Of a stretch of 64,000 nucleotides of DNA, positions 1-64,000 are shown piece after piece. The stretch comes from Ulvibacter algarum (GTDB taxonomy: Bacteria > Bacteroidota > Bacteroidia > Flavobacteriales > Flavobacteriaceae): assembly GCA_947488905.1 (NCBI GenBank), contig CANLBJ010000001.1, positions 558,001 to 622,000 on the forward strand, given 5' to 3'. The position numbers and the translations under genes are program-made. Numbering within the stretch: the stretch's first letter is position 1; the number at the start of each line of letters is the position of its first letter. The notes beneath the pieces were generated by a model that was not told where the DNA came from, ran no database searches, and saw only the letters and a program-made list of their open reading frames with translations.

Positions 1-1403
1 ACGTTAATAATGTCCTTATTTTGCAAACGCATGTACTCAAAATTTGATGTAATACTTTTAATTAAGTCTCGTACATAAAATTCACTTTCTTCGTTTTCTA
101 TATTTTTAGAATCAATTTTATTTATTTGTAAAACATCATTAATTAAGGCTAAAAGATAGTCTGCAGAAAACTTAAGTGATTTTAAATCTTCTTGGTGCGT
201 TTTAAGTTTAGGGTCTTCTAGTAAGATTGTGCTAAGGCCAATAACACCATAAAGTGGTGTTCTTAATTCGTGGCTCACAGTAGAGAAGAATTCATTTTTT
301 GCTTTTGCTAAGAGTTCAGATTTCTCTTTTGCTTGCAAGTATTCTTCATTCTTTTTACGGAGTGCAAAATTTAATTCTCTTCTCTTTAAGTAAGCTAGGA
401 ATAACGTTATTAAAAGTAGTGAAATACCTGTGCAGACAATGATTAAAAATTTATTTAAGTCGCTTTTGTTCTTTGCAATCTCAACCTGCAAAGCCGTTTT
501 TTCTTTCTGATCTTTTATTTGGGTTTTATATTGATCTACATTAAGTTTAGCTAATGCGGCTTGGCTTTGTTCATCTTGCCATAATTCTATGCTCTCTAGA
601 TAATACGTTTCGCTTAGCAATCTTTGTTCATAGGCTTCTTTATATTTTTGTTGGCCGTAATAGCTAATAGAAAGTTGTTCATGAACATCATATTTTTCTT
701 CAGCGGTAGCTAATTTATCTAAAAGTTTAATGGCCTCTTTAGCTTCAACTTCAGCTTTAGAAAATTGTTTCTTTTCATTGTAGTATATCGCCCAAAAATT
801 TTTTTCTGATGGAAAAAAGTTGTCAGGTTTATATTTATCGAATACCGGATTATTAAGTATTGTTAAATAAACTTTACCTTTTTCAAATCTTTCTGCATAA
901 AAAGCAGTGACGATCGCATTATAGTATGCTTTAGTAAGTTCTGTAGAATCTTGTGCTTTTGTTATTTTATCAATAGATAAATCATGATATTTTAATGCTT
1001 TATCATAATCTAGATCAGATCTTGTATGGTAATTTGCTAAGTCCATTAAGGACAATCCTAAAGTTAAATCATCATCTAATATTTCTGCATATTTACGTGC
1101 ATTTTCAAAATGTTGTTTTGCCAGTAGGGTGTCATTTACTACTAAAAAATCATAAGCTAAATAACGGTGTGCTTTGCTAAGGTAGCTAGGGTCATTAGAT
1201 TGTTTTGCTAATTTTAATAGCTTAATGTTTGAAAACAATGATTTTTTATATAAACCATTGTTGTAATAAGTGTTAGAGCTATCAATAGTTTGCTCAATCA
1301 CTTTATTAAGAATAAAACTCTTTGAACTCTTTAAGGTATCTTGTTGAGAATAACTTATCTTGAAGACAAAAAGTAATATAAATATAGTGTGGAATACTTT
1401 CAT
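1..1403 (-). CDS. TPR-containing sensor histidine kinase (3' end cut off by the window)
   Basis: Reads leftward from an ATG at 1403 and is open to base 1, about 467 residues visible. Order: signal peptide (MKVFHTIFILLFVFKISYSQ), a periplasmic tetratricopeptide-like helical region to about residue 300, one membrane segment near 318-338, a short coiled linker, then a HisKA dimerisation/phosphoacceptor domain with SHELRTPLYG, the phospho-accepting His near residue 376. The ATPase domain and any receiver or DNA-binding domain would lie beyond the window. The architecture is that of flavobacterial TPR sensor kinases, inferred to sense an envelope signal and phosphorylate a regulator. It is divergent from the aminotransferase at 1595. 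The identity as histidine kinase is secure; the signal and partner are unknown. Confidence 0.9.
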   Translation of the reverse strand, partial: MKVFHTIFILLFVFKISYSQQDTLKSSKSFILNKVIEQTIDSSNTYYNNGLYKKSLFSNIKLLKLAKQSNDPSYLSKAHRYLAYDFLVVNDTLLAKQHFENARKYAEILDDDLTLGLSLMDLANYHTRSDLDYDKALKYHDLSIDKITKAQDSTELTKAYYNAIVTAFYAERFEKGKVYLTILNNPVFDKYKPDNFFPSEKNFWAIYYNEKKQFSKAEVEAKEAIKLLDKLATAEEKYDVHEQLSISYYGQQKYKEAYEQRLLSETYYLESIELWQDEQSQAALAKLNVDQYKTQIKDQKEKTALQVEIAKNKSDLNKFLIIVCTGISLLLITLFLAYLKRRELNFALRKKNEEYLQAKEKSELLAKAKNEFFSTVSHELRTPLYGVIGLSTILLEDPKLKTHQEDLKSLKFSADYLLALINDVLQINKIDSKNIENEESEFYVRDLIKSITSNFEYMRLQNKDIIN

Positions 1404-1511
1404 TTCTGTTGCGGCAATAACCTTTTTACATAAAAGTAATAAATTATTATCAGATTTTACGCTTTTTTAAACAATTCATCGTTAAAAATACACCGAATAT
1501 CGATGGTTTTT

Positions 1512-1539
1512 AAATAGATTATAAGCCTATAATCTATTT
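1512..1539. promoter_or_regulatory. 28-nt perfect dyad in a divergent promoter region
   Basis: Arms AAATAGATTATA (1512-1523) and TATAATCTATTT (1528-1539) are perfect reverse complements around AGCC. The element sits between a leftward gene starting at 1403 and a rightward gene starting at 1595, so no transcript from either gene ends here. A transcription factor operator is the simplest reading; a leader hairpin is also possible. Confidence 0.4.
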
Positions 1540-1594
1540 TTATGCTATTGACTGAAAACACAATTTTGTATATTTAAAACACAATTTTTAATAT

Positions 1595-2731
1595 TTGAAA
1601 ACTAAACTACCACAAATACCTCCATCTATCTTTTCTGTGATGAGTGCTATGGCTTCAGAATATAAAGCCATTAACTTGTCTCAGGGATTTCCTAATTTTA
1701 AAAGTGACCCTATACTTATTGAGCTTGTGGCAAAAGCAATGAAAGATGGTCATAATCAATATGCTCCTATGCCGGGAGATTTAAAATTAAGAGAAGTCAT
1801 TTGTGATAAAATGGAACATATGTATGGAGCAAAGTATAACCCTACAACAGATGTTGTTGTCACAGCAGGAGCGACCCAAGCTATTTTTACAGCAATTGCA
1901 GCGACTATTTCTATAGGAGATGAGGTTATTATATTTACACCGGCTTATGATTGTTATGGGCCTACAATACATCTTTTCGGCGGAAATGTGATAGAAATAC
2001 AATTAAGGTCACCCCATTATACACCAGACTGGGAGGAAGTAGAAAATGCAATTTCGTCTAAAACCAGAATGATTATCATTAACTCACCGCATAACCCAAG
2101 CGGAATGCTTTTTACAGAAAGAGATATGTTGCAATTACAGCAAATTTCAGAAGAAAACGACTTGATTGTGATTAGTGATGAGGTGTACGAGCATATTATT
2201 TTTGATGATGAAGAACATCAAAGTGCAGCTCGTTTTCCAGATTTAGCAAAACGAAGTTTTATCACTGCTTCTTTTGGTAAAACTTTTCATAACACAGGAT
2301 GGAAGATGGGTTACTGTTTAGGGCCAAAACGTTTAATGGATGAGTTTAAAAAAGTGCATCAGTATAATGTGTTTTCTGTAAATCACCCTATGCAAAAAGC
2401 ACTTTCAGAATATTTACAAGAAGAAAAAAATTACTTAGAGCTAGGTGCTTTTTATCAGCAAAAGCGAGATTACTTTTTAAATGCTATTAAAGATTCACGT
2501 TTTAAGATAATACCATCAAAAGGCACCTATTTTCAATTGCTTGACTTTTCAGAAATAAGTAATGATAACGATGTTGTTTTTGCTGAAATGTTAACCAAAG
2601 AAAAAGGACTGGCAACAATTCCTATTTCGGTATTTAATAAAGACAACCTTGATGAAAAGCAAATAAGAGTGTGCTTTGCAAAAACAGAAGAAACACTTGA
2701 TGCTGCAGCAAAAATTTTAAACAAACTGTAA
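1595..2731 (+). CDS. PLP-dependent aminotransferase, methionine/glutamine transaminase (YbdL) type
   Basis: Cytosolic fold-type I aminotransferase of 378 residues, full length for the YbdL/kynurenine aminotransferase group. Visible motifs: NLSQGFPNF near the N terminus, NSPHNPSG in the middle, and SFGKTFHNTGWKMGY, whose Lys is the expected PLP Schiff-base residue. Known members transaminate methionine, glutamine or aromatic amino acids with 2-oxo acids. The start is TTG at 1595: the in-frame codon just upstream (1589-1591) is a stop and no ATG fits the N terminus. An omega-amidase of the YafV/Nit2 type lies at 5640, fitting a glutamine-transaminase/omega-amidase pathway or methionine salvage. 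The true amino donor cannot be told from sequence. Confidence 0.88.
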   Translation: MKTKLPQIPPSIFSVMSAMASEYKAINLSQGFPNFKSDPILIELVAKAMKDGHNQYAPMPGDLKLREVICDKMEHMYGAKYNPTTDVVVTAGATQAIFTAIAATISIGDEVIIFTPAYDCYGPTIHLFGGNVIEIQLRSPHYTPDWEEVENAISSKTRMIIINSPHNPSGMLFTERDMLQLQQISEENDLIVISDEVYEHIIFDDEEHQSAARFPDLAKRSFITASFGKTFHNTGWKMGYCLGPKRLMDEFKKVHQYNVFSVNHPMQKALSEYLQEEKNYLELGAFYQQKRDYFLNAIKDSRFKIIPSKGTYFQLLDFSEISNDNDVVFAEMLTKEKGLATIPISVFNKDNLDEKQIRVCFAKTEETLDAAAKILNKL

Positions 2732-2842
2732 GGTTTATTTATAGAAAAACAAAGAAGTATCAATTTTTTCAATAATAAGATTGTAACATACAATACCCTT
2801 GAGAGAACTGACTCAATTTATTTAATTAATTTAGTAATCTAA

Positions 2843-5104
<2,262 letters not shown>

Positions 5105-5126
5105 TATAAGATTAAATATTAAATAG

Positions 5127-5159
5127 AACAGTGTTGCTATTTAGTGACACTGTTTTTTT
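5127..5159 (+). terminator. Intrinsic terminator after katG
   Basis: AACAGTGT (5127-5134) pairs with ACACTGTT (5147-5154) and runs into a seven-T tract. It ends only 13 bases before the ankyrin gene start, so that gene either relies on read-through or has its own promoter overlapping the T tract. Confidence 0.8.
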
Positions 5160-5166
5160 ACTTTTA
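5159..5166 (+). promoter_or_regulatory. Possible -7 element for the ankyrin gene
   Basis: TACTTTTA resembles the Bacteroidota -7 box TAnnTTTG with one mismatch and lies six bases before the ATG at 5173, the same geometry as at glyS, panD and the exonuclease gene. It would give a nearly leaderless mRNA. Confidence 0.35.
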
Positions 5167-5172
5167 TAAACT

Positions 5173-5637
5173 ATGAAACAATCATTATTTACTGCCATAA
5201 GAGAGCAAAATCTTTCTTTGGTTTCTGAAATATTAAAAAGTGAACCATCGCTCGTTAGTGTAAAAGATGGAAGAGGCTCTACGCCATTACTGCTTGCTAC
5301 TTATTATGGTTTTAAGGACATTTCTGTTGAAATTTTAAAATTTCCGCAGGATATAAATATGCAAGATGCCTCAGGAAACACTGCTCTTATGGGAGTTTGT
5401 TTTAAGGGTTACACAGAGCTGGCTACTGTTTTAATTGAAGCTGGAGCAGATGTGAATACCACAAACTTTAACGGTGCTACAGCCTTAATTTTTGCAACCA
5501 CTTTTGCAAAAGCAGAAATTGTAAAAAGATTATTAGAGAGCGGTGCAGATACTTCTATAAAAGATGATAAAGGCAATACTGCTAAAGATCATGCTGTTAT
5601 GCAGGGTGTAAAATCTATAATAGAGTTGCTCTCTTAA
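5173..5637 (+). CDS. Ankyrin-repeat protein linked to KatG
   Basis: Small cytosolic protein of 154 residues made almost wholly of ankyrin repeats, about four units, with the typical GSTPLLLATYYGF, GNTALMGVCFKGY, GATALIFATTFAK and GNTAKDHAVMQG segments. There is no signal peptide and no other domain. In other bacteria (for example AnkB beside a Pseudomonas catalase and the Campylobacter KatA-linked ankyrin protein) such proteins assist catalase activity or haem handling, so a KatG accessory role is inferred from position. It ends two bases before the omega-amidase start, so those two are probably co-transcribed. The family call is secure; the function is inferred. Confidence 0.88.
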   Translation: MKQSLFTAIREQNLSLVSEILKSEPSLVSVKDGRGSTPLLLATYYGFKDISVEILKFPQDINMQDASGNTALMGVCFKGYTELATVLIEAGADVNTTNFNGATALIFATTFAKAEIVKRLLESGADTSIKDDKGNTAKDHAVMQGVKSIIELLS

Positions 5638-5639
5638 TT

Positions 5640-6416
5640 ATGAATGACTTAAGAGTTACAATTATACAATCTCACTTATATTGGGAAAACCCAGAAGGAA
5701 ATAGAGTGCATTTTTCTAAGCTTTTTGAGACATTAAAAGATGAGACAGATATAATTGTACTTCCAGAAATGTTTACTACGGGCTTTACCATGAATGCAGC
5801 AGAAGTAGCAGAAGCTCCAGATGGCCCCACGGTTTTATGGATGCAAACTCAAGCTACAAAACTTAATGCCGCTATTACAGGAAGTATTATTATTAAAGAC
5901 GGTGAGTTCTTTTATAACAGGCTTTTGTTTGTAAAACCAGACGGATTTACAGAGGCCTATGATAAGAAACACACTTTTACGCTGGCGGGTGAACATAAAG
6001 TATTTAACGCTGGTAATAGTATAAAACAAATAGAATATAAGGGATGGAAAATTAGACCTCTTATTTGTTATGATTTACGCTTTCCGGTTTGGGCTAGAAA
6101 CACAGACGAATATGATGTGTTATTGTATGTTGCAAATTGGCCAGAGAGAAGAGTCACAGCTTGGGATGCACTATTAAAAGCACGTGCTATAGAAAATATG
6201 GCATATTGTGTAGGTGTAAATAGAACAGGTCTTGATGGCAATGGGCACCAATATACAGGGCATTCTGCTGTATATGATGTTTTAGGTGAGCGAGTTTCTA
6301 CTGCTTCATTTGAGAGAGAGTTTATAGAAACTATCACACTTAATAGTAGTCATATAGAAAAAAACAGAAGACATCTTCAGTTTTTAAATGATGCAGATAA
6401 TTTTACTCTAGAATAA
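5640..6416 (+). CDS. Nitrilase-superfamily omega-amidase (YafV type)
   Basis: Cytosolic C-N hydrolase of 258 residues. The Glu-Lys-Cys triad is visible: Glu in VLPEMFTTGF, Lys in YDKKHTFTLAGE and Cys in ICYDLRFPVW. The YDLRFP motif and the length fit the YafV/Nit2 branch, which deamidates 2-oxoglutaramate or 2-oxosuccinamate produced by glutamine or asparagine transaminases. The matching aminotransferase is at 1595; katG and the ankyrin gene separate them. Its last 14 bases overlap the convergent lipoprotein gene ending at 6403. Substrate assignment rests on family and context. Confidence 0.88.
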   Translation: MNDLRVTIIQSHLYWENPEGNRVHFSKLFETLKDETDIIVLPEMFTTGFTMNAAEVAEAPDGPTVLWMQTQATKLNAAITGSIIIKDGEFFYNRLLFVKPDGFTEAYDKKHTFTLAGEHKVFNAGNSIKQIEYKGWKIRPLICYDLRFPVWARNTDEYDVLLYVANWPERRVTAWDALLKARAIENMAYCVGVNRTGLDGNGHQYTGHSAVYDVLGERVSTASFEREFIETITLNSSHIEKNRRHLQFLNDADNFTLE

Positions 6417-8043
6417 AAGTCTCCTCAAGACTCCAGTTTGCTTTTATTTCTACTTGTGTAGGGTAATAGATTACTTTTTCTGGAGCAGTTCTAGTTAAAA
6501 ATTCTCCCGTATCCCAAATTCTGTTATTGTTTGAGTCTATGATGATTCTAATAAAGTACTTGCCAGGAGTCAGGTTTTCAAAAAATGCTTTTGGGTCAAC
6601 ATTAGCAGCAAGAGATATTTCTTGTACAAGCTTATATTTATCATCTACCATTTGCACAATTGCAGTGCGATTATTTAAATTTTGTAACGTAACATTTACG
6701 GTACCATAATCTGATAGCAATTTTGTTTTGTAACTAAACTTTAGTGAATCATTCTTATTTCCGAAGAAATCTGTGAGAGCCTCTGGGAGTATTTTTAAGG
6801 TGTAATTTTGCTCTTCTTTCTTGTCAAAATATAAAACGGCAGTGTTTTCTTTTTTATTAATTCTCGCATTAAATGTGACTCCTAATGTGTCTTTGTCTGT
6901 GAGAACCATTTTTTGTGAGTCAAGACTAATTAATGGGGTTGATGCTTCTAGAGTAATAGAATCTTTAAGCGTAAGAAAGGCTTTGTTGCGCTGTTTTATT
7001 TTTAAAGAATCTTTATAAAGTTCTTTAATACGTACGGTTACCGTGTCTATTTTAGAGCTGTTTTTAACGCTAAAGACAAGAGAGTCTTGATCAAATGCTG
7101 GCGAGTACCAGTAGTTAAGACTATCTTTTTTAAACTCTTTTGTTATGAGTGACTTAAAGTCTGAAGGAGTTTTTGATAGCAGTTGAATATCTAAACTGTC
7201 TGCTTTACCCTCATACCCAAAAGTGATTCTGTTTTGAGATTCTTGTTTAGGTCTTGCTAGTTTGTAAATAGGAATTTCTTGAAAAAGAGAAATGTCAAAT
7301 GTGTCTTCTGTAGGTAAGGTGATTGTTGTAGCTACAAAACCTATTTTATCTGTTTTAGGTTGGAAGGTGTAGTTTTTGTTTTCTTCTTGTAAAGCAATAA
7401 GTAAATAATTTCCTTCTTTGATATTTGTTAACTCAAACGTGCTTGTGCTATCTTGAACAGTAGCAACATAGCTTGGTTTTATATTGTAGATTAATGAGTC
7501 TGTAAAAGTTTCAGTTTTTTCATAAAGCATTACAGAAACACCTTCTTTTAATTTGCCATCAATAGCATCTTTTATACGCCCTTTTACTTTTAGGCTGTCA
7601 ATAAATGATCCAGTCGAGAATACATACTTATAGCTTTTAAACGTGTTGTTCTCATTATTGTCTTCTATACTATTACCAAAGTTGATAGAGTATGTTGTAT
7701 TAGGTTTTAGCGTGTCATTAAATTTTACCTTGAGAATTTTAGAGCTGCTCAATGGGGTAATAGTAGGGGCAATCTCCATAGGCGGAGATATTAATAAATT
7801 TTTAGAAAGCTCTTTCAGTTTTATGTATTCATCAAAATAAACACGTATCTCATCACCTGTAAAATTTGTAGTATAGTTTTCTGGTACACTGCGCACAATT
7901 ATAGGAGGAATACTATCTTTAGGCCCACCGGTAGGTCTACCTCTTTTTGCACAATCTACAAAAGACAGCATGAATAAAACCGCGATTGGTATGTACAGCA
8001 ATCGGTGCTTCGGAAATTTTAAAATGTTGATTTTCTTGTTCAA
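6403..8043 (-). CDS. Ig-like domain lipoprotein
   Basis: Lipoprotein of 546 residues. A hydrophobic stretch ends in a lipobox LSFVDC with the lipidated Cys at about residue 32, followed by a flexible RGRPTGGPKDSIPP segment. An N-terminal Ig-like domain of the Big_5 (SbsA-like) type is suggested by DSIPPIIVRSVPENYT...GDEIRVYFDEYI. The rest is beta-rich with repeated KDSL segments, ending in a domain resembling pre-albumin-like modules (GKYFIRIIIDSNNNRIWDTG). Proteins of this kind are common in Bacteroidota; the function is unknown. It lies 45 bases after comF and is probably co-transcribed. An extended dispersed motif (8008-8022) is embedded in codons 8-12. Confidence 0.8.
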   Translation of the reverse strand: MNKKINILKFPKHRLLYIPIAVLFMLSFVDCAKRGRPTGGPKDSIPPIIVRSVPENYTTNFTGDEIRVYFDEYIKLKELSKNLLISPPMEIAPTITPLSSSKILKVKFNDTLKPNTTYSINFGNSIEDNNENNTFKSYKYVFSTGSFIDSLKVKGRIKDAIDGKLKEGVSVMLYEKTETFTDSLIYNIKPSYVATVQDSTSTFELTNIKEGNYLLIALQEENKNYTFQPKTDKIGFVATTITLPTEDTFDISLFQEIPIYKLARPKQESQNRITFGYEGKADSLDIQLLSKTPSDFKSLITKEFKKDSLNYWYSPAFDQDSLVFSVKNSSKIDTVTVRIKELYKDSLKIKQRNKAFLTLKDSITLEASTPLISLDSQKMVLTDKDTLGVTFNARINKKENTAVLYFDKKEEQNYTLKILPEALTDFFGNKNDSLKFSYKTKLLSDYGTVNVTLQNLNNRTAIVQMVDDKYKLVQEISLAANVDPKAFFENLTPGKYFIRIIIDSNNNRIWDTGEFLTRTAPEKVIYYPTQVEIKANWSLEETFILE

Positions 8044-8088
8044 GGTTACAAAAATAACGAAACTTTGACGTAAAAAGTCTATACAAGC

Positions 8089-8763
8089 TTAAGCAATGGC
8101 AATTGTTGCAAGACTTATTTTTACATTGTTTGCTAAGTGTAAGGTTGTAGCACAATTTTCTAGGGTTGCGCCAGTAGTGATAATATCATCTACAAGTAAA
8201 ATATGCTTGCTTTCTAGCCTTAGTTTATTTGTTATTTTATACATATCTGTTGTGCCGTTTCCGCTAGAAAACCTATTAAGACGCTTCTTAAATACTTGAG
8301 ATTTAGTTTTTGTTAGCTTTGTTAAACCATCTTCATAAAATGGAACTTTTAGTGCTTTTGCAATTTCAGACCCAAATTTTGTTACTTGGTTATAACCTCT
8401 TTTTCTTTGTCTAAGTGGGTGTAGGGGTACAGGTATTACTAGATCTATCGTTTTAAAAGATTTAGATTCTAACAACTCTTGACCTAACCAAGCGCCAAAA
8501 GTAGTACCTATCTCTTGCCGCCCTCTATATTTTAAATTATGCATTAACTCTTGGGTTACTCCTCGTTTCTGAAATTTTAATAAAGCCGTAGCCTCTTCTA
8601 TTTTCACTTTTCCGAAGAACATCTTGCGCATAGTGTCTGCGTCATTTCTATGAAAACAAGCTAAGGGTAGACCATGACGGCATTCTATGCACAGTACATT
8701 TTCATTGCTACGTAATATGTCTGCACAACCTCCGCAAACTTTTGGGAATAAGAGATTTAACAT
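8089..8763 (-). CDS. comF: ComF family phosphoribosyltransferase-like protein
   Basis: Protein of 224 residues with an N-terminal zinc ribbon (CGGC and CIEC pairs) and a C-terminal type I phosphoribosyltransferase domain carrying the PRPP loop LLVDDIITTGATLENC. In naturally competent bacteria ComF is needed for uptake or processing of transforming DNA; many non-competent bacteria also carry it. No other competence gene is present in this window. Promoter-distal to it is the Ig-like lipoprotein gene; it is divergent from the coiled-coil protein at 8833. Confidence 0.92.
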   Translation of the reverse strand: MLNLLFPKVCGGCADILRSNENVLCIECRHGLPLACFHRNDADTMRKMFFGKVKIEEATALLKFQKRGVTQELMHNLKYRGRQEIGTTFGAWLGQELLESKSFKTIDLVIPVPLHPLRQRKRGYNQVTKFGSEIAKALKVPFYEDGLTKLTKTKSQVFKKRLNRFSSGNGTTDMYKITNKLRLESKHILLVDDIITTGATLENCATTLHLANNVKISLATIAIA

Positions 8764-8804
8764 TAATTATGAAATTTTAGGTTTTTATATTGACTTACTC
8801 GCCC

Positions 8805-8812
8805 TATTTTTG
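8805..8812 (+). promoter_or_regulatory. -7 promoter element (TATTTTTG)
   Basis: An exact TAnnTTTG box, 20 bases upstream of the ATG at 8833. The expected start of transcription is near 8818, giving a 5' leader of about 15 bases. Confidence 0.55.
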
Positions 8813-8832
8813 CGTTAAACCATAAACATATT

Positions 8833-9723
8833 ATGACTGCAGATAGTAATCCCACAAAATTTAAAGTCTTTATTGGCTTGCTCATCGTGCTTCTTTTTTC
8901 ACTAGGAGCATATACTTACCACTTGTTCTCTAAAAACCAAGATAGCGAAAAATCTATCATTACTCTAGAAAACGAGAAAAAGGACATGGAAGCAGAGCTT
9001 GAAGAGTTAATAGCAAATTATGAAGATGTTATTCAAAGCAATGAGATAAAAGACAAAGAGATCATAGCGGCAAAGGCTAGAATAGAGACTTTACTTGCAG
9101 ATGTTAAAAAAGCTAAGTTAAATGAAGGGCTTCTTAAAAGATACAAAGCAGAGATAGCTGCCTTAAAACAAGAGCGTGTTGTATTGTTTAAAAAAGCAGA
9201 CAGTTTATCTAGAGAAAACAAGATGTTGTTAGCACAAAACGATAGCACAAACACGTTACTTAATAACACTTATAAAGTGGTAGACTCTATAAGCAATAGT
9301 AATTCTATACTTTCTGAAACGTTAAAGAATGGAGCTTTGGTACAAGCAATAAACCTTAAGAGTGAGGGTGTAATTGTAAGAAAAAGTGGAAAAGTGGTAG
9401 AAACACAACGTGCAAGTAGAGCAGATAAGTTAAGAGCTTGCTTTACACTTGCCCCAAATGAGATATCAGAATCTGGCGATAAACTATTGTATATTCAAGT
9501 TATTAACCCTGAGAACAACATTCTAGGAGAAAAAGAAAGCATTACTTTTGAAAAAGAAGAATTAACATACAGTACCACTGTAAAAGTCTTTTATGAAAAA
9601 GAAGCACTTGATGTTTGTTCTCTAATTAATGCCAGTGAAGATGACTTAGTAAAAGGAAGATATGTAATAAATGTGTTTGAAGAAAGTAGGTTACTTGTAT
9701 CAAATATTATAGAATTAAAATAA
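8833..9723 (+). CDS. Membrane-anchored coiled-coil protein
   Basis: Protein of 296 residues, not recognised as a characterised family. Residues 13-33 form one membrane segment (FIGLLIVLLFSLGAYTYHLF), giving a short cytosolic tail. Residues about 38-155 are a charged heptad-rich coiled coil. The C-terminal 120 residues look beta-rich (GVIVRKSGKVVETQRASRAD, RYVINVFEES) and contain two cysteines. Similar proteins stand beside glyS in flavobacteria and are sometimes labelled as chromosome partitioning proteins, but no ParA ATPase motif is present, so that label is not supported. It probably acts in the periplasm as a structural or scaffolding element. Confidence 0.75.
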   Translation: MTADSNPTKFKVFIGLLIVLLFSLGAYTYHLFSKNQDSEKSIITLENEKKDMEAELEELIANYEDVIQSNEIKDKEIIAAKARIETLLADVKKAKLNEGLLKRYKAEIAALKQERVVLFKKADSLSRENKMLLAQNDSTNTLLNNTYKVVDSISNSNSILSETLKNGALVQAINLKSEGVIVRKSGKVVETQRASRADKLRACFTLAPNEISESGDKLLYIQVINPENNILGEKESITFEKEELTYSTTVKVFYEKEALDVCSLINASEDDLVKGRYVINVFEESRLLVSNIIELK

Positions 9724-9752
9724 AACTTTAAACGAGTTTATTAAATAACTGA

Positions 9753-9786
9753 AAGCCGCTACGATTTATCGTGGCGGTTTTTTTAT
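9753..9786 (+). terminator. Intrinsic terminator before glyS
   Basis: AGCCGCTACGA pairs with TCGTGGCGGTT (one G-T pair inside, one near the base) around TTTA, followed by seven T. The T tract overlaps the -7 box of glyS. Confidence 0.85.
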
Positions 9787-9791
9787 TTTTG
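9784..9791 (+). promoter_or_regulatory. -7 promoter element of glyS (TATTTTTG)
   Basis: An exact TAnnTTTG box ending six bases before the ATG at 9797. Transcription would begin at or within a few bases of the start codon. It overlaps the T tract of the preceding terminator. Confidence 0.5.
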
Positions 9792-9796
9792 TGGCT

Positions 9797-11338
9797 ATGG
9801 CAAACAATGACGATCAATTTAAAAAAGTAATATCTCATGCTAAAGAGTATGGGTATATTTTTGGCTCAAGTGAAATCTATGATGGACTAAGCGCCGTATA
9901 CGATTATGCACAAAACGGAGTAGAATTAAAGAAAAACATACGCGACTACTGGTGGCAATCTATGGTGTATATGCACCAGAATATTGTAGGGCTAGACGCT
10001 GCGATATTAATGCACCCAAAAACATGGAAAGCTTCTGGACACGTAGATGCCTTTAGTGATCCATTAATTGATAATAAAGACTCTAAAAAAAGATACCGCG
10101 CAGATGTTCTAGTAGAAGATTATGCAGAGAAGTTAGAGCAAAAAGCGCAAAAAGAGATTAAGAAAGCTGCAAAGCGTTTTGGTGAAGCTTTTAATGAAGA
10201 AGAGTTTATTACTACAAACCCTCGTGTAGTAGGTTATCTTTCTAAGAAGGCCGAAATATTAAATAGATTAGCCCGCTCTCTAGAAAAAGAAGATCTGGCA
10301 GACGTAAAGTTGCTTATTGAAGAATTAGAAATTGCCTGCCCATTAAGCGGAAGCAGAAACTGGACAGATGTAAAGCAGTTTAACTTAATGTTTGGGACCA
10401 AACTTGGTGCTAGTGCAGAAACAGCAACAGACTTATACTTAAGGCCAGAAACAGCTCAAGGTATATTTGTTAACTTTCTAAACGTGCAAAAAACTGGGAG
10501 AATGAAGATTCCTTTTGGTATTGCACAAACAGGAAAAGCTTTTAGAAATGAAATTGTTGCAAGACAATTTATTTTTAGAATGCGTGAGTTTGAACAAATG
10601 GAAATGCAATTTTTTGTGCGTCCAGGAGAAGAAATGAAGTGGTACAACCACTGGAAAGAATATAGATTAAACTGGCATTTATCTCTAGGTATGGGTGCAG
10701 AAAACTATCGTTTTCATGACCACGAAAAGTTAGCTCATTATGCTAATGCAGCTGCAGATATAGAGTTTAATTTTCCATTTGGTTTTAAAGAGCTAGAAGG
10801 GATTCACTCAAGAACAGATTTTGATTTAAAAGCTCACGAAGAACATAGTGGTAAAAAATTAAAGTTCTATGACCCAGAATTAGGGGAGAATTATACACCT
10901 TATGTTGTAGAGACCTCTATTGGTCTAGACAGAATGTTCTTAGCAGTATTTAGTAACTCATTAATGGATGAGAAACTAGAAGATGGTTCTTCTAGAACAG
11001 TATTAAAATTGCCAGCTGTTCTTGCACCAGTAAAAGCAGCCGTTTTTCCATTAGTGAAGAAAGATGGACTACCAGAACTAGCTCAATCTATTATTGAAGA
11101 TTTACAATGGGAGCACAATGTTTTTTATGATGAGAAAGATGCGGTAGGAAAACGTTACCGTCGTCAAGATGCTGCAGGTACTCCATTTTGTATTACAGTA
11201 GATCACCAGACGTTAGAAGATCAAACGGTTACCATTCGCCATAGAGATACTATGGAACAAGAGCGTGTGGCAATTGCAGATTTAAATGCAATTATTACAA
11301 AAGCTGTATCAATGAAAACTTGGTTAAATAAAAGCTAA
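9797..11338 (+). CDS. glyS: Glycine--tRNA ligase, single-chain dimeric type
   Basis: Class II aminoacyl-tRNA synthetase of 513 residues that charges tRNA-Gly. It is the eukaryote/archaea-like alpha2 type, not the alpha2beta2 bacterial form, as usual in Bacteroidota. Visible elements: the N-terminal YGFIFGSSEIYDG-like segment (here YGYIFGSSEIYDG), motif 2 region IGKAFRNEI (here TGKAFRNEIVARQFIFRMRE FEQMEMQFF split across two stretches), motif 3 ETSIGLDRMFLAVF, and a C-terminal anticodon-binding domain (APVKAAVFPLVKKDG). I chose the ATG at 9797 over GTG at 9791 because the -7 box ends at 9791. It ends before a strong bidirectional hairpin. Confidence 0.96.
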   Translation: MANNDDQFKKVISHAKEYGYIFGSSEIYDGLSAVYDYAQNGVELKKNIRDYWWQSMVYMHQNIVGLDAAILMHPKTWKASGHVDAFSDPLIDNKDSKKRYRADVLVEDYAEKLEQKAQKEIKKAAKRFGEAFNEEEFITTNPRVVGYLSKKAEILNRLARSLEKEDLADVKLLIEELEIACPLSGSRNWTDVKQFNLMFGTKLGASAETATDLYLRPETAQGIFVNFLNVQKTGRMKIPFGIAQTGKAFRNEIVARQFIFRMREFEQMEMQFFVRPGEEMKWYNHWKEYRLNWHLSLGMGAENYRFHDHEKLAHYANAAADIEFNFPFGFKELEGIHSRTDFDLKAHEEHSGKKLKFYDPELGENYTPYVVETSIGLDRMFLAVFSNSLMDEKLEDGSSRTVLKLPAVLAPVKAAVFPLVKKDGLPELAQSIIEDLQWEHNVFYDEKDAVGKRYRRQDAAGTPFCITVDHQTLEDQTVTIRHRDTMEQERVAIADLNAIITKAVSMKTWLNKS

Positions 11339-11360
11339 ATTAAATTTTGAAGTATAAAAA

Positions 11361-11396
11361 AAGGAGTGATTTTCATTTGAAAATCACTCCTTTTTT
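11361..11396. terminator. Strong bidirectional terminator after glyS
   Basis: A 14-bp perfect stem, AAGGAGTGATTTTC (11361-11374) with GAAAATCACTCCTT (11379-11392), flanked by A and T tracts. It serves both glyS and the convergent lipoprotein gene. Confidence 0.9.
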
Positions 11397-11413
11397 ATTT
11401 TTATAAGAAAAAA

Positions 11414-11743
11414 CTATTTCATCTCTCTAATGCTTATTGGACTAGCTTTATCACATTTATTCATTCTTCTTAATGCCCCATAAGTAAACCATACCGTCTT
11501 CCCATCTACCATAAATTCTTGTTTTAAATCTGTAGATTCAAAAAAACGTCCATCCTCTAATTTGATGGTATATTCACAATCACCTTCTACTTTAGAATGA
11601 ACAATTGTTCCTTTGGTAAAACCTTGATCAAGCATTTCTTTTTCGTGAGTCATGTCTACCGCCATATCAGAAGTTTTAGTTTCTTTTGTGCTATTGCAAG
11701 CCATAATTAAAATTAAGCTGCTAAGGAGTGTAAATTTTTTCAT
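11414..11743 (-). CDS. Small lipoprotein, function unknown
   Basis: Protein of 109 residues with a lipoprotein signal (MKKFTLLSSLILIMACNS, Cys at about residue 16). The mature part is short and carries a conserved-looking stretch KVEGDCEYTIKLEDGRFFE and a basic C terminus containing a second cysteine (RRMNKCDKASPISI), so a disulphide is possible. It is alone in its orientation between two terminator-bounded genes. I do not recognise the family beyond small Bacteroidota lipoproteins. Confidence 0.75.
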   Translation of the reverse strand: MKKFTLLSSLILIMACNSTKETKTSDMAVDMTHEKEMLDQGFTKGTIVHSKVEGDCEYTIKLEDGRFFESTDLKQEFMVDGKTVWFTYGALRRMNKCDKASPISIREMK

Positions 11744-11931
11744 TGTTATAGTTTTGTTGTAAAGTTACAAATAATATACCAACCTTGTAAAGCGAGGTGT
11801 TTTTTGCTTTTCGGTGTTTTTAAATTTAAATTTTTCTCTAATCTCTTCTCATTTTCTCATAAAATTATCATCTATGGCTTGTTTAGGCTAATAGAACCAG
11901 GCTTTTTTAAAGGTGTTATACTAATTGATTG

Positions 11932-11939
11932 TATCTTTA
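11932..11939 (+). promoter_or_regulatory. Possible -7 element (TATCTTTA)
   Basis: One mismatch from TAnnTTTG, 37 bases before the start of the T9SS protein at 11977. The leader would be about 30 bases and A-rich, as is usual for translation starts in this group. Confidence 0.4.
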
Positions 11940-11976
11940 TTTTTTAAATTGAGTAAATTATAAAAGTAAAAAAATC

Positions 11977-14142
11977 ATGAAAGTAAAAAATTATATTTTA
12001 GCGATTGCAGCGATATTTACAGCTTCAATTTCTTCAGCACAAGAAGCTTGGGGGCCAACAGATGTAGGTTCTACATTGCCTGTTATAAGAGTTTCTTCAC
12101 TAGCATCAAGAGCTTCATTAATGCCTGACGAAAATAAAGGAGGAGAGGCTAAAGATAGAAGGTCTATAAATCCTGTAATCGTTATAGGGAAAGACAAACA
12201 AAAAGAGGATGACTATTTTGTAAGAAATCGTAATGTTCAAGAACAAAGTGTAAAAGGTAAAGCTCCTTCTATAGTTTTTGATGCATATACATCAAACAGT
12301 CAACCTACAGATCCAGCCATTGCAGTAGGGCCAAATCACGTGGTTGCTGTATGGAACACTGCATTCAGAGTTTTTAACAAGGACGGAAGCCCAGCAACGG
12401 GTCAATTATCTGTTACAAATATTTTTTCTGGTGGGGGTTGTTGTGATTTAACAATCTCTTATGACCAGCAAGCAGATAGATGGGTAGCATCTTATTTATT
12501 CTCTTCTAATGGTAGAGTTGAGGTAGCTGTGTCTACAGGGCCAGATCCAGTAAATGATGATTGGAATGTGTATACGGTTCCTAATGTTCAGGATTACAAT
12601 AAACTTAGTGTAGGGCCTAATGGATATTATATTTCGGCAAATACATCACCACAAAGAGTTTGGGTGTTAAATCGTAATGAAATGGTTTTAGGAGACAACA
12701 CTGCTGGTTTTCAGGTTTTTAATATTCCTGGTTTTCAGAGTGGTCCATCATTTAACGCTCCACAAGTCGCTAACGTAAGTGATAGTAATATGCCAGATTC
12801 TCCAGCAACTTTAGTACATATGGCAGATGATGCATGGGCAGGAGTAAGTACAGATCACTTAAATGTTTGGTCTGTAGAAGTAGATTTTGAAAACTCTGCA
12901 AACTCATCTATCTCTACAAGGTTAGAGCTTGACATGACTCCGTTTATTGCTACTTTTGATGGTGGAGGTTTTTCAAACCTTTCACAGCCAGGTGGTTCTA
13001 CAATTGATGCGCTTCAAAATACAATTATGAATCAAGCTCAAGTAAGAAAATTTGATGATCATAACTCTTTAGTATTAAACTTTGTTGTTGATACAGATGC
13101 ATCTAATGGAAAATTAGCTGGTATTCGTTGGGTAGAACTTAGACAAGATGATGAGTTAGATCCTTGGTCAATTTATCAGGAGGGAACTTATACTTCTCCA
13201 GATGGTAAGCACGCTTGGGCAGGAAGTATGATTATGGATAAAGACGGTAACATTGCATTAGGGTATACAGCGATGTCTGGACCTACTTCTACTTCTACTG
13301 TTAGAGTAAGTTCATTTTATACAGGTCGTATGGCAGCAGACCCAATAGGTACTATGACAATTGCTGAAGAAGTAATCCTTGGAGGTAATTCTAATATTCC
13401 AGGTACTAGATATGGTGATTATGCAAAAATAGATATTGACCCTAATAATGATCTTGATTTTTGGTTCATCACAGAAATGATGAATTCTGGAAGAAAAGGG
13501 GTTGTAGGTAAATTTACTTTTACAGATGAGGCATCTAGAACCATTAATGATATAGGGGTAATAGATATTACTTCTCCATTAGAAGATGACGCTCTTACTA
13601 GTACTGATGACATTACTGTATTAATTCACAATTTTGGTACAGAAGCTGTTACAGACCCTGAGGTGCAGTATATAGTAGACGGCGGAAGCCCAGTTGTAGA
13701 AAACTATGATGGAACAATACAGCCAGAAGAAACTGTATCTTTTACGTTCTCTACTCAAGCAAATATGTCTAACCCTACAGAGTTTCTTTTACAAGCACAA
13801 TCTAATTTTGCTACAGATGAGGTGCTTACTAACAATGATACTCAAAGAAGATATCCTGCTTTATTAGGAATAGATTCTCCAATTGAAAGTTCAGAAATTA
13901 TTGTTACAACTTTACCAAATAAAATATTTGAGATTAGCTTAAATACATCTTATGATGAGTTGTTAAACCTTATTGTATTTAATGCATTGGGTCAACAAGT
14001 TGCATATAATAATATTGAGAAGAAAGGCAATACTTATACATATACACTAGATATGTCTTATGCAGCAGCTGGGGTTTATTTAATAAATATGGGAGATCAA
14101 AAATCTAATATATACCAAACGGCAAAGATTATTGTAAAATAA
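11977..14142 (+). CDS. T9SS-secreted beta-propeller-like protein, first of a tandem pair
   Basis: Secreted protein of 721 residues: signal peptide (ending SISSAQ), a short basic propeptide-like region, a large beta-rich domain to about residue 515 with TDPAIAVGPNHVVAVWNTAF, a CARDB-like adhesion module (about 520-630), and a C-terminal T9SS type A sorting domain ending KIIVK. A vicinal cysteine pair lies at residues 155-156 in GGGCCDLTISYD. It closely resembles the gene at 14478 in domain order, the VWNTAF segment and the CCDLT segment, so the two are a tandem duplication. There are no catalytic motifs that I recognise; a surface-binding or adhesion role is possible. Confidence 0.85.
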   Translation: MKVKNYILAIAAIFTASISSAQEAWGPTDVGSTLPVIRVSSLASRASLMPDENKGGEAKDRRSINPVIVIGKDKQKEDDYFVRNRNVQEQSVKGKAPSIVFDAYTSNSQPTDPAIAVGPNHVVAVWNTAFRVFNKDGSPATGQLSVTNIFSGGGCCDLTISYDQQADRWVASYLFSSNGRVEVAVSTGPDPVNDDWNVYTVPNVQDYNKLSVGPNGYYISANTSPQRVWVLNRNEMVLGDNTAGFQVFNIPGFQSGPSFNAPQVANVSDSNMPDSPATLVHMADDAWAGVSTDHLNVWSVEVDFENSANSSISTRLELDMTPFIATFDGGGFSNLSQPGGSTIDALQNTIMNQAQVRKFDDHNSLVLNFVVDTDASNGKLAGIRWVELRQDDELDPWSIYQEGTYTSPDGKHAWAGSMIMDKDGNIALGYTAMSGPTSTSTVRVSSFYTGRMAADPIGTMTIAEEVILGGNSNIPGTRYGDYAKIDIDPNNDLDFWFITEMMNSGRKGVVGKFTFTDEASRTINDIGVIDITSPLEDDALTSTDDITVLIHNFGTEAVTDPEVQYIVDGGSPVVENYDGTIQPEETVSFTFSTQANMSNPTEFLLQAQSNFATDEVLTNNDTQRRYPALLGIDSPIESSEIIVTTLPNKIFEISLNTSYDELLNLIVFNALGQQVAYNNIEKKGNTYTYTLDMSYAAAGVYLINMGDQKSNIYQTAKIIVK

Positions 14143-14181
14143 TCAGATAGTTTTTTAGCCGTCAATAAATTATATGTTTTA

Positions 14182-14216
14182 AAGCTGAGCAATTATTTAA
14201 TTGCTCAGCTTTTTTA
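14182..14216 (+). terminator. Terminator between the T9SS paralogues
   Basis: AAGCTGAGCAATTA (14182-14195) pairs with TAATTGCTCAGCTT (14198-14211), followed by T. The rest of the 335-base spacer (14217-14477) is AT-rich with no gene; a promoter for the next gene must lie there but no clear TAnnTTTG box is seen. Confidence 0.88.
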
Positions 14217-14477
14217 TGTTACCAAATTTAAGATTACTATTAAGAAAAAGAGTGTGTTGTATTTCTTTCTGAAATACCCGTGTTTTTAATACCTGTCTTA
14301 TTTAAGTATGAATTTTCCTGTTAATTACATTCAATTTAATGATAATAAGAGGTTTTTCTAATTATCGTTGCTTAAATCATCATTTTAGGTCTTATTTTTT
14401 ATCAAATATTGAAAATTGGTTGTATTTTTAAATGCTATAAATTTAATCCCAAAACCCGAAACTTTAAATAAATTATT

Positions 14478-17432
14478 ATGAAATCAAAATTTACATTATT
14501 CTTGTTTGCTTTTGCAGCCATTTTTACTGCTCAAGCTCAAGAAACCGAACAAGGGGCAAACTTTGTTGGTGAGGCTACACTAGTTAGTGTTACACCATCA
14601 ATCCAGTCCCGTATGAACGAATTAACTCCTGGTACTGCAAAGGGAGAGGCTAAAGATGGACGTCATAGTCTTAAACAACCTAAAAGAGAAGTTGTTCCAG
14701 GAAAAGGAACACAAGCAGATTATTTATCTCAGAACCAAGACTTACTTGCCGGTAAAATAAAAGGTAGAGCTGCAACAGCTGTATGGGATGCTGGTTATAC
14801 AGGTTCAAACCCAACAGATCCTGCTCTAGCAGTAGGGCCAGACCACGTATTTGTTGTTTGGAACACTGCATTTGCTATTTTTGATAAAGATGGTAATGAG
14901 CTTTTAGGAGACACAAACCCTTTCCCAGCAATTTTTCCAGCAAACGGATGTTGTGATTTAACCGTGTCTTATGACAACATTGCCGATAGATGGGTAATCT
15001 CATTTTTAGGAGCAGGTGCTCAAATGGCAATCTCGCAAACGGGAGACCCATTAACAACAGATTGGAATATTTATAACATTCCTACTGTAAATGACTACAA
15101 CAAAGTTTCTATTGGAGAGGCAGCTAGTTATTTCTTGACAGATCAGTCAGGTGGTAACAGATTATATGCGATGGACAGAAATGCTATGTTAGCAGGAGCA
15201 GCAACAGCTTCTATTCAAGGTTTTACACTTCCAGGTTTCTCAAACTTTGGTTTTGCTAGTCCACAAGCTTTAAATATTACAGATGGTAATATGCCAGCAG
15301 ATGGTAATGCTACTATTGTATTTTTTCAAGATGATGCTTATGCGGGTGTAACAACAGATCATATTAAATTTTGGAATGCAGATATTGATTATGTATCACC
15401 AGGTAATTCAGTTATCTCTGCTCCACAAGAAATTCCGGTGACACCATTTACATCTATTTTTGATGGTGGTTCATTTGAAAACTTAACACAGCCTAATGCA
15501 GGTGGTGGTACATTAGATGCTTTACAAGGTATTGTAATGAATCAAGCACAATTAAGAAAATTTCCAACTTATAACGCTGCTGTATTCAATCACGTGATTG
15601 ATACAGATCCTACAGATGGTAAAAGAGCTGCTGTAAGATGGTATGAGTTTCGTCAAGCTAATGATTCTGCACCTTGGACATTATACCAAGAAGGCACTTA
15701 TGAAGCTCCAGATAACAAGCACGCTTGGAATGCATCTTTAATGATGGATAACCAAGGTAATATAGGTATGGGGTATACAGCAATGAGTATTGCTGGTACA
15801 GGAACTACTAATGTAGGTTCTTATTATACAGGAAGATTTTCTGCAGATCCTTTAAATACTATGACAGTATCAGAAGAGCCTATCGTTTTAGGTGATGGTG
15901 TTATTGTTGGTTCTAGATATGGAGATTACAGTAAAATTGATATTGATCCTACTGACGATCAAACTTTTTACTTTGCTAATGAAGTACATACAGTAGGTAC
16001 TCCTAACAATCAAAGAGCAGCTAACGTAGGTAGATTTAAAATTGCACCAGATGCAGACGTTGATGCCGGTGTAATTGCAATTGTGTCACCAGCTGATGGT
16101 GATTTGACAACCACAGAAACAGTGACTGTGATGATAAGAAATTTTGGCCTTTTACCACAATCAAATATTCCTGTTAGCTTCTCAATAGATGGAGGTGCAG
16201 CTATTTCAGAAGTTTTTACTGGTACTATTCCCCCAGTAAGTAATGTGTCTTATACATTTACTGGCACGGCAGATTTAAGTGCAGATGGGACAACATATAA
16301 TCTGTGCGCGAGCACAGCACTAGTGGGTGACGAAAATGCGGCAAATGATGAGTTTTGTATGGACATCACATCATTAAATGATATTGATACTGGAGTAATT
16401 GCTATTAATGCCCCTGCTACAGGTAGTGGTCTAGGAGCAACAGAGGCTGTAACTGTAACAATACAAAACTTTGGAGCAGCAACGCAAACATCTATACCTG
16501 TATTTTATACATTAGATGGAGGTGCTGCAGTTCAAGAAACTTACAACGGATCTATTGCGCAAGGAGAAACGGATACATACACCTTTACTGCAACTGCAGA
16601 TGTGTCTGAGATAGGAGATTATGACTTTGTAGCTGGAACTGAATTAGCTGGCGATGCAGACACTTCTAATGATGACTTTATGACTACAGTAACTAATTTT
16701 ATTTGTCAGCCAGAAGGTAATTGTGACGGTTTTGGCGATGGTGTTACTCTATTAGCTTTTGCAGACCAAGATTTAGTCGTTAATTGTAATGCTTCTGGTT
16801 ATTCTGATGATACAGATATTATATTTAATTTTGTTATAGACGTGGAAGATGACTTTGTTTATGACGGTGTTTTACAGATGGGTTGGGTAGATAGTATCTA
16901 TGCTATCTGGATTGACTTTAATGACAATAACGTATTTGAACCTTCAGAATTGATATCTTCAGAACAAGTTGCTACGGGAGACACAGACTTCAATTTTTCT
17001 GTAGATTTTTCTACAATCGCCGGAGTTAATGGAGGTATGCATAGAATGCGTGTTCGTGGTGAGGATGAAAGTGCAGGCGGTGATGTTCTTGACCCTTGTG
17101 ATGATTTAGTGTATGGTAGAACAAATGACTACACTGCAAACTTTTCTGGCCTTTTATCAACGGGAGGATCAGAATTTTCTGAAGCGGAATTTATCATTAG
17201 CACTAAACCAAATAACCAATTTGAGCTAATCTTTAATTCTACTGAAGTAACAAATGATTTACCAGTGACAGTTACAAACGCATTAGGTCAACAATTAGCA
17301 TATTATGTTTTAGAAAATGTTGGAAGCGGTTACACAAAAATGATTGATATGTCTTATGCTTCTACAGGAATATATTTCGTAAGAATAGGGACTGATAATT
17401 TGAATAAAGTACAACGTATTATTGTAAAATAA
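14478..17432 (+). CDS. T9SS-secreted beta-propeller-like protein with CARDB and GEVED modules, second of a tandem pair
   Basis: Secreted protein of 984 residues. Order: signal peptide (MKSKFTLFLFAFAAIFTAQA), a KGEAKDGRH propeptide-like region also present in the upstream copy, a beta-rich domain to about 530, two CARDB-like repeats (about 530-635 and 637-735, each with DGGAA and GDxDTSNDDF-like endings), a GEVED domain (about 745-890; WIDFNDNNVFEPSEL, HRMRVRGED, YGRTNDYTANF), then a T9SS sorting domain ending RIIVK. The vicinal cysteines are at 158-159 (NGCCDLTVSYD). Compared with its neighbour it has gained one CARDB repeat and the GEVED module. It is predicted to be cell-surface or secreted, with a binding role. 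Confidence 0.87.
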   Translation: MKSKFTLFLFAFAAIFTAQAQETEQGANFVGEATLVSVTPSIQSRMNELTPGTAKGEAKDGRHSLKQPKREVVPGKGTQADYLSQNQDLLAGKIKGRAATAVWDAGYTGSNPTDPALAVGPDHVFVVWNTAFAIFDKDGNELLGDTNPFPAIFPANGCCDLTVSYDNIADRWVISFLGAGAQMAISQTGDPLTTDWNIYNIPTVNDYNKVSIGEAASYFLTDQSGGNRLYAMDRNAMLAGAATASIQGFTLPGFSNFGFASPQALNITDGNMPADGNATIVFFQDDAYAGVTTDHIKFWNADIDYVSPGNSVISAPQEIPVTPFTSIFDGGSFENLTQPNAGGGTLDALQGIVMNQAQLRKFPTYNAAVFNHVIDTDPTDGKRAAVRWYEFRQANDSAPWTLYQEGTYEAPDNKHAWNASLMMDNQGNIGMGYTAMSIAGTGTTNVGSYYTGRFSADPLNTMTVSEEPIVLGDGVIVGSRYGDYSKIDIDPTDDQTFYFANEVHTVGTPNNQRAANVGRFKIAPDADVDAGVIAIVSPADGDLTTTETVTVMIRNFGLLPQSNIPVSFSIDGGAAISEVFTGTIPPVSNVSYTFTGTADLSADGTTYNLCASTALVGDENAANDEFCMDITSLNDIDTGVIAINAPATGSGLGATEAVTVTIQNFGAATQTSIPVFYTLDGGAAVQETYNGSIAQGETDTYTFTATADVSEIGDYDFVAGTELAGDADTSNDDFMTTVTNFICQPEGNCDGFGDGVTLLAFADQDLVVNCNASGYSDDTDIIFNFVIDVEDDFVYDGVLQMGWVDSIYAIWIDFNDNNVFEPSELISSEQVATGDTDFNFSVDFSTIAGVNGGMHRMRVRGEDESAGGDVLDPCDDLVYGRTNDYTANFSGLLSTGGSEFSEAEFIISTKPNNQFELIFNSTEVTNDLPVTVTNALGQQLAYYVLENVGSGYTKMIDMSYASTGIYFVRIGTDNLNKVQRIIVK

Positions 17433-17457
17433 TTAGTTGAACTTTTATATCATTAAG

Positions 17458-17484
17458 AAAGGGAGCAATTTGCTCCCTTTTTTT
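17458..17484. terminator. Bidirectional terminator
   Basis: AAAGGGAGC (17458-17466) pairs with GCTCCCTTT (17472-17480), with a T run after it. It separates convergent genes. Confidence 0.85.
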
Positions 17485-17501
17485 ATGCCTAAAAGTTTCT
17501 G

Positions 17502-20500
17502 TTAAAAATATGCTCTCAACTGCACAGTCCCTGTATGAATACTCTTTGCAGTTTCTGTATCTCGACCTAAATAACTTAAATTAAGATCTAAGTACTTCGT
17601 TATTTTCTTCTGAAATAATAACTGCCAAGTAAAGTTAGTTCCCGGTTGTAGCCCTTCTAAAATTTGATACGCCACTGGTGAGAAAGTGCTACCTTCATAA
17701 TCGTTTTTAATATAAGACACTTCACCATTCACAGAAAACTTATCTGAGTTAGTGTGAAAGAAACCTGCCGTAATCTTACTTTGCTGCAAGCGCTCAAAAT
17801 CTCCTAGCTCATTCTCTTTTACACCCAGCGCATAGGTAAGATCAAAACGTGTTTGCTGGCTTGCCAAATAAGAAATTTTTGGTGCTAGTTCTTGTAATGA
17901 TAGTGTATAATTTCTATTGCTGAAATTTTCTGATTTACTCCCATTGGTGCCCGTCGAGGCTTTCAAGTTAAAAACCCATTGCTCTTGTACTTTATGTGTA
18001 AACTGAAGCAAATGGTTTTGCAATGAGTTTTCTTGTAAGCCTAAAGAGATTAAATTGTTACTGTCGGTATCTACATAGGTATAACTTGTTGTGTAGCGTT
18101 GTTTTCCTCTATTAAAAAATAACACATTTCTAAAGTTGAGGTTGAGCCCTAATTGATCATCACCACCATCTGTAAAAGGATTTACTACAAAGGCGTCACC
18201 GCTTCGTTTTACCTTTCTGTCAATAGAGTAGGTGGTCTGGTTGTAAAACTTGCCTAGCAGCTTTCTATAGTCTTCTGCGCCTACCCATTGTTGAGGGTTT
18301 AATGTTAGCGTTTGGCTATACACATTTTGTCTAATTTTTTGAAACGTCTGGTTAGGCAATAAAATACGCACATAGTTTGCCTCGTCTTGAAATTGAGATA
18401 TCTCAAATTCTTCTAACTCTTGTATCCCGTTATCATTATAATCGTTCCAGGTATAAAAACCCTGCCCTGGATCTACTTCAAGATACGTGAAGTCTTGTTG
18501 AGCAATCACACCGCTATTAGACTCTAGTGTGGTGTTAAACCTTATGCCATTTTTAAACAAAGACTGTGCATAACGAATTCTTGTGTTTAAAGAATTTTCA
18601 TCTTCTTTAAATTCTTGTTTTATGTCTCTGTATTGCCCTTGTAAAGATAGTTGTGCTGTTTTAGTCTTAATTAAAGTAGCACGAAGCCCGTATGTGTTTG
18701 TATTATTTACACGTTGCAAAAGATTATTCTGTAAGCTATCTGTAATGCGATATCTGTAATACCCCTCCACAAATACCTTTGTGCTGTCACCTACACCTGC
18801 AAAGGCCCCATAATCATTGTATCGCTGGCTAGTGTTTGTAAGTGAATCTCTTAAGTGAGAAGTCCCGTTATAAGAAGCTACATTATCTTCTATGTCTAAC
18901 GTAGCACCCACCCAAGACTTTTTAAAAGAATAAGAGGTTCTATTTTTTATTCTGAAAAATTCTGAATCGAGACTATCACCACTACTTTTTAAATAACTAG
19001 TGTTTAATCTAGAGCGCAAGTTTCCTTTCTTAAAATTTCCGAAGAGTAAATGACGTGTCCCACTAAAACTATCTGAAAATCCTAAGTGCTGTAACTCATA
19101 GCGAGCCACACCCATTTTAGAATCTGTTACTTCTATACCAGTTGTTGCGTAAAGTTGATTGCCTTGAGTTACTGATAGAAGGTTCCAGTCGCGGTTAAAC
19201 TCAATATTATAGAGTCGCTCTACGTTTCTAAAATTTTTATCTATATAATCTATGTTTCCAAACGCTTTAAGTTTTAGAGTGTCTTTGGTTTGAAGCAATT
19301 GTTGCTCTATTTTAAGGTGTGTTGCGATTCCTGTATTATCACTGTCATCTAGACTAGAAAATAGGTTGAGGTCTTTTTTACTACCTGCAAGTTCAAATTC
19401 TACATTAGTTTTATCTGTTGGGGTATAACTACCATTAACACCTGCTAGTTGCAGGTTAACAGGTGCATTGAGTTGTACAATAGGTTCATATTCTCCTTGC
19501 GGTATACCATTAATAGGTGTTATATACTCAAAAATACGAGCAATAGCGTTTGCAGTACTCAAGTTGTAATTTCCGTTACCAAGCCCCACATTTGTAAACC
19601 TAACATTAAAAAGATTTTCTTGCTCTGTGGGTGTATAAATAAAGATTTCTACACCATTTTGAGTTTCTTTTCTGTAAAGTATTTTGTTTTCAGAAAAGTC
19701 ATCTGCTACAGCAGAGGGTGCTGTCATTGCGTTTATGTCATCTCCTGCTTGTTGTAAGATTGTTACTTGCTCTTCAGAGAGATTTTGTTGTAGCGGCTGG
19801 TTTTTAGAGTCGTTTTCAGAATAGACATAAGCCCCAATACTCAGTTTGTCATTTTTGTACTCTCCACCACCATAAGCTACAAAACGTGTGTAATTGCGAT
19901 CTGTATATTGGTATTCTACTGTGATACGCATAGTAGCATCAATAGGATAAGTAGGGTTAAATTTAATCTCACCAGCGTTGTAGTCAATCAAATAATCTTT
20001 GTTTTCGCCTCGCTCTAAGGGGATCCCGTTGACAAACACACGCTCGCTACCAGAAACTATAAGTACAAAGAGTTCTCCGTTGGGTCCCACAAGTTTATAA
20101 GGGCCTTGGTTTCCTTCTTGCGTTAAGATTGAGCTTCTTGTAAAAATACCGCGTACAATGGCTCCCGCCGCAAAAGCATTTGTTGAGCTGTCATCTGTAT
20201 GATCTAGAGTACCACTTAAAGAGATTCCTTGTACTTTTTTTGTGAAGGAGGCAAAGTAACTATCTGTGTTTTGAAGGTCAACATCACCGGCCCGTATATT
20301 CCATTTTTCGCTGTATAGTTCTATAAAAATTTGGTCAAACTCATCAAGGTTTTGAGAGTATCCTCCTGCTTGTGAGGGTAGATTTGAGTCTTGAAGAGAG
20401 GCTCTAATAGATACTTTATCATTTAGTTTTCCTGTAATCTGTAGGTCTAATTGTGAGTTTACAACGGCATTCTGGTTATTACCGCCAGTAACACCTCGAG

Positions 20501-20933
20501 ATATGTTACCCGAAGTGGTAAGGCCTTCAAAGGGTGTGAATTCATTTTTAATATTAGATTTACCTAGTGTGACTAGTCTTTCTGTGTTGTCACTATCTTG
20601 CACAATTAGATTTTTGTCAAACTCAAAATATTTTTTTGTTAAGAATTGAGGGTAGCGCAAGTATTCTATAGTGAGCGAATCTTGGGTGTTTGCTATTTCC
20701 GAAGTTAATAATATACCTGTATTAAAATCTATTTTATAGTTAAGGCTATCAAGTTGTTTATTGTTTTGATACACTTTAAAATAAGCTGGGTTAAGTGCAA
20801 TACTATCTACCTTTATGCTATCGCTAACGGCAATCTTTATGCTGCGATAATTGGCACTGTCGTCTTGCGCATAAGCTTCAAAAGAAGTTAATACGGTAAA
20901 GAACACCAATAAGTAAATAATTATAGTACGCAT
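17502..20933 (-). CDS. Very large predicted outer-membrane beta-barrel protein
   Basis: Protein of 1143 residues with a signal peptide (LLVFFTVLTSFEAYAQ). After it comes a small beta domain (about 25-150), then long alternating polar/hydrophobic strands with many Tyr and Asn residues and a terminal aromatic residue (GTVQLRAYF), as expected for an outer-membrane barrel. Segments GNISRGVTGGNNQNAVVNSQ and LQITGKLNDKVSIRASLQDS resemble the start of barrels that follow a plug-like region. It is not SprA, which is twice as long. Function is unknown. An exact extended dispersed motif is embedded at 19030-19044 and a second core copy at 20696. Confidence 0.75.
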   Translation of the reverse strand: MRTIIIYLLVFFTVLTSFEAYAQDDSANYRSIKIAVSDSIKVDSIALNPAYFKVYQNNKQLDSLNYKIDFNTGILLTSEIANTQDSLTIEYLRYPQFLTKKYFEFDKNLIVQDSDNTERLVTLGKSNIKNEFTPFEGLTTSGNISRGVTGGNNQNAVVNSQLDLQITGKLNDKVSIRASLQDSNLPSQAGGYSQNLDEFDQIFIELYSEKWNIRAGDVDLQNTDSYFASFTKKVQGISLSGTLDHTDDSSTNAFAAGAIVRGIFTRSSILTQEGNQGPYKLVGPNGELFVLIVSGSERVFVNGIPLERGENKDYLIDYNAGEIKFNPTYPIDATMRITVEYQYTDRNYTRFVAYGGGEYKNDKLSIGAYVYSENDSKNQPLQQNLSEEQVTILQQAGDDINAMTAPSAVADDFSENKILYRKETQNGVEIFIYTPTEQENLFNVRFTNVGLGNGNYNLSTANAIARIFEYITPINGIPQGEYEPIVQLNAPVNLQLAGVNGSYTPTDKTNVEFELAGSKKDLNLFSSLDDSDNTGIATHLKIEQQLLQTKDTLKLKAFGNIDYIDKNFRNVERLYNIEFNRDWNLLSVTQGNQLYATTGIEVTDSKMGVARYELQHLGFSDSFSGTRHLLFGNFKKGNLRSRLNTSYLKSSGDSLDSEFFRIKNRTSYSFKKSWVGATLDIEDNVASYNGTSHLRDSLTNTSQRYNDYGAFAGVGDSTKVFVEGYYRYRITDSLQNNLLQRVNNTNTYGLRATLIKTKTAQLSLQGQYRDIKQEFKEDENSLNTRIRYAQSLFKNGIRFNTTLESNSGVIAQQDFTYLEVDPGQGFYTWNDYNDNGIQELEEFEISQFQDEANYVRILLPNQTFQKIRQNVYSQTLTLNPQQWVGAEDYRKLLGKFYNQTTYSIDRKVKRSGDAFVVNPFTDGGDDQLGLNLNFRNVLFFNRGKQRYTTSYTYVDTDSNNLISLGLQENSLQNHLLQFTHKVQEQWVFNLKASTGTNGSKSENFSNRNYTLSLQELAPKISYLASQQTRFDLTYALGVKENELGDFERLQQSKITAGFFHTNSDKFSVNGEVSYIKNDYEGSTFSPVAYQILEGLQPGTNFTWQLLFQKKITKYLDLNLSYLGRDTETAKSIHTGTVQLRAYF

Positions 20934-21035
20934 AAGAAATGGCTATGTATACAACTTTTAAGGTAGACTTTTATTTTGTTGATTGTTTATGGAAAACCTT
21001 TCTGTGTAAGCTATGGGTAAAAATACAATGTTATT

Positions 21036-21043
21036 TACTTTAG
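21036..21043 (+). promoter_or_regulatory. Possible -7 element of the exonuclease gene (TACTTTAG)
   Basis: One mismatch from TAnnTTTG; ends six bases before the ATG at 21049, again predicting an almost leaderless transcript and arguing against an upstream in-frame ATG at 21013. Confidence 0.4.
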
Positions 21044-21048
21044 CACCT

Positions 21049-21819
21049 ATGAAAATATTGAGTTATAACGTAAACGGAATTAGAGCGGCTATACGCAAAG
21101 AAATGCTAACCTGGCTTGCCCAAACAAATGCAGATGTTGTTTGTATACAAGAGACAAAAGCAAATCAAGACCAAGTAGATACAGAGGCTATTGTAGCTGC
21201 TGGTTATCCTTATCACTACTGGTTTAGTGCACAAAAAAAAGGATATAGTGGTGTAGCTATCTTTTGTAAAACAGAACCTAAACACATTGAGTATGGTACA
21301 GGCATCGAGTCTATGGATTTTGAGGGTCGAAATATTAGAGTTGATTATGATGATGTAAGTGTGATGAGCCTATATTTACCTAGTGGCACTAATAGTGCGC
21401 GATTGGATCATAAGCTTGAGTATATGGCGCTTTTTCAGAATTATATAAATGATCTTAAAAAAGAGATTCCTAATCTTGTTATTTGTGGCGATTATAATAT
21501 TTGTCACGAGGCAATAGATATTCACAATCCTGTAGCAAATAAAAACTCAAGTGGGTTTTTGCCAGTAGAGCGGGAGTGGATAGGTAACTTTATAGATAGC
21601 GGTTTTATAGACAGTTTTAGGCATCTTAACAAAGAACCTCACAATTATACGTGGTGGAGTTATCGTGCAAATGCACGTGCAAATAATAAAGGATGGCGTA
21701 TAGATTATAATATGGTTGCCCAACCTTTAAAAGAAAACATAAAAAGAGCCGTTATATTACCAGCTGCCGTGCATAGTGATCATTGTCCTCATATGGTAGA
21801 GCTAGATTTTAACGCTTAA
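21049..21819 (+). CDS. xth: Exodeoxyribonuclease III
   Basis: AP endonuclease/3'-5' exonuclease of 256 residues acting in base excision repair. Visible motifs of the EEP fold: SYNVNGIRAAIRK, VVCIQETKAN (metal-binding Glu), CGDYNICHEAIDIHNP (catalytic Asp and Asn) and the terminal SDHCPHMVEL with the catalytic Asp-His. I chose ATG at 21049 because family members begin MKIxSYNVNG and the promoter-like box ends just before it; an upstream ATG would add 12 residues with no counterpart. Monocistronic or followed closely by the OmpA-family gene. Confidence 0.95.
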   Translation: MKILSYNVNGIRAAIRKEMLTWLAQTNADVVCIQETKANQDQVDTEAIVAAGYPYHYWFSAQKKGYSGVAIFCKTEPKHIEYGTGIESMDFEGRNIRVDYDDVSVMSLYLPSGTNSARLDHKLEYMALFQNYINDLKKEIPNLVICGDYNICHEAIDIHNPVANKNSSGFLPVEREWIGNFIDSGFIDSFRHLNKEPHNYTWWSYRANARANNKGWRIDYNMVAQPLKENIKRAVILPAAVHSDHCPHMVELDFNA

Positions 21820-21885
21820 TATTATATAATGTGTAGTTTTTCTTCGGAAATGCGCTGCTCAAAAAACCCCAAAAAATACAATAGA

Positions 21886-22857
21886 ATGACTTTAAAAAAT
21901 CTACTTTTTATTACAGCAATTACACTCGCGCTCTCTAGTTGTGTTTCTGGAAAAATTCACGATGACTTAAAAGACAAGTATGATGCTTTAAAAATAGAAA
22001 ACGCTTCTTTAATGTCTAAATTAGATAATGATAAAGGGTCTTCTGTAATAGGATTAGAGAAAACTAAAACAGATCTAGAAAATTGTAAGCGTGAAAAAAC
22101 GCAACTAGCCATGGATCTAGCTGGAGCGCAATCTAAGTATGATAGAATTAAAAAGGACTATGACGCACTAGAAGCAAATAGTAGTGAAAACCTTACTGAG
22201 AATCTAGACCGCAATAGAACGTTATTAGCAGAGCTTGAAGAGAAAGAACGTCTTTTAAATGCAAAAGAGGCAGACTTGCTAGCACAGGTGAAAACATTGC
22301 AAAAAGCTCAAGACAATCTAGATGCGAGTAGCGCTAGAGTAACAGAATTAGAAGGAATTATTGCTGCAAAAGAAGCGCAAATGAGCAAGTTGAAAAATGC
22401 TATTTCTGCAGCTTTAACAACCTTTGAAGGTAACGGTCTAACTGTAGAACAGCGTGATGGTAAAGTATATGTCTCTATGGAAAATAAACTTCTATTTGAG
22501 AGCGGAAGTTGGGATGTAAATACAAGAGGTAGAGAAGCTGTGGTAGAACTTGGTAAAGTACTTGGTGATAATAATGAGATAGCAGTACTTATAGAGGGGC
22601 ATACAGATAACGTTCCATACGGTGAGAAAGGATTAATAAAAAACAACTGGGACCTTTCTACAAAGAGGGCAACGGCTATTGTAAATATACTTACTGAAAA
22701 CAGTGCTATTTTAAAAGAGAATCTTACTGCAGCGGGACGTGGGGAATATGCTCCTATTGCTAGCAATACTACAAGTGAAGGTAAAGCAAAAAACAGACGT
22801 ATTGAAGTAGTTTTAACGCCTAAGCTGGACGAAATTAGTAGATTATTGGGGGAGTAA
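21886..22857 (+). CDS. OmpA-family lipoprotein with coiled coil
   Basis: Lipoprotein of 323 residues from ATG at 21886; the lipobox LALSSC follows a short hydrophobic signal, which fixes the start (an upstream ATG at 21829 would bury it behind 19 residues). Residues about 30-190 form a coiled coil, and the C-terminal 120 residues are an OmpA-like peptidoglycan-binding domain: VLIEGHTDNVPYG, NNWDLSTKRATAIV, AAGRGEYAPIASN and KNRRIEVVL. It is expected to tether the outer membrane to peptidoglycan through a long helical arm. A core dispersed motif lies just upstream at 21842-21850. Confidence 0.92.
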   Translation: MTLKNLLFITAITLALSSCVSGKIHDDLKDKYDALKIENASLMSKLDNDKGSSVIGLEKTKTDLENCKREKTQLAMDLAGAQSKYDRIKKDYDALEANSSENLTENLDRNRTLLAELEEKERLLNAKEADLLAQVKTLQKAQDNLDASSARVTELEGIIAAKEAQMSKLKNAISAALTTFEGNGLTVEQRDGKVYVSMENKLLFESGSWDVNTRGREAVVELGKVLGDNNEIAVLIEGHTDNVPYGEKGLIKNNWDLSTKRATAIVNILTENSAILKENLTAAGRGEYAPIASNTTSEGKAKNRRIEVVLTPKLDEISRLLGE

Positions 22858-22886
22858 GATAGGTTCTAGATATTTAAGTTAATAAT

Positions 22887-22924
22887 AAAGCCCCTTTTCA
22901 AATAAATGAAAAGGGGCTTTATTA
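22887..22924. terminator. Bidirectional terminator
   Basis: A 14-bp perfect stem, AAAGCCCCTTTTCA (22887-22900) with TGAAAAGGGGCTTT (22907-22920), between convergent genes. Confidence 0.9.
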
Positions 22925-22943
22925 TTAAATATAGATATGTTGA

Positions 22944-24791
22944 TTACTCTACAGTAACAGATTTTGCTAAGTTACGTGGTTGATCCACATTTTTTTCTAG
23001 CATTACCGCAATGTGATAAGAGAGTAGTTGTAATGGAATAGTTGTAACTAGTGGTGTTAATGTTTCTGGTGTTTTAGGAACCTCCATTACATAATCTGCT
23101 AGTGCTTTTACTTCTGTGTCTCCTTCTGTCACTACCGCGATTATTTTACCGCTACGTGCTTTAATCTCTTCAATGTTACTTACTACTTTACCGTAGTGGT
23201 TACTGTTAACTGCAATAACTACTACCGGCATATGCTCATCAATAAGAGCAATAGGACCATGCTTCATTTCTGCAGCAGGATACCCCTCTGCATGTATATA
23301 AGAAATTTCTTTTAACTTTAAAGCTCCTTCTAGTGCAACAGGGAAGTTTACCCCTCTACCTAAGTACAAGAAGTTTGTTGCGTCTTTAAAAACTGCAGCA
23401 ATTTCTTCTATTTTATCATTACTCTTTAATGCAGCTGCTACGTGTTTTGGTATCATTTCTAGCTCACGTAAATGTAGCATGTAGTTAGACTGCGAAATAG
23501 TTCCTTTTACTTTACCAATTTTAAGTGCCATCATTGTAAGCACAGTTATTTGAGTAGTAAAAGCTTTTGTTGATGCAACACCAATCTCAGGTCCTGCATG
23601 TGTGTAAGTTCCGCTATGTGTTTCTCTTGAGATAGTTGATCCTACTACATTACAAATACCATAAACAAATGCTCCTTTTTCTTTTGCTAGTTTTATAGCT
23701 GCAAGTGTATCTGCTGTTTCTCCACTTTGTGAAATAGCAATAACAACATCTTTCTCTGTTATAATTGGATTACGATATCTAAATTCACTTGCGTATTCTA
23801 CTTCTACAGGAATACGTGTCCATTCTTCAAATATATATTCTGCAACTAAACCAGCGTGCCATGAGGTACCACAAGCTATAATTATTATACGGTTTGCGTT
23901 AGTAAATCTTGGTATATAATCTTCTAATCCACCAAGTTTTATTATACCTTCATTTGCTAATAACCTACCTCTGTATGTGTCTTTTATAACAGAAGGTTGC
24001 TCATATATTTCTTTAAGCATAAAGTGGTCATAACCTCCTTTTTCTATCTGCTCAAGATTTAGTTTTAGTTTTTGAATATTAAGGTTAACAAGTTTGTCAT
24101 CCTTAATTTTACGTACTTTTACTTCACGTCCTAATCTAATAATCGCCATCTCTTCATCTTCAAGATAAATAGCATTATTGGTAAACTCAATAAAAGGAGA
24201 AGCATCACTAGCGACAAAAAATTCATCATCACCAACACCAATAGCTAATGGACTACCTAGTTTTGCCACTACAATTTCATCTGGTTTTCTTCTATCAAAA
24301 AGAGCGATTGCATAAGCTCCAATCACTTGGTTAAGCGCTATCTGAACTGCTTTACCTAGCTTTACTTTTTCTTGTTTTTTTATTTCCTCAATAAGGTTTA
24401 CTAAAACCTCTGTGTCAGTATCACTTTTAAAAGTATAACCTCTGTTAGTAAGTTCTGTTTTTAATGATGCATAGTTCTCAATAATACCGTTATGAATAAG
24501 TACTAAATCTCCACTATTTGAAAAATGTGGATGAGAGTTTACATCATTAGGTACTCCGTGAGTCGCCCATCTAGTATGGCCTATTCCTAAAGTTCCTTTG
24601 GTTTCTATTTCTTGAGCAACACGTGCTTCAAGATCAACAACTTTCCCTTTAGTTTTTGCAAGCTGTATATCTTTACCGTCAAACAATGCAATTCCTGCAC
24701 TATCATATCCTCTGTATTCAAGACGTTTTAAACCATTAATAATTATTGGGTATGCTTGTCTATTTCCTATGTAACCTACGATTCCGCACAT
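22944..24791 (-). CDS. glmS: Glutamine--fructose-6-phosphate aminotransferase
   Basis: Enzyme of 615 residues that makes glucosamine 6-phosphate, the first step to UDP-GlcNAc for peptidoglycan and lipid A. The N-terminal Ntn glutaminase domain starts MCGIVGYIG with the nucleophile Cys2 and has GHTRWATHG; two SIS isomerase domains follow (IIACGTSWHAG, ISQSGETADT; GRGVNFPVALEGALKLKE), and the C terminus is NLAKSVTVE as in the family. It is the last gene of an operon after the GT5-like and DUF4270 genes; the spacer to the latter is about ten bases. No glmS ribozyme is expected or seen. Confidence 0.98.
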   Translation of the reverse strand: MCGIVGYIGNRQAYPIIINGLKRLEYRGYDSAGIALFDGKDIQLAKTKGKVVDLEARVAQEIETKGTLGIGHTRWATHGVPNDVNSHPHFSNSGDLVLIHNGIIENYASLKTELTNRGYTFKSDTDTEVLVNLIEEIKKQEKVKLGKAVQIALNQVIGAYAIALFDRRKPDEIVVAKLGSPLAIGVGDDEFFVASDASPFIEFTNNAIYLEDEEMAIIRLGREVKVRKIKDDKLVNLNIQKLKLNLEQIEKGGYDHFMLKEIYEQPSVIKDTYRGRLLANEGIIKLGGLEDYIPRFTNANRIIIIACGTSWHAGLVAEYIFEEWTRIPVEVEYASEFRYRNPIITEKDVVIAISQSGETADTLAAIKLAKEKGAFVYGICNVVGSTISRETHSGTYTHAGPEIGVASTKAFTTQITVLTMMALKIGKVKGTISQSNYMLHLRELEMIPKHVAAALKSNDKIEEIAAVFKDATNFLYLGRGVNFPVALEGALKLKEISYIHAEGYPAAEMKHGPIALIDEHMPVVVIAVNSNHYGKVVSNIEEIKARSGKIIAVVTEGDTEVKALADYVMEVPKTPETLTPLVTTIPLQLLSYHIAVMLEKNVDQPRNLAKSVTVE

Positions 24792-24801
24792 AATGTTTCT
24801 T

Positions 24802-26394
24802 TTATTGATTTGGGTCTGTATAATATATCTCTAAAGTAAGACGCTTTTCTTCATTAGGAGTTGCGTTACCGTACAAGATAGTACCTTCAGGTGATTGTAA
24901 ACTTAATTCTGGTACAAATTCTATACCTGGTGATTGTGTGTTCCTTAGTTTTAAAAAGTTAGGATTAAGCACATCTTGTGCTACCACAAGACCAAGTTTA
25001 ACATTTGTTGAGTCCTTATTCACAAGATTGTTTACATAATTAGTGATACGCACCTTGTAAGAATTTCCATTACCATTGTCGTCTCTTTCAAGTCTTCCTA
25101 GATGAGATGTGATCCTGTCTACGGCTAAAGTTTCGCTAGCGGTTGGGTCTAGGTCATAATCTGTAAGTCTTGAGTTATTATTAAGATCGTAGATGAAAAT
25201 ACGCTCTGGCTCTGTGTCACCACTTACCATTAAATCTTGATTTACATGAAAAACAAGATTTGCCTCGTTAATAATCCAGCCTTTTTGTCTTATTTCATCT
25301 ATCTCATCTGGAGTGCCATTAGGTTCATTTACAATACCAAAATCATTATAACCTATAGAGTCTTCATCTCCAAAAAGTTCGATAATAGACATGATTCCTT
25401 GTCCTCCACGTAAGTATAAATTTTCTTCACCGTTTTCTTGATCTACATTAACAAGATCACTTGCTATTGTGGCGTCTAAGGTTTCATCAAAAGTGTTTAC
25501 TATTATATTACTAAAAGTAAGTTCGTAAACATCAGTTCCTCTACCGTCATCCTCATTATCATCATCAAAAGAATAATTTATTTCGATAACAGCATCATCA
25601 AGATTTACACTAAATAATGTGCCTTCCCCACCAATACTACTAGATTTTATATAGATCCCTCTTAAGTAATTTCTAAAGTTAGCATTACTTATAAGTTCTG
25701 GCGATCCTGCCATATCAACAATACGTTCTTGAAAAAAAGTAATTGGTAATTCTTCTCTAAATCCAGGAGCTAATCTTGTAGTTTCTTCATCATCGCCTTC
25801 ACCTTCAGTAATTGCAATTTCATCAGCACTAGGTAAGAAAGATGGAATATCAAGTAAACTTGTTGATAGATTGTCTTCAAATAATGATTTTTGATCAGTA
25901 TAATATCGCTGAGTTTCTTCAAAATTTGTTGCTGGATCTAGGTTACGCAATAAATATGTGCTCTCAAAAAACTCTAAACGAATAGGAGATGTTCCATACA
26001 CAGAGTCAAGAGTATATGCTGTTACCTCGTCTGTAATGTCTCCTGCCGTACTAAAGTAGGGGATGTATAAATAAACGCTTTCTACAGTAGCATTTTCACC
26101 AAAGTCTGGATCAGATTGAGATAAATCAACTTGAGTTAAGATGTTTGCGCCACTAGTGCCAAAAACAGGATCAGAATAAGTACCTAATTGATACTTAGTA
26201 ATATTGTTTGATCTAAAAGGTGACAACTTACGACTATAAGCGACAACAGAAGCTTCTGTATTTACTGAAACGTTAAGCCCTTGATCATTTACTATTTCTG
26301 TACCTATGCTTTCAAAATCTTCTGAGCAAGATGCAAAACCAATAATTAGGGTAAAGATTGCCACAGTGTAAGGTAAAAAAAGTTTCTTTTTCAT
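24802..26394 (-). CDS. DUF4270 lipoprotein
   Basis: Lipoprotein of 530 residues: signal with lipobox IIGFASC (Cys about 23) and an N-terminal EDFESIGTEIVND stretch typical of DUF4270. The mature part is acidic and beta-rich, with TYSDPVFGTSGANILTQVDL and a C terminus that ends in a strand-like EKRLTLEIYYTDPN. Members are widespread in Bacteroidota and remain uncharacterised; the conserved position between a glycogen-synthase-like gene and glmS suggests a link to envelope polysaccharide or cell surface assembly, but this is only contextual. Confidence 0.88.
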   Translation of the reverse strand: MKKKLFLPYTVAIFTLIIGFASCSEDFESIGTEIVNDQGLNVSVNTEASVVAYSRKLSPFRSNNITKYQLGTYSDPVFGTSGANILTQVDLSQSDPDFGENATVESVYLYIPYFSTAGDITDEVTAYTLDSVYGTSPIRLEFFESTYLLRNLDPATNFEETQRYYTDQKSLFEDNLSTSLLDIPSFLPSADEIAITEGEGDDEETTRLAPGFREELPITFFQERIVDMAGSPELISNANFRNYLRGIYIKSSSIGGEGTLFSVNLDDAVIEINYSFDDDNEDDGRGTDVYELTFSNIIVNTFDETLDATIASDLVNVDQENGEENLYLRGGQGIMSIIELFGDEDSIGYNDFGIVNEPNGTPDEIDEIRQKGWIINEANLVFHVNQDLMVSGDTEPERIFIYDLNNNSRLTDYDLDPTASETLAVDRITSHLGRLERDDNGNGNSYKVRITNYVNNLVNKDSTNVKLGLVVAQDVLNPNFLKLRNTQSPGIEFVPELSLQSPEGTILYGNATPNEEKRLTLEIYYTDPNQ

Positions 26395-26398
26395 ATGT

Positions 26399-27220
26399 TT
26401 ATTCTTCAGTACTCTCCAATACTTTATTTTCGTAAAAATCGAGATAAGAATGCTCTAAATCTTCTGGCTTCTGAAATGGTAATATTGGAAAATTCTGCGC
26501 TTTAATAAAATTATTTAACTCGTCAGAGATTTCTTCAGATCCCATTATTACTGCATCAGAATTTTTTACAGCAATCTTCATCAAGTTTATATAGTTTGGG
26601 TTTTTTAATTCTTCTAAGTTTTCTTCTTCCATCCCGTCATAAAGCACCTTGTCGATTACTTTTTCGTTTAACGTTCCAGAAAAGCCTTGATTGTAAACAG
26701 ATGTTATTATTTTACTGTTTTCAAATAACGGCTCATTTCCGTAGTAATTGCGTAAATACAATGGTAAAAACGAAGCTAACCATCCATGAACGTGAATGAT
26801 ATCTGGTGCCCAGTTTAACTTTTTTACGGTCTCAATTACACCTTTTGCAAAAAATATGGCGCGCTCATCATTATCTTTAAAGTAGTTACCATCCTCATCT
26901 GCATACATTGCTTTACGCTTAAAGTAATCTTCATTATCAATAAAGTAAACCTGCATACGCTCTTTTGGTATAGAAGCAACTTTAATTATAAGAGGCATGT
27001 CTAGATCGTTTATTACTAGGTTCATACCAGAGAGACGTATAACTTCGTGTAACTGATGACGACGCTCATTAATGTTACCGTATCTCGGCATAAAAATTCT
27101 AATCTGCCCTCCGTTGTTATTCACCATTTTAGGGGCTTCAAACGACATCGAAGAAATCTCGGTCTCAGGTAAATATGGTATTACTTCTGACGACACATAC
27201 AAGATTCTTTTATCTTTCAT
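26399..27220 (-). CDS. Glycogen/starch synthase-like GT5 N-terminal domain protein
   Basis: Protein of 273 residues resembling only the N-terminal Rossmann half of GT5 glycogen synthases (ILYVSSEVIPY, IRIFMPRYGNINERRHQLHEV, APDIIHVHGWLASFLPLYL). The C-terminal nucleotide-sugar domain is missing, and the region that normally holds the KxGGLxDV loop reads LPETEISSMSFEAPK, so the ADP-glucose-binding Lys-Gly-Gly is absent. Short forms like this are conserved in Bacteroidota beside DUF4270 and glmS. It is therefore unlikely to be a working glycogen synthase; a regulatory or binding role is possible. First gene of the leftward operon, divergent from panC. Confidence 0.8.
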   Translation of the reverse strand: MKDKRILYVSSEVIPYLPETEISSMSFEAPKMVNNNGGQIRIFMPRYGNINERRHQLHEVIRLSGMNLVINDLDMPLIIKVASIPKERMQVYFIDNEDYFKRKAMYADEDGNYFKDNDERAIFFAKGVIETVKKLNWAPDIIHVHGWLASFLPLYLRNYYGNEPLFENSKIITSVYNQGFSGTLNEKVIDKVLYDGMEEENLEELKNPNYINLMKIAVKNSDAVIMGSEEISDELNNFIKAQNFPILPFQKPEDLEHSYLDFYENKVLESTEE

Positions 27221-27244
27221 CTGTTTTATTTTTACACCATCATC

Positions 27245-27299
27245 CTATTTTAAAATAGCATCCTCACGAGAGAATGACGACAAAATGCAACGTGCATTT
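27245..27299. promoter_or_regulatory. Two dyads in the GT5-like/panC divergent spacer
   Basis: A 14-bp palindrome CTATTTTAAAATAG (27245-27258) and an interrupted one, AAATGCA-ACG-TGCATTT (27283-27299). Both are in the 189-base divergent spacer, upstream of both operons, and are candidate operators. AT-rich palindromes of 14 bp can arise by chance here. Confidence 0.3.
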
Positions 27300-27409
27300 C
27301 AATAAAATAATAGTTAATTAGGTTATTTGTTTAAAAACATGCAAAATTACGAAATTTTATGCAGTTTAAGGGGAATAAGTTAATTTAGCTTTTTTAACAA
27401 AAACGACCT

Positions 27410-28258
27410 ATGAAAATTTACAAAACGCAAAGTGAATTACAAAAATTTTTAAGAGCTAAAGAACTGTCAAGAGTAGGTTTTGTGCCTACTATGGGGGCTT
27501 TGCATAATGGTCATCTTTCACTTGTAAAAAAAGCACTTGAAGAAAATGAAGTATGTGTGGTGAGTATTTTTGTTAATCCTACCCAGTTTGATAACGCTGA
27601 TGATCTTGAAAAGTACCCTAGAACATTGCAGAATGATGCAGATTTGTTAAAAACGGTGAGTGATGAGATACTTGTTTATGCACCTAATGCAGCAGATCTT
27701 TATGGAAAAGAAGTGAAGTCTGCTCATTTTAATTTTGGCCCTATTGCTAAAGAGATGGAAGGTGCTTTTAGACATGGTCACTTTGATGGAGTAGGTACAG
27801 TGGTTAGTTTGTTATTTGAAGCTGTAAAACCTACGGCAGCATACTTTGGTGAGAAAGATTTTCAGCAGCTACAGATAATTAAAAAATTAGTAGAAATTAA
27901 AAAATTCAAAATTAAAATTGTTGGTTGTGAGATAATAAGAGAAAAAAACGGACTTGCCAGAAGCTCAAGAAATACAAGGCTTAATGCAGCTCAATTTGAT
28001 CAAGCTGCTCTTATTTATAAAACACTAAAAGAAGTAAAAATGCGATGGCATTCTTCTAGTATCAATGATTTAAATGAGTATGTTGAAAGTGTCTTTAAAA
28101 AGCACGATTTTTTAAATTTAGAATATTTCGTCATAGCAAATGAAGCGACGTTAAAAACAGGAAAACGTAAAAGAATTACAAACACTTACCGTGCTTTTAT
28201 AGTTGTGTTTGCAGGAGAAGTTCGTCTTATAGATAATCTTGAGCTTGGTAAGGGTTAA
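27410..28258 (+). CDS. panC: Pantothenate synthetase (pantoate--beta-alanine ligase)
   Basis: Cytosolic adenylating ligase of 282 residues for the last step of pantothenate (vitamin B5) synthesis. Motifs: VGFVPTMGALHNGHLSL (the HIGH-like nucleotide site), VSIFVNPTQFDNADDLEKYP, GVGTVVSLLF, YFGEKDFQQLQIIKKLV and the KMSKS-like RSSRNTRLN. Paired with panD, which supplies beta-alanine, at 28325. The gene is divergent from the GT5-like operon. A TAATTTAG box lies about 20 bases before the ATG. Confidence 0.97.
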   Translation: MKIYKTQSELQKFLRAKELSRVGFVPTMGALHNGHLSLVKKALEENEVCVVSIFVNPTQFDNADDLEKYPRTLQNDADLLKTVSDEILVYAPNAADLYGKEVKSAHFNFGPIAKEMEGAFRHGHFDGVGTVVSLLFEAVKPTAAYFGEKDFQQLQIIKKLVEIKKFKIKIVGCEIIREKNGLARSSRNTRLNAAQFDQAALIYKTLKEVKMRWHSSSINDLNEYVESVFKKHDFLNLEYFVIANEATLKTGKRKRITNTYRAFIVVFAGEVRLIDNLELGKG

Positions 28259-28312
28259 ATTACAGTTATATGGAATAATTTTTGTTTTAGGAATATTTTC
28301 TGAAATCTTACT

Positions 28313-28320
28313 TATCTTTG
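28313..28320 (+). promoter_or_regulatory. -7 promoter element of panD (TATCTTTG)
   Basis: An exact TAnnTTTG box five bases before the panD ATG, in the 66-base spacer after panC. It implies a second promoter inside the operon and a leaderless or nearly leaderless panD mRNA. Confidence 0.55.
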
Positions 28321-28324
28321 CAAT

Positions 28325-28672
28325 ATGTTAATAACAGTAGTAAAATCTAAAATACACCGAGTAAAAGTTACTGGGGCAGACCTAAATTATATAGGTAGTA
28401 TTACAATCGATGAAGATCTTCTTGATGCAGCAAATATTGTTGAAGGCGAGAAGGTTCAGATAGTGAATAATAATAATGGAGAACGTTTAGAGACGTATGC
28501 TATTCCTGGCCCTCGTGGTAGTGGAGAGATTACACTTAACGGTGCTGCAGCTCGTAAAGTTGCTCCAGGAGATATACTTATTTTAATAGTATATGGGATT
28601 ATGACAAAAGAGGAAGCTTTAAAGTTTAAGCCAAGTCTAGTCTTCCCTAACGGAGATAACTTACTCACTTAA
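28325..28672 (+). CDS. panD: Aspartate 1-decarboxylase (pyruvoyl type)
   Basis: Enzyme of 115 residues that makes beta-alanine from aspartate. The self-cleavage site is visible in [10 protein letters not shown] (Gly-Ser, Ser25 becoming the pyruvoyl group), with the conserved [16 protein letters not shown] start and [19 protein letters not shown]. Length is near normal (most are 115-140). It lies between panC and a membrane protein gene whose TTG start follows two bases after its stop, so all three form one operon with a possible internal promoter. Confidence 0.96.
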
Positions 28673-28674
28673 TT

Positions 28675-29658
28675 TTGAATAAAACCTTATCAAATATTTT
28701 AAAAATTGCCATCCCTCTCGGGCTTGGCATTTTTTTAATCTGGTATGTTTATAGCAGTTTTACAGATCAGCAACTAAATGATCTAAAAGCACATTTTAAC
28801 AATGCAGATTACGGTTATATAGTTTTAGCTGTTAGTCTGAGTATTTTTAGTCATATATCTCGCGCATACAGATGGTCTTTTATGTTAGAGCCTTTAGGGT
28901 ATAAGCCAAGGCTAGCAAATAATTTTATGTCTATTGCGGTTGCTTATCTTATGAATCTGGGTATCCCTAAAAGTGGAGAGGTTACAAGAGCTATTTTGTT
29001 AAGTAGGTATGAGGCAGTCCCTTTTGATAAGGGATTTGGAACCATTATCTCTGAGCGGGTAGTAGATCTTATTTTTTTACTTGCATTTACAGCAGTAGCA
29101 ATTTTTTTAAAGTATGACATACTGTATTCTTATGTTACAGATCTAATTCCTGTTCAAAAACTAATAATACTAGCTGTTGTGGGTGTCGTGCTCTTGATAG
29201 CAGGTTATTTGCTTCTGAAATATCTAAAATTTTCTTTCTTAAATAAGATAAAAGCATTTATTGCTGGCCTTAAAGACGGGGTGTTAAGTATCTGGACCAT
29301 GAAGAAAAAAGGAGCCTTTATTTTTCATACATTTTTAATATGGGGGCTTTATATACTTTCTTTTTATACTGCCACAAAAGCGCTTGAAGCTACATCAGGA
29401 ATAGCTTTTAGTACTTTAATCATTGCATTTGTAGTAGGGAGCTTCACGTTTGCTTTTACTAATAGCGGTTTTGGCACCTATCCAGCAGCAGTTGCAGGTA
29501 TATTATCTTTATTTGCTATTGAGTTTACTGTTGGTACCGCATTTGGGTGGATAGTGTGGACTTCAAATATCACAGCAATTTTGTTAATAGGATTAATATC
29601 TCTTATTGCTATGCCACTTTATAACAAAGGTGAATCTAGCAAAGAATTAACTGAATAA
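28675..29658 (+). CDS. Lysylphosphatidylglycerol synthase TM-like (UPF0104) membrane protein
   Basis: Integral membrane protein of 327 residues with about eight hydrophobic helices. SHISRAYRWSFMLEPLG and LGIPKSGEVTRAILLSRYEA are hallmarks of the flippase-like family related to the membrane domain of MprF/AglD; the soluble aminoacyl-transferase domain of MprF is absent. It may move lipids or lipid-linked sugars across the inner membrane. The start is TTG at 28675, two bases after the panD stop; there is no earlier usable codon. The linkage panC-panD-this gene is common in Bacteroidota but has no established functional reason. Confidence 0.85.
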   Translation: MNKTLSNILKIAIPLGLGIFLIWYVYSSFTDQQLNDLKAHFNNADYGYIVLAVSLSIFSHISRAYRWSFMLEPLGYKPRLANNFMSIAVAYLMNLGIPKSGEVTRAILLSRYEAVPFDKGFGTIISERVVDLIFLLAFTAVAIFLKYDILYSYVTDLIPVQKLIILAVVGVVLLIAGYLLLKYLKFSFLNKIKAFIAGLKDGVLSIWTMKKKGAFIFHTFLIWGLYILSFYTATKALEATSGIAFSTLIIAFVVGSFTFAFTNSGFGTYPAAVAGILSLFAIEFTVGTAFGWIVWTSNITAILLIGLISLIAMPLYNKGESSKELTE

Positions 29659-29728
29659 TACTCGCTATTACAAGTACTACACCTACTGCTAGGCAGGTGT
29701 AGATATACTTTTTCCGAACTGTTTTCAT
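29636..29728 (-). CDS. Possible 30-residue single-span membrane peptide
   Basis: An ATG at 29728, six bases after the stop of the response-regulator-like gene, opens a frame that begins MKTVRKKYIYT, continues through a hydrophobic stretch (CLAVGVVLVIASIIQLIL) and ends in Cys at a TAG. A purine-rich AAAGGGA precedes it. Positively charged N terminus plus one transmembrane span is typical of small membrane proteins. Its last 23 bases overlap the convergent gene ending at 29658. It is too short for sequence-based certainty; a hairpin (29677-29702) lies within it and may instead be a terminator. Confidence 0.35.
   Translation of the reverse strand: MKTVRKKYIYTCLAVGVVLVIASIIQLILC
29677..29712 (+). 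terminator. Weak terminator-like hairpin
   Basis: CTACACCT (29677-29684) pairs with AGGTGTAG (29695-29702), then ATATAC and five T. It lies just after the UPF0104 gene. The T tract is displaced from the stem, so efficiency is doubtful. Confidence 0.4.
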
Positions 29729-29733
29729 TCCCT

Positions 29734-30378
29734 TTAAGCTGGTTTTAGCACTAATGATTCGATTAAGCTAGTGTTTTTTGCTGCCCATAGATGTAATGGC
29801 TCATTTGCTTTAAGATTAAGTTTTGTTTTGATAAGATCAACTTCTCTGTTTACTGTAATAATAGGTGAGTTTAATTTTTTAGCTAATCTTTCAGGGTTGT
29901 TGTAAAAACCTATATACGCTATAATCTTAATCTGAAAGTCTGTAAAAGTTGTATAATTTTTAAACTGTTCTCTGTCTATCTTTTTTGAGATTTCTTTTGA
30001 GAAATAACGTTCATTATTATGAACTTTATCTAAACATTTTAGAGACTCTGCAATACTGTCATTACAGCTTATGCAACCAGAAATATTAAGTTTAGTAGCC
30101 ATCACTACGTCAATCTCATTCACTTTGTTGAACACCAAGATGAATTTACATTTACTTTTTTTTCTTAATGCTTCTTTTACTATTTCTAGACCAGAAAGAT
30201 CATTATAACAAGATCTTAAAATACAAAGGTCTGGTTTCTCTCTAAGAATATATCTTAGTGCTTTTACTCCACTACAATCTTTTTTTGTAATGGAATACTC
30301 TTTTTCAATTAATGAGAGTTCAATGTGGGTACTACTGTTCTCACAGTGGTGTGCGACAAATACTTGATTATTATTCAT
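29734..30378 (-). CDS. Response-regulator-like protein with degenerate receiver and LuxR-like C terminus
   Basis: Protein of 214 residues. Residues 5-125 follow a receiver pattern (KPDLCILRSCYNDLSGLEIV, FILVFNKVNEIDVVMATKLNISGCIS), but the phospho-acceptor Asp is replaced (Arg55 at the aligned position) and the acidic pair near residue 10 is His-His. The C-terminal 65 residues (FTDFQIKIIAYIGFYNNPERLAKKLN split here, then INTVNREVDLIKTKL-like) resemble a LuxR-type helix-turn-helix in diverged form. It is thus a pseudo-receiver regulator that should not be controlled by phosphorylation. DNA binding is inferred, not certain. It has a long 365-base divergent spacer upstream. Confidence 0.65.
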   Translation of the reverse strand: MNNNQVFVAHHCENSSTHIELSLIEKEYSITKKDCSGVKALRYILREKPDLCILRSCYNDLSGLEIVKEALRKKSKCKFILVFNKVNEIDVVMATKLNISGCISCNDSIAESLKCLDKVHNNERYFSKEISKKIDREQFKNYTTFTDFQIKIIAYIGFYNNPERLAKKLNSPIITVNREVDLIKTKLNLKANEPLHLWAAKNTSLIESLVLKPA

Positions 30379-30743
30379 AAGTGATCATTTAATCTAACCA
30401 AGTATTAAAATAATTATGCATAACAAAAGCAATTGTGATGCTTTAGTGATGAAAATTGTTTTTTACTCAGTAAGAAGTTAATTTATTTGGTGGTACTAAG
30501 ATACTAAATTTTACCTAAATCATTGTGAAGAAATGGACTACGTGTTAATACTTAGTCTTTTTTTAAGCAGAAAAAAATGACCTTAATCTTAATAAATTAA
30601 ATATTTACTATTTATTGTAGGTTAATTCTGCACAATAAATTTATATTTAAAGGCTTTTATTTGGACTCAATTTTGAGCTTAGAATCTATAACTTGAGTAT
30701 TTTTAAATTTTACTATCTTCACGTTTATAAAATTTCAGAAACA
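30379..30743. promoter_or_regulatory. Divergent spacer with a dyad and a -7-like box
   Basis: No gene is seen in these 365 bases. ATTTATTGT (30610-30618) and ACAATAAAT (30632-30640) form a 9-bp interrupted dyad. TATCTTCA (30714-30721) is close to TAnnTTTG and precedes the esterase-like ATG at 30744 by 22 bases, with an AAATTTCAGAAA word in the leader. Confidence 0.4.
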
Positions 30744-31892
30744 ATGAAAAAAATTCTTTTACTATTTATTTTGGCACTTTGTTATACGATAGCGCCAGCC
30801 CAAACTGTCTATGAGGAGTTTGAATCTAAAAAATTAGACACGATACGAAGGTTAAAAATACAGTTGCCTCGTAATTATGAACAGAATCAAGATAAAGTGT
30901 ATCCTATTGTTCTAGTTTTAGATGCAGATTATCTCTTTGAACCTGTTGCAGGTAATGTAGATTACTTTAGTTACTGGGAAGATATGCCAGAGTCTATTGT
31001 GGTTGGTGTGATGCAGGGTGACACAAGGTATGATGATGCTTACTATGATGATACTAACTATATGCCGGCAGATACTGGGGCAGATTTCTTTGAATTTTTA
31101 GGTCTTGAATTAATACCATATATAGATTCTAAATATCGTACTGCTAAGTTTATTATCACCGTTGGTCATGATTTTACGGCAAATTTCACAAATTATTATT
31201 TATTTAAAGACCCTCCGCTTTTTAATGGTATAATTAGTTTGAGCCCTGATACAGCCCCTTCTATGGGAGAACGTTTACAAAAAAGAATTCCTGCTCTTGA
31301 CAACAAAATGTTTTACTATTTAGCTACAGGAACAGATGATATAAAAGGATTACGTGAGGCGGCATTAGAGCTTGATGGTCAATTAAAAACAGTAAAGAGT
31401 GAAAAGTTTAATTACTACTTTGACAATTTTGAAGGAGCAACTCATTACAGCCTCGTGGGGCGAGGAATCCCTAATGCACTTGAGAAGATATTTGCTGTTT
31501 ATAGACCTATTAGTAAGCAACAGTATAAAGATGAGCTAATGAAAACCACAAAGCCTATTAATGAATATTTGACTGAGAAGTATGCGACAATTAAAGATCT
31601 TTTTGGTCTTGATAATCCTATACGTGTAAATGATTACATAGCAACTGCAACGGCTTCTGAAAAGCGCAAACAATGGGAGTCTCTTAAAGTAATTGCTACA
31701 ATGGCACAGCGAGATTATCCTGACACAGTGTTAGGTGACTATTATATGGGACGCTATCTAGAAGAGACTGGAGACCATAAAAAAGCGATGCGCGTCTATC
31801 AAGGAGCTTTTAATAAAGAAGAAGTAGATTTTATTACTATTGATATTATGCTTGATAAAGCAGATAAGATTAAAGATGATTTTGGGTATTAA
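30744..31892 (+). CDS. Secreted esterase-like alpha/beta hydrolase lacking the catalytic serine
   Basis: Protein of 382 residues from ATG at 30744, where the signal peptide (MKKILLLFILALCYTIAPAQ) begins; an upstream TTG at 30693 would add 17 residues and overlap the promoter. Residues 21-260 fit the putative esterase (D-type) family: YPIVLVLDADYLF, IVVGVMQGDTRYDDAYY, then the nucleophile elbow. Where relatives have GHSxGG, this protein has VGHDFTANF, with Asp143 in place of Ser. The C-terminal part is helical and TPR-like (YMGRYLEETGDHKKAMRVYQ). It is probably periplasmic. It may be a non-catalytic homologue. Confidence 0.78.
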   Translation: MKKILLLFILALCYTIAPAQTVYEEFESKKLDTIRRLKIQLPRNYEQNQDKVYPIVLVLDADYLFEPVAGNVDYFSYWEDMPESIVVGVMQGDTRYDDAYYDDTNYMPADTGADFFEFLGLELIPYIDSKYRTAKFIITVGHDFTANFTNYYLFKDPPLFNGIISLSPDTAPSMGERLQKRIPALDNKMFYYLATGTDDIKGLREAALELDGQLKTVKSEKFNYYFDNFEGATHYSLVGRGIPNALEKIFAVYRPISKQQYKDELMKTTKPINEYLTEKYATIKDLFGLDNPIRVNDYIATATASEKRKQWESLKVIATMAQRDYPDTVLGDYYMGRYLEETGDHKKAMRVYQGAFNKEEVDFITIDIMLDKADKIKDDFGY

Positions 31893-31923
31893 GATTTAAA
31901 ACCTTTTATAATCACTAAATTAA

Positions 31924-31957
31924 AAAACCTCTCTTGAGTTATACTTAAGAGGGGTTT
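31924..31957 (+). terminator. Terminator after the esterase-like gene
   Basis: AACCTCTCTT pairs with AAGAGGGGTT (one G-T pair) around a short loop and is followed by T-rich sequence. Confidence 0.7.
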
Positions 31958-31981
31958 TCTTATGAAGAATACTTTAAAAAA

Positions 31982-32013
31982 AATCCGCCTTAAGCAAAAG
32001 CTAAAGACGGATT
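31982..32013 (-). terminator. Terminator of the rplM-rpsI-rpsB-tsf operon
   Basis: On the minus strand AATCCGTCTTTAGC pairs with GCTTAAGGCGGATT around TTTT and is followed by a run of T. It lies 53 bases after the tsf stop. Confidence 0.85.
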
Positions 32014-32066
32014 AGTGATTATCTAACTACACTGGGTAGTTGAGCTATTTTAAAATAGTATAGAAA

Positions 32067-33035
32067 CTATGCAAGAGTTACTCTCTTAAAACCAACAACA
32101 TTTACATCACCGTGAGCTGCAACGTAGTCACCTACGTTTTTCTTGTCATCCATAATGAAGTTTTGGTCTAATAAAGCTTGCTCGTGGTCTAATGTCGTGT
32201 TATCAGCGATAAAACGTTCCATTTTTCCAGGAAGGATTCTGTCCCAGATTTGTTCTGGCTTTCCTTCTGCTTTTAGTTCCTCTTTAGCAGCTTCTTCAGC
32301 TTTTGCTAAAACATCATCAGTTAATTGAGATCTTGAAATGAATGTAGGTATATTTTTTAAAGTTTTACCTAGACGTCCCAATTCAATATTGTCTTTTTCA
32401 ATTACAGCGATACGAGCTTGTGTTTCGTTAGCTACAAATTCAGGTGTAAAATCTTTATAAGATAATGTAGTTGCACCCATAGAGGCAACTTGCATTGATA
32501 CTTCTTTAGCTAGTTTTTCTGCGCCGTCAATAGCTGCACTTAAACCAGTTAAAGCACCAATTTTCTTACCGTGAATATATGTTCCTACAAAAGGAGCTTC
32601 AAGAATTTCAAAACCACCTATTTCTAGTTTCTCACCAATAACACCAGTTTGTTCGATTAACTTCTCTGCAACCGTCATAGCGTCATCAAATTTTGCAGCA
32701 AGAAATTCTTCTTTAGTATCAAAGTTAATTGCGATAGCAGCCATTTCGTTTGCCATTGCAGTATAAGAATCGTTGTTTGCAACAAAGTCAGTCTCACAGT
32801 TTAATGCAAGAACAACACCTCTTGTGTTAGTATCGTTAATTTTAGAAACAACAGCACCTTCACTTGAGTCGCGATCTGCTCTTTTTTCTGCAATTTTTTG
32901 ACCTTTTTTACGTAGAACCGCAATCGCGTCTTCTAAGTTTCCTTCAGCTTCTACTAGGGCGTTTTTACAGTCCATCATACCAGCTCCGGTCTTTTTTCTT
33001 AATTCGTTTACTTGTGCAGCAGTTATTTTTGCCAT
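32067..33035 (-). CDS. tsf: Translation elongation factor Ts
   Basis: Guanine-nucleotide exchange factor for EF-Tu, 322 residues. The N-terminal UBA-like segment ITAAQVNELRKKTGAGMMDC and VLRKKGQKIAEKRADR are diagnostic, as is ALNCETDFVANND. It is longer than the E. coli protein, as in other Bacteroidota. It is the last gene of the ribosomal operon, separated from rpsB by a 212-base spacer rich in hairpins. Confidence 0.98.
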   Translation of the reverse strand: MAKITAAQVNELRKKTGAGMMDCKNALVEAEGNLEDAIAVLRKKGQKIAEKRADRDSSEGAVVSKINDTNTRGVVLALNCETDFVANNDSYTAMANEMAAIAINFDTKEEFLAAKFDDAMTVAEKLIEQTGVIGEKLEIGGFEILEAPFVGTYIHGKKIGALTGLSAAIDGAEKLAKEVSMQVASMGATTLSYKDFTPEFVANETQARIAVIEKDNIELGRLGKTLKNIPTFISRSQLTDDVLAKAEEAAKEELKAEGKPEQIWDRILPGKMERFIADNTTLDHEQALLDQNFIMDDKKNVGDYVAAHGDVNVVGFKRVTLA

Positions 33036-33247
33036 GATAATATTTATTTTGTCTTATCCGCTAAGGCGGATAACTAATTATTAATTATTGTATTAAAAAA
33101 AGTCGCTTCGCAAATTTCAATTAGAAATGAACTTGGCGACTTAATTTTTTATAGTCTTTCCGCGCTCAATGCGGAATCGCTTTAAATAGAATTCTATTTA
33201 ATAATAAGTAACATTGCTTACTGCAAAGCTACTGCTTACTAAAAAGC
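33036..33247 (-). promoter_or_regulatory. Hairpin-rich rpsB-tsf spacer with an attenuator-like structure
   Basis: Reading in the gene direction: a dyad TTCCGC/GCGGAA, then AAGTCGC pairing with GCGACTT (plus-strand 33102-33140 region) followed directly by a T run, which looks like an internal terminator, and last TTATCCGC-CTTA-GCGGATAA just upstream of the tsf start. Such a set could set the rpsB:tsf ratio by partial termination or RNA processing. No gene is seen. Confidence 0.5.
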
Positions 33248-34132
33248 CTACTCTTCTTCTTTAACTGCTTCTAAAGTTTCTTTCTTAGATTCAAGCTTTA
33301 CAGGTTGCTTAGCATCCTTCATTGCTTTCTCGTCAGAAACACTTGTGTTAGCTGCTTCAGAAACTACAGTAGCTTCTTTTTTAGCTTTAGTTTCTTTTTT
33401 TGGTGCTGCTTTTGCTGCTTTTGCATCATCAGCATCTTTACCAGCTTTACGCTCTGCAAGACCTTCAATTACTGCATCTGTAACAGATGTCATAATTTTG
33501 TCAATTGACTTAGATGCATCATCATTAGATGGTATTGCATAGTCAATTACTCTTGGGTCAGAGTTTGTATCTACCATTGCAAAAATTGGAATCTTTAAGA
33601 TTAAAGCTTCTGCAACTGCAATGTGCTCACGTGTAGTATCTACTACAAATAATGCACCTGGTAAACGACTCATATCACTAATAGAACCTAAGTTTTTCTC
33701 AAGTTTAGCACGTAAACGGTCTACTTGTAAACGTTCTTTTTTAGATAATGTTAAGAAAGTACCATCTGCTTTCATTCTATCAATAGTCGTCATTTTTTTA
33801 ACGGCTTTACGGATAGTTACAAAGTTTGTTAACATTCCGCCAGGCCATCTTTCTGTGATGTAAGGCATGTTAGCATTCCCTGCTTTTTCTGCAACGATGT
33901 CTTTTGCTTGTTTTTTAGTAGCTACAAATAAGATTTTGCGTCCACTAGCTGCGATCTTTCTTAAAGCTTCATTAGCTTCATCAAGTTTTGCAACAGTTTT
34001 GTATAAGTTAATAATGTGAATTCCATTACGCTCCATGTAGATGTAAGGCGCCATGTTTGGATTCCATTTTCTTGTCAGGTGACCAAAGTGTACACCTGCG
34101 TCTAGTAATTCTTTTACTTCTAGTTTTGCCAT
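33248..34132 (-). CDS. rpsB: Ribosomal protein S2 with charged C-terminal extension
   Basis: Small-subunit protein S2, 294 residues. The core (LLDAGVHFGHLTRKWNPNM, ITERWPGGMLTNF, GALFVVDTTREHIAV, IPIFAMVDTNSDP) ends near residue 228. About 65 further residues are rich in Ala, Lys and Glu, a low-complexity tail found in several Bacteroidota S2 proteins and probably disordered. The 303-base spacer before it carries several hairpins. Order rplM-rpsI-rpsB-tsf is conserved in the phylum. Confidence 0.98.
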   Translation of the reverse strand: MAKLEVKELLDAGVHFGHLTRKWNPNMAPYIYMERNGIHIINLYKTVAKLDEANEALRKIAASGRKILFVATKKQAKDIVAEKAGNANMPYITERWPGGMLTNFVTIRKAVKKMTTIDRMKADGTFLTLSKKERLQVDRLRAKLEKNLGSISDMSRLPGALFVVDTTREHIAVAEALILKIPIFAMVDTNSDPRVIDYAIPSNDDASKSIDKIMTSVTDAVIEGLAERKAGKDADDAKAAKAAPKKETKAKKEATVVSEAANTSVSDEKAMKDAKQPVKLESKKETLEAVKEEE

Positions 34133-34435
34133 TTTATTGTTAGTTTACGTTCTGTGTGTTTAGATGTCAACCTCCGCGCGATACGTATGGTTTAGATGCT
34201 AAACTAATTGTCCCACCCGGCAGGGCGGGACTAACAGCTTATTTAATATTCAATTTTATTTAAGAACTTTTTATCAAGTTAACTTACGCTACTTTGATAA
34301 GATTCCGACTTTTGCCGGGATAACAAGTTTAGCAAAAGCTAACTTGTCTTTAACTGGTTTTTAACCCATAATATTTCCGAAGAAATAATACCCATAACCA
34401 ATAAGGTGTTTGAGTGGAGCCAAAGACCCGAAAAA
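34133..34435 (-). promoter_or_regulatory. Structured leader upstream of rpsB
   Basis: A 303-base spacer inside an operon, with no gene. In the gene direction it holds ACAAGTTAGC-TTTT-GCTAAACTTGT (plus 34322-34347), TTATCAA/TTGATAA, a GC-rich hairpin GTCCCGCCC-TGCC-GGGTGGGAC (plus about 34222-34243), and GTTTAG/CTAAAC nearer the start codon. A core dispersed motif lies at 34374. An autoregulatory leader bound by S2, or a second promoter, is plausible. Confidence 0.5.
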
Positions 34436-34822
34436 TTAACGTTTCGAGAATTGGAATTTCTTACGTGCTTTCTTTTGACCAAATTTCTTACGTTCAACCA
34501 TTCTTGGGTCTCTTGTAAGTAATCCTTCTGGCTTAAGAATACCACGATTCTCGTCGTTAAGTGTACACATTGCACGAGCAATAGCAAGTCTAATTGCTTC
34601 TGCTTGTCCTGTGATACCACCACCAAATACGTTTACATTGATGTCAAACGTAGTTTCGTTGTCAGTTAACATTAACGGCTGCTTTACTTTGTACTGTAGA
34701 GTAGGTGTAGTAAAGTAGTTTGCAAGCTCACGCTTGTTTACTGTAATATTTCCTTTTCCTTCTGAAAGATAAACACGCGCTACGGCTGTTTTTCTTCTTC
34801 CTATTTTGTGAATTGTCTCCAT
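34436..34822 (-). CDS. rpsI: Ribosomal protein S9
   Basis: Small-subunit protein S9, 128 residues, full length. It has IGRRKTAVARVYLSEGKGNI, GGGITGQAEAIRLAIARAM and the conserved basic end KKARKKFQFSKR, whose terminal arginine reaches the P-site tRNA in known ribosomes. Its ATG overlaps the last base of the rplM stop codon region, so the two are translationally linked. Confidence 0.98.
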   Translation of the reverse strand: METIHKIGRRKTAVARVYLSEGKGNITVNKRELANYFTTPTLQYKVKQPLMLTDNETTFDINVNVFGGGITGQAEAIRLAIARAMCTLNDENRGILKPEGLLTRDPRMVERKKFGQKKARKKFQFSKR

Positions 34823-35280
34823 TACTTAGTCGCGGTGTTAATAGTGATTACTCTTGGTTTTTGAGCTTCTTGACCGTGGTTAGCATCGCTATACACTTTC
34901 AAGTTTCTAAAAATTGCAGCACCTAATTTATTTTTAGGTAACATTCCTTTTACAGCTTTCTCCACCACGCGTGCTGGATTCTTTTCTTTTAATTCTGTAG
35001 CAGTAAGACTTCTTTGTCCACCTGGGTAACCCGTATGGCGTATGTAAGATTTGTCTCTCCACTTGTTTCCTGTTAATTGGACGTTGCTTGCGTTGATGAT
35101 AATCACGTTGTCTCCACAATCTACATGAGGTGTGAAACTTGGTTTGTGCTTACCACGAAGAAGTTTTGCAACTTCACTCGCAAGACGACCCAATGTGTGC
35201 CCGTCCGCATCTACTACTAACCACTCTTTTGTTACAGTGGCTTTGTTAGCAGATACTGTTTTGTAACTTAATGTATCCAT
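34822..35280 (-). CDS. rplM: Ribosomal protein L13
   Basis: Large-subunit protein L13, 152 residues. [34 protein letters not shown] and [12 protein letters not shown] are typical. First gene of the operon; a complete promoter lies about 55 bases upstream. Confidence 0.98.
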
Positions 35281-35334
35281 TATGTTCTTTGTCTAATTGT
35301 TAATAATTATTTTCTGTCCCAAATTAATGGACGG

Positions 35335-35365
35335 CAAAAGTAATGTTATTTATTTGATTGACAAA
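35335..35365 (-). promoter_or_regulatory. Promoter of the rplM operon
   Basis: On the minus strand, TTTG (plus 35362-35365) and TACTTTTG (plus 35335-35342) are separated by 19 bases: a full match to the Bacteroidota -33/-7 consensus. The predicted leader is about 50 bases. The rest of the 352-base spacer, 35366-35574, shows no convincing gene but has an extended dispersed motif at 35465-35479. Confidence 0.75.
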
Positions 35366-35464
35366 TTAAAAAGAACTTGAAATTTAAAACCAACTAAAAA
35401 TCAAAAAAATAACTGATGTTGAGTGGGTTACAATGTTTAAAAAGAGTGTTGTTAAACTCAATTA

Positions 35465-35479
35465 CTTCGGAAATTTTAA
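35465..35479. repeat. Dispersed 15-bp motif CTTCnGAAATwTTAA (representative intergenic copy)
   Basis: CTTCGGAAATTTTAA. Other exact matches to the degenerate 15-mer: 8008-8022, 19030-19044 (minus), 44612-44626, 52323-52337, 62592-62606 and 63587-63601. The 9-bp core CTTCGGAAA (either strand) also occurs at 6758, 8609, 20696, 21842, 34374, 36474, 37559, 39922, 42617, 43102, 48167, 49390, 54604, 56588 and 58694. Copies fall in genes and spacers alike and in several reading frames. Confidence 0.75.
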
Positions 35480-35574
35480 GTGGTGAAAATTTAGTTATTT
35501 GAAACCCAATATTGATTGTATAATAATTCTTACGGAGGGTGGAATCACTTCGAGTAGACCTAATAAAAACAAAT

Positions 35575-35606
35575 AACCTCACCGATCTCAAAAGACCTGT
35601 GAGGTT
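35575..35606 (-). terminator. Terminator after the pyruvate carboxylase gene
   Basis: AACCTCAC (35575-35582) pairs with GTGAGGTT (35599-35606); on the minus strand a T-rich stretch follows a few bases later. It is 27 bases after the stop. Confidence 0.6.
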
Positions 35607-35632
35607 TAAATAGTTATATATTTTGTAAAAGG

Positions 35633-38600
35633 TTATTCAATACTCAATACCAAATCCCCTGTCATTACCATTTCTCCTTCCTTAAGTTCTACAGAAGCAA
35701 CCGTTCCATCTCTTAAAGCCGTCACTGTAGTTTCCATTTTCATCGCCTCAATAATAAAAAGGTGATCGTTTTCTTTTACTTCTTGACCTGGCTTTACTAA
35801 TACTTTGTAAAGCATTCCTTGTAGCGGAGCACCATAGTGAGTGTGATCATTAGCATCTGCTTTTTCGTTTTGCTTTACTGAAATATTCAACGATTTGTCT
35901 AATATTTCAACTAATCTGTTCTCACCATTTACTTTAAAGAACACCATACGTTTCCCTTCATCGTTAGGTGGCGTTACCGAGAGTAGTTTAACAATAATCG
36001 TTTTCCCTGGCTCAAGCTCAATCATTATCTCTTCGCGCTGCTCCATTCCGTAGAAAAAATTCTTTGTTGGGAGGATGGCAACGTTACCGTACTTTTTATA
36101 GTTGGTATGTGCGTCTTCAAAAACACGTGGATATAAACTATAACTCAAGAAATCTTCAAACTCAATAGGTCTACTAAAATCTTGTTGAAACTTCTTTTCA
36201 AAGGCTTTAAACTCTTTTGTGAAATCTATAGGTTCTAAATGAGCATTAGGCCTATCTGTATAAGGCGTTTCATTTTTAAGAATAATGGCTTGTAATTCTT
36301 TAGGGAATCCTCCTTGTGGTTGCCCTAAGTCGCCTCTAAAGAAGCTTACCACAGATTCTGGAAACGATAAACTAGCGCCACGTTCAAAAATATCTTTTGG
36401 TGTTAGATTGTTGGTCACCATATAGATGGCCATATCTCCCACAACTTTAGAACTAGGTGTCACTTTTACAAGATTTCCGAAGAGCATATTAACGTCTGCA
36501 TACATTTTTTTAACCTCGTCAAAACGGTCGCCCAACCCTAACGCCGTCGCTTGTGGGCGTAAATTAGAATACTGTCCTCCTGGAATTTCGTGTGCATATA
36601 CTTCTGCGGTACCTGCTTTTAAGCCAGACTCAAAAGGGTAGTAGTACTCACGGATGTCCTCCCAGTAGTTAGAGTAACTATTTAATGAAGGCATATCAAA
36701 CTCGTGCGCTCTGTCTGTATGCTTCACCATCTCTACCACACTATTAAAGTTAGGTTGAGAGGTAAGACCACTTAATCCTGCAAGTGCTACATCTACTACG
36801 TCTACACCAGCTTCAATAGCTTTTAAATACGTTGCAGATTGTATGCTAGAAGTGTCGTGTGTATGTAAATGTAAAGGTAAATCTACGGTGTCTTTTAATG
36901 CGCCCACAAGTTCTTGTGCGGCATAAGGCGTTAAAAGCCCTGCCATGTCTTTAATGCAAATAATATGAGCACCTGCATTTTCAAGATCTTTGGCGAGTTG
37001 CTTGTAGTAGGCTAGCGTATATTTTGTGTTATTTTTATCAAGAATATCACCTGTATAACTAATGGCAGCTTCTGCAAGACCGCCCGTTTTTTCGCGAACG
37101 TAGCGCATACTTGGCTCCATTGCTTTTACCCAGTTTAATGAGTCAAATATTCTAAAAACATCTACCCCATTTTCCCAACTTGTCTCTACAAATTTTTCAA
37201 TCAAATTATCTGGATATGCTTTGTAGCCTACCCCGTTTGATCCACGCAATAACATTTGAAATAAGATATTAGGCATAGACTTGCGCAGTTCACGCAGACG
37301 CGTCCATGGGCTTTCATTTAAAAAGCGCATACACACATCAAAAGTAGCACCACCCCACATCTCTATACTAAAAGTATTTGGGTGGTTTTTTGCAAAACTC
37401 TCTGCTACTGCTACCATGTCTTTAGTTCGCATTCTTGTTGCAAGTAAAGATTGATGCGCATCACGCATAGTGGTATCTGTGTAATGTATCTTTTTTTCTG
37501 CTTTCAACCATTTACTAAAACCATCTGGTCCAAGTTCTGTTAAGAGGTCTTTTGTACCCTTCGGAAAAGCTGCTTTTGGATCAAATGCAGGAATAATAGG
37601 TGTTCTAAATATTTTTGTCTTGTCTACAAACTTTACATCTGGATTACCATTAACAATGACTTCACCTAGATAGTTAGTGATTTTTGTAGTACGATCTTGA
37701 GGTATTTTAATTTTAAAAAGTGCTGGGTGTTCTTTGATAAAATTAACCGTTGCTTTTCCTTCTTTAAATTGATCGTGAAGAATTACATTTTGTAAAAAAT
37801 GAACATTTGTTTTTACACCTCTAATTCTAAATTCTTTAAGCGCACGGCTCATTTTACGTACCGCTCCGTCTAGGGTTCTACCGTGAGCAGAAACCTTTAC
37901 TAGCATAGAATCAAAAAACGGACTTACTTTATAAGACTGATAAATACTACCGGCATCAAGACGTATTCCCATTCCAGAAGCAGAACGATAGGTTGTGATG
38001 GTCCCGTAATCTGGTGTAAAATCGTTTGCTGGATCTTCTGTTGTCAATCTACATTGTAGTGCAAAACCATATGTTGCTAATGTATCTTGCTCATATATTT
38101 TTATTTGTTTGCTATCTAGTTTGTAACCACCAGCAATAAATATTTGTGTTTTAATAAGGTCTATACCAGTTACCATTTCTGTAACAGTATGTTCTACCTG
38201 TATGCGAGGGTTCACTTCTATAAAATAGATAGTATCGTCTTGATCTACTAAAAACTCTACAGTACCTACGTTATTATAGTTTACTTCTTCTGCAATAGCG
38301 ATGGCATATTTGTATAATGCATCTTTTACTTTTTGCGATACATTATGAGAAGGTGCAACTTCTACTACTTTCTGGTGACGACGTTGTACAGAGCAATCAC
38401 GCTCAAATAAATGTCTTATACTACCGTGGTTATCTGCTACAATCTGTACCTCAAGATGTTTTGGGTTTTCTACATATTTTTCTAAAAACATAGTATCGTC
38501 TCCAAAAGAGTTGAGCGCTTCGTTTTTTGCAGAGTCAAAGTTTTTCTCAAGATCATCTGGTTTTGTGATTACACGCATACCACGACCACCACCACCAGAG

Positions 38601-39085
38601 GCAGCTTTTAGCATTACTGGATAGCCTATGATTTCAGCTTCTTCTAGTGCCACTTTAACAGATGTTAAATCACGAGTGTTACTTTTTATAGTTGGTACAT
38701 TACATTTTTCGGCAATCTTTTTTGCCATTATTTTATCTCCCAGAGCATCCATCACTTCTGGATCTGGCCCAATAAATATGATACCATTTTCTTTACAGGC
38801 ACGTGCAAAAGAAGAATTTTCACTTAAAAAACCATAACCAGGATGAATAGCGTCTACCCCTTTATCTACTGCAAGTTTTATTATCGCATCAATATCAAGA
38901 TAAGGTTTAAGAGGGTCGTTGTCTGCACCTATCTGGTAGGCTTCATCAGCTTTAAGACGATGTTGAGAATAACGATCTTCATAGGTATACATTGCTACTG
39001 TACTTATGTTGATCTCTGTACAGGCTCTAAGTATACGAATAGCAATTTCACTACGGTTAGCAACTAGTATTTTCTTGATTTTCAT
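35633..39085 (-). CDS. pyc: Pyruvate carboxylase
   Basis: Biotin enzyme of 1150 residues that makes oxaloacetate from pyruvate and bicarbonate. Domains in order: biotin carboxylase (KILVANRSEIAIRILRA, ATP-grasp loop SGGGGRGMR, EVNPRIQVEHTVTE), carboxyltransferase (TTMRDAHQSLLATRMRT, EMWGGATFDVCMRFL, HLHTHDTSSI), and biotin carboxyl carrier with the biotinyl Lys in EAMKMETT. ATG at 39085 is chosen: family members begin near KIKKILVANR, and the alternative ATG at 39121 lies in the -7 box. The enzyme supplies anaplerotic oxaloacetate, here likely controlled through a palindromic operator. Confidence 0.97.
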   Translation of the reverse strand: MKIKKILVANRSEIAIRILRACTEINISTVAMYTYEDRYSQHRLKADEAYQIGADNDPLKPYLDIDAIIKLAVDKGVDAIHPGYGFLSENSSFARACKENGIIFIGPDPEVMDALGDKIMAKKIAEKCNVPTIKSNTRDLTSVKVALEEAEIIGYPVMLKAASGGGGRGMRVITKPDDLEKNFDSAKNEALNSFGDDTMFLEKYVENPKHLEVQIVADNHGSIRHLFERDCSVQRRHQKVVEVAPSHNVSQKVKDALYKYAIAIAEEVNYNNVGTVEFLVDQDDTIYFIEVNPRIQVEHTVTEMVTGIDLIKTQIFIAGGYKLDSKQIKIYEQDTLATYGFALQCRLTTEDPANDFTPDYGTITTYRSASGMGIRLDAGSIYQSYKVSPFFDSMLVKVSAHGRTLDGAVRKMSRALKEFRIRGVKTNVHFLQNVILHDQFKEGKATVNFIKEHPALFKIKIPQDRTTKITNYLGEVIVNGNPDVKFVDKTKIFRTPIIPAFDPKAAFPKGTKDLLTELGPDGFSKWLKAEKKIHYTDTTMRDAHQSLLATRMRTKDMVAVAESFAKNHPNTFSIEMWGGATFDVCMRFLNESPWTRLRELRKSMPNILFQMLLRGSNGVGYKAYPDNLIEKFVETSWENGVDVFRIFDSLNWVKAMEPSMRYVREKTGGLAEAAISYTGDILDKNNTKYTLAYYKQLAKDLENAGAHIICIKDMAGLLTPYAAQELVGALKDTVDLPLHLHTHDTSSIQSATYLKAIEAGVDVVDVALAGLSGLTSQPNFNSVVEMVKHTDRAHEFDMPSLNSYSNYWEDIREYYYPFESGLKAGTAEVYAHEIPGGQYSNLRPQATALGLGDRFDEVKKMYADVNMLFGNLVKVTPSSKVVGDMAIYMVTNNLTPKDIFERGASLSFPESVVSFFRGDLGQPQGGFPKELQAIILKNETPYTDRPNAHLEPIDFTKEFKAFEKKFQQDFSRPIEFEDFLSYSLYPRVFEDAHTNYKKYGNVAILPTKNFFYGMEQREEIMIELEPGKTIIVKLLSVTPPNDEGKRMVFFKVNGENRLVEILDKSLNISVKQNEKADANDHTHYGAPLQGMLYKVLVKPGQEVKENDHLFIIEAMKMETTVTALRDGTVASVELKEGEMVMTGDLVLSIE

Positions 39086-39118
39086 GTTATTAATGTGTGT
39101 TAAGTGTGCGTATACTGT

Positions 39119-39126
39119 CAAAGATA
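39119..39126 (-). promoter_or_regulatory. -7 promoter element of pyc (TATCTTTG)
   Basis: An exact TAnnTTTG box on the minus strand, about 34 bases before the pyc ATG at 39085. The region between it and the expected -33 box is taken up by a perfect palindrome. Confidence 0.65.
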
Positions 39127-39129
39127 CGA

Positions 39130-39151
39130 TTTACTATGCGCGCATAGTAAA
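39130..39151. promoter_or_regulatory. 22-bp perfect palindrome in the pyc promoter, probable operator
   Basis: TTTACTATGCG followed directly by its reverse complement CGCATAGTAAA. It begins three bases upstream of the -7 box, so a bound protein would block RNA polymerase. No loop and no T tract, so it is not a terminator. The form (dyad with ATGCGCGCAT centre) fits a dimeric repressor such as a MarR or TetR type; the regulator is not in this window. Confidence 0.7.
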
Positions 39152-39173
39152 ATTTACAAATATTTTTTTCTAA

Positions 39174-40235
39174 TTATTCCTCTCTTAAAAAAGGGTTTTC
39201 ATTCTTATAATTTCTTATTATAAAATCTAGTGTACTGTCTAAAATTTGCCCCATATTTCTAGATTTTTTAAAATTGATATCACCAGTTAACTCAAGTAGT
39301 GCATCTTTAAGTTCTTTTACTTTTTCAGGTTGAGAGATATGATCTTTTCGCATACAAACGATAAGTTGTTTGAGACGTTTTTTAGCACTGGTAGCTCTTT
39401 TTGCAAGTAAAGAACGTTCTTCCCTTTTATATTGATCAATAGATGCTTGTTTTAATTCTGATGTAACCAGATCAACAAAAACATTATTTTCTTTTAAAAA
39501 TTGTGGTCGGTACACTTTTATATTCCCTTCATAGCTTTGTTGATCAAAATCTATGGCGCGTATTCTATACTGGATTCTGTCAAAATCATTAATTAAAACC
39601 ATTACATAATTATAAGAACGCATATCACCAAGTAGCCTAATAAAACAGCGTTCATTAAACTTTACAAACTCTTTTGCAATCTCACGCTTGTCTTGTTCAG
39701 AACAGTTATCTAGGTGGTATTTAATAAAATCGTCCCCTGGTATTCCAGAAATATGCTCTTCAATCAACGTGTTTCCGTGAACTAAAAAATTGATGTGGTT
39801 AGGTGACAATAGGTGTTCTAGTTCTAACCCATAAATACGTGATGCATCTGCTTTTTTAATGTACAGAAATATGTAATTATCATTTAGAATGTTTCTTACC
39901 TTAATTCTAAAAGGTTTACTGTTTCCGAAGGTACAATAGTCAATGCTGTCAATATTTAGATAGGGTAAAAGCGCATCAGAGCCATCACTATGTAGTATAG
40001 AGTACATTTGTTTTAAGCTCAACTCAATATCTTTTCTTTCAGACTCAGAGTAATATACTTGAATCCATAAAGAGTCGTTGCCGTGTTTGTCATAAACCGT
40101 TATAGAGCCTTGATATCTTAGCAGGTCATCATAATAAATAGGGATTTTTATGTTGCGTGCATATTTTGATAAGTAGGTAGATAAAGCTTCCGTGATAGGA
40201 TACGTAGGCTTTTTCTTTGACATTAATTTTTGCAT
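39174..40235 (-). CDS. Uncharacterised protein with kinase-like (APH/protein kinase fold) motifs
   Basis: Cytosolic protein of 353 residues with no signal or membrane segment, not a recognised family. Several motifs match the kinase-like fold: a lysine-bearing strand IFLYIKK (about 122-128), TLIEEHISGIPGDDF (157-170) like the hinge region, GDMRSYNYVMVL (203-214) like the HGDxHxxN catalytic loop, and RAIDFDQQ (226-233) like the metal-binding DFD/IDxE. The C-terminal 100 residues are basic and helical. A shorter start at 40223 (MSKKKPTYPITEAL) is possible. It lies upstream of pyc in the same direction, but pyc has its own promoter. Confidence 0.6.
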   Translation of the reverse strand: MQKLMSKKKPTYPITEALSTYLSKYARNIKIPIYYDDLLRYQGSITVYDKHGNDSLWIQVYYSESERKDIELSLKQMYSILHSDGSDALLPYLNIDSIDYCTFGNSKPFRIKVRNILNDNYIFLYIKKADASRIYGLELEHLLSPNHINFLVHGNTLIEEHISGIPGDDFIKYHLDNCSEQDKREIAKEFVKFNERCFIRLLGDMRSYNYVMVLINDFDRIQYRIRAIDFDQQSYEGNIKVYRPQFLKENNVFVDLVTSELKQASIDQYKREERSLLAKRATSAKKRLKQLIVCMRKDHISQPEKVKELKDALLELTGDINFKKSRNMGQILDSTLDFIIRNYKNENPFLREE

Positions 40236-40378
40236 TGTATAGCGATTCTAGTTGTGTTAAAGATAGTGAAATGAAATGGTGCTTTTTTAAAATTTTTAAA
40301 TTTTCAGAAGTAAAATAATGCCGGTATTATAAAATGGAATGCTCTAAATTAGTGTATTTTTTTCTTCAGAAACAAGAA

Positions 40379-40408
40379 AGCCCCAATATCTTAAAGAGTA
40401 TTGGGGCT
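40379..40408 (-). terminator. Terminator after the PETase-like gene
   Basis: AGCCCCAATA (40379-40388) pairs with TATTGGGGCT (40399-40408); on the minus strand T-rich sequence follows. Confidence 0.75.
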
Positions 40409-40437
40409 GTGTTATTTCTATAAAAATTAAGCTGTTC

Positions 40438-41532
40438 TTAATTTTTAATCACCTTGATTATCTCATCATTAATACGAACGTGATAGATGCCTTTAGAAAA
40501 AGCAGATAGGTCTATTTGTTTTGTATAACCAGTAAGTGCTCCTTTAAGTACCAATTGGCCTATTGAGGAGTATACTTTATAATTTACATCACTTAGCGTA
40601 TTTATGTTAATGATGCTTTTTGTAGGATTAGGGAAAATACTGACGTCATATTTATTTTCTTCAAGACCAAGTAACTCACACTCAAAGCTAGATTGCACCA
40701 TTGAAGCTGCAGGCGGATTGTCTAAAAGATTGTCTGTTAAAAGCGGACAATAACAGTCGTTTTCTTCAACATATAATTTGAGCCAAGAAAGCGCTAATTT
40801 CCCAGCTACTCCATTACCTCCATTAGGGGTGTTTGCAACAGAATGATTTCCGTTTTCAAATTCAAAAAGTAGTTTGTTGGTTGTTTCTGGTGTTGCGTTG
40901 TAATGCAAATTTGCGTGTTGTGCAGGTGGAGCTGTAGGGTCATTTTGACCACTAAAAATTAATACGGGACTGTCGTGGTCTAGTTCTGCATTTGTTAACC
41001 ACGGGCATAAGGCAACCACTCCTTTTATTGTATTATCGAGTACTGCAGCACGCTGAGCGCCACCGCCGCCCATAGACCATCCACTCACAGCAAATTTGTC
41101 AATGTCTAAAGCTCCTTCAAGTGGAGAGTCTGCTCTTTCATTTTCTTGACGCAATGTTTCTAATGCATCTATGAGTGCAACTCCTCTTGCTTCTGGAAAA
41201 TCAAAAAGAGAATTGGTTCCAATAATAATAGTTACTATCCCGTGAGAAGCATAAAATGGTCCCCACTCTTCTACACTATCTTGCTCGGCTGTAAATCCTG
41301 GAACAATTGCAATGCTTGAGTAAGGAGGCGTCCCATTTGTAGGGTAATAAACAGTTGCCCCAAAATAATCTGGGCCATCTCTTAACCCATCATCTTCTGT
41401 CATTGTTGCAACCTCAAAAGGTCCTGGGTTTGTTAAGTTTGCTTCTGTTACACCTTCACATTGAGCAACTATTACAGCTGGCGTTGTCAGAGTTAATAAT
41501 AAGAGTAGCGCTAATGAGTATAGTTTTTTCAT
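40438..41532 (-). CDS. T9SS-secreted polyester hydrolase/cutinase-like protein (PETase family, Bacteroidota type)
   Basis: Secreted protein of 364 residues: signal peptide, alpha/beta hydrolase (about 35-265), and T9SS sorting domain (about 296-364, IFPNPTKS to KVIKN). The hydrolase aligns by eye with IsPETase and cutinases: GPFEV, ATVYYPTNG, IAIVPGFTAEQ, EEWGPFYASHGIV, the elbow GWSMGGGG with Ser153, the subsite Trp178 in CPWLTN, Asp198 in FSGQNDPTAPP and His230 in NGNHSVANT. The oxyanion Tyr of IsPETase is Phe80. The cysteines forming the second IsPETase disulphide are Ser194 and Val232. This layout matches the Bacteroidota PET-active esterases PET27 and PET30. Natural substrate is unknown, probably polyesters or esters outside the cell. 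Confidence 0.85.
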   Translation of the reverse strand: MKKLYSLALLLLLTLTTPAVIVAQCEGVTEANLTNPGPFEVATMTEDDGLRDGPDYFGATVYYPTNGTPPYSSIAIVPGFTAEQDSVEEWGPFYASHGIVTIIIGTNSLFDFPEARGVALIDALETLRQENERADSPLEGALDIDKFAVSGWSMGGGGAQRAAVLDNTIKGVVALCPWLTNAELDHDSPVLIFSGQNDPTAPPAQHANLHYNATPETTNKLLFEFENGNHSVANTPNGGNGVAGKLALSWLKLYVEENDCYCPLLTDNLLDNPPAASMVQSSFECELLGLEENKYDVSIFPNPTKSIININTLSDVNYKVYSSIGQLVLKGALTGYTKQIDLSAFSKGIYHVRINDEIIKVIKN

Positions 41533-41601
41533 AATGTTATTTCTTGTGTTTTAGAGGCGTAATAATAAATGAAACATAACAATCAAAGAAGCCGCTAAAT
41601 T

Positions 41602-44460
41602 TTAATGCGCTTCTAACCAGTTTTGGCCAATACCAACTTCAACATCTAATGGTACATCCATTAAGTACGCATTTTCCATTTCGTACTTAATCATAGTTTT
41701 CATCTCTTCTAGCTCATCTTTGTGAACATCAAAAACAAGTTCATCATGCACCTGTAAAAGCATCTTTGTTTTAAAGTTACCTTCTTCAAGTTTCTTGTGA
41801 ATATTAATCATTGCGATTTTGATAATGTCTGCTGCACTACCTTGTATTGGCGCATTTACGGCATTACGTTCTGCTGCTCCTCTAACTATTGCGTTACTTC
41901 CGTTAATTGCGTTTAGGTATCTGCGTCTTCCCATTACGGTTTCTACGTATCCGTTTTCACGAGCAAAATTTACCTGCTCACTCATATAGTGACGTAACTT
42001 AGGGTACGTGTCATAGTAGGCGTCAATTAGCTCTTTTGCTTCGCCACGAGACATGTCTGTCTGGTTGCTTAAACCAAAAGCAGAAACCCCATAAATAATA
42101 CCAAAATTTACCGTTTTTGCATTGCTACGTTGCTCGCGTGTTACTTCTTCTAACGGCACATCAAAAACTTTACTTGCAGTAGATGCGTGAATGTCTTCGC
42201 CATTTTTAAAAGCCTCCATCATCGTTTCTTCTTGCGATAATGCTGCGATGATTCTCAATTCTATTTGTGAGTAATCTGCCGCTAATAATACGTAGTTTTC
42301 GTCGCGCGGTATAAATGCTTTACGCACTTGACGACCACGTTCTGTTCTTATAGGTATGTTCTGTAAATTAGGGTTGTTACTACTTAAACGTCCCGTAGCC
42401 GCAACCGTTTGCATATAATCTGTGTGCACACGTTGTGTTGCTTCTTCTACTTGTAGTGGCAAGGCATCAACGTAGGTTGATTTTAGTTTTGCTAGCCCAC
42501 GATATTCTAAAACATCTGCAATAATTTTATGGTCTTTAGCAAGGTAGCTTAAAACGTCTTCTGCCGTAGAAAATTGACCTGTCTTTGTTTTTTTAGGTTT
42601 CTCTACTAACTTCATTTTTCCGAAGAGAATCTCACCTAATTGCTTAGGCGATGCAATGTTAAACTCCTCACCAGCTTCTTCAAAGATGTTTTTTTCTAAA
42701 GTGGCAATATCGCTTTCAAGATCTCCAGACAAAGAGTTTAAAAAGGCCTCGTCTAGATTAATCCCTTCTGCTTCCATGTCTGCTAGTACACGCAATAATG
42801 GCACCTCGATATCTGTGAATAATTTTTGGGTATTAGCCTCGCCCAGCTCTTTGCTGAAATGTTCTTTTAATTGAAGCGTAATATCTGCATCCTCCACCGC
42901 ATATTCTGTTTGCTCTGTTACCGGAACATCGCGCATAGATTTTTGGTTTTTTCCTTTTTTACCAATCAATTCTGTGATAGAAACCGGGGTGTAATTAAGG
43001 TAGGTTTCTGCAAGTACATCCATGTTGTGACGCATGTCTGGATTGATAAGATAATGCGCTAACATGGTATCAAATAATTGCCCTTTTACAACGATATTAT
43101 ATTTCCGAAGTACTTTAAGGTCGTACTTTAAATTCTGCCCTATTTTCTCGATTTCTGTAGATTCAAAAAATGGTCTTAACAATTCAATAAGCTCTTGTGC
43201 CGCTTCTTGCTCCTCCGGAAATGCCAAGTAAAATCCTTTTCCGGCTTCCCAAGAAAAAGCGATCCCAACGAGCTCTGCCGTTAATGGGTTTAAGCCTGTG
43301 GTCTCTGTGTCAAAACACACGCTAGGTTGTTTCATCAAGTTCTGGATAAACAGTTTTGTTCCCATTCCCGGTTGCACTAATTGATAAAAATGCTCGGTGT
43401 CTTTAATCGTTTTTCTACTGCTAAAAGTGGTGGCAGCCTCTGTAGGTGCACCGCCACCTCCAAAAAGACTAAACTGTCCTTCGCCAGCATTTGAAGCAGC
43501 CGCACTCACTTTTTTAGCGCTTGCAGGTTTGTCTGTAGACTCTTGATGATTTGTCCCTTTTGATGCCATCGCCTCAACAGAAAATGCGTTGGTAAAATTT
43601 GTAATTAAACGACGAAATTCTAGTTCTTCAAATATTTCTGTAACCGCAGCAACGTCTGGCGTGCTCATCTCAAAATCTTTCTCGTGAAACTCTACGGGAA
43701 CATCTAGCATTATGGTAGCTAGCTTTTTAGATAGTAAACCTAACTCTGCATTAGCAATTACTTTTTCTTTCATTTTTCCTTTAAGCTGATCTGTGTTTTC
43801 TAGTAGCCCTTCCATAGAACCAAATTGCTTAATAAACTTTTTTGCCGTCTTATCACCCACCCCAGGAAGCCCCGGAATGTTATCACTGGCATCACCCATC
43901 ATCCCTAAATAATCTATTACTTGTAAAGGCGTTTCTACCTCAAATTTTTTCTGAACTTGTGGGATACCCCAAGTCTCATACCCACCACCAAAAACAGGGC
44001 GATACATAAAAATGTTTTCTGACACTAGTTGAGCAAAATCTTTATCTGGCGTTACCATAAAAGTAGTATAGCCTGCTTTTTCTGCTTGTTTTGAGAGCGT
44101 ACCTATAACATCATCTGCCTCAAAACCTTCTTTGACCATAATAGGAATATGCATAGCCTCAAGAATCTTATAAATATAAGGGATTGCAATTTTAATACCG
44201 TCTGGAGTTTCGTCACGGTTTGCTTTATATTCTTCAAAAAGTTCTTTTCTTTCTACACTACCGCCTTTGTCAAAACAAACGGCAAGGTGATCTGGTCGTT
44301 CTTTTTTAATAACGTCTAGAAAAGAATTCATAAATCCCATAATGGCGCTAGTGTCCATTCCTTTAGAGTTTATTCTTGGATTTTTTATAAGTGCGTAGTA
44401 CCCTCTAAATATTAATGCAAAGGCATCTACAAGAAAAAGGCGTTTTTTAGGTTCTGACAT
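41602..44460 (-). CDS. polA: DNA polymerase I
   Basis: Protein of 952 residues with all three activities. The 5' nuclease domain (1 to about 290) has FLVDAFALIFRGYYAL, DKGGSVERKELFEEYK and GVGDKTAKKFIKQFG. A Ser/Ala-rich linker follows. The 3'-5' exonuclease domain starts with CFDTETTGLNPL, keeping the metal-binding Asp and Glu, so proofreading is probably active. The polymerase domain has LQNIPIRTERGRQVRKAF, DYSQIELRIIAALS, RSNAKTVNFGIIYG and LLQVHDELVFDV. It is used in repair and Okazaki fragment maturation. Several core dispersed motifs lie within it (42617, 43102). Confidence 0.98.
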   Translation of the reverse strand: MSEPKKRLFLVDAFALIFRGYYALIKNPRINSKGMDTSAIMGFMNSFLDVIKKERPDHLAVCFDKGGSVERKELFEEYKANRDETPDGIKIAIPYIYKILEAMHIPIMVKEGFEADDVIGTLSKQAEKAGYTTFMVTPDKDFAQLVSENIFMYRPVFGGGYETWGIPQVQKKFEVETPLQVIDYLGMMGDASDNIPGLPGVGDKTAKKFIKQFGSMEGLLENTDQLKGKMKEKVIANAELGLLSKKLATIMLDVPVEFHEKDFEMSTPDVAAVTEIFEELEFRRLITNFTNAFSVEAMASKGTNHQESTDKPASAKKVSAAASNAGEGQFSLFGGGGAPTEAATTFSSRKTIKDTEHFYQLVQPGMGTKLFIQNLMKQPSVCFDTETTGLNPLTAELVGIAFSWEAGKGFYLAFPEEQEAAQELIELLRPFFESTEIEKIGQNLKYDLKVLRKYNIVVKGQLFDTMLAHYLINPDMRHNMDVLAETYLNYTPVSITELIGKKGKNQKSMRDVPVTEQTEYAVEDADITLQLKEHFSKELGEANTQKLFTDIEVPLLRVLADMEAEGINLDEAFLNSLSGDLESDIATLEKNIFEEAGEEFNIASPKQLGEILFGKMKLVEKPKKTKTGQFSTAEDVLSYLAKDHKIIADVLEYRGLAKLKSTYVDALPLQVEEATQRVHTDYMQTVAATGRLSSNNPNLQNIPIRTERGRQVRKAFIPRDENYVLLAADYSQIELRIIAALSQEETMMEAFKNGEDIHASTASKVFDVPLEEVTREQRSNAKTVNFGIIYGVSAFGLSNQTDMSRGEAKELIDAYYDTYPKLRHYMSEQVNFARENGYVETVMGRRRYLNAINGSNAIVRGAAERNAVNAPIQGSAADIIKIAMINIHKKLEEGNFKTKMLLQVHDELVFDVHKDELEEMKTMIKYEMENAYLMDVPLDVEVGIGQNWLEAH

Positions 44461-44630
44461 GTGTTATCAATTTCCGTAAAAATAGAAAAAAGAGCAAAGA
44501 AGAAAGAAGAAAGAGCCATTGAGTTAATAACAAAAAAGGGAGTGTTAAACGGTTAATGTTATTTACAAATTTGATTTTGGTTTATAGTTACTATTTAAAG
44601 GGTATTTTTACCTTCTGAAATTTTAATAAA

Positions 44631-45587
44631 ATGAACAACACATATACCATTGCCATACATGGCGGCGCAGGAACCCTAGTAAAAGGTTTAATGACAGAAG
44701 CCCTAGAGGCAAAATATAAAGAAGCACTCCAGGCTGCCTTAGACGCAGGGTCAAAAGTACTTGAAAATAAAGGTACAGCAATTGACGCTGTAGAAGCTGC
44801 AGTTATAGTGCTAGAAGATTCACCATTATTTAATGCTGGTAAAGGTTCTGTTTTTACAAATACAGGAACACACGAAATGGATGCCTCAATTATGGATGGT
44901 AAAAACCTTGAAGCTGGTGGAGTATCTCTTATAACAGGAGTTAAAAACCCAGTTTCTTTATCTCGTGATATTATGGAAAAAAGTGATCACGTTTTCTTAG
45001 CTGGAGAAGGAGCGATGAAGTTTGCAGCAAGCCAAGGAACTAAACTTGAAGATGAAGCTTATTTTTATGATGAGTTACGTTATCAACAATGGCAACATAT
45101 AAAAGGAAGTGACACATTTCAGTTAGATCACGCTTCTGCTACACCTAAAGACAAAATAAAGAAAGATGGCAAATTTGGTACTGTAGGCGCAGTAGCTTTA
45201 GACATGCACGGTAACATTGCCGCTGCAACATCTACGGGTGGGATGACTAATAAAAAATGGGGTAGAGTAGGTGATAGCCCAATGATAGGAGCAGGAACGT
45301 ATGCAAATAATGAAACCTGCGCAGTTAGCTGTACTGGAAGTGGTGAGTTTTTTATTCGTGGTGTAGTAGCCTATGATGTAAGTTGCTTGATGGAATACAA
45401 AGGGCTCTCACTAGAAGAAGCTGCAAAAGAGGTAATACAAAATCGTATTTTAAAAATAGGAGGCGATGGTGGTCTTATTGCTGTAGATGCAAAAGGAAAC
45501 ATCACGATGCCTTTTAACACAGAAGGAATGTATCGTGCATTTAAAAAATCTAACGGAGATACAATGGTGTCTATTTATAAAGAGTAA
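44631..45587 (+). CDS. iaaA: Isoaspartyl peptidase/L-asparaginase (plant-type Ntn hydrolase)
   Basis: Ntn hydrolase of 318 residues that is made as one chain and self-cleaves. IAIHGGAGTL opens the protein, and KFGTVGAVALDMHGNIAAATSTGG gives the cleavage before the Thr nucleophile (in GKFGTVGAVA); GDSPMIGAGTYA follows. There is no signal peptide, so it is cytosolic. Family members cleave beta-aspartyl dipeptides, including beta-Asp-Arg from cyanophycin. Its place beside cyanophycinase and cyanophycin synthetase makes the last step of cyanophycin breakdown the likely role. An extended dispersed motif (44612-44626) is in its leader. Confidence 0.93.
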   Translation: MNNTYTIAIHGGAGTLVKGLMTEALEAKYKEALQAALDAGSKVLENKGTAIDAVEAAVIVLEDSPLFNAGKGSVFTNTGTHEMDASIMDGKNLEAGGVSLITGVKNPVSLSRDIMEKSDHVFLAGEGAMKFAASQGTKLEDEAYFYDELRYQQWQHIKGSDTFQLDHASATPKDKIKKDGKFGTVGAVALDMHGNIAAATSTGGMTNKKWGRVGDSPMIGAGTYANNETCAVSCTGSGEFFIRGVVAYDVSCLMEYKGLSLEEAAKEVIQNRILKIGGDGGLIAVDAKGNITMPFNTEGMYRAFKKSNGDTMVSIYKE

Positions 45588-45603
45588 TTAAAACACATAA
45601 ATT

Positions 45604-45647
45604 TGATTCAATAAAAAAGCGCCATATGGCGCTTTTTTATTGAATCA
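45604..45647. terminator. 44-bp perfect palindromic bidirectional terminator
   Basis: TGATTCAATAAAAAAGCGCCAT (45604-45625) is followed directly by its exact reverse complement to 45647. Folded RNA has a GCGC stem with A/T tracts on each side, serving both convergent genes. Confidence 0.85.
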
Positions 45648-45675
45648 TTTAGAAATTTAAATTTCCTTGTGTATT

Positions 45676-46542
45676 TTATATTTGTACAGAAGTAACAGGC
45701 AAAGCTAAGGGGCTTACCTTTACTTTTTTCTTCTTAATGTTAAAACGATCACCGCTAGCAAGTATGTGAGTTTTTAGGTTTACTAAAGACATCGCCGTAC
45801 CCTCTTCTAATAATGCGTGATTATTGTGTCTTGCTTTTCTAGCATTAAAAAGAATAACCATTCCTGATCCTAGAACTTCAAATTTTCCATTTTTAATTAT
45901 AAGTCCAGTATCTTCTGCAAGACCTACACCTATTAATTTTGGGAATCTAGCCACAGCTTCAGCCATACGACCAAAACGGCCACGGCGAATAAAGTGACTA
46001 TCAATTATTAATTCTGGAATAAAACTCATCCCTCTATCCATACCTACTGCACCTTTAATAAAAGATTCTTGGCTACTACCGCCAGTAATCATCTCGTGAC
46101 TCATGCACATGGCACCAGCACTTGTACCAGCAATTACAAATTCTTCTTCTTTGTAACGTTTAAGCATTATATCATGCAATGTTGTTCCACCTATTTTCTT
46201 AGTGATTTTAGATTGATCTCCACCAGAAAACATAACACAATTTGCTGTTTTCATTCGCTCTATATAATCCTTTTTATCAGAGTCTTCACGTGTTCTAATA
46301 TCAAGTACAAATAGATTTTTACAACCTAGTTTACCAAAAGCATCTAGGTAGTTTTCACCCACTTCTTCTGGTATGCTAGAAGCAGTAGGGACAATTAATA
46401 TTTCTGCATCTACACCGCCAGCTTCTTTTACAACTCTAGCAAGTATGCCTTCTTCTATAAACTCAAGCGTGTGCATTTCGCTGGTTTCTACTCCTTTATC
46501 TTCGTTTCCGCCTATTGGGATTAAAGTTCCTTTTGCCTTCAT
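45676..46542 (-). CDS. cphB: Cyanophycinase
   Basis: Serine peptidase (S51 type) of 288 residues from ATG at 46542; the N terminus MKAKGTLIPIGGNEDKG fits the family, while the upstream ATG at 46581 would add unrelated residues. Catalytic Ser is in IAGTSAGAMCMS; CVMFSGGDQSKI and GVGLAEDTGLII are also conserved. It has no signal peptide, so it acts inside the cell on stored polymer, cutting cyanophycin to beta-Asp-Arg dipeptides. Divergent from cphA with a 199-base spacer, and convergent with the isoaspartyl peptidase gene. Confidence 0.95.
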   Translation of the reverse strand: MKAKGTLIPIGGNEDKGVETSEMHTLEFIEEGILARVVKEAGGVDAEILIVPTASSIPEEVGENYLDAFGKLGCKNLFVLDIRTREDSDKKDYIERMKTANCVMFSGGDQSKITKKIGGTTLHDIMLKRYKEEEFVIAGTSAGAMCMSHEMITGGSSQESFIKGAVGMDRGMSFIPELIIDSHFIRRGRFGRMAEAVARFPKLIGVGLAEDTGLIIKNGKFEVLGSGMVILFNARKARHNNHALLEEGTAMSLVNLKTHILASGDRFNIKKKKVKVSPLALPVTSVQI

Positions 46543-46741
46543 TTTTTTCTGAAATATTATATGTGTGCAAAAATACACCAATTAATATCCAAAAGTGATA
46601 TATTTATGGATTGTTCAGAATGAATTTTATTGCAAAAACGAGCTATAAGTCTAAGGTAAAGAGACGTATTATTAGCGATATGAAATTGAAAAGTTTATTT
46701 ATACCATGAAATAAAACAAACAAACACTAAACCAACGCATT

Positions 46742-49384
46742 ATGAGAATACGCGAAATCAACGCAATGAGAGGACCTAATTATTGGTCTGTGAGAAGGCA
46801 TAAACTAATAGTTATGGTTCTCGACTTAGAGAAAATGGAAGAATCACCCTCAGATAAAATTCCTGGTTTTGCAGAACGACTACAAAAAATGTTCCCCACA
46901 ATGTATAGCCACAGGTGTAGTGTAGGTTCTCCCGGTGGTTTTTTTAAGAGAGTTGATGAAGGGACTTGGATGGGTCATATTATAGAGCACATTGCGCTAG
47001 AAATACAGACACTTGCAGGTATGGATACTGGTTTTGGGAGAACCCGAGATTATGGCGAGCACGGTGTTTATAATGTGGTTTTCTCATATATGGAAGAGAG
47101 TGTAGGGCGTTATGCCGCAAAAGCGGCTGTAGCAATATGCGAAGCATTAATTGTTGGTGAGACTTATGATCTTGAAGTTGATATTCAAGAAATGCGTGAA
47201 CTAAGAGAGTCTTCTCGTTTAGGCCCAAGTACTGGTAGTATTGTAGAAGAAGCAGAAAGCAGAGGAATCCCGTGGATACGATTAAACAAATATTCTTTAT
47301 GTCAATTAGGTTATGGTGCAAACCAAAAAAGAATACAAGCCACAGTAACTTCAGAAACTTCAAGTATAGGGGTCGAGTTGGCTTGTGATAAAGAAGACAC
47401 AAAATACTTATTAGAGCAGGCAGAAATTGATGTACCTCGCGGAGACATTATTAGAAGAGAAAGAAGTCTAGAAGAAGCATGTCGTTATGTAGGTTTTCCA
47501 CTTGTAATTAAACCTGTAGATGGCAATCATGGAAGAGGTATTACTGTAGATATTCAAAATCTTGATGATGCGCTTGTAGCATTTAAACACGCAAAAGATA
47601 GTTCTAGAAGTGGGGCTATTATTGTTGAAAAATTTATTGTTGGTGAAGATTACAGATTATTAGTAATTAATAATAAACTAGTCGCAGGTGCAGTACGTAC
47701 ACCAGCTCACGTAATAGGAGATGGGACATCTACCGTGCAAGAATTAATAGACAAAGTAAATAGCGATCCTCGTCGTGGTTTTGGTCATGAAAATGTATTG
47801 ACAAAAATCACTACAAACGAGTTAACCTTAACTATTATAAAAGACGCTGGTTACAGTTTAGATTCTGTAATTAATAAAGGAGAAAGGCTAATATTAAAAG
47901 ATACCGCAAACTTAAGTACCGGTGGTACAGCAGAAGATATTACAGATATTATTCACCCTGCAAATGTGAGCATGGTAGAGCGTATCTCAAAAATAATTGA
48001 TCTTGATATTTGTGGTATTGATATAATGACTACAGATATTAGCAAACCACTTTCTGAAACAGGTGGTGCTGTTCTAGAAGTAAACGCAGGGCCAGGATTT
48101 AGAATGCATTTAGCGCCTACAATAGGGCTGCCTCGCAACGTAGCAGCACCAGTAATAGATAAGCTATTTCCGAAGCAAGGAGATACAGGACGCATACCTA
48201 TCACTGCAATAACGGGAACAAATGGTAAGACAACCACTAGTAGATTGATTGCTCATATGGCAAAAATGAAAGGATATCGTGTGGGTTATACCACGAGTGA
48301 TGGGGTTTATATTCAGAACAGATTATTAATGACGGGTGATTGTACTGGGCCAGCAAGTGCAGAGTTTGTACTAAGAGATCCAACGGTAAACTTTGCCGTT
48401 TTAGAATGTGCTCGAGGTGGATTGTTAAGAGCTGGATTAGGTTTTAAAAACTGTGATGTTGCGGTTGTGACTAATGTGGCTGCAGATCATTTAGGTTTAA
48501 AAGGAATACACACTATTGAGCAACTAGCACGTGTAAAAGCAGTAATACCAGAAACAGTACTACCAGATGGTACAGCTGTTTTAAATGCAGATGATGAGCT
48601 AGTTTATGATATGCGACGTAATTTAAATTGTAATGTAGCGCTGTTTTCTATGGATGAAAACAACACTCATATACAAGCAATGCAGCGCAAAGGAGGTATC
48701 ACCGCTGTTTATGAAAACGGATATGTAACAATTTGCAAAGGCCAATGGAAAATGCGTGTAATGAAAGCAGAGCATATACCATTAACCTATGGTGGGAAAG
48801 CAGATTTTATGATTCAAAATGTATTAGCGGCTGTGATAGTAGCGCATGTACATGGTATTCATATAGAAGATATGAAGATGGCGCTTGAAACTTTTATACC
48901 AAGTGCTGCACAAACTCCAGGAAGATTAAATCTTTTTAAGTTCCAAAACTTTAGCATCCTATTAGATTATGCTCATAATCCAGCAGGAATGACAGCGTTA
49001 AAAGGCTTCTCAGACAAACTTGATGCGACTCATAAGGTTTGCATTATTGCAGGTATAGGTGACAGGAGAGAAGAAGATAATAATATGATAGGTAGTATCG
49101 CTGCAGACATGGCAGACGAAATTATAATACGTCAAGATAAAAGACTGCGCGGTAAGACTGAAGAAGAGCTAATAGCAATGCTAGAAGTAGGAATAAAAAG
49201 GACAGACCCAAATATTAAAACTACTGTAATACCAAGCGAAAAAGAAGCAATAACCCACGCTGTAAACACTGCAAAAAAAGGATCATTAATTATCTTATGT
49301 AGTGATGTAGTGCCAGATGCATTAGCATTAGTGCAAAAATTTAAAGCCCAGGAAGCTAGTGGCGAATTGACGTTTGCTGAGTAA
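46742..49384 (+). CDS. cphA: Cyanophycin synthetase
   Basis: Enzyme of 880 residues that builds multi-L-arginyl-poly-L-aspartate without ribosomes. It has an N-terminal domain (RGPNYWSVRRHKLIVMVLDL), an ATP-grasp domain that adds Asp (VIKPVDGNHGRGITVDI, LEVNAGPGFRMHL), and a Mur-ligase-like domain that adds Arg (ITAITGTNGKTTTSRLIAHM, LDYAHNPAGM). Length and motifs are those of CphA1. The polymer stores nitrogen and carbon. All three genes for making and using the polymer are here, so the cycle is complete in principle. Confidence 0.97.
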   Translation: MRIREINAMRGPNYWSVRRHKLIVMVLDLEKMEESPSDKIPGFAERLQKMFPTMYSHRCSVGSPGGFFKRVDEGTWMGHIIEHIALEIQTLAGMDTGFGRTRDYGEHGVYNVVFSYMEESVGRYAAKAAVAICEALIVGETYDLEVDIQEMRELRESSRLGPSTGSIVEEAESRGIPWIRLNKYSLCQLGYGANQKRIQATVTSETSSIGVELACDKEDTKYLLEQAEIDVPRGDIIRRERSLEEACRYVGFPLVIKPVDGNHGRGITVDIQNLDDALVAFKHAKDSSRSGAIIVEKFIVGEDYRLLVINNKLVAGAVRTPAHVIGDGTSTVQELIDKVNSDPRRGFGHENVLTKITTNELTLTIIKDAGYSLDSVINKGERLILKDTANLSTGGTAEDITDIIHPANVSMVERISKIIDLDICGIDIMTTDISKPLSETGGAVLEVNAGPGFRMHLAPTIGLPRNVAAPVIDKLFPKQGDTGRIPITAITGTNGKTTTSRLIAHMAKMKGYRVGYTTSDGVYIQNRLLMTGDCTGPASAEFVLRDPTVNFAVLECARGGLLRAGLGFKNCDVAVVTNVAADHLGLKGIHTIEQLARVKAVIPETVLPDGTAVLNADDELVYDMRRNLNCNVALFSMDENNTHIQAMQRKGGITAVYENGYVTICKGQWKMRVMKAEHIPLTYGGKADFMIQNVLAAVIVAHVHGIHIEDMKMALETFIPSAAQTPGRLNLFKFQNFSILLDYAHNPAGMTALKGFSDKLDATHKVCIIAGIGDRREEDNNMIGSIAADMADEIIIRQDKRLRGKTEEELIAMLEVGIKRTDPNIKTTVIPSEKEAITHAVNTAKKGSLIILCSDVVPDALALVQKFKAQEASGELTFAE

Positions 49385-49412
49385 AATAACTTCGGAAATA
49401 TTATAGAAAATA

Positions 49413-49470
49413 AAAAGACCGTGCTCCTCAACACGGTCCTTTTTTTTCAAAAAAATTGAAAATTTTACCT
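49413..49470 (-). ncRNA. Candidate tiny RNA under LytTR-type repeats (prediction)
   Basis: On the minus strand the repeat pair at 49512-49541 is followed, after 28 bases, by TAAATTTA (plus 49476-49483). At the LytTR gene the same repeats are followed, after 28 bases, by TATCTTTA. A transcript starting near 49470 would run to the hairpin at 49417-49438, giving about 55 bases ending in a T tract. No reading frame of note. Wholly predicted; the hairpin may serve only cphA. Confidence 0.25.
49417..49447. terminator. Terminator after cphA
   Basis: GACCGTG (49417-49423) pairs with CACGGTC (49432-49438), with A tract before and T tract (49440-49447) after. On the minus strand it could also end a short RNA coming from 49470. 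Confidence 0.85.
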
Positions 49471-49511
49471 CACAATAAATTTACAATAAATGATTGTTGG
49501 TGGTAAATTTT

Positions 49512-49541
49512 TTTAGTGAGTGAACGTTTTTTTTAGTGAGT
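49512..49541. promoter_or_regulatory. Direct repeat pair TTTAGTGAGT, 20-bp period (copy downstream of the LytTR gene)
   Basis: TTTAGTGAGT at 49512-49521 and 49532-49541, start-to-start distance 20 bp (two helical turns). It matches the pair at 50395-50424 upstream of the regulator gene, including the T tract between the units. Two sites on one DNA face suit a LytTR dimer. Confidence 0.55.
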
Positions 49542-49556
49542 AAAAATTTTTAATCA

Positions 49557-49590
49557 AAAAGACCGCAGTTCCCATACTGCGGTCTTTAAT
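49557..49590. terminator. Terminator after the LytTR gene
   Basis: GACCGCAGT (49561-49569) pairs with ACTGCGGTC (49576-49584), with A tract on the left (the T tract for the leftward gene) and T-rich sequence on the right. Confidence 0.8.
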
Positions 49591-49658
49591 TTTCTTAAGA
49601 ATTTGGGCCCTTAAGAATGAGTTTTTTTATAGTTAGAGGTGTTAGTTTACATAGCAAA

Positions 49659-50342
49659 TTACTCTAGCATTTTTTTTAATAACTTTCTATTTCCGTAGCT
49701 AAGAGGAATTTCGTGATTCTCAATAAGAACACAATTTGCTTTTATTGCCGAAATTTTACGAAGATTGATCCAATAGCTTCTATGAGATTGAAAGAAGTGT
49801 TTTTGGTTTAACGTTTCAGCAGTATTCTTTAAGGTGTGTGGTACTATATATTCTTCTGTGGCAGTATAGATGTAACAGTAGTTGTCAAAAGCTTTAAGAA
49901 ATTGAATAGAGGCTTGTTTTATGGTTATTTTTCTACCATCTGTTTTAATGTGTATAACCTCTTCATCTTCACAAGCAATACTGTGCCAAGCAAGCTCAAC
50001 ATTGCTTAATAAACCAGCTTCTGTAAATGGCTTAACAATGTAACCTAAAGGTTTAGTTTCTTTTACTCTTGCTAAAGTGTTTGGGTCTGTTTGAGAAGTG
50101 ATGTACATATAATGCACATTTATTTTGTCTAAATATTCTGCAATATTAACACCGTCTTTATCACCTTCTAGCTGTATGTCTAATAGCACAAGTGAAGGTT
50201 TTAGTTTTATTATTTGTTCAATAGCTTCATCATACTCATCACTACTGCCCACCACTTGGATTCCTTTCTTTTTTAATGCCATTTTGAGGTTCATTAAAAT
50301 GAGAGGTTCATCTTCTACAATATAGATTTTAAGCTTGTTCAC
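49659..50342 (-). CDS. LytTR-family response regulator
   Basis: Two-component regulator of 227 residues. Receiver domain: acidic pair in IYIVEDEPLILM, phospho-acceptor Asp in SLVLLDIQLEGD, Thr/Ser in MYITSQTD and Lys in YIVKPF, all intact. A LytTR DNA-binding domain follows (ITIKQASIQFLKAFDNYCYI, FFQSHRSYWINLRKISAI, EIPLSYGNRKLLKKML). The sensor kinase is at 50482, just upstream in the same direction. The 139-base spacer between them contains a phased repeat pair and a -7-like box, so the gene probably has its own, autoregulated promoter. Confidence 0.95.
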   Translation of the reverse strand: MNKLKIYIVEDEPLILMNLKMALKKKGIQVVGSSDEYDEAIEQIIKLKPSLVLLDIQLEGDKDGVNIAEYLDKINVHYMYITSQTDPNTLARVKETKPLGYIVKPFTEAGLLSNVELAWHSIACEDEEVIHIKTDGRKITIKQASIQFLKAFDNYCYIYTATEEYIVPHTLKNTAETLNQKHFFQSHRSYWINLRKISAIKANCVLIENHEIPLSYGNRKLLKKMLE

Positions 50343-50358
50343 AAAATAATTTGATTAC

Positions 50359-50424
50359 TAAAGATACATTTATGAAGATGCGAATCCTAATTTCTTTAGT
50401 GAATGAATGTTTTTTTTAGTGAAT
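50359..50424 (-). promoter_or_regulatory. Promoter of the LytTR gene with direct repeats
   Basis: TTTAGTGAAT at 50395-50404 and 50415-50424 (plus strand; ATTCACTAAA in the gene direction), start-to-start distance 20 bp, lie 28 bases upstream of TATCTTTA (plus 50359-50366), a one-mismatch -7 box. The repeats would be near -40 to -70, a usual place for an activator. Confidence 0.55.
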
Positions 50425-50481
50425 AGACCTTAAAGCGATTTTCTGTTTTAAAGTGCTGTAAGTGCAAAAGTTATATAAAGG

Positions 50482-52440
50482 TTACAGTATCTCAAATCTT
50501 TTCATAACAACACTTGCTATTGTGCCATTAGGAGAAGAAGGTGTGTGCGTTAAACTAGCTTTCAGTTTTTTTGATAAAGCATCAATAAGCTCAATACCAA
50601 AAGAGGTCTCTTTTATGGTGTTAGGCATACCAACACCATTATCAATAACTTGTAGCACTAGAGTCTCATCTTTTAAAAAGAAATGTATTTGTAAAAAACT
50701 GTCTTCTGTCACCGGTTTAAATGCGTGTTTTAAGACATTTGTGATTAGTTCATTAATGATTAAACCAATGGGGGTAATTGTTTCTATAGATAACACTAGT
50801 TTTTCTGCATTCACTTTGTACTTTAATTTTGTGGTCTCAAACTGATGGCTTTCTATAATATCTTTTGTAAAATCTTCTATGTATTCTTTAGCATCAATAC
50901 CTACAAGTTGATCTTTACTGTAAAGTTTTTGATGTATTAATACCATAGATCTCACTCTATTTTGAGCTTCTTTAATTGCGATTTTTGCTTCTTTGTCTTG
51001 AGCTGTTTCACTTTGTATAAACAATAAAGAAGACACCATCTGAAAACTGTTTTTAACACGATGATGTGTCTCACGTAGTAGAATGTTTTTTTCATCTACA
51101 GTAGCTTCAAGCAGTTTTTTTTGCTTTGCTAACAAGTAGTTTTTTTTGCGGTTTTTGTAAAAGAAAAACCCTAGAAATGCAGCAAATAGAAACCCTATGA
51201 CAGCAAGTGTGGTTGTTAATAAACCGCGTCTTTTTCTAGCAGCTATCTCGGCATTTTTTAATTCTTCTGTTTTACTAAATTCATATTGAAGTTCTTGTTC
51301 TGTTTGTTTTTTAATATTATTCTCGTTGTAAATAGAATCTCGAGCAGTAACAAAATATTCATAGTTAATAAGAGCATCATTGTTTTCCCCTACTGCTTTA
51401 TAGGCTATATATAAACAATGGCAAGCTTGCGAATAAATCTTTAATGCATTAGAGTTTTTTGCGTAATTTTTACTTTTTTCACAATCTATAATTGCTAGAG
51501 AATAATCCTTCTTTTTAATATATAAATCACCTCTATACGCTAAAGATTGCCCAAGTTTTACTTGATTTTCTTGACTTTTATAAAAGTTTACAGTGTTTGT
51601 TAAGATATCTTCAGCTAGATTATAATTTCCTAGTTCTGTATGTGCGATACCTATATTTAAATCAGAGTTAGCAATCATTCTTTGGGGTGCATTCCCTTTC
51701 AATTTTAATTCTTTACCCTCCTCAAAAGCGATTAATGCCTTTTTAAATTGTTTTGTGTTTAGATATAAATCTCCTTTGTTAGTAATAAATACTCCCGCTG
51801 GGATATTTAATTTACTCTGCATACTTGCATTAAAACCTTGGTCATAAAAACTTTCAGCTTTTTCATATTCTTCTATTGAGTTATAATAATTAGCAAGGGA
51901 GTTTAAAGAAGAGAGCACCGTGTTATTATACCTTCCTTTTTCTTGCTCGTTTAATTGTAGTGTATCTACCTTATCTAGTAAACTTTTAGACTTTAGTAAC
52001 GTTGCAATCGCAAGCGGGTTATTACCTTGTCTTTTATAAATTCCACTTTCTGTTTCGGTTAAAAAAGAGCGTAAAAGAGGCTGAGAGGCATCATCTATTA
52101 GTGGTTTACATAAATTTATATAATAGAGTGCAGAGTCTAGTTGTGCGTTATAGTAATGAAAATTTGCTGTATAATAATGACTTGTCGCTTGTAGTTTTTC
52201 TTCATTAGATGTTAGTGCTAATTTTTCTGATAAATAGACTAGACTTTGAGTGTGCTTACTATATCTATTAGTGCTTACATATGTACATAATACATCTACT
52301 TTTTCTCTAGCTGTTTTTTTTTCTTCTGAAATTTTAATAACAGAATCTATAGCTTTTTGTTGAGACAGGCTTAACGTGTCATTTTGCCCCGTAGCAATTG
52401 AGAAAAAAGGAAAAGTAAAAATGAGTAAAAGCCATTTCAT
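50482..52440 (-). CDS. TPR sensor histidine kinase, HisKA_2 type
   Basis: Membrane sensor of 652 residues: signal peptide, tetratricopeptide repeats over about 30-390 (for example NLNIGIAHTELGNYNLAEDI), a membrane segment near 408-430, a HisKA_2 domain with phospho-acceptor His in RETHHRVKNSFQMVSSLL, and a HATPase domain (ELITNVLKHAFK, VIDNGVGMP). The HisKA_2/LytTR pairing with the next gene is typical in Bacteroidota. The signal is unknown. An extended dispersed motif (52323-52337) sits in the early coding region. Confidence 0.94.
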   Translation of the reverse strand: MKWLLLIFTFPFFSIATGQNDTLSLSQQKAIDSVIKISEEKKTAREKVDVLCTYVSTNRYSKHTQSLVYLSEKLALTSNEEKLQATSHYYTANFHYYNAQLDSALYYINLCKPLIDDASQPLLRSFLTETESGIYKRQGNNPLAIATLLKSKSLLDKVDTLQLNEQEKGRYNNTVLSSLNSLANYYNSIEEYEKAESFYDQGFNASMQSKLNIPAGVFITNKGDLYLNTKQFKKALIAFEEGKELKLKGNAPQRMIANSDLNIGIAHTELGNYNLAEDILTNTVNFYKSQENQVKLGQSLAYRGDLYIKKKDYSLAIIDCEKSKNYAKNSNALKIYSQACHCLYIAYKAVGENNDALINYEYFVTARDSIYNENNIKKQTEQELQYEFSKTEELKNAEIAARKRRGLLTTTLAVIGFLFAAFLGFFFYKNRKKNYLLAKQKKLLEATVDEKNILLRETHHRVKNSFQMVSSLLFIQSETAQDKEAKIAIKEAQNRVRSMVLIHQKLYSKDQLVGIDAKEYIEDFTKDIIESHQFETTKLKYKVNAEKLVLSIETITPIGLIINELITNVLKHAFKPVTEDSFLQIHFFLKDETLVLQVIDNGVGMPNTIKETSFGIELIDALSKKLKASLTHTPSSPNGTIASVVMKRFEIL

Positions 52441-52531
52441 GGTTTACAGTTTATTTGGTTAGTTAAATGTACAGTATTATTTTTTAAATAAAATGGTGCT
52501 AATGAGGGTGATAACTAAAACCCCTTTTTTG

Positions 52532-52539
52532 TATCTTTT
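52532..52539 (+). promoter_or_regulatory. Possible -7 element (TATCTTTT)
   Basis: One mismatch from TAnnTTTG, 20 bases before the GH92 start at 52560. Confidence 0.4.
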
Positions 52540-52559
52540 CACTCCTATAAAAATAACTA

Positions 52560-55490
52560 ATGATGAGATTTACTGCTTTACTAATATTTATGGCGTTATT
52601 AATAAGCTGTAACGATATAGAAAAACAGCATATTTCAGAAACAAATATACCGCTCACCAGCTACGTAAATACATTTGTAGGTACAGGTGGTCATGGTCAT
52701 ACCTATCCTGGGGCGACTATGCCTTTTGGGATGATGCAGTTGAGCCCAGACACACGTCTTGATGGGTGGGATGGTTGTAGCGGGTATCATTATAGTGATG
52801 ATACTATTTATGGTTTTAGCCATACACATTTAAGTGGTACAGGTGTAAGTGATTATGGTGATGTTTTAATAATGCCAACTAATAATATTGTCTTTAATAA
52901 TGGTGCTGATGGTAAGGAGGGTTACAGATCAAAATTCTCGCACGATAATGAAGAGGCTTCACCAGGATATTATAAAGTACATCTTGATGACACTAATATT
53001 GACGTTGCACTTACGGTTACAGAGCGAGCAGGAATGCATGAGTATAAATATCCCTCTGCAGAGAATCAAATAGCAATAATAGATTTACTACATCGTGATA
53101 AAACGCTAGATGCAAAAATAGAAGTAGTTTCTAAAAACGAAATTCAAGGTTATCGTTTTAGTGAAGCATGGGCAACAGATCAACGTCTTTTTTTTAGTAT
53201 TAAAACATCACATCCATTTAATGATATGTTGCAATCTCCACCTATTAAAGGAGCGTCTGGAGCTCAAAAAATTGCTTTAAGTTTTATAAACCCTAATAAT
53301 GAACCTGTCTATGTTTCTGTGGGTATTTCTGCTGTAGATATAACTGGTGCAAAGAAAAATAGAGAGGTAGAGTTGGGTGATAAAACCTTTACTCAATTAA
53401 AAAAAGAAGCCGCTTTACAATGGGAGCATCAGCTTAATAAAATTGTAATAGAAGACTCTTCAGAAAACAATAAACACGTTTTTTACTCTGCGTTATATCA
53501 CACCATGTTAGCTCCTAATCTCTATCAAGATGTAGATGGCAGGTATCGCGGGATGGATATGGAGATCCATCAAACTAAAGACTTTGATTATTATACCGTG
53601 TTTTCTTTATGGGATACCTACAGAGCAGCACACCCTTTATATACTATTATTGAGCAAAAACGCACCAATGATTTTGTGAACACCATGCTCGCTAAATATC
53701 AAGAAGGTGGTATCATCCCTATTTGGGATTTATCTGCAAATTATACGGGTTGTATGATAGGGTATCACGGTGTGCCTGTAATTGCAGATGCTTATTTAAA
53801 AGGCATTGTTGATTATGACACAGAGCTAGCTTTTAAAGCCATAAAACATAGTGCAATGCAAGATAAGCTAGGTCTCAAAGCATACAAAAATCAAGGCTTT
53901 ATACCCATGGAAGAAGAGAGCGAAAGTGTGTCTAAAACTTTAGAATATGCTTATGATGATTGGACCATTGCGCAAATGGCAAAAGCAATGGGTAAAACGG
54001 AAGATTATATATTATTTACAGAAAGAGCACAGTATTATAAAAATGTGTTTAATCCAGAAACTGGTTTTATGCAAGGAAGATTTAATAATACTTGGTTTGG
54101 TCCTTTTGATCCTTATGAGGTTAATTTTAACTACACAGAGGCAAACGCATGGCAGTATAGTTTATACGCCCCTCATGATATTTCTGGATTAACAAAAATG
54201 ATGGGTGGTAAACAAAAACTAGAATCACATTTAGATAACTTGTTTAGTGCAGAAGCAAAAACTTCTGGAAGGGACCAAGCAGATATTACAGGTTTAATAG
54301 GCCAGTACGCTCACGGAAACGAGCCAAGCCATCACATGGCGTATCTCTACAATTTTGTAAACAAGCCGGCAAAAACACAAAAGTTAGTTCGTGAGATTTT
54401 AACAACTCTTTACACTAATGAGCCAGATGGTGTTTCTGGTAACGAAGACTGTGGTCAAATGAGCGCTTGGTATATTTTGAGTTCATTAGGTTTTTACCCT
54501 GTAACACCAGGTAGTAATGAGTATATAATAGGAGCTCCATTATTTGAAAGGGCGACTATTAATTTAGAAAACAGAAAACAGTTTGTTATAACTGCTCAGG
54601 ACATTTCCGAAGTAAATAAATACATAAAATCTGTCACCCTCAATGGTGAGCCTTTAAACAAAACGTATATCAACCATTCTGCAATTGCCAATGGTGGAGC
54701 ATTACATTTTGAGATGACAGATATACCTTCAGATTGGGGAACAAAACAAGGGCAAGAGCCAAAAACAAGTATAGATGATCATAAAATTTTACTAGCACCA
54801 TTTATTGCAGAAGGCAAAGTTGCCTTTAAAAATAATACACGTGTTCAGCTAGCTGTAGCAGATGTTTCATCAGAAATATTCTATGCAATAAACAATGGGT
54901 CATTCAAGAAGTATAGCGCCCCCTTTACTCTAGAAGAAGCAGCCACTATAAAAACATATGCCAAAAAGGAAAAGAAGAAAAGTAAAGTGCTCAAAACGAA
55001 ATTTTACAAAATAGATACTAACCTAAAATTGAAATTACACACTGAGTTTGCTAACGAGTATAATGCTGGCGGTAATGACGCACTTATAGATGGAATACGT
55101 GGAGCAAAAGATTTTAGAACGGGGGCGTGGCAAGGTTATAGCGACAACAACGTAGATGTATTATTAGATTTAGGGAGTGTAAAACAAATAAGCACTATTG
55201 AGACTAACTATTTACAAGATCAACGTAGTTGGATTTTTTACCCAACACAAGTTGAGGTATGGGTTTCAATAGATGGTAATAACTTTAAATCTATTGGGGT
55301 TAAAAATATAGATGCTTCTAATAAAGATGAAGATGTCGCAATTAAAACAATAACATTTAAAGAACCCTCTACTTCTGCTAGATATATAAAACTAGTGGCG
55401 ACTAATCTTGGTTCGGTGCCAGAGTGGCATTTAGGGCACCCTTATGACGGGAAGGCATGGATATTTATTGATGAGGTGTCAGTAAGATAA
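52560..55490 (+). CDS. GH92 alpha-mannosidase lipoprotein with C-terminal discoidin-type domain
   Basis: Lipoprotein of 976 residues (lipobox LLISC). The GH92 domain covers about 30-740: YVNTFVGTGGHGHTYPGATM, GWDGCSGYHYSD, FSHTHLSGTG, FSLWDTYRAAHPL, GNEPSHHMAYLYNF and GNEDCGQMSAWYILSSLGFYP carry the acidic catalytic residues and Ca2+ ligands of this Ca-dependent exo-mannosidase family. The last 150 residues resemble an F5/8 type C carbohydrate-binding domain (DALIDGIRGAKDFRTGAWQG, VDVLLDLGSVKQIS, SARYIKLVATN). The next gene encodes glycosylasparaginase 39 bases on, so the pair likely trims and releases N-glycans at the cell surface or periplasm. Confidence 0.95.
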   Translation: MMRFTALLIFMALLISCNDIEKQHISETNIPLTSYVNTFVGTGGHGHTYPGATMPFGMMQLSPDTRLDGWDGCSGYHYSDDTIYGFSHTHLSGTGVSDYGDVLIMPTNNIVFNNGADGKEGYRSKFSHDNEEASPGYYKVHLDDTNIDVALTVTERAGMHEYKYPSAENQIAIIDLLHRDKTLDAKIEVVSKNEIQGYRFSEAWATDQRLFFSIKTSHPFNDMLQSPPIKGASGAQKIALSFINPNNEPVYVSVGISAVDITGAKKNREVELGDKTFTQLKKEAALQWEHQLNKIVIEDSSENNKHVFYSALYHTMLAPNLYQDVDGRYRGMDMEIHQTKDFDYYTVFSLWDTYRAAHPLYTIIEQKRTNDFVNTMLAKYQEGGIIPIWDLSANYTGCMIGYHGVPVIADAYLKGIVDYDTELAFKAIKHSAMQDKLGLKAYKNQGFIPMEEESESVSKTLEYAYDDWTIAQMAKAMGKTEDYILFTERAQYYKNVFNPETGFMQGRFNNTWFGPFDPYEVNFNYTEANAWQYSLYAPHDISGLTKMMGGKQKLESHLDNLFSAEAKTSGRDQADITGLIGQYAHGNEPSHHMAYLYNFVNKPAKTQKLVREILTTLYTNEPDGVSGNEDCGQMSAWYILSSLGFYPVTPGSNEYIIGAPLFERATINLENRKQFVITAQDISEVNKYIKSVTLNGEPLNKTYINHSAIANGGALHFEMTDIPSDWGTKQGQEPKTSIDDHKILLAPFIAEGKVAFKNNTRVQLAVADVSSEIFYAINNGSFKKYSAPFTLEEAATIKTYAKKEKKKSKVLKTKFYKIDTNLKLKLHTEFANEYNAGGNDALIDGIRGAKDFRTGAWQGYSDNNVDVLLDLGSVKQISTIETNYLQDQRSWIFYPTQVEVWVSIDGNNFKSIGVKNIDASNKDEDVAIKTITFKEPSTSARYIKLVATNLGSVPEWHLGHPYDGKAWIFIDEVSVR

Positions 55491-55529
55491 TTAATGAAAG
55501 ACCTTCGCATATGCGCTGGCAATACTATA

Positions 55530-56531
55530 ATGAAAAGAAGAAAGTTTATACAAAATGCAGCCTTAGGTACTGTTGGTGCATCTACACTTGCGTCTGCGTT
55601 AGTAGCTTGTTCAGATACAGAGAAGAAAACAAAAGCAGCTGCAATTGATACACAAAACAAGAATGCCCCAGTAGTTATAGCAACTTGGGATGTAAAAGAT
55701 GCAACAGCAGCTGCGTGGCAATCACTAGAAAAAGGAAATAGCGCATTACAGGCCGTTATTGATGGTTGTGGTGTAGAAGAGGCTAACGCAGATGGGCAAT
55801 CTGTAGGCATAGGTGGATTGCCAGATCGTGATGGTCGCGTTACACTTGATGCTTGTGTGATGAACGAGCACGGTGATTATGGAGCCGTACTTTGTATGGA
55901 AAATATTAAGCACCCTATAGCTGTAGCAAAAATGGTGATGGAAGATACCCCACACGTTATTTTAGCAGGTGTAGGAGCAGAACAGTTTGCAGTCTCAAAA
56001 GGTTTTAAAAGAGAAAACCTATTAACAGAAGCGTCAAAAAGTGGATGGGAAGAATGGAAAAAAACAGCGCAATATGAGCCTATTATTAATATAGAAAATC
56101 ACGACACTATAGGTATGTTAGTGATGGATAAGAACGGGACTATTTCTGGGGGTTGTACAACAAGTGGGCTTGCTTTTAAAATGGCCGGAAGAGTAGGAGA
56201 CTCTGCGGTTATAGGTTCTGGTTTATTTGTTGATAATGAAATAGGCGCTTGTACAGCAACTGGGCTAGGGGAAGAGGTTTTAAAAACAGTGGGTAGTTAT
56301 CTAGTGGTAGAATTAATGCGACAAGGCAAATCGCCAGATCAAGCTTGCAAAGAAGCCGTGATGCGTATTGTTAACAAATCTAAAAATTATAAAAATTTTC
56401 AAGTAGGATATATAGCACTAAATAAAAAGGGAGAGACAGGGTCATATTCTATTCATGATGGGTTTGTAACCACAACCTATAAAAATGGAATTAATGAAAC
56501 AAAAAAGCCTGAGTATTTTGATAAACTTTAA
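55530..56531 (+). CDS. Glycosylasparaginase (N4-(beta-N-acetylglucosaminyl)-L-asparaginase)
   Basis: Ntn hydrolase of 333 residues from ATG at 55530. The start MKRRKFIQNAALGTVGAS is a twin-arginine signal that ends in a lipobox-like LVACS, so it is exported folded, probably as a lipoprotein; an upstream ATG at 55494 would displace the signal. The chain cleaves before the Thr nucleophile in NHDTIGMLVMD; VGIGGLPDRDGRVTLDACVM and GRVGDSAVIGSGLFVD are typical. Known flavobacterial enzymes of this family split GlcNAc-Asn, the last link of N-glycoproteins. Co-located with GH92. Confidence 0.95.
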   Translation: MKRRKFIQNAALGTVGASTLASALVACSDTEKKTKAAAIDTQNKNAPVVIATWDVKDATAAAWQSLEKGNSALQAVIDGCGVEEANADGQSVGIGGLPDRDGRVTLDACVMNEHGDYGAVLCMENIKHPIAVAKMVMEDTPHVILAGVGAEQFAVSKGFKRENLLTEASKSGWEEWKKTAQYEPIINIENHDTIGMLVMDKNGTISGGCTTSGLAFKMAGRVGDSAVIGSGLFVDNEIGACTATGLGEEVLKTVGSYLVVELMRQGKSPDQACKEAVMRIVNKSKNYKNFQVGYIALNKKGETGSYSIHDGFVTTTYKNGINETKKPEYFDKL

Positions 56532-56688
56532 GGGTTTAGTAAAATTTAAAACTATAAATCATAAGAATAATCTTACGTAAAATATTGCTTCGGAAACGTT
56601 AACGGGTTCAATATCACCTATTTTTTAATTAGCTTTACACAACATAAGTAGGTTGTTCATTTTAAGGATAACCGATCAAATTTGGGGC

Positions 56689-56724
56689 GAAGAGCCATCA
56701 CACTGTGATGGCTCTTCCGTTTTT
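56689..56724 (+). terminator. Terminator after the glycosylasparaginase gene
   Basis: GAAGAGCCATCA (56689-56700) pairs with TGATGGCTCTTC (56706-56717), followed by CG and six T. It lies in a 382-base spacer (56532-56913). The part 56730-56880 shows no convincing gene; a stop-to-stop leftward frame of 24 codons at 56775-56849 has no start codon. Confidence 0.88.
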
Positions 56725-56883
56725 TAAGAATGTCATTGATGTAGTAATTGTTTAATATGGCTTTATTATGTTTTTTAGACGGGCAGGGTTTCTATTATTA
56801 ATTCTTGTTTGGCTTCTAAAACAAAGCGCTCTTTTACAGTAATTAATGGTTAATCTAGACGACAAACCCACGTATATTCTAAT

Positions 56884-56891
56884 TATCTTTG
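56884..56891 (+). promoter_or_regulatory. -7 promoter element (TATCTTTG)
   Basis: An exact TAnnTTTG box 22 bases before the ATG at 56914. The short leader contains AAATTTCAGAAATT, a relative of the dispersed motif. Confidence 0.65.
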
Positions 56892-56913
56892 ACCACTTAA
56901 AATTTCAGAAATT

Positions 56914-58143
56914 ATGTTGCGTTGGCTTATTCCTATTGTTATTTATATTCTTATTGATATTTACGCCTATCAAGCTTTTAGAACTTTATGGAAAAGCCCC
57001 TTAGCAAAGTGGATTTATTTTGGGTCTTCTTTAGTGGTGCTTGGTTTAGTTGTTTATATGGCAATGAACTCTGGCGGCTCTAGAAGAATGCCGGCAGAGA
57101 GTATGTATATCATAGGGATTTTTATTACTTTTTTTGTCCCTAAATTGTTGCTTATTATCTTCATGTTTGGAGAAGATATAATTAGGTTATTTATAGGTCT
57201 TTTTTCAAAGTTTGGGGTCCAGTCTTCTTCGTTTCATCTACCTTCTAGAAGAAAATTTGTGAGTACAATAGCATTAGGTGTTGCTGCAATTCCTTTTACA
57301 AGTCTTATTTACGGTATGGTGCGAGGTAAGTATAATTATAAAGTACACGAGTATGCCTTAGAGTTTGATAATTTGCCAGATGCTTTTAATGGATATAAGT
57401 TAACTCAAATAAGTGATGTGCATAGTGGTAGTTTTACAAACAAAGAAAAAGTAAAATATGCTGTAGACCTTGTAAACAAACAAAATGGGGACATCATTCT
57501 TTTTACCGGAGATCTTGTTAATAATGAAGCGACAGAAATGGATGCTTGGAAAGAAACCTTTGGGTCTCTATCTGCAAAAGACGGGGTGTTTAGTGTTCTT
57601 GGGAATCACGATTATGGAGACTATGTAAAGTGGTCAAGTGACACAGAAAAAAAGCAAAACTTAATCGATTTAAAAACCACCCAAAGAGAAATGGGTTGGG
57701 ATTTGTTGTTAAACGAAAACAGAACCATCACAAAAAATGGTGAATCTATTAAATTAATAGGCGTAGAAAACTGGGGTATAGGAGGTTTTAAAAAAGCAGG
57801 AGATCTTGACAAAGCTTGTGAAGGTGTTGATGCTTCAGAGTTCAAAATATTGATGAGTCACGATCCGTCTCACTGGCAAGAACAAGTAAAATCACATCCT
57901 AAAAATATAGAACTTACTTTAAGTGGTCATACGCACGGTATGCAGTTTGGGATTGAGATTCCTGGTCTTATTAAATGGAGCCCGGTTAAGTATCGTTATG
58001 AAAATTGGGCTGGTATTTATGAAGAGTTAGGGAGTATGCTTAATGTAAATAGAGGTTTTGGTTATCTCGCTTATCCAGGCCGTGTGGGTATCTGGCCAGA
58101 AATTTCTGTGATTACTTTAAAGCAGAAAACAAAATTAGGATAG
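56914..58143 (+). CDS. Membrane-anchored metallophosphoesterase
   Basis: Protein of 409 residues. Three to four membrane segments occupy about 1-130. A calcineurin-like phosphoesterase domain follows, with the full metal and catalytic set: QISDVHSG, FTGDLVNN, LGNHDYGD, MSHDPSHW and LSGHTHGMQFG. The family includes YkuE/UDP-diacylglucosamine hydrolase-like enzymes attached to the inner membrane; a lipid or nucleotide-sugar substrate is possible. The basic RRKFVSTIALGVAAI stretch at the last membrane segment looks like an inserted twin-arginine-like segment and may mark the end of an added membrane domain. Confidence 0.88.
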   Translation: MLRWLIPIVIYILIDIYAYQAFRTLWKSPLAKWIYFGSSLVVLGLVVYMAMNSGGSRRMPAESMYIIGIFITFFVPKLLLIIFMFGEDIIRLFIGLFSKFGVQSSSFHLPSRRKFVSTIALGVAAIPFTSLIYGMVRGKYNYKVHEYALEFDNLPDAFNGYKLTQISDVHSGSFTNKEKVKYAVDLVNKQNGDIILFTGDLVNNEATEMDAWKETFGSLSAKDGVFSVLGNHDYGDYVKWSSDTEKKQNLIDLKTTQREMGWDLLLNENRTITKNGESIKLIGVENWGIGGFKKAGDLDKACEGVDASEFKILMSHDPSHWQEQVKSHPKNIELTLSGHTHGMQFGIEIPGLIKWSPVKYRYENWAGIYEELGSMLNVNRGFGYLAYPGRVGIWPEISVITLKQKTKLG

Positions 58144-58204
58144 CTCTCTTTCGTTAGTAATAAGCACAAATATCCCTTAAAGGTTATATATAAATGATAA
58201 ATGT

Positions 58205-58212
58205 TATCTTTG
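58205..58212 (+). promoter_or_regulatory. -7 promoter element (TATCTTTG)
   Basis: An exact TAnnTTTG box, 33 bases before the thioredoxin-like ATG at 58246. It shows that an in-frame ATG at 58201 is not used. Confidence 0.65.
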
Positions 58213-58245
58213 TTTTATAAACGTTACCCAAAAAAGGAAAATCAA

Positions 58246-58542
58246 ATGTCAAAATTTGGAGAATTAATCGAAACCCGCGTACCCGTTCTGCTAGACTTTT
58301 TTGTAGAACAGGATCAAGCTTGTATACAAATGCATTCTGTACTTCGTGATGTTGCTGCTGCTCTAGGAGATAAAGCTCGAGTGATTAAAATAGACGTTGA
58401 GAAAAACGCAGAATTAGCAGAAGCTTTACGTGTAAAGAGACTTCCTACTTTAATGATATATAAGGGAGGCGAGATGAAATGGCGCCATAGTGGTGAGCAA
58501 GATGCAGCCACACTTGTTAACCTTGTCAAAGAATACGTTTAG
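58246..58542 (+). CDS. Thioredoxin-family protein with an altered active site
   Basis: Protein of 98 residues with a thioredoxin fold, no signal peptide. Start at ATG 58246, after AAAAGGAAAATCAA and a promoter box. The usual WCGPC becomes QDQAC: aligned by DFFVEQDQACIQMHSVL, the nucleophilic Cys is Asp23 and only the second Cys (Cys26) remains. The cis-Pro motif is kept (RLPTLMIYKGG). It cannot make the usual intramolecular disulphide, so it may be a chaperone-like, monothiol or regulatory member. Its last four bases overlap the convergent deacetylase gene. Confidence 0.85.
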   Translation: MSKFGELIETRVPVLLDFFVEQDQACIQMHSVLRDVAAALGDKARVIKIDVEKNAELAEALRVKRLPTLMIYKGGEMKWRHSGEQDAATLVNLVKEYV

Positions 58543-59186
58543 TCAATAGCTTTACAGCTCCAACCTTGCTCTTTAATATACTCCAATACTTTAGGGAGTA
58601 CATATCTTAAGTTTTTTTCTGCTTTAAGACTATCGTGAAAAACAACCACGCTACCCTCTTGTATATTTTTGAGTACGTTAGATAGACATTTTTCTTCGGA
58701 AATGTGCTGATTATAATCCCCGCTCAAGACATTCCACATAATAATATCGTGTCCTTTTTTTAAAATAGCTTTCGCTTGTAGGGAAGTCATTTTACCATAA
58801 GGGGGCCTAAAAAGTTTTTTAGACTGGGTGTTTTCTTTCCTTATGTTTTTAAATTCTGAATTGAATAATTTGAAGTCTTTTATATAATCTTCAAAAGACG
58901 TTTTCCATCCATTTTTATGGTGAAAGGTATGATTGCCTATAGCGTGTTTTTCGGCAAGAATCTGCTGTGCTATTTTTGGATGTTTTGCTATATTATCTCC
59001 TATGCAGAAAAAGGTTGCACGCGCATCATATTTCCGTAGTTGATCTAATACCCATGGTGTTACTTCTGGTATAGGACCATCATCAAAAGTCAAGTAAACT
59101 GAGGGTTGTTTGCGTGAAAACGCCCAAACTCGTTTTGGGAATAACCAATGGACAAGTTTGGGCGTTTTTATAATAAATGATTGCAC
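58539..59186 (-). CDS. Polysaccharide deacetylase (NodB-type CE4)
   Basis: Protein of 215 residues with the CE4 motifs in order: LTFDDGPIPEVTPWVLD (catalytic base and metal Asp), HAIGNHTFHHK (metal His pair), FRPPYGKM, DIIMWNVLSGDY and VVVFHDS. It removes N-acetyl groups from a GlcNAc-type polymer such as peptidoglycan. There is no clear signal peptide; the N terminus SFIIKTPKLVHWLFPKRVWAF could be a weak membrane anchor. It follows the DUF2723 gene with five bases between, so they are co-transcribed. Confidence 0.92.
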   Translation of the reverse strand: MQSFIIKTPKLVHWLFPKRVWAFSRKQPSVYLTFDDGPIPEVTPWVLDQLRKYDARATFFCIGDNIAKHPKIAQQILAEKHAIGNHTFHHKNGWKTSFEDYIKDFKLFNSEFKNIRKENTQSKKLFRPPYGKMTSLQAKAILKKGHDIIMWNVLSGDYNQHISEEKCLSNVLKNIQEGSVVVFHDSLKAEKNLRYVLPKVLEYIKEQGWSCKAID

Positions 59187-59191
59187 GTTAA

Positions 59192-62100
59192 TTATTGTTC
59201 TAATTGTGCGTTTAAGAACTCTTGCATCATTGCTGCAGAGTCTGCAGGTAGATTTAAAAAGTCTTCTTTCTGTTTAAGATCTCTATCAATGTCTAGTTTC
59301 TCATCATCACGGTAAAAGGCTTTAAATAGCTTTAAATACTCATTAAACTTGGCAGCTTCTTGTCTAGCAAAGGCCTCATCATCATAAATAATTGTGACGT
59401 TTATAAAGTTTCTGTATTGTTCTACCTCACTAATAATCTCTTGAGCTAAGCTGTATTGACGTTTTAGTTTAATAGAACCGTAATATTCAATTTTCTCTTG
59501 ATATTTTTTAGTTACCTCTGCATATAAAGCACGCGCTTTTTCTTTATCGCCTACCTCGTAATAACCAGAAACATAAGGTTCTAAGAGTGAGTAATATTCA
59601 AAGTGCTCAACAGGCATTTTTTCCATTGCAAGATCCAGCATTTCTTTTGCTTTCCCTTTTTCGCCTTTGTTTAATAGCTTTTCTGTTAGTCTAGCAATGT
59701 TGCTTCTGTAAGTGATACTGTTACGTCTCGTTTCTGTATCGTGATAAATATCTGGGCTACCGCTACCGCCCCAGTCCCATCCTTTGACAAGATTGTACAT
59801 TTTTTCTTCGTCTATACGCCCCATATCAAATGGACTTCCTTTTCCTAATGGCGTGCGAATAGGGACTAACTTATAAACCACACCGTCAAGTTGTAAAAAG
59901 TCTTTCATCCAGATATAGTCATCATTACCAAAGCTACCACCACTAAAATAAATAGGGCGTTCCCAGTTATTGTTAGCCACGATATCTAACATTAATAATC
60001 TGTTCTTATATAAGTAGTCACCTTCTAACTCAATATAAATGTTGTCTACTATTTGATCTGCATCTTTTTGGGCAACAATCTTGTTTCTTAAAACAGATTG
60101 TTTGTCTACAGGAATACGAACTATCTTACTAGGGAAAGAGTTAACCCATTGCCCACTATTCATTTCTATCATATACTTTTTCTCGTCTTTTGCAATAAAG
60201 TCGAGCCAGGTATTAATGTCTATGGTGTCTCTTGTGGTTTTTTGATAGGCCACAAAATCTCGTGTCCCAAAACGGTATTGCGCATGTGTTAATTGTGAGG
60301 GGATAGGGTCACTAGTAAAGGCCTTGCGTTTCATGTCATCTATATACCAGTCTGTTTGAAAAAGACTTGTGTTAATGACACGTACATCTTGACGGTAGCC
60401 CTCAATATTCTGAGCGTACCACAGTGCAAAGGTGTCATTGTCACCAATGGTAAACAAAATGGCATTCTCATCACAAGAGTCTAGATACATCTTTGCCATA
60501 GACTGCGCCGTGTACTTGCCAGACCTATCATGGTCATCCCAGTTTTGAGCAGCTAATAAAATAGGTGCTGCTAGTAAGGTCACTACTGTAATTATGGGTA
60601 GTGCTAACTTTGGTTTTAAATATGTTTTTGCAAGATCATAGAGTGCATACACCCCAAAACCTATCCAGAGGGCAAAGACATAGAATGATCCCACTAGTGC
60701 ATAATCTCGTTCTCGAGGTTCAAAAGGGCGCTCGTTGAGGTACACTTTTAAGGCAAGTCCTGTAAACATAAAGAGCACAAAGAGCACCCACCACGTTCTT
60801 TTATCGTTTTTAAAATGAAATACCAACCCAATGATACCAATGATTAAAGGCAAAAAGAAATAGGTGTTTCTTGCTTTATTATTTTTCACATCGCTAGGTA
60901 GATTATCTTGTGATCCTAAGCGCGCCTCATCTATAAGGTCTACACCACTTAACCAGTTACCGTGCAGATCTGTATATTCTCCCTGCACATCGTCTTGACG
61001 TCCAGTAAAATTCCACATAAAATAGCGCCAATACATATAGCCCATTTGAAAATTTAACATGAATTGCATGTTCTGCCCAAAACTTGGTGGTTTAATGTCT
61101 AAAGCTGGCCCAAAATCAGTTAAGAATTTATTGTATTCTTTACCATCAACAAGCCCTTCATTAAATGCCTCTTTAAAGCCTCGTACTTCATCAACTAATC
61201 TTTGGTCACTTCTATATTCATAAGCCATTTCAAAATCTAGCCCATCTGTAAACTCAAGATAATTGGCAGCGTTTTCCATACTCCACATACGTGGTAGAAA
61301 ACCTTTTTGCGCATCATCTGTGTTTTGACTAGCGTTTTTCCAGTCGTTGACAATTACATATTCGCCTTTTTCTTTGTCTTTCTCATACTTAGGTTTGTCA
61401 TCTTTGTAGGGATTATCTCTATCTAGCCCAGCGTATAATTCTGTAAATAGGGGTCCGTGAAACAAATGTGTTTCTGGATATTGTTCTCTGTTGTAATATG
61501 CAAGTAATTCGCGAGCATTGTTAGGGTTGTTTTCATTAATAACAACACCTGCATTTGCTCTAATAGGTAGCATTAACCAACTAGAGAAACCAATAAAAAT
61601 GAAAAGCACACATAACAAGAGTGTGTTAAGCATAGCGTGGCCATGTCGTCTTGTATAACGAAGACCAAAATAAAATATGGCAATAAATAATAACCCAGCA
61701 ATAATAGTCCCAGAATTAAATGGAAGCCCAATTGAGTTTACAAAGAAAATTTCTGAGGTACTAAAAAACTGCATAGTCCATGGAAGAAGCAATTTAAATA
61801 TAAAAAGTAAAATTGCTACCGTAACCACATTTGCTATTATGAAGTTTTTAACGGTGATGGTTTTGTAATTTTTAAAGAAGTATAAGAATCCCATTGCAGG
61901 AATACTTAATAAGCCCAAGAAGTGAATACCAAAGGTAAGACCTACTAAAAATGCGATCAAAATGAGCCATCTATCACCACGTGGGGTGTTCATCTCACGT
62001 TCCCATCTTAGGGCAGAATAGAATAAAATAGACATTAAACAAATGGCACCTGCGTATACTTCTGCCTCAACGGCACTAAACCAAAAACTGTCTGTAAATG

Positions 62101-62497
62101 CAAAAGCAAGTGATCCTACAAATGATGCAGCAAGAATCCCTTTAAGGTTATCATCGTTTATTTCGCCCATTTTACCCACTACGTTGCGAAGCAAAATTGT
62201 AAGTGACCAGAACATAAATAAAATAGTAAAGGCACTCTGAAACACAGACATTAAGTTAATAGTCAGCGCAATGTTTGAAGGTTCCATAGCAAAAATGGAG
62301 AAAAAAGCACCTAATAATTGGTACAAAGGCGCTCCTGGTGGATGCCCTACCTCTAGATTACTAGCGGTGGTAATATACTCGCCAGCATCCCAGAAACTCG
62401 CTGTAGGCTCTACACAGAGCCAGTAAGTTACAAGTGCGATTGCAAACACTGTCCATCCTAATATCTTATTCCATTTATCAAAGTGAAAGGAACCCAT
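59192..62497 (-). CDS. DUF2723 multispanning membrane protein with TPR-like C terminus
   Basis: Protein of 1101 residues (from ATG at 62497; an upstream ATG at 62545 would add 16 residues and is less likely). About 12 to 13 membrane segments over 1-690, with FWDAGEYITTASNLEVGHPPGAPLYQLL between helices 1 and 2 like the loop of protein O-mannosyltransferase (GT-C fold) enzymes; the acidic DAGE is the likely catalytic site. A soluble region (about 690-1101) has ENAILFTIGDNDTFALWYAQ and later helical repeats (KGKAKEMLDLAMEKMPVEHF). It is widespread in Bacteroidota. A role in glycosylation from lipid-linked sugars at the periplasmic face is inferred. Confidence 0.85.
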   Translation of the reverse strand: MGSFHFDKWNKILGWTVFAIALVTYWLCVEPTASFWDAGEYITTASNLEVGHPPGAPLYQLLGAFFSIFAMEPSNIALTINLMSVFQSAFTILFMFWSLTILLRNVVGKMGEINDDNLKGILAASFVGSLAFAFTDSFWFSAVEAEVYAGAICLMSILFYSALRWEREMNTPRGDRWLILIAFLVGLTFGIHFLGLLSIPAMGFLYFFKNYKTITVKNFIIANVVTVAILLFIFKLLLPWTMQFFSTSEIFFVNSIGLPFNSGTIIAGLLFIAIFYFGLRYTRRHGHAMLNTLLLCVLFIFIGFSSWLMLPIRANAGVVINENNPNNARELLAYYNREQYPETHLFHGPLFTELYAGLDRDNPYKDDKPKYEKDKEKGEYVIVNDWKNASQNTDDAQKGFLPRMWSMENAANYLEFTDGLDFEMAYEYRSDQRLVDEVRGFKEAFNEGLVDGKEYNKFLTDFGPALDIKPPSFGQNMQFMLNFQMGYMYWRYFMWNFTGRQDDVQGEYTDLHGNWLSGVDLIDEARLGSQDNLPSDVKNNKARNTYFFLPLIIGIIGLVFHFKNDKRTWWVLFVLFMFTGLALKVYLNERPFEPRERDYALVGSFYVFALWIGFGVYALYDLAKTYLKPKLALPIITVVTLLAAPILLAAQNWDDHDRSGKYTAQSMAKMYLDSCDENAILFTIGDNDTFALWYAQNIEGYRQDVRVINTSLFQTDWYIDDMKRKAFTSDPIPSQLTHAQYRFGTRDFVAYQKTTRDTIDINTWLDFIAKDEKKYMIEMNSGQWVNSFPSKIVRIPVDKQSVLRNKIVAQKDADQIVDNIYIELEGDYLYKNRLLMLDIVANNNWERPIYFSGGSFGNDDYIWMKDFLQLDGVVYKLVPIRTPLGKGSPFDMGRIDEEKMYNLVKGWDWGGSGSPDIYHDTETRRNSITYRSNIARLTEKLLNKGEKGKAKEMLDLAMEKMPVEHFEYYSLLEPYVSGYYEVGDKEKARALYAEVTKKYQEKIEYYGSIKLKRQYSLAQEIISEVEQYRNFINVTIIYDDEAFARQEAAKFNEYLKLFKAFYRDDEKLDIDRDLKQKEDFLNLPADSAAMMQEFLNAQLEQ

Positions 62498-62591
62498 AAA
62501 AAAAGTTAATTTTGGTTGTGGCGAATTTACTAATAAATTACGCATCCGCCTATAATTAATGCTTAACGTAAAGCAAAGACGATATATTTTA

Positions 62592-62606
62592 CTTCAGAAA
62601 TATTAA
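62592..62606. repeat. Dispersed 15-bp motif copy (CTTCAGAAATATTAA)
   Basis: Intergenic copy upstream of the DUF2723 gene and the tRNA promoter. See the entry at 35465. Confidence 0.7.
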
Positions 62607-62629
62607 TTAAATATTTTTTTTGCTTTTTG

Positions 62630-62660
62630 TTTGTTTAAAATAAAGAAAATAGTAAATTTG
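62630..62660 (+). promoter_or_regulatory. Promoter of tRNA-Gln
   Basis: TTTG (62630-62633), 19 bases, TAAATTTG (62653-62660): a full consensus match, with the tRNA beginning 17 bases after the -7 box. It shows the same spacing as the rplM promoter. Confidence 0.75.
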
Positions 62661-62677
62661 CACCCGCAATAATATAT

Positions 62678-62748
62678 TGTCCTATGGTGTAATGGTAACA
62701 CATCGGTTTTTGGTACCGTCGTTCTAGGTTCGAGTCCTAGTAGGACAA
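62678..62748 (+). tRNA. tRNA-Gln (anticodon UUG)
   Basis: The acceptor arm TGTCCTA pairs with TAGGACA, discriminator A; D-arm TGGTGTAATGGTAACA; the anticodon loop TTTTGGT reads TTG, for Gln CAA codons; T-arm CTAGGTTCGAGTCCTAG. CCA is not encoded. The whole is 71 bases with no intron. Confidence 0.96.
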
Positions 62749-62759
62749 CTATAATTGTT

Positions 62760-62793
62760 AAAGGTCACAGTTTCAATACTGTGACCTTTTTTT
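62760..62793 (+). terminator. Terminator after tRNA-Gln
   Basis: AAAGGTCACAGT (62760-62771) pairs with ACTGTGACCTTT (62778-62789), then T run. Confidence 0.9.
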
Positions 62794-62880
62794 ATGCGCA
62801 AAATTTACTATTTTATTGACCTTTAAATGGTGATATTTAACCAGAGCTTTTGGGTCGTCTGTTTTCAGACTAGATAAAAA

Positions 62881-62917
62881 AAAGAGTCGCAACGTGAATG
62901 TTGTGACTCTTTTTTTA
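62881..62917 (-). terminator. Terminator after the antiporter gene
   Basis: AAAGAGTCGCAAC (62881-62893) pairs with GTTGTGACTCTTT (62900-62912, one G-T pair), with T/A tracts on both sides; on the minus strand it follows the antiporter stop. Confidence 0.8.
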
Positions 62918-62952
62918 ATATAAAATGTTTGTTTTAAGTTTTTAAATTCTAC

Positions 62953-64000
62953 CTACTCTTGCTCTATAGATGGCGCCTTCCATCTTACTTCTCCCACTGC
63001 AGTACTGTTTGCTTCTTTAACAGCCTTACCACTGCGTCGCTTATCATAAATCATAGCTCCGGTCATAATTAAACTTGTACCTATGATAACAAATAATAAG
63101 ATACCTGGCTCAAAAGCTGCAATTTCAGCTTCTACAGGTATTGCGTAAAATAGAAGCACAGTAATTAAACCACGTGGAGCTATAAATAATTGTGGCAAAA
63201 TATCTTTCCCCACAAAAATGCGGAGTAGTACAAATCTAATAATGTAAATAGATGCGATAATTAATAGGCTAATAATAGCCACATTAAGGTCAAATAAAGA
63301 GGCTACGGCAATTGTAAGGCCAAATATCACAAAGAAGAATGTACGTACCACAAAAGCTGTCTCTGCGGTGATGGTGTGAAGTTCATGATAAATATGGTGA
63401 GCTTTCTCGTAGTGTAAGAATTTTTTAAACTTTCCTTGAAAGAATAACTTCATGTTTGCGATAATCAAACCAAAAATCAAAATTATAATTAATGAAGACA
63501 GGTGCATTTTTTTACCCACTGCATATAATAATAACAATACAGCAATCAATAAAAACAATTTCACTTGGCTTTTTATCTTCTGAAATATTAAGATAATTGC
63601 ATAACTAGCTACTGTAGCAATCACAATGGTGATAAGTAAGTTTCCTGTAAAGCCGATAACGCCTCCATCACTTTCTGGATCTAGTTTTCCAGATAGAAAA
63701 TAGAACATCATAATCCCAATGATGTCAGAGAATGTGCTTTCATATATATGAAACTCTTTCTTTGATTGCACTAAGCCTGATACACTTGGGATAATAATCG
63801 CACTTGATAAAATAGAAAGTGGTGTTGCGTATAACCAAGCAGATGATATTGTCATGCCTTCTATGAAATACATTAATATTTCTGCAGCAACCCAAGTGGA
63901 GAGTATTAAGCCAACGAGAGCAACGGTAAATGCTTTTAAAATGGGCCATAGTTTTTCTCGTTTGAGCTCTAGCTCTAAGGCGGCCTCAAGCACAATCATT
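62953..64000 (-). CDS. Cation/proton antiporter (5' end cut off by the window)
   Basis: About 348 residues of a membrane antiporter of the CPA superfamily, open at the right edge: the first visible residues, MIVLEAALELELKREKLW, are internal for this family, so the true start is beyond base 64000. At least eight further membrane segments follow, with a flexible loop KKFLHYEKAHHIYHEL and a polar, charged C-terminal tail ending KAPSIEQE. It exchanges Na+ or K+ for H+ at the inner membrane, suited to a marine habitat. An extended dispersed motif (63587-63601) is in its coding region. Confidence 0.85.
   Translation of the reverse strand, partial: MIVLEAALELELKREKLWPILKAFTVALVGLILSTWVAAEILMYFIEGMTISSAWLYATPLSILSSAIIIPSVSGLVQSKKEFHIYESTFSDIIGIMMFYFLSGKLDPESDGGVIGFTGNLLITIVIATVASYAIILIFQKIKSQVKLFLLIAVLLLLYAVGKKMHLSSLIIILIFGLIIANMKLFFQGKFKKFLHYEKAHHIYHELHTITAETAFVVRTFFFVIFGLTIAVASLFDLNVAIISLLIIASIYIIRFVLLRIFVGKDILPQLFIAPRGLITVLLFYAIPVEAEIAAFEPGILLFVIIGTSLIMTGAMIYDKRRSGKAVKEANSTAVGEVRWKAPSIEQE

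Follow-up and report, generated by a model that had tools for sequence, protein, structure and literature searches.

A predicted secreted esterase of the PET27/PET30 group encoded beside polA in a marine flavobacterium

The locus and its surroundings

The window, by which we mean the whole stretch of 64,000 nucleotides that was analyzed, carries an open reading frame for a protein that the first-pass annotation had described as a PETase-like hydrolase with a domain for sorting by the type IX secretion system (T9SS). Profile searches bear out both parts of this description. The PF12740 model scores 184.1 bits, its match spanning profile positions 14-245 of 263, against a curated Pfam cut-off of 28 bits, which places the protein in the PETase family, and the sorting domain at its C terminus is recognized by both a Pfam and an NCBIfam model (Table 1). 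The N terminus is a hydrophobic signal, and this is the single PF12740 gene in the genome. The terminator-like inverted repeat that directly follows the stop codon presumably serves the minus-strand esterase gene.

Table 1. Coordinates of the esterase gene and its features in the window
Feature	Position	Strand	Remarks
PET27/PET30-type esterase ORF, 364 aa	40438..41532	-	ATG start, no internal stops
Signal peptide, residues 1-23	41464..41532	-	Cleavage between A23 and Q24 by alignment with PET27-PET30 (PMC8767016, Table 3: 23-24)
PETase-family alpha/beta hydrolase domain, residues 29-267	40732..41448	-	PF12740, 4.4e-54; folds of 7pzj and IsPETase by Foldseek
Oxyanion loop PGFTAEQ, residues 78-84, with Phe80	41281..41301	-	
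Nucleophile Ser153 and oxyanion Met154, in GWSMGGGG	41071..41076	-	
Subsite Trp178	40999..41001	-	Same in PET27; Tyr in PET30
Gly195 (at IsPETase Cys203) to catalytic Asp198	40939..40950	-	
Catalytic His230, Ser231, Val232 (at IsPETase Cys239)	40837..40845	-	
Cys262...Cys285, counterpart of the sole disulfide in the PET30 crystal structure	40678..40749	-	Invariant in 19 relatives
T9SS type A C-terminal sorting domain, residues 299-362	40447..40638	-	PF18962 (Por_Secre_tail), 1e-11; TIGR04183 (NCBIfam), 1.2e-8
30-base inverted repeat, terminator-like, directly 3' of the stop codon	40379..40408		Scan lists the + strand only

The esterase gene lies directly downstream of polA, at a distance of 69 bases. 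The polA gene also adjoins the homologue in Patiriisocius marinus, in Marinirhabdus, in two uncultured Flavobacteriaceae, and in others, whereas in Aequorivita the homologue is found elsewhere. The neighbors are polA together with ribosomal and carboxylase genes, and a search of the window and the related loci for an operon partner found no consistent functional partner. A reading frame of 353 aa at 39174-40235 has no Pfam or NCBIfam match and is 83-95% identical in four related loci, where it adjoins the esterase gene.

Two further gene groups in the window deserve mention in their own right. A cyanophycin gene set adjoins polA (44631-49384) and consists of a cyanophycin synthetase (46742-49384; TIGR02068, 1232 bits), a cyanophycinase (45676-46581; TIGR02069, 220 bits), and an Asparaginase_2 protein resembling isoaspartyl dipeptidases (44631-45587). 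At loci L015, L018, L019, and L025 the genes for the cyanophycinase and the Asparaginase_2 protein likewise lie beside polA, and because of this gene set and its conserved place, the marine flavobacterium probably makes and recycles the nitrogen polymer cyanophycin. Farther along, a GH92 alpha-mannosidase (52560-55490) is followed by an Asparaginase_2-family enzyme (55494-56531), a pair possibly involved in glycoprotein degradation. At one related locus (L020), and there only, a PETase homologue sits amid glycosidase genes, with a stretch 57.6% identical to the GH92 protein of the window, a beta-hexosaminidase-like reading frame, and a GH2 mannosidase around it.

Active site and placement among relatives

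The active site was read from a MAFFT alignment of the window protein with IsPETase, LCC, PET30, and relatives, in which the IsPETase and LCC sequences had been confirmed against PDB entries. Ser153, Asp198, and His230 align with the IsPETase triad Ser160, Asp206, and His237, while Phe80, Met154, Trp152, and Trp178 take the places of Tyr87, Met161, Trp159, and Trp185, so that the triad, the phenylalanine at the oxyanion tyrosine position, and the subsite tryptophan are just as the first-pass annotation had named them. The protein thus has the Ser-Asp-His triad and the Phe-Met-(Trp/Tyr) subsite of the PET27/PET30 group. At position 206 the window protein has a histidine, as does LCC, where IsPETase has Ser214; at position 231 it shares a serine with IsPETase (Ser238), where LCC has phenylalanine.

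The annotation had also held that the second IsPETase disulfide is replaced, by Ser194 and Val232. Val232 indeed stands at Cys239, but the residue at Cys203 is Gly195, Ser194 being off by one and aligned with Ala202. The same Gly195/Val232 pair, without the active-site disulfide, is found in PET30, whose crystal structure has one disulfide, C262-C285 (PMC8767016). Both of these cysteines are present in the window protein and would be expected, by analogy with PET30, to form the same bond; C25, C176, and C260 are likewise invariant in 19 relatives. Assignment to the IsPETase-like type II PETases was considered and rejected, as Gly195 and Val232 stand where those enzymes have the Cys203-Cys239 disulfide. 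The claim that the protein follows IsPETase closely therefore stands for the active site but not for the protein as a whole, which is only 35% identical.

A far closer affinity is seen with the Bacteroidota enzymes PET27 and PET30, to which the earlier reading had also pointed. Relatives are encoded at 20 genome loci, with full-length identities of 63-78%, and these loci include those of the strains or species from which PET27 (L010), PET29 (L016), and PET28 (L022) come, paired with the proteins of PMC8767016 by organism and length. Identity to the window protein over the catalytic core is 82.0% for L010/PET27, 82.3% for L016/PET29, 73.8% for L022/PET28, 69.2% for PET30, and 35.3% for IsPETase. 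The nearest solved structure by sequence is PET30 (7pzj; residues 1-363, E 2.7e-153), and the next PDB matches, Ple629, 7cwq, Ple628, and PET44 (8otu), are weaker by about 100 orders of magnitude. An AlphaFold model, built from a 19-row alignment with a moderate mean pLDDT of 63.6, has 7pzj as its top Foldseek match (E 1.3e-29), followed by IsPETase entries, and at this confidence it adds little to the homology with 7pzj.

In the maximum-likelihood tree the window protein groups with PET27-PET30 in a clade of 31 rows (support 91/93), within which its exact place is not fixed, and IsPETase, BurPL, Ple628/629, and LCC form a separate group (94/91). The placement in an unrelated lipase or dienelactone hydrolase clade that would have told against the annotation did not occur. 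That the protein is a dienelactone hydrolase (DLH), or some other unrelated alpha/beta hydrolase, is thus very improbable: there are weak matches to DLH (0.0007, below cut-off) and to Abhydrolase_1/5, but the PETase model is more than 150 bits stronger, the tree placement is contrary, and the nucleophile here is serine, whereas that of dienelactone hydrolases is cysteine.

Other branches of the family were encountered as well. Loci L023, L047, and L051, from Ulvibacter antarcticus and relatives, have Tyr178 (CPYLT/CPYLN), as does PET30 of Kaistella jeonii, to which the motif has been described as unique; lateral transfer into Kaistella is possible. One genome of the family (L052) has a tandem pair of divergent copies, whose full-length identity to the window protein is 46-47%; one has GYSMGGGG and the other GHSLGGGG. 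Loci L056-L059, in 1.6-1.8 Mb genomes of another family of the order, encode PETase homologues with core identities of 45-50%; three of the four have the motifs PGY and GGWSMGGGG, and no characterized member of this branch was identified.

Distribution of the gene and its host

The window genome belongs to the same genus as Patiriisocius marinus (Flavobacteriaceae), because one genome of the genus is identical to the P. marinus KCTC 32322 locus over 4089 compared bases and another to an uncultured Ulvibacter MAG over 3723 bases. Within this genus the gene is present in nine of ten other species, in many cases adjoining polA, with core identities of 75-83%, and the one exception is a genome that is 59% complete. 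Across the family it was found in 10 of 299 genomes and 7 of 203 genera. An order-wide search of 296 genomes with a core-only profile gave six strong matches, that of the window included, four of which lie in small genomes of another family. With a phylum-wide full-length-alignment profile the window was the sole match among five candidates scored per genome, a ranking that sorting-domain matches may crowd.

The gene is near-universal in the genus, and its polA neighborhood is conserved in several genera, which argues that it is older than man-made plastic. In the catalytic domain dN is 0.12-0.13 and dS is above 1, near saturation, indicating purifying selection, while the sorting domain drifts faster than the catalytic domain in three of four comparisons. 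The enzyme would thus appear to be a settled feature of the lineage rather than a response to plastic.

The genome encodes the T9SS translocon protein SprA (2844 bits) and has 84 sorting-domain matches above cut-off, so a T9SS export route exists in the host. Together with the protein's own sorting domain and the genus of P. marinus, this agrees with the earlier proposal of an extracellular enzyme from a marine bacterium.

Proposed function and comparison with characterized enzymes

Our results lead us to propose, with a probability of roughly 90%, that the gene product is a secreted serine esterase belonging to the PET27/PET30 group, which would act on short- and medium-chain esters and natural polyesters and, promiscuously, on polycaprolactone (PCL), BHET, and polyester-polyurethane. 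The protein would be exported by Sec via its signal peptide and would cross the outer membrane after recognition of its C-terminal sorting domain by the T9SS. Once outside, it would cleave esters through attack of Ser153 on the carbonyl, with His230 and Asp198 as the activating residues and the main-chain amides of Phe80 and Met154 as the putative oxyanion hole, and Trp178 and Phe80 may line an open, lidless subsite that both aliphatic and aromatic acyl groups could fit.

Clearing of PCL, BHET, and Impranil is common to all four characterized close relatives (PET27-PET30), but terephthalate was set free from PET foil by just two of them, PET27 and PET30, at rates 4.7- and 253-fold below IsPETase; PET28 and PET29 are reported inactive on the foil (PMC8767016). 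PET30 subsite mutants lost activity (PMC8767016). One alternative is that the window protein is a PET hydrolase in the functional sense (EC 3.1.1.101), which would free terephthalate from amorphous PET about as fast as PET27 does. In favor of this are a core 82% identical to that of the PET27-strain protein and the shared Phe-Met-Trp subsite, T200, H206, S231, and N234, yet PET29 has the same residues. PET27 and PET29 have cores that are 95% identical, with the same residue at every subsite position compared, so it is not these residues that determine whether PET is attacked, and homology is an unsafe basis for assigning PET activity. The low rates of the active relatives also weigh against such a role, as does the genome, in which no ring-hydroxylating oxygenase alpha subunit (PF00848) was found while controls were positive. 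We therefore put a PET27-like capacity somewhat short of an even bet; weak PET hydrolysis would stand at about even odds. Given the lack of PF00848, the host is not expected to grow on terephthalate through the known dioxygenase pathway, and its use of PET monomers appears unlikely. A search for a tannase of the MHETase type gave no match in the genome of the window, and none in the control genomes either.

The protein might instead be a general extracellular lipase or esterase for natural lipids, such as tri- and diacylglycerols or wax-like or algal esters, with polyester cleavage as a laboratory side reaction. Relatives favor C6-C8 pNP esters and clear tributyrin (PMC8767016), and the genus-wide conservation and housekeeping context speak against an adaptation to plastic, although the lidless open cleft and membership in this family would, from what is generally understood of such enzymes, favor surface-bound polymeric substrates. 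We regard this as a serious contender that nevertheless has the odds against it. More speculatively, and on balance rather doubtfully, the gene may be an old, genus-wide, surface-exported polyesterase for a natural marine polyester, from whose polymer-degrading role activity on PET and PCL would be inherited. The real job of the PET27/PET30-type esterase is in any case probably the cleavage of some natural ester rather than of plastic, with natural polyesters and the lipids of algae or animals as candidate substrates.

Enzymes of this kind have already been described, and the window protein adds one more marine genus to those represented in the small group of polyester hydrolases exported by the T9SS. 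Together with PET27 and PET29, with their near-identical cores and opposite results on PET, it makes a trio for mapping determinants of PET attack outside the usual subsite residues.

PET27 (Aequorivita sp. CIP111184, WP_111881932) is alike in architecture, length (364 aa), signal peptide, triad, Phe-Met-Trp subsite, Gly195/Val232 pair, and C-terminal T9SS domain, but 18% of the core differs, the sorting domains are only about 45% identical, and the PET27 gene lies in another neighborhood, not adjoining polA. PET29 (Aequorivita vladivostokensis) and PET28 (A. viscosa), with cores 82% and 74% identical, have the same subsite motif. PET30 is homologous over its full length, sorting domain included, and shares the triad, Phe80, Gly195/Val232, and Cys262/Cys285, but has Tyr178 in place of Trp178 and a core pI of 6.6. 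IsPETase (Ideonella sakaiensis) shares the fold, the triad, and the equivalents of Trp159, Met161, Trp185, and Ser238, whereas the window protein has phenylalanine at Tyr87, His206 at Ser214, no active-site disulfide, and an additional T9SS domain. IsPETase is basic (pI 9.4), while the core of the window protein is strongly acidic (pI 4.1, slightly more so than PET27 with 4.3), a property that may suit the salinity of seawater.
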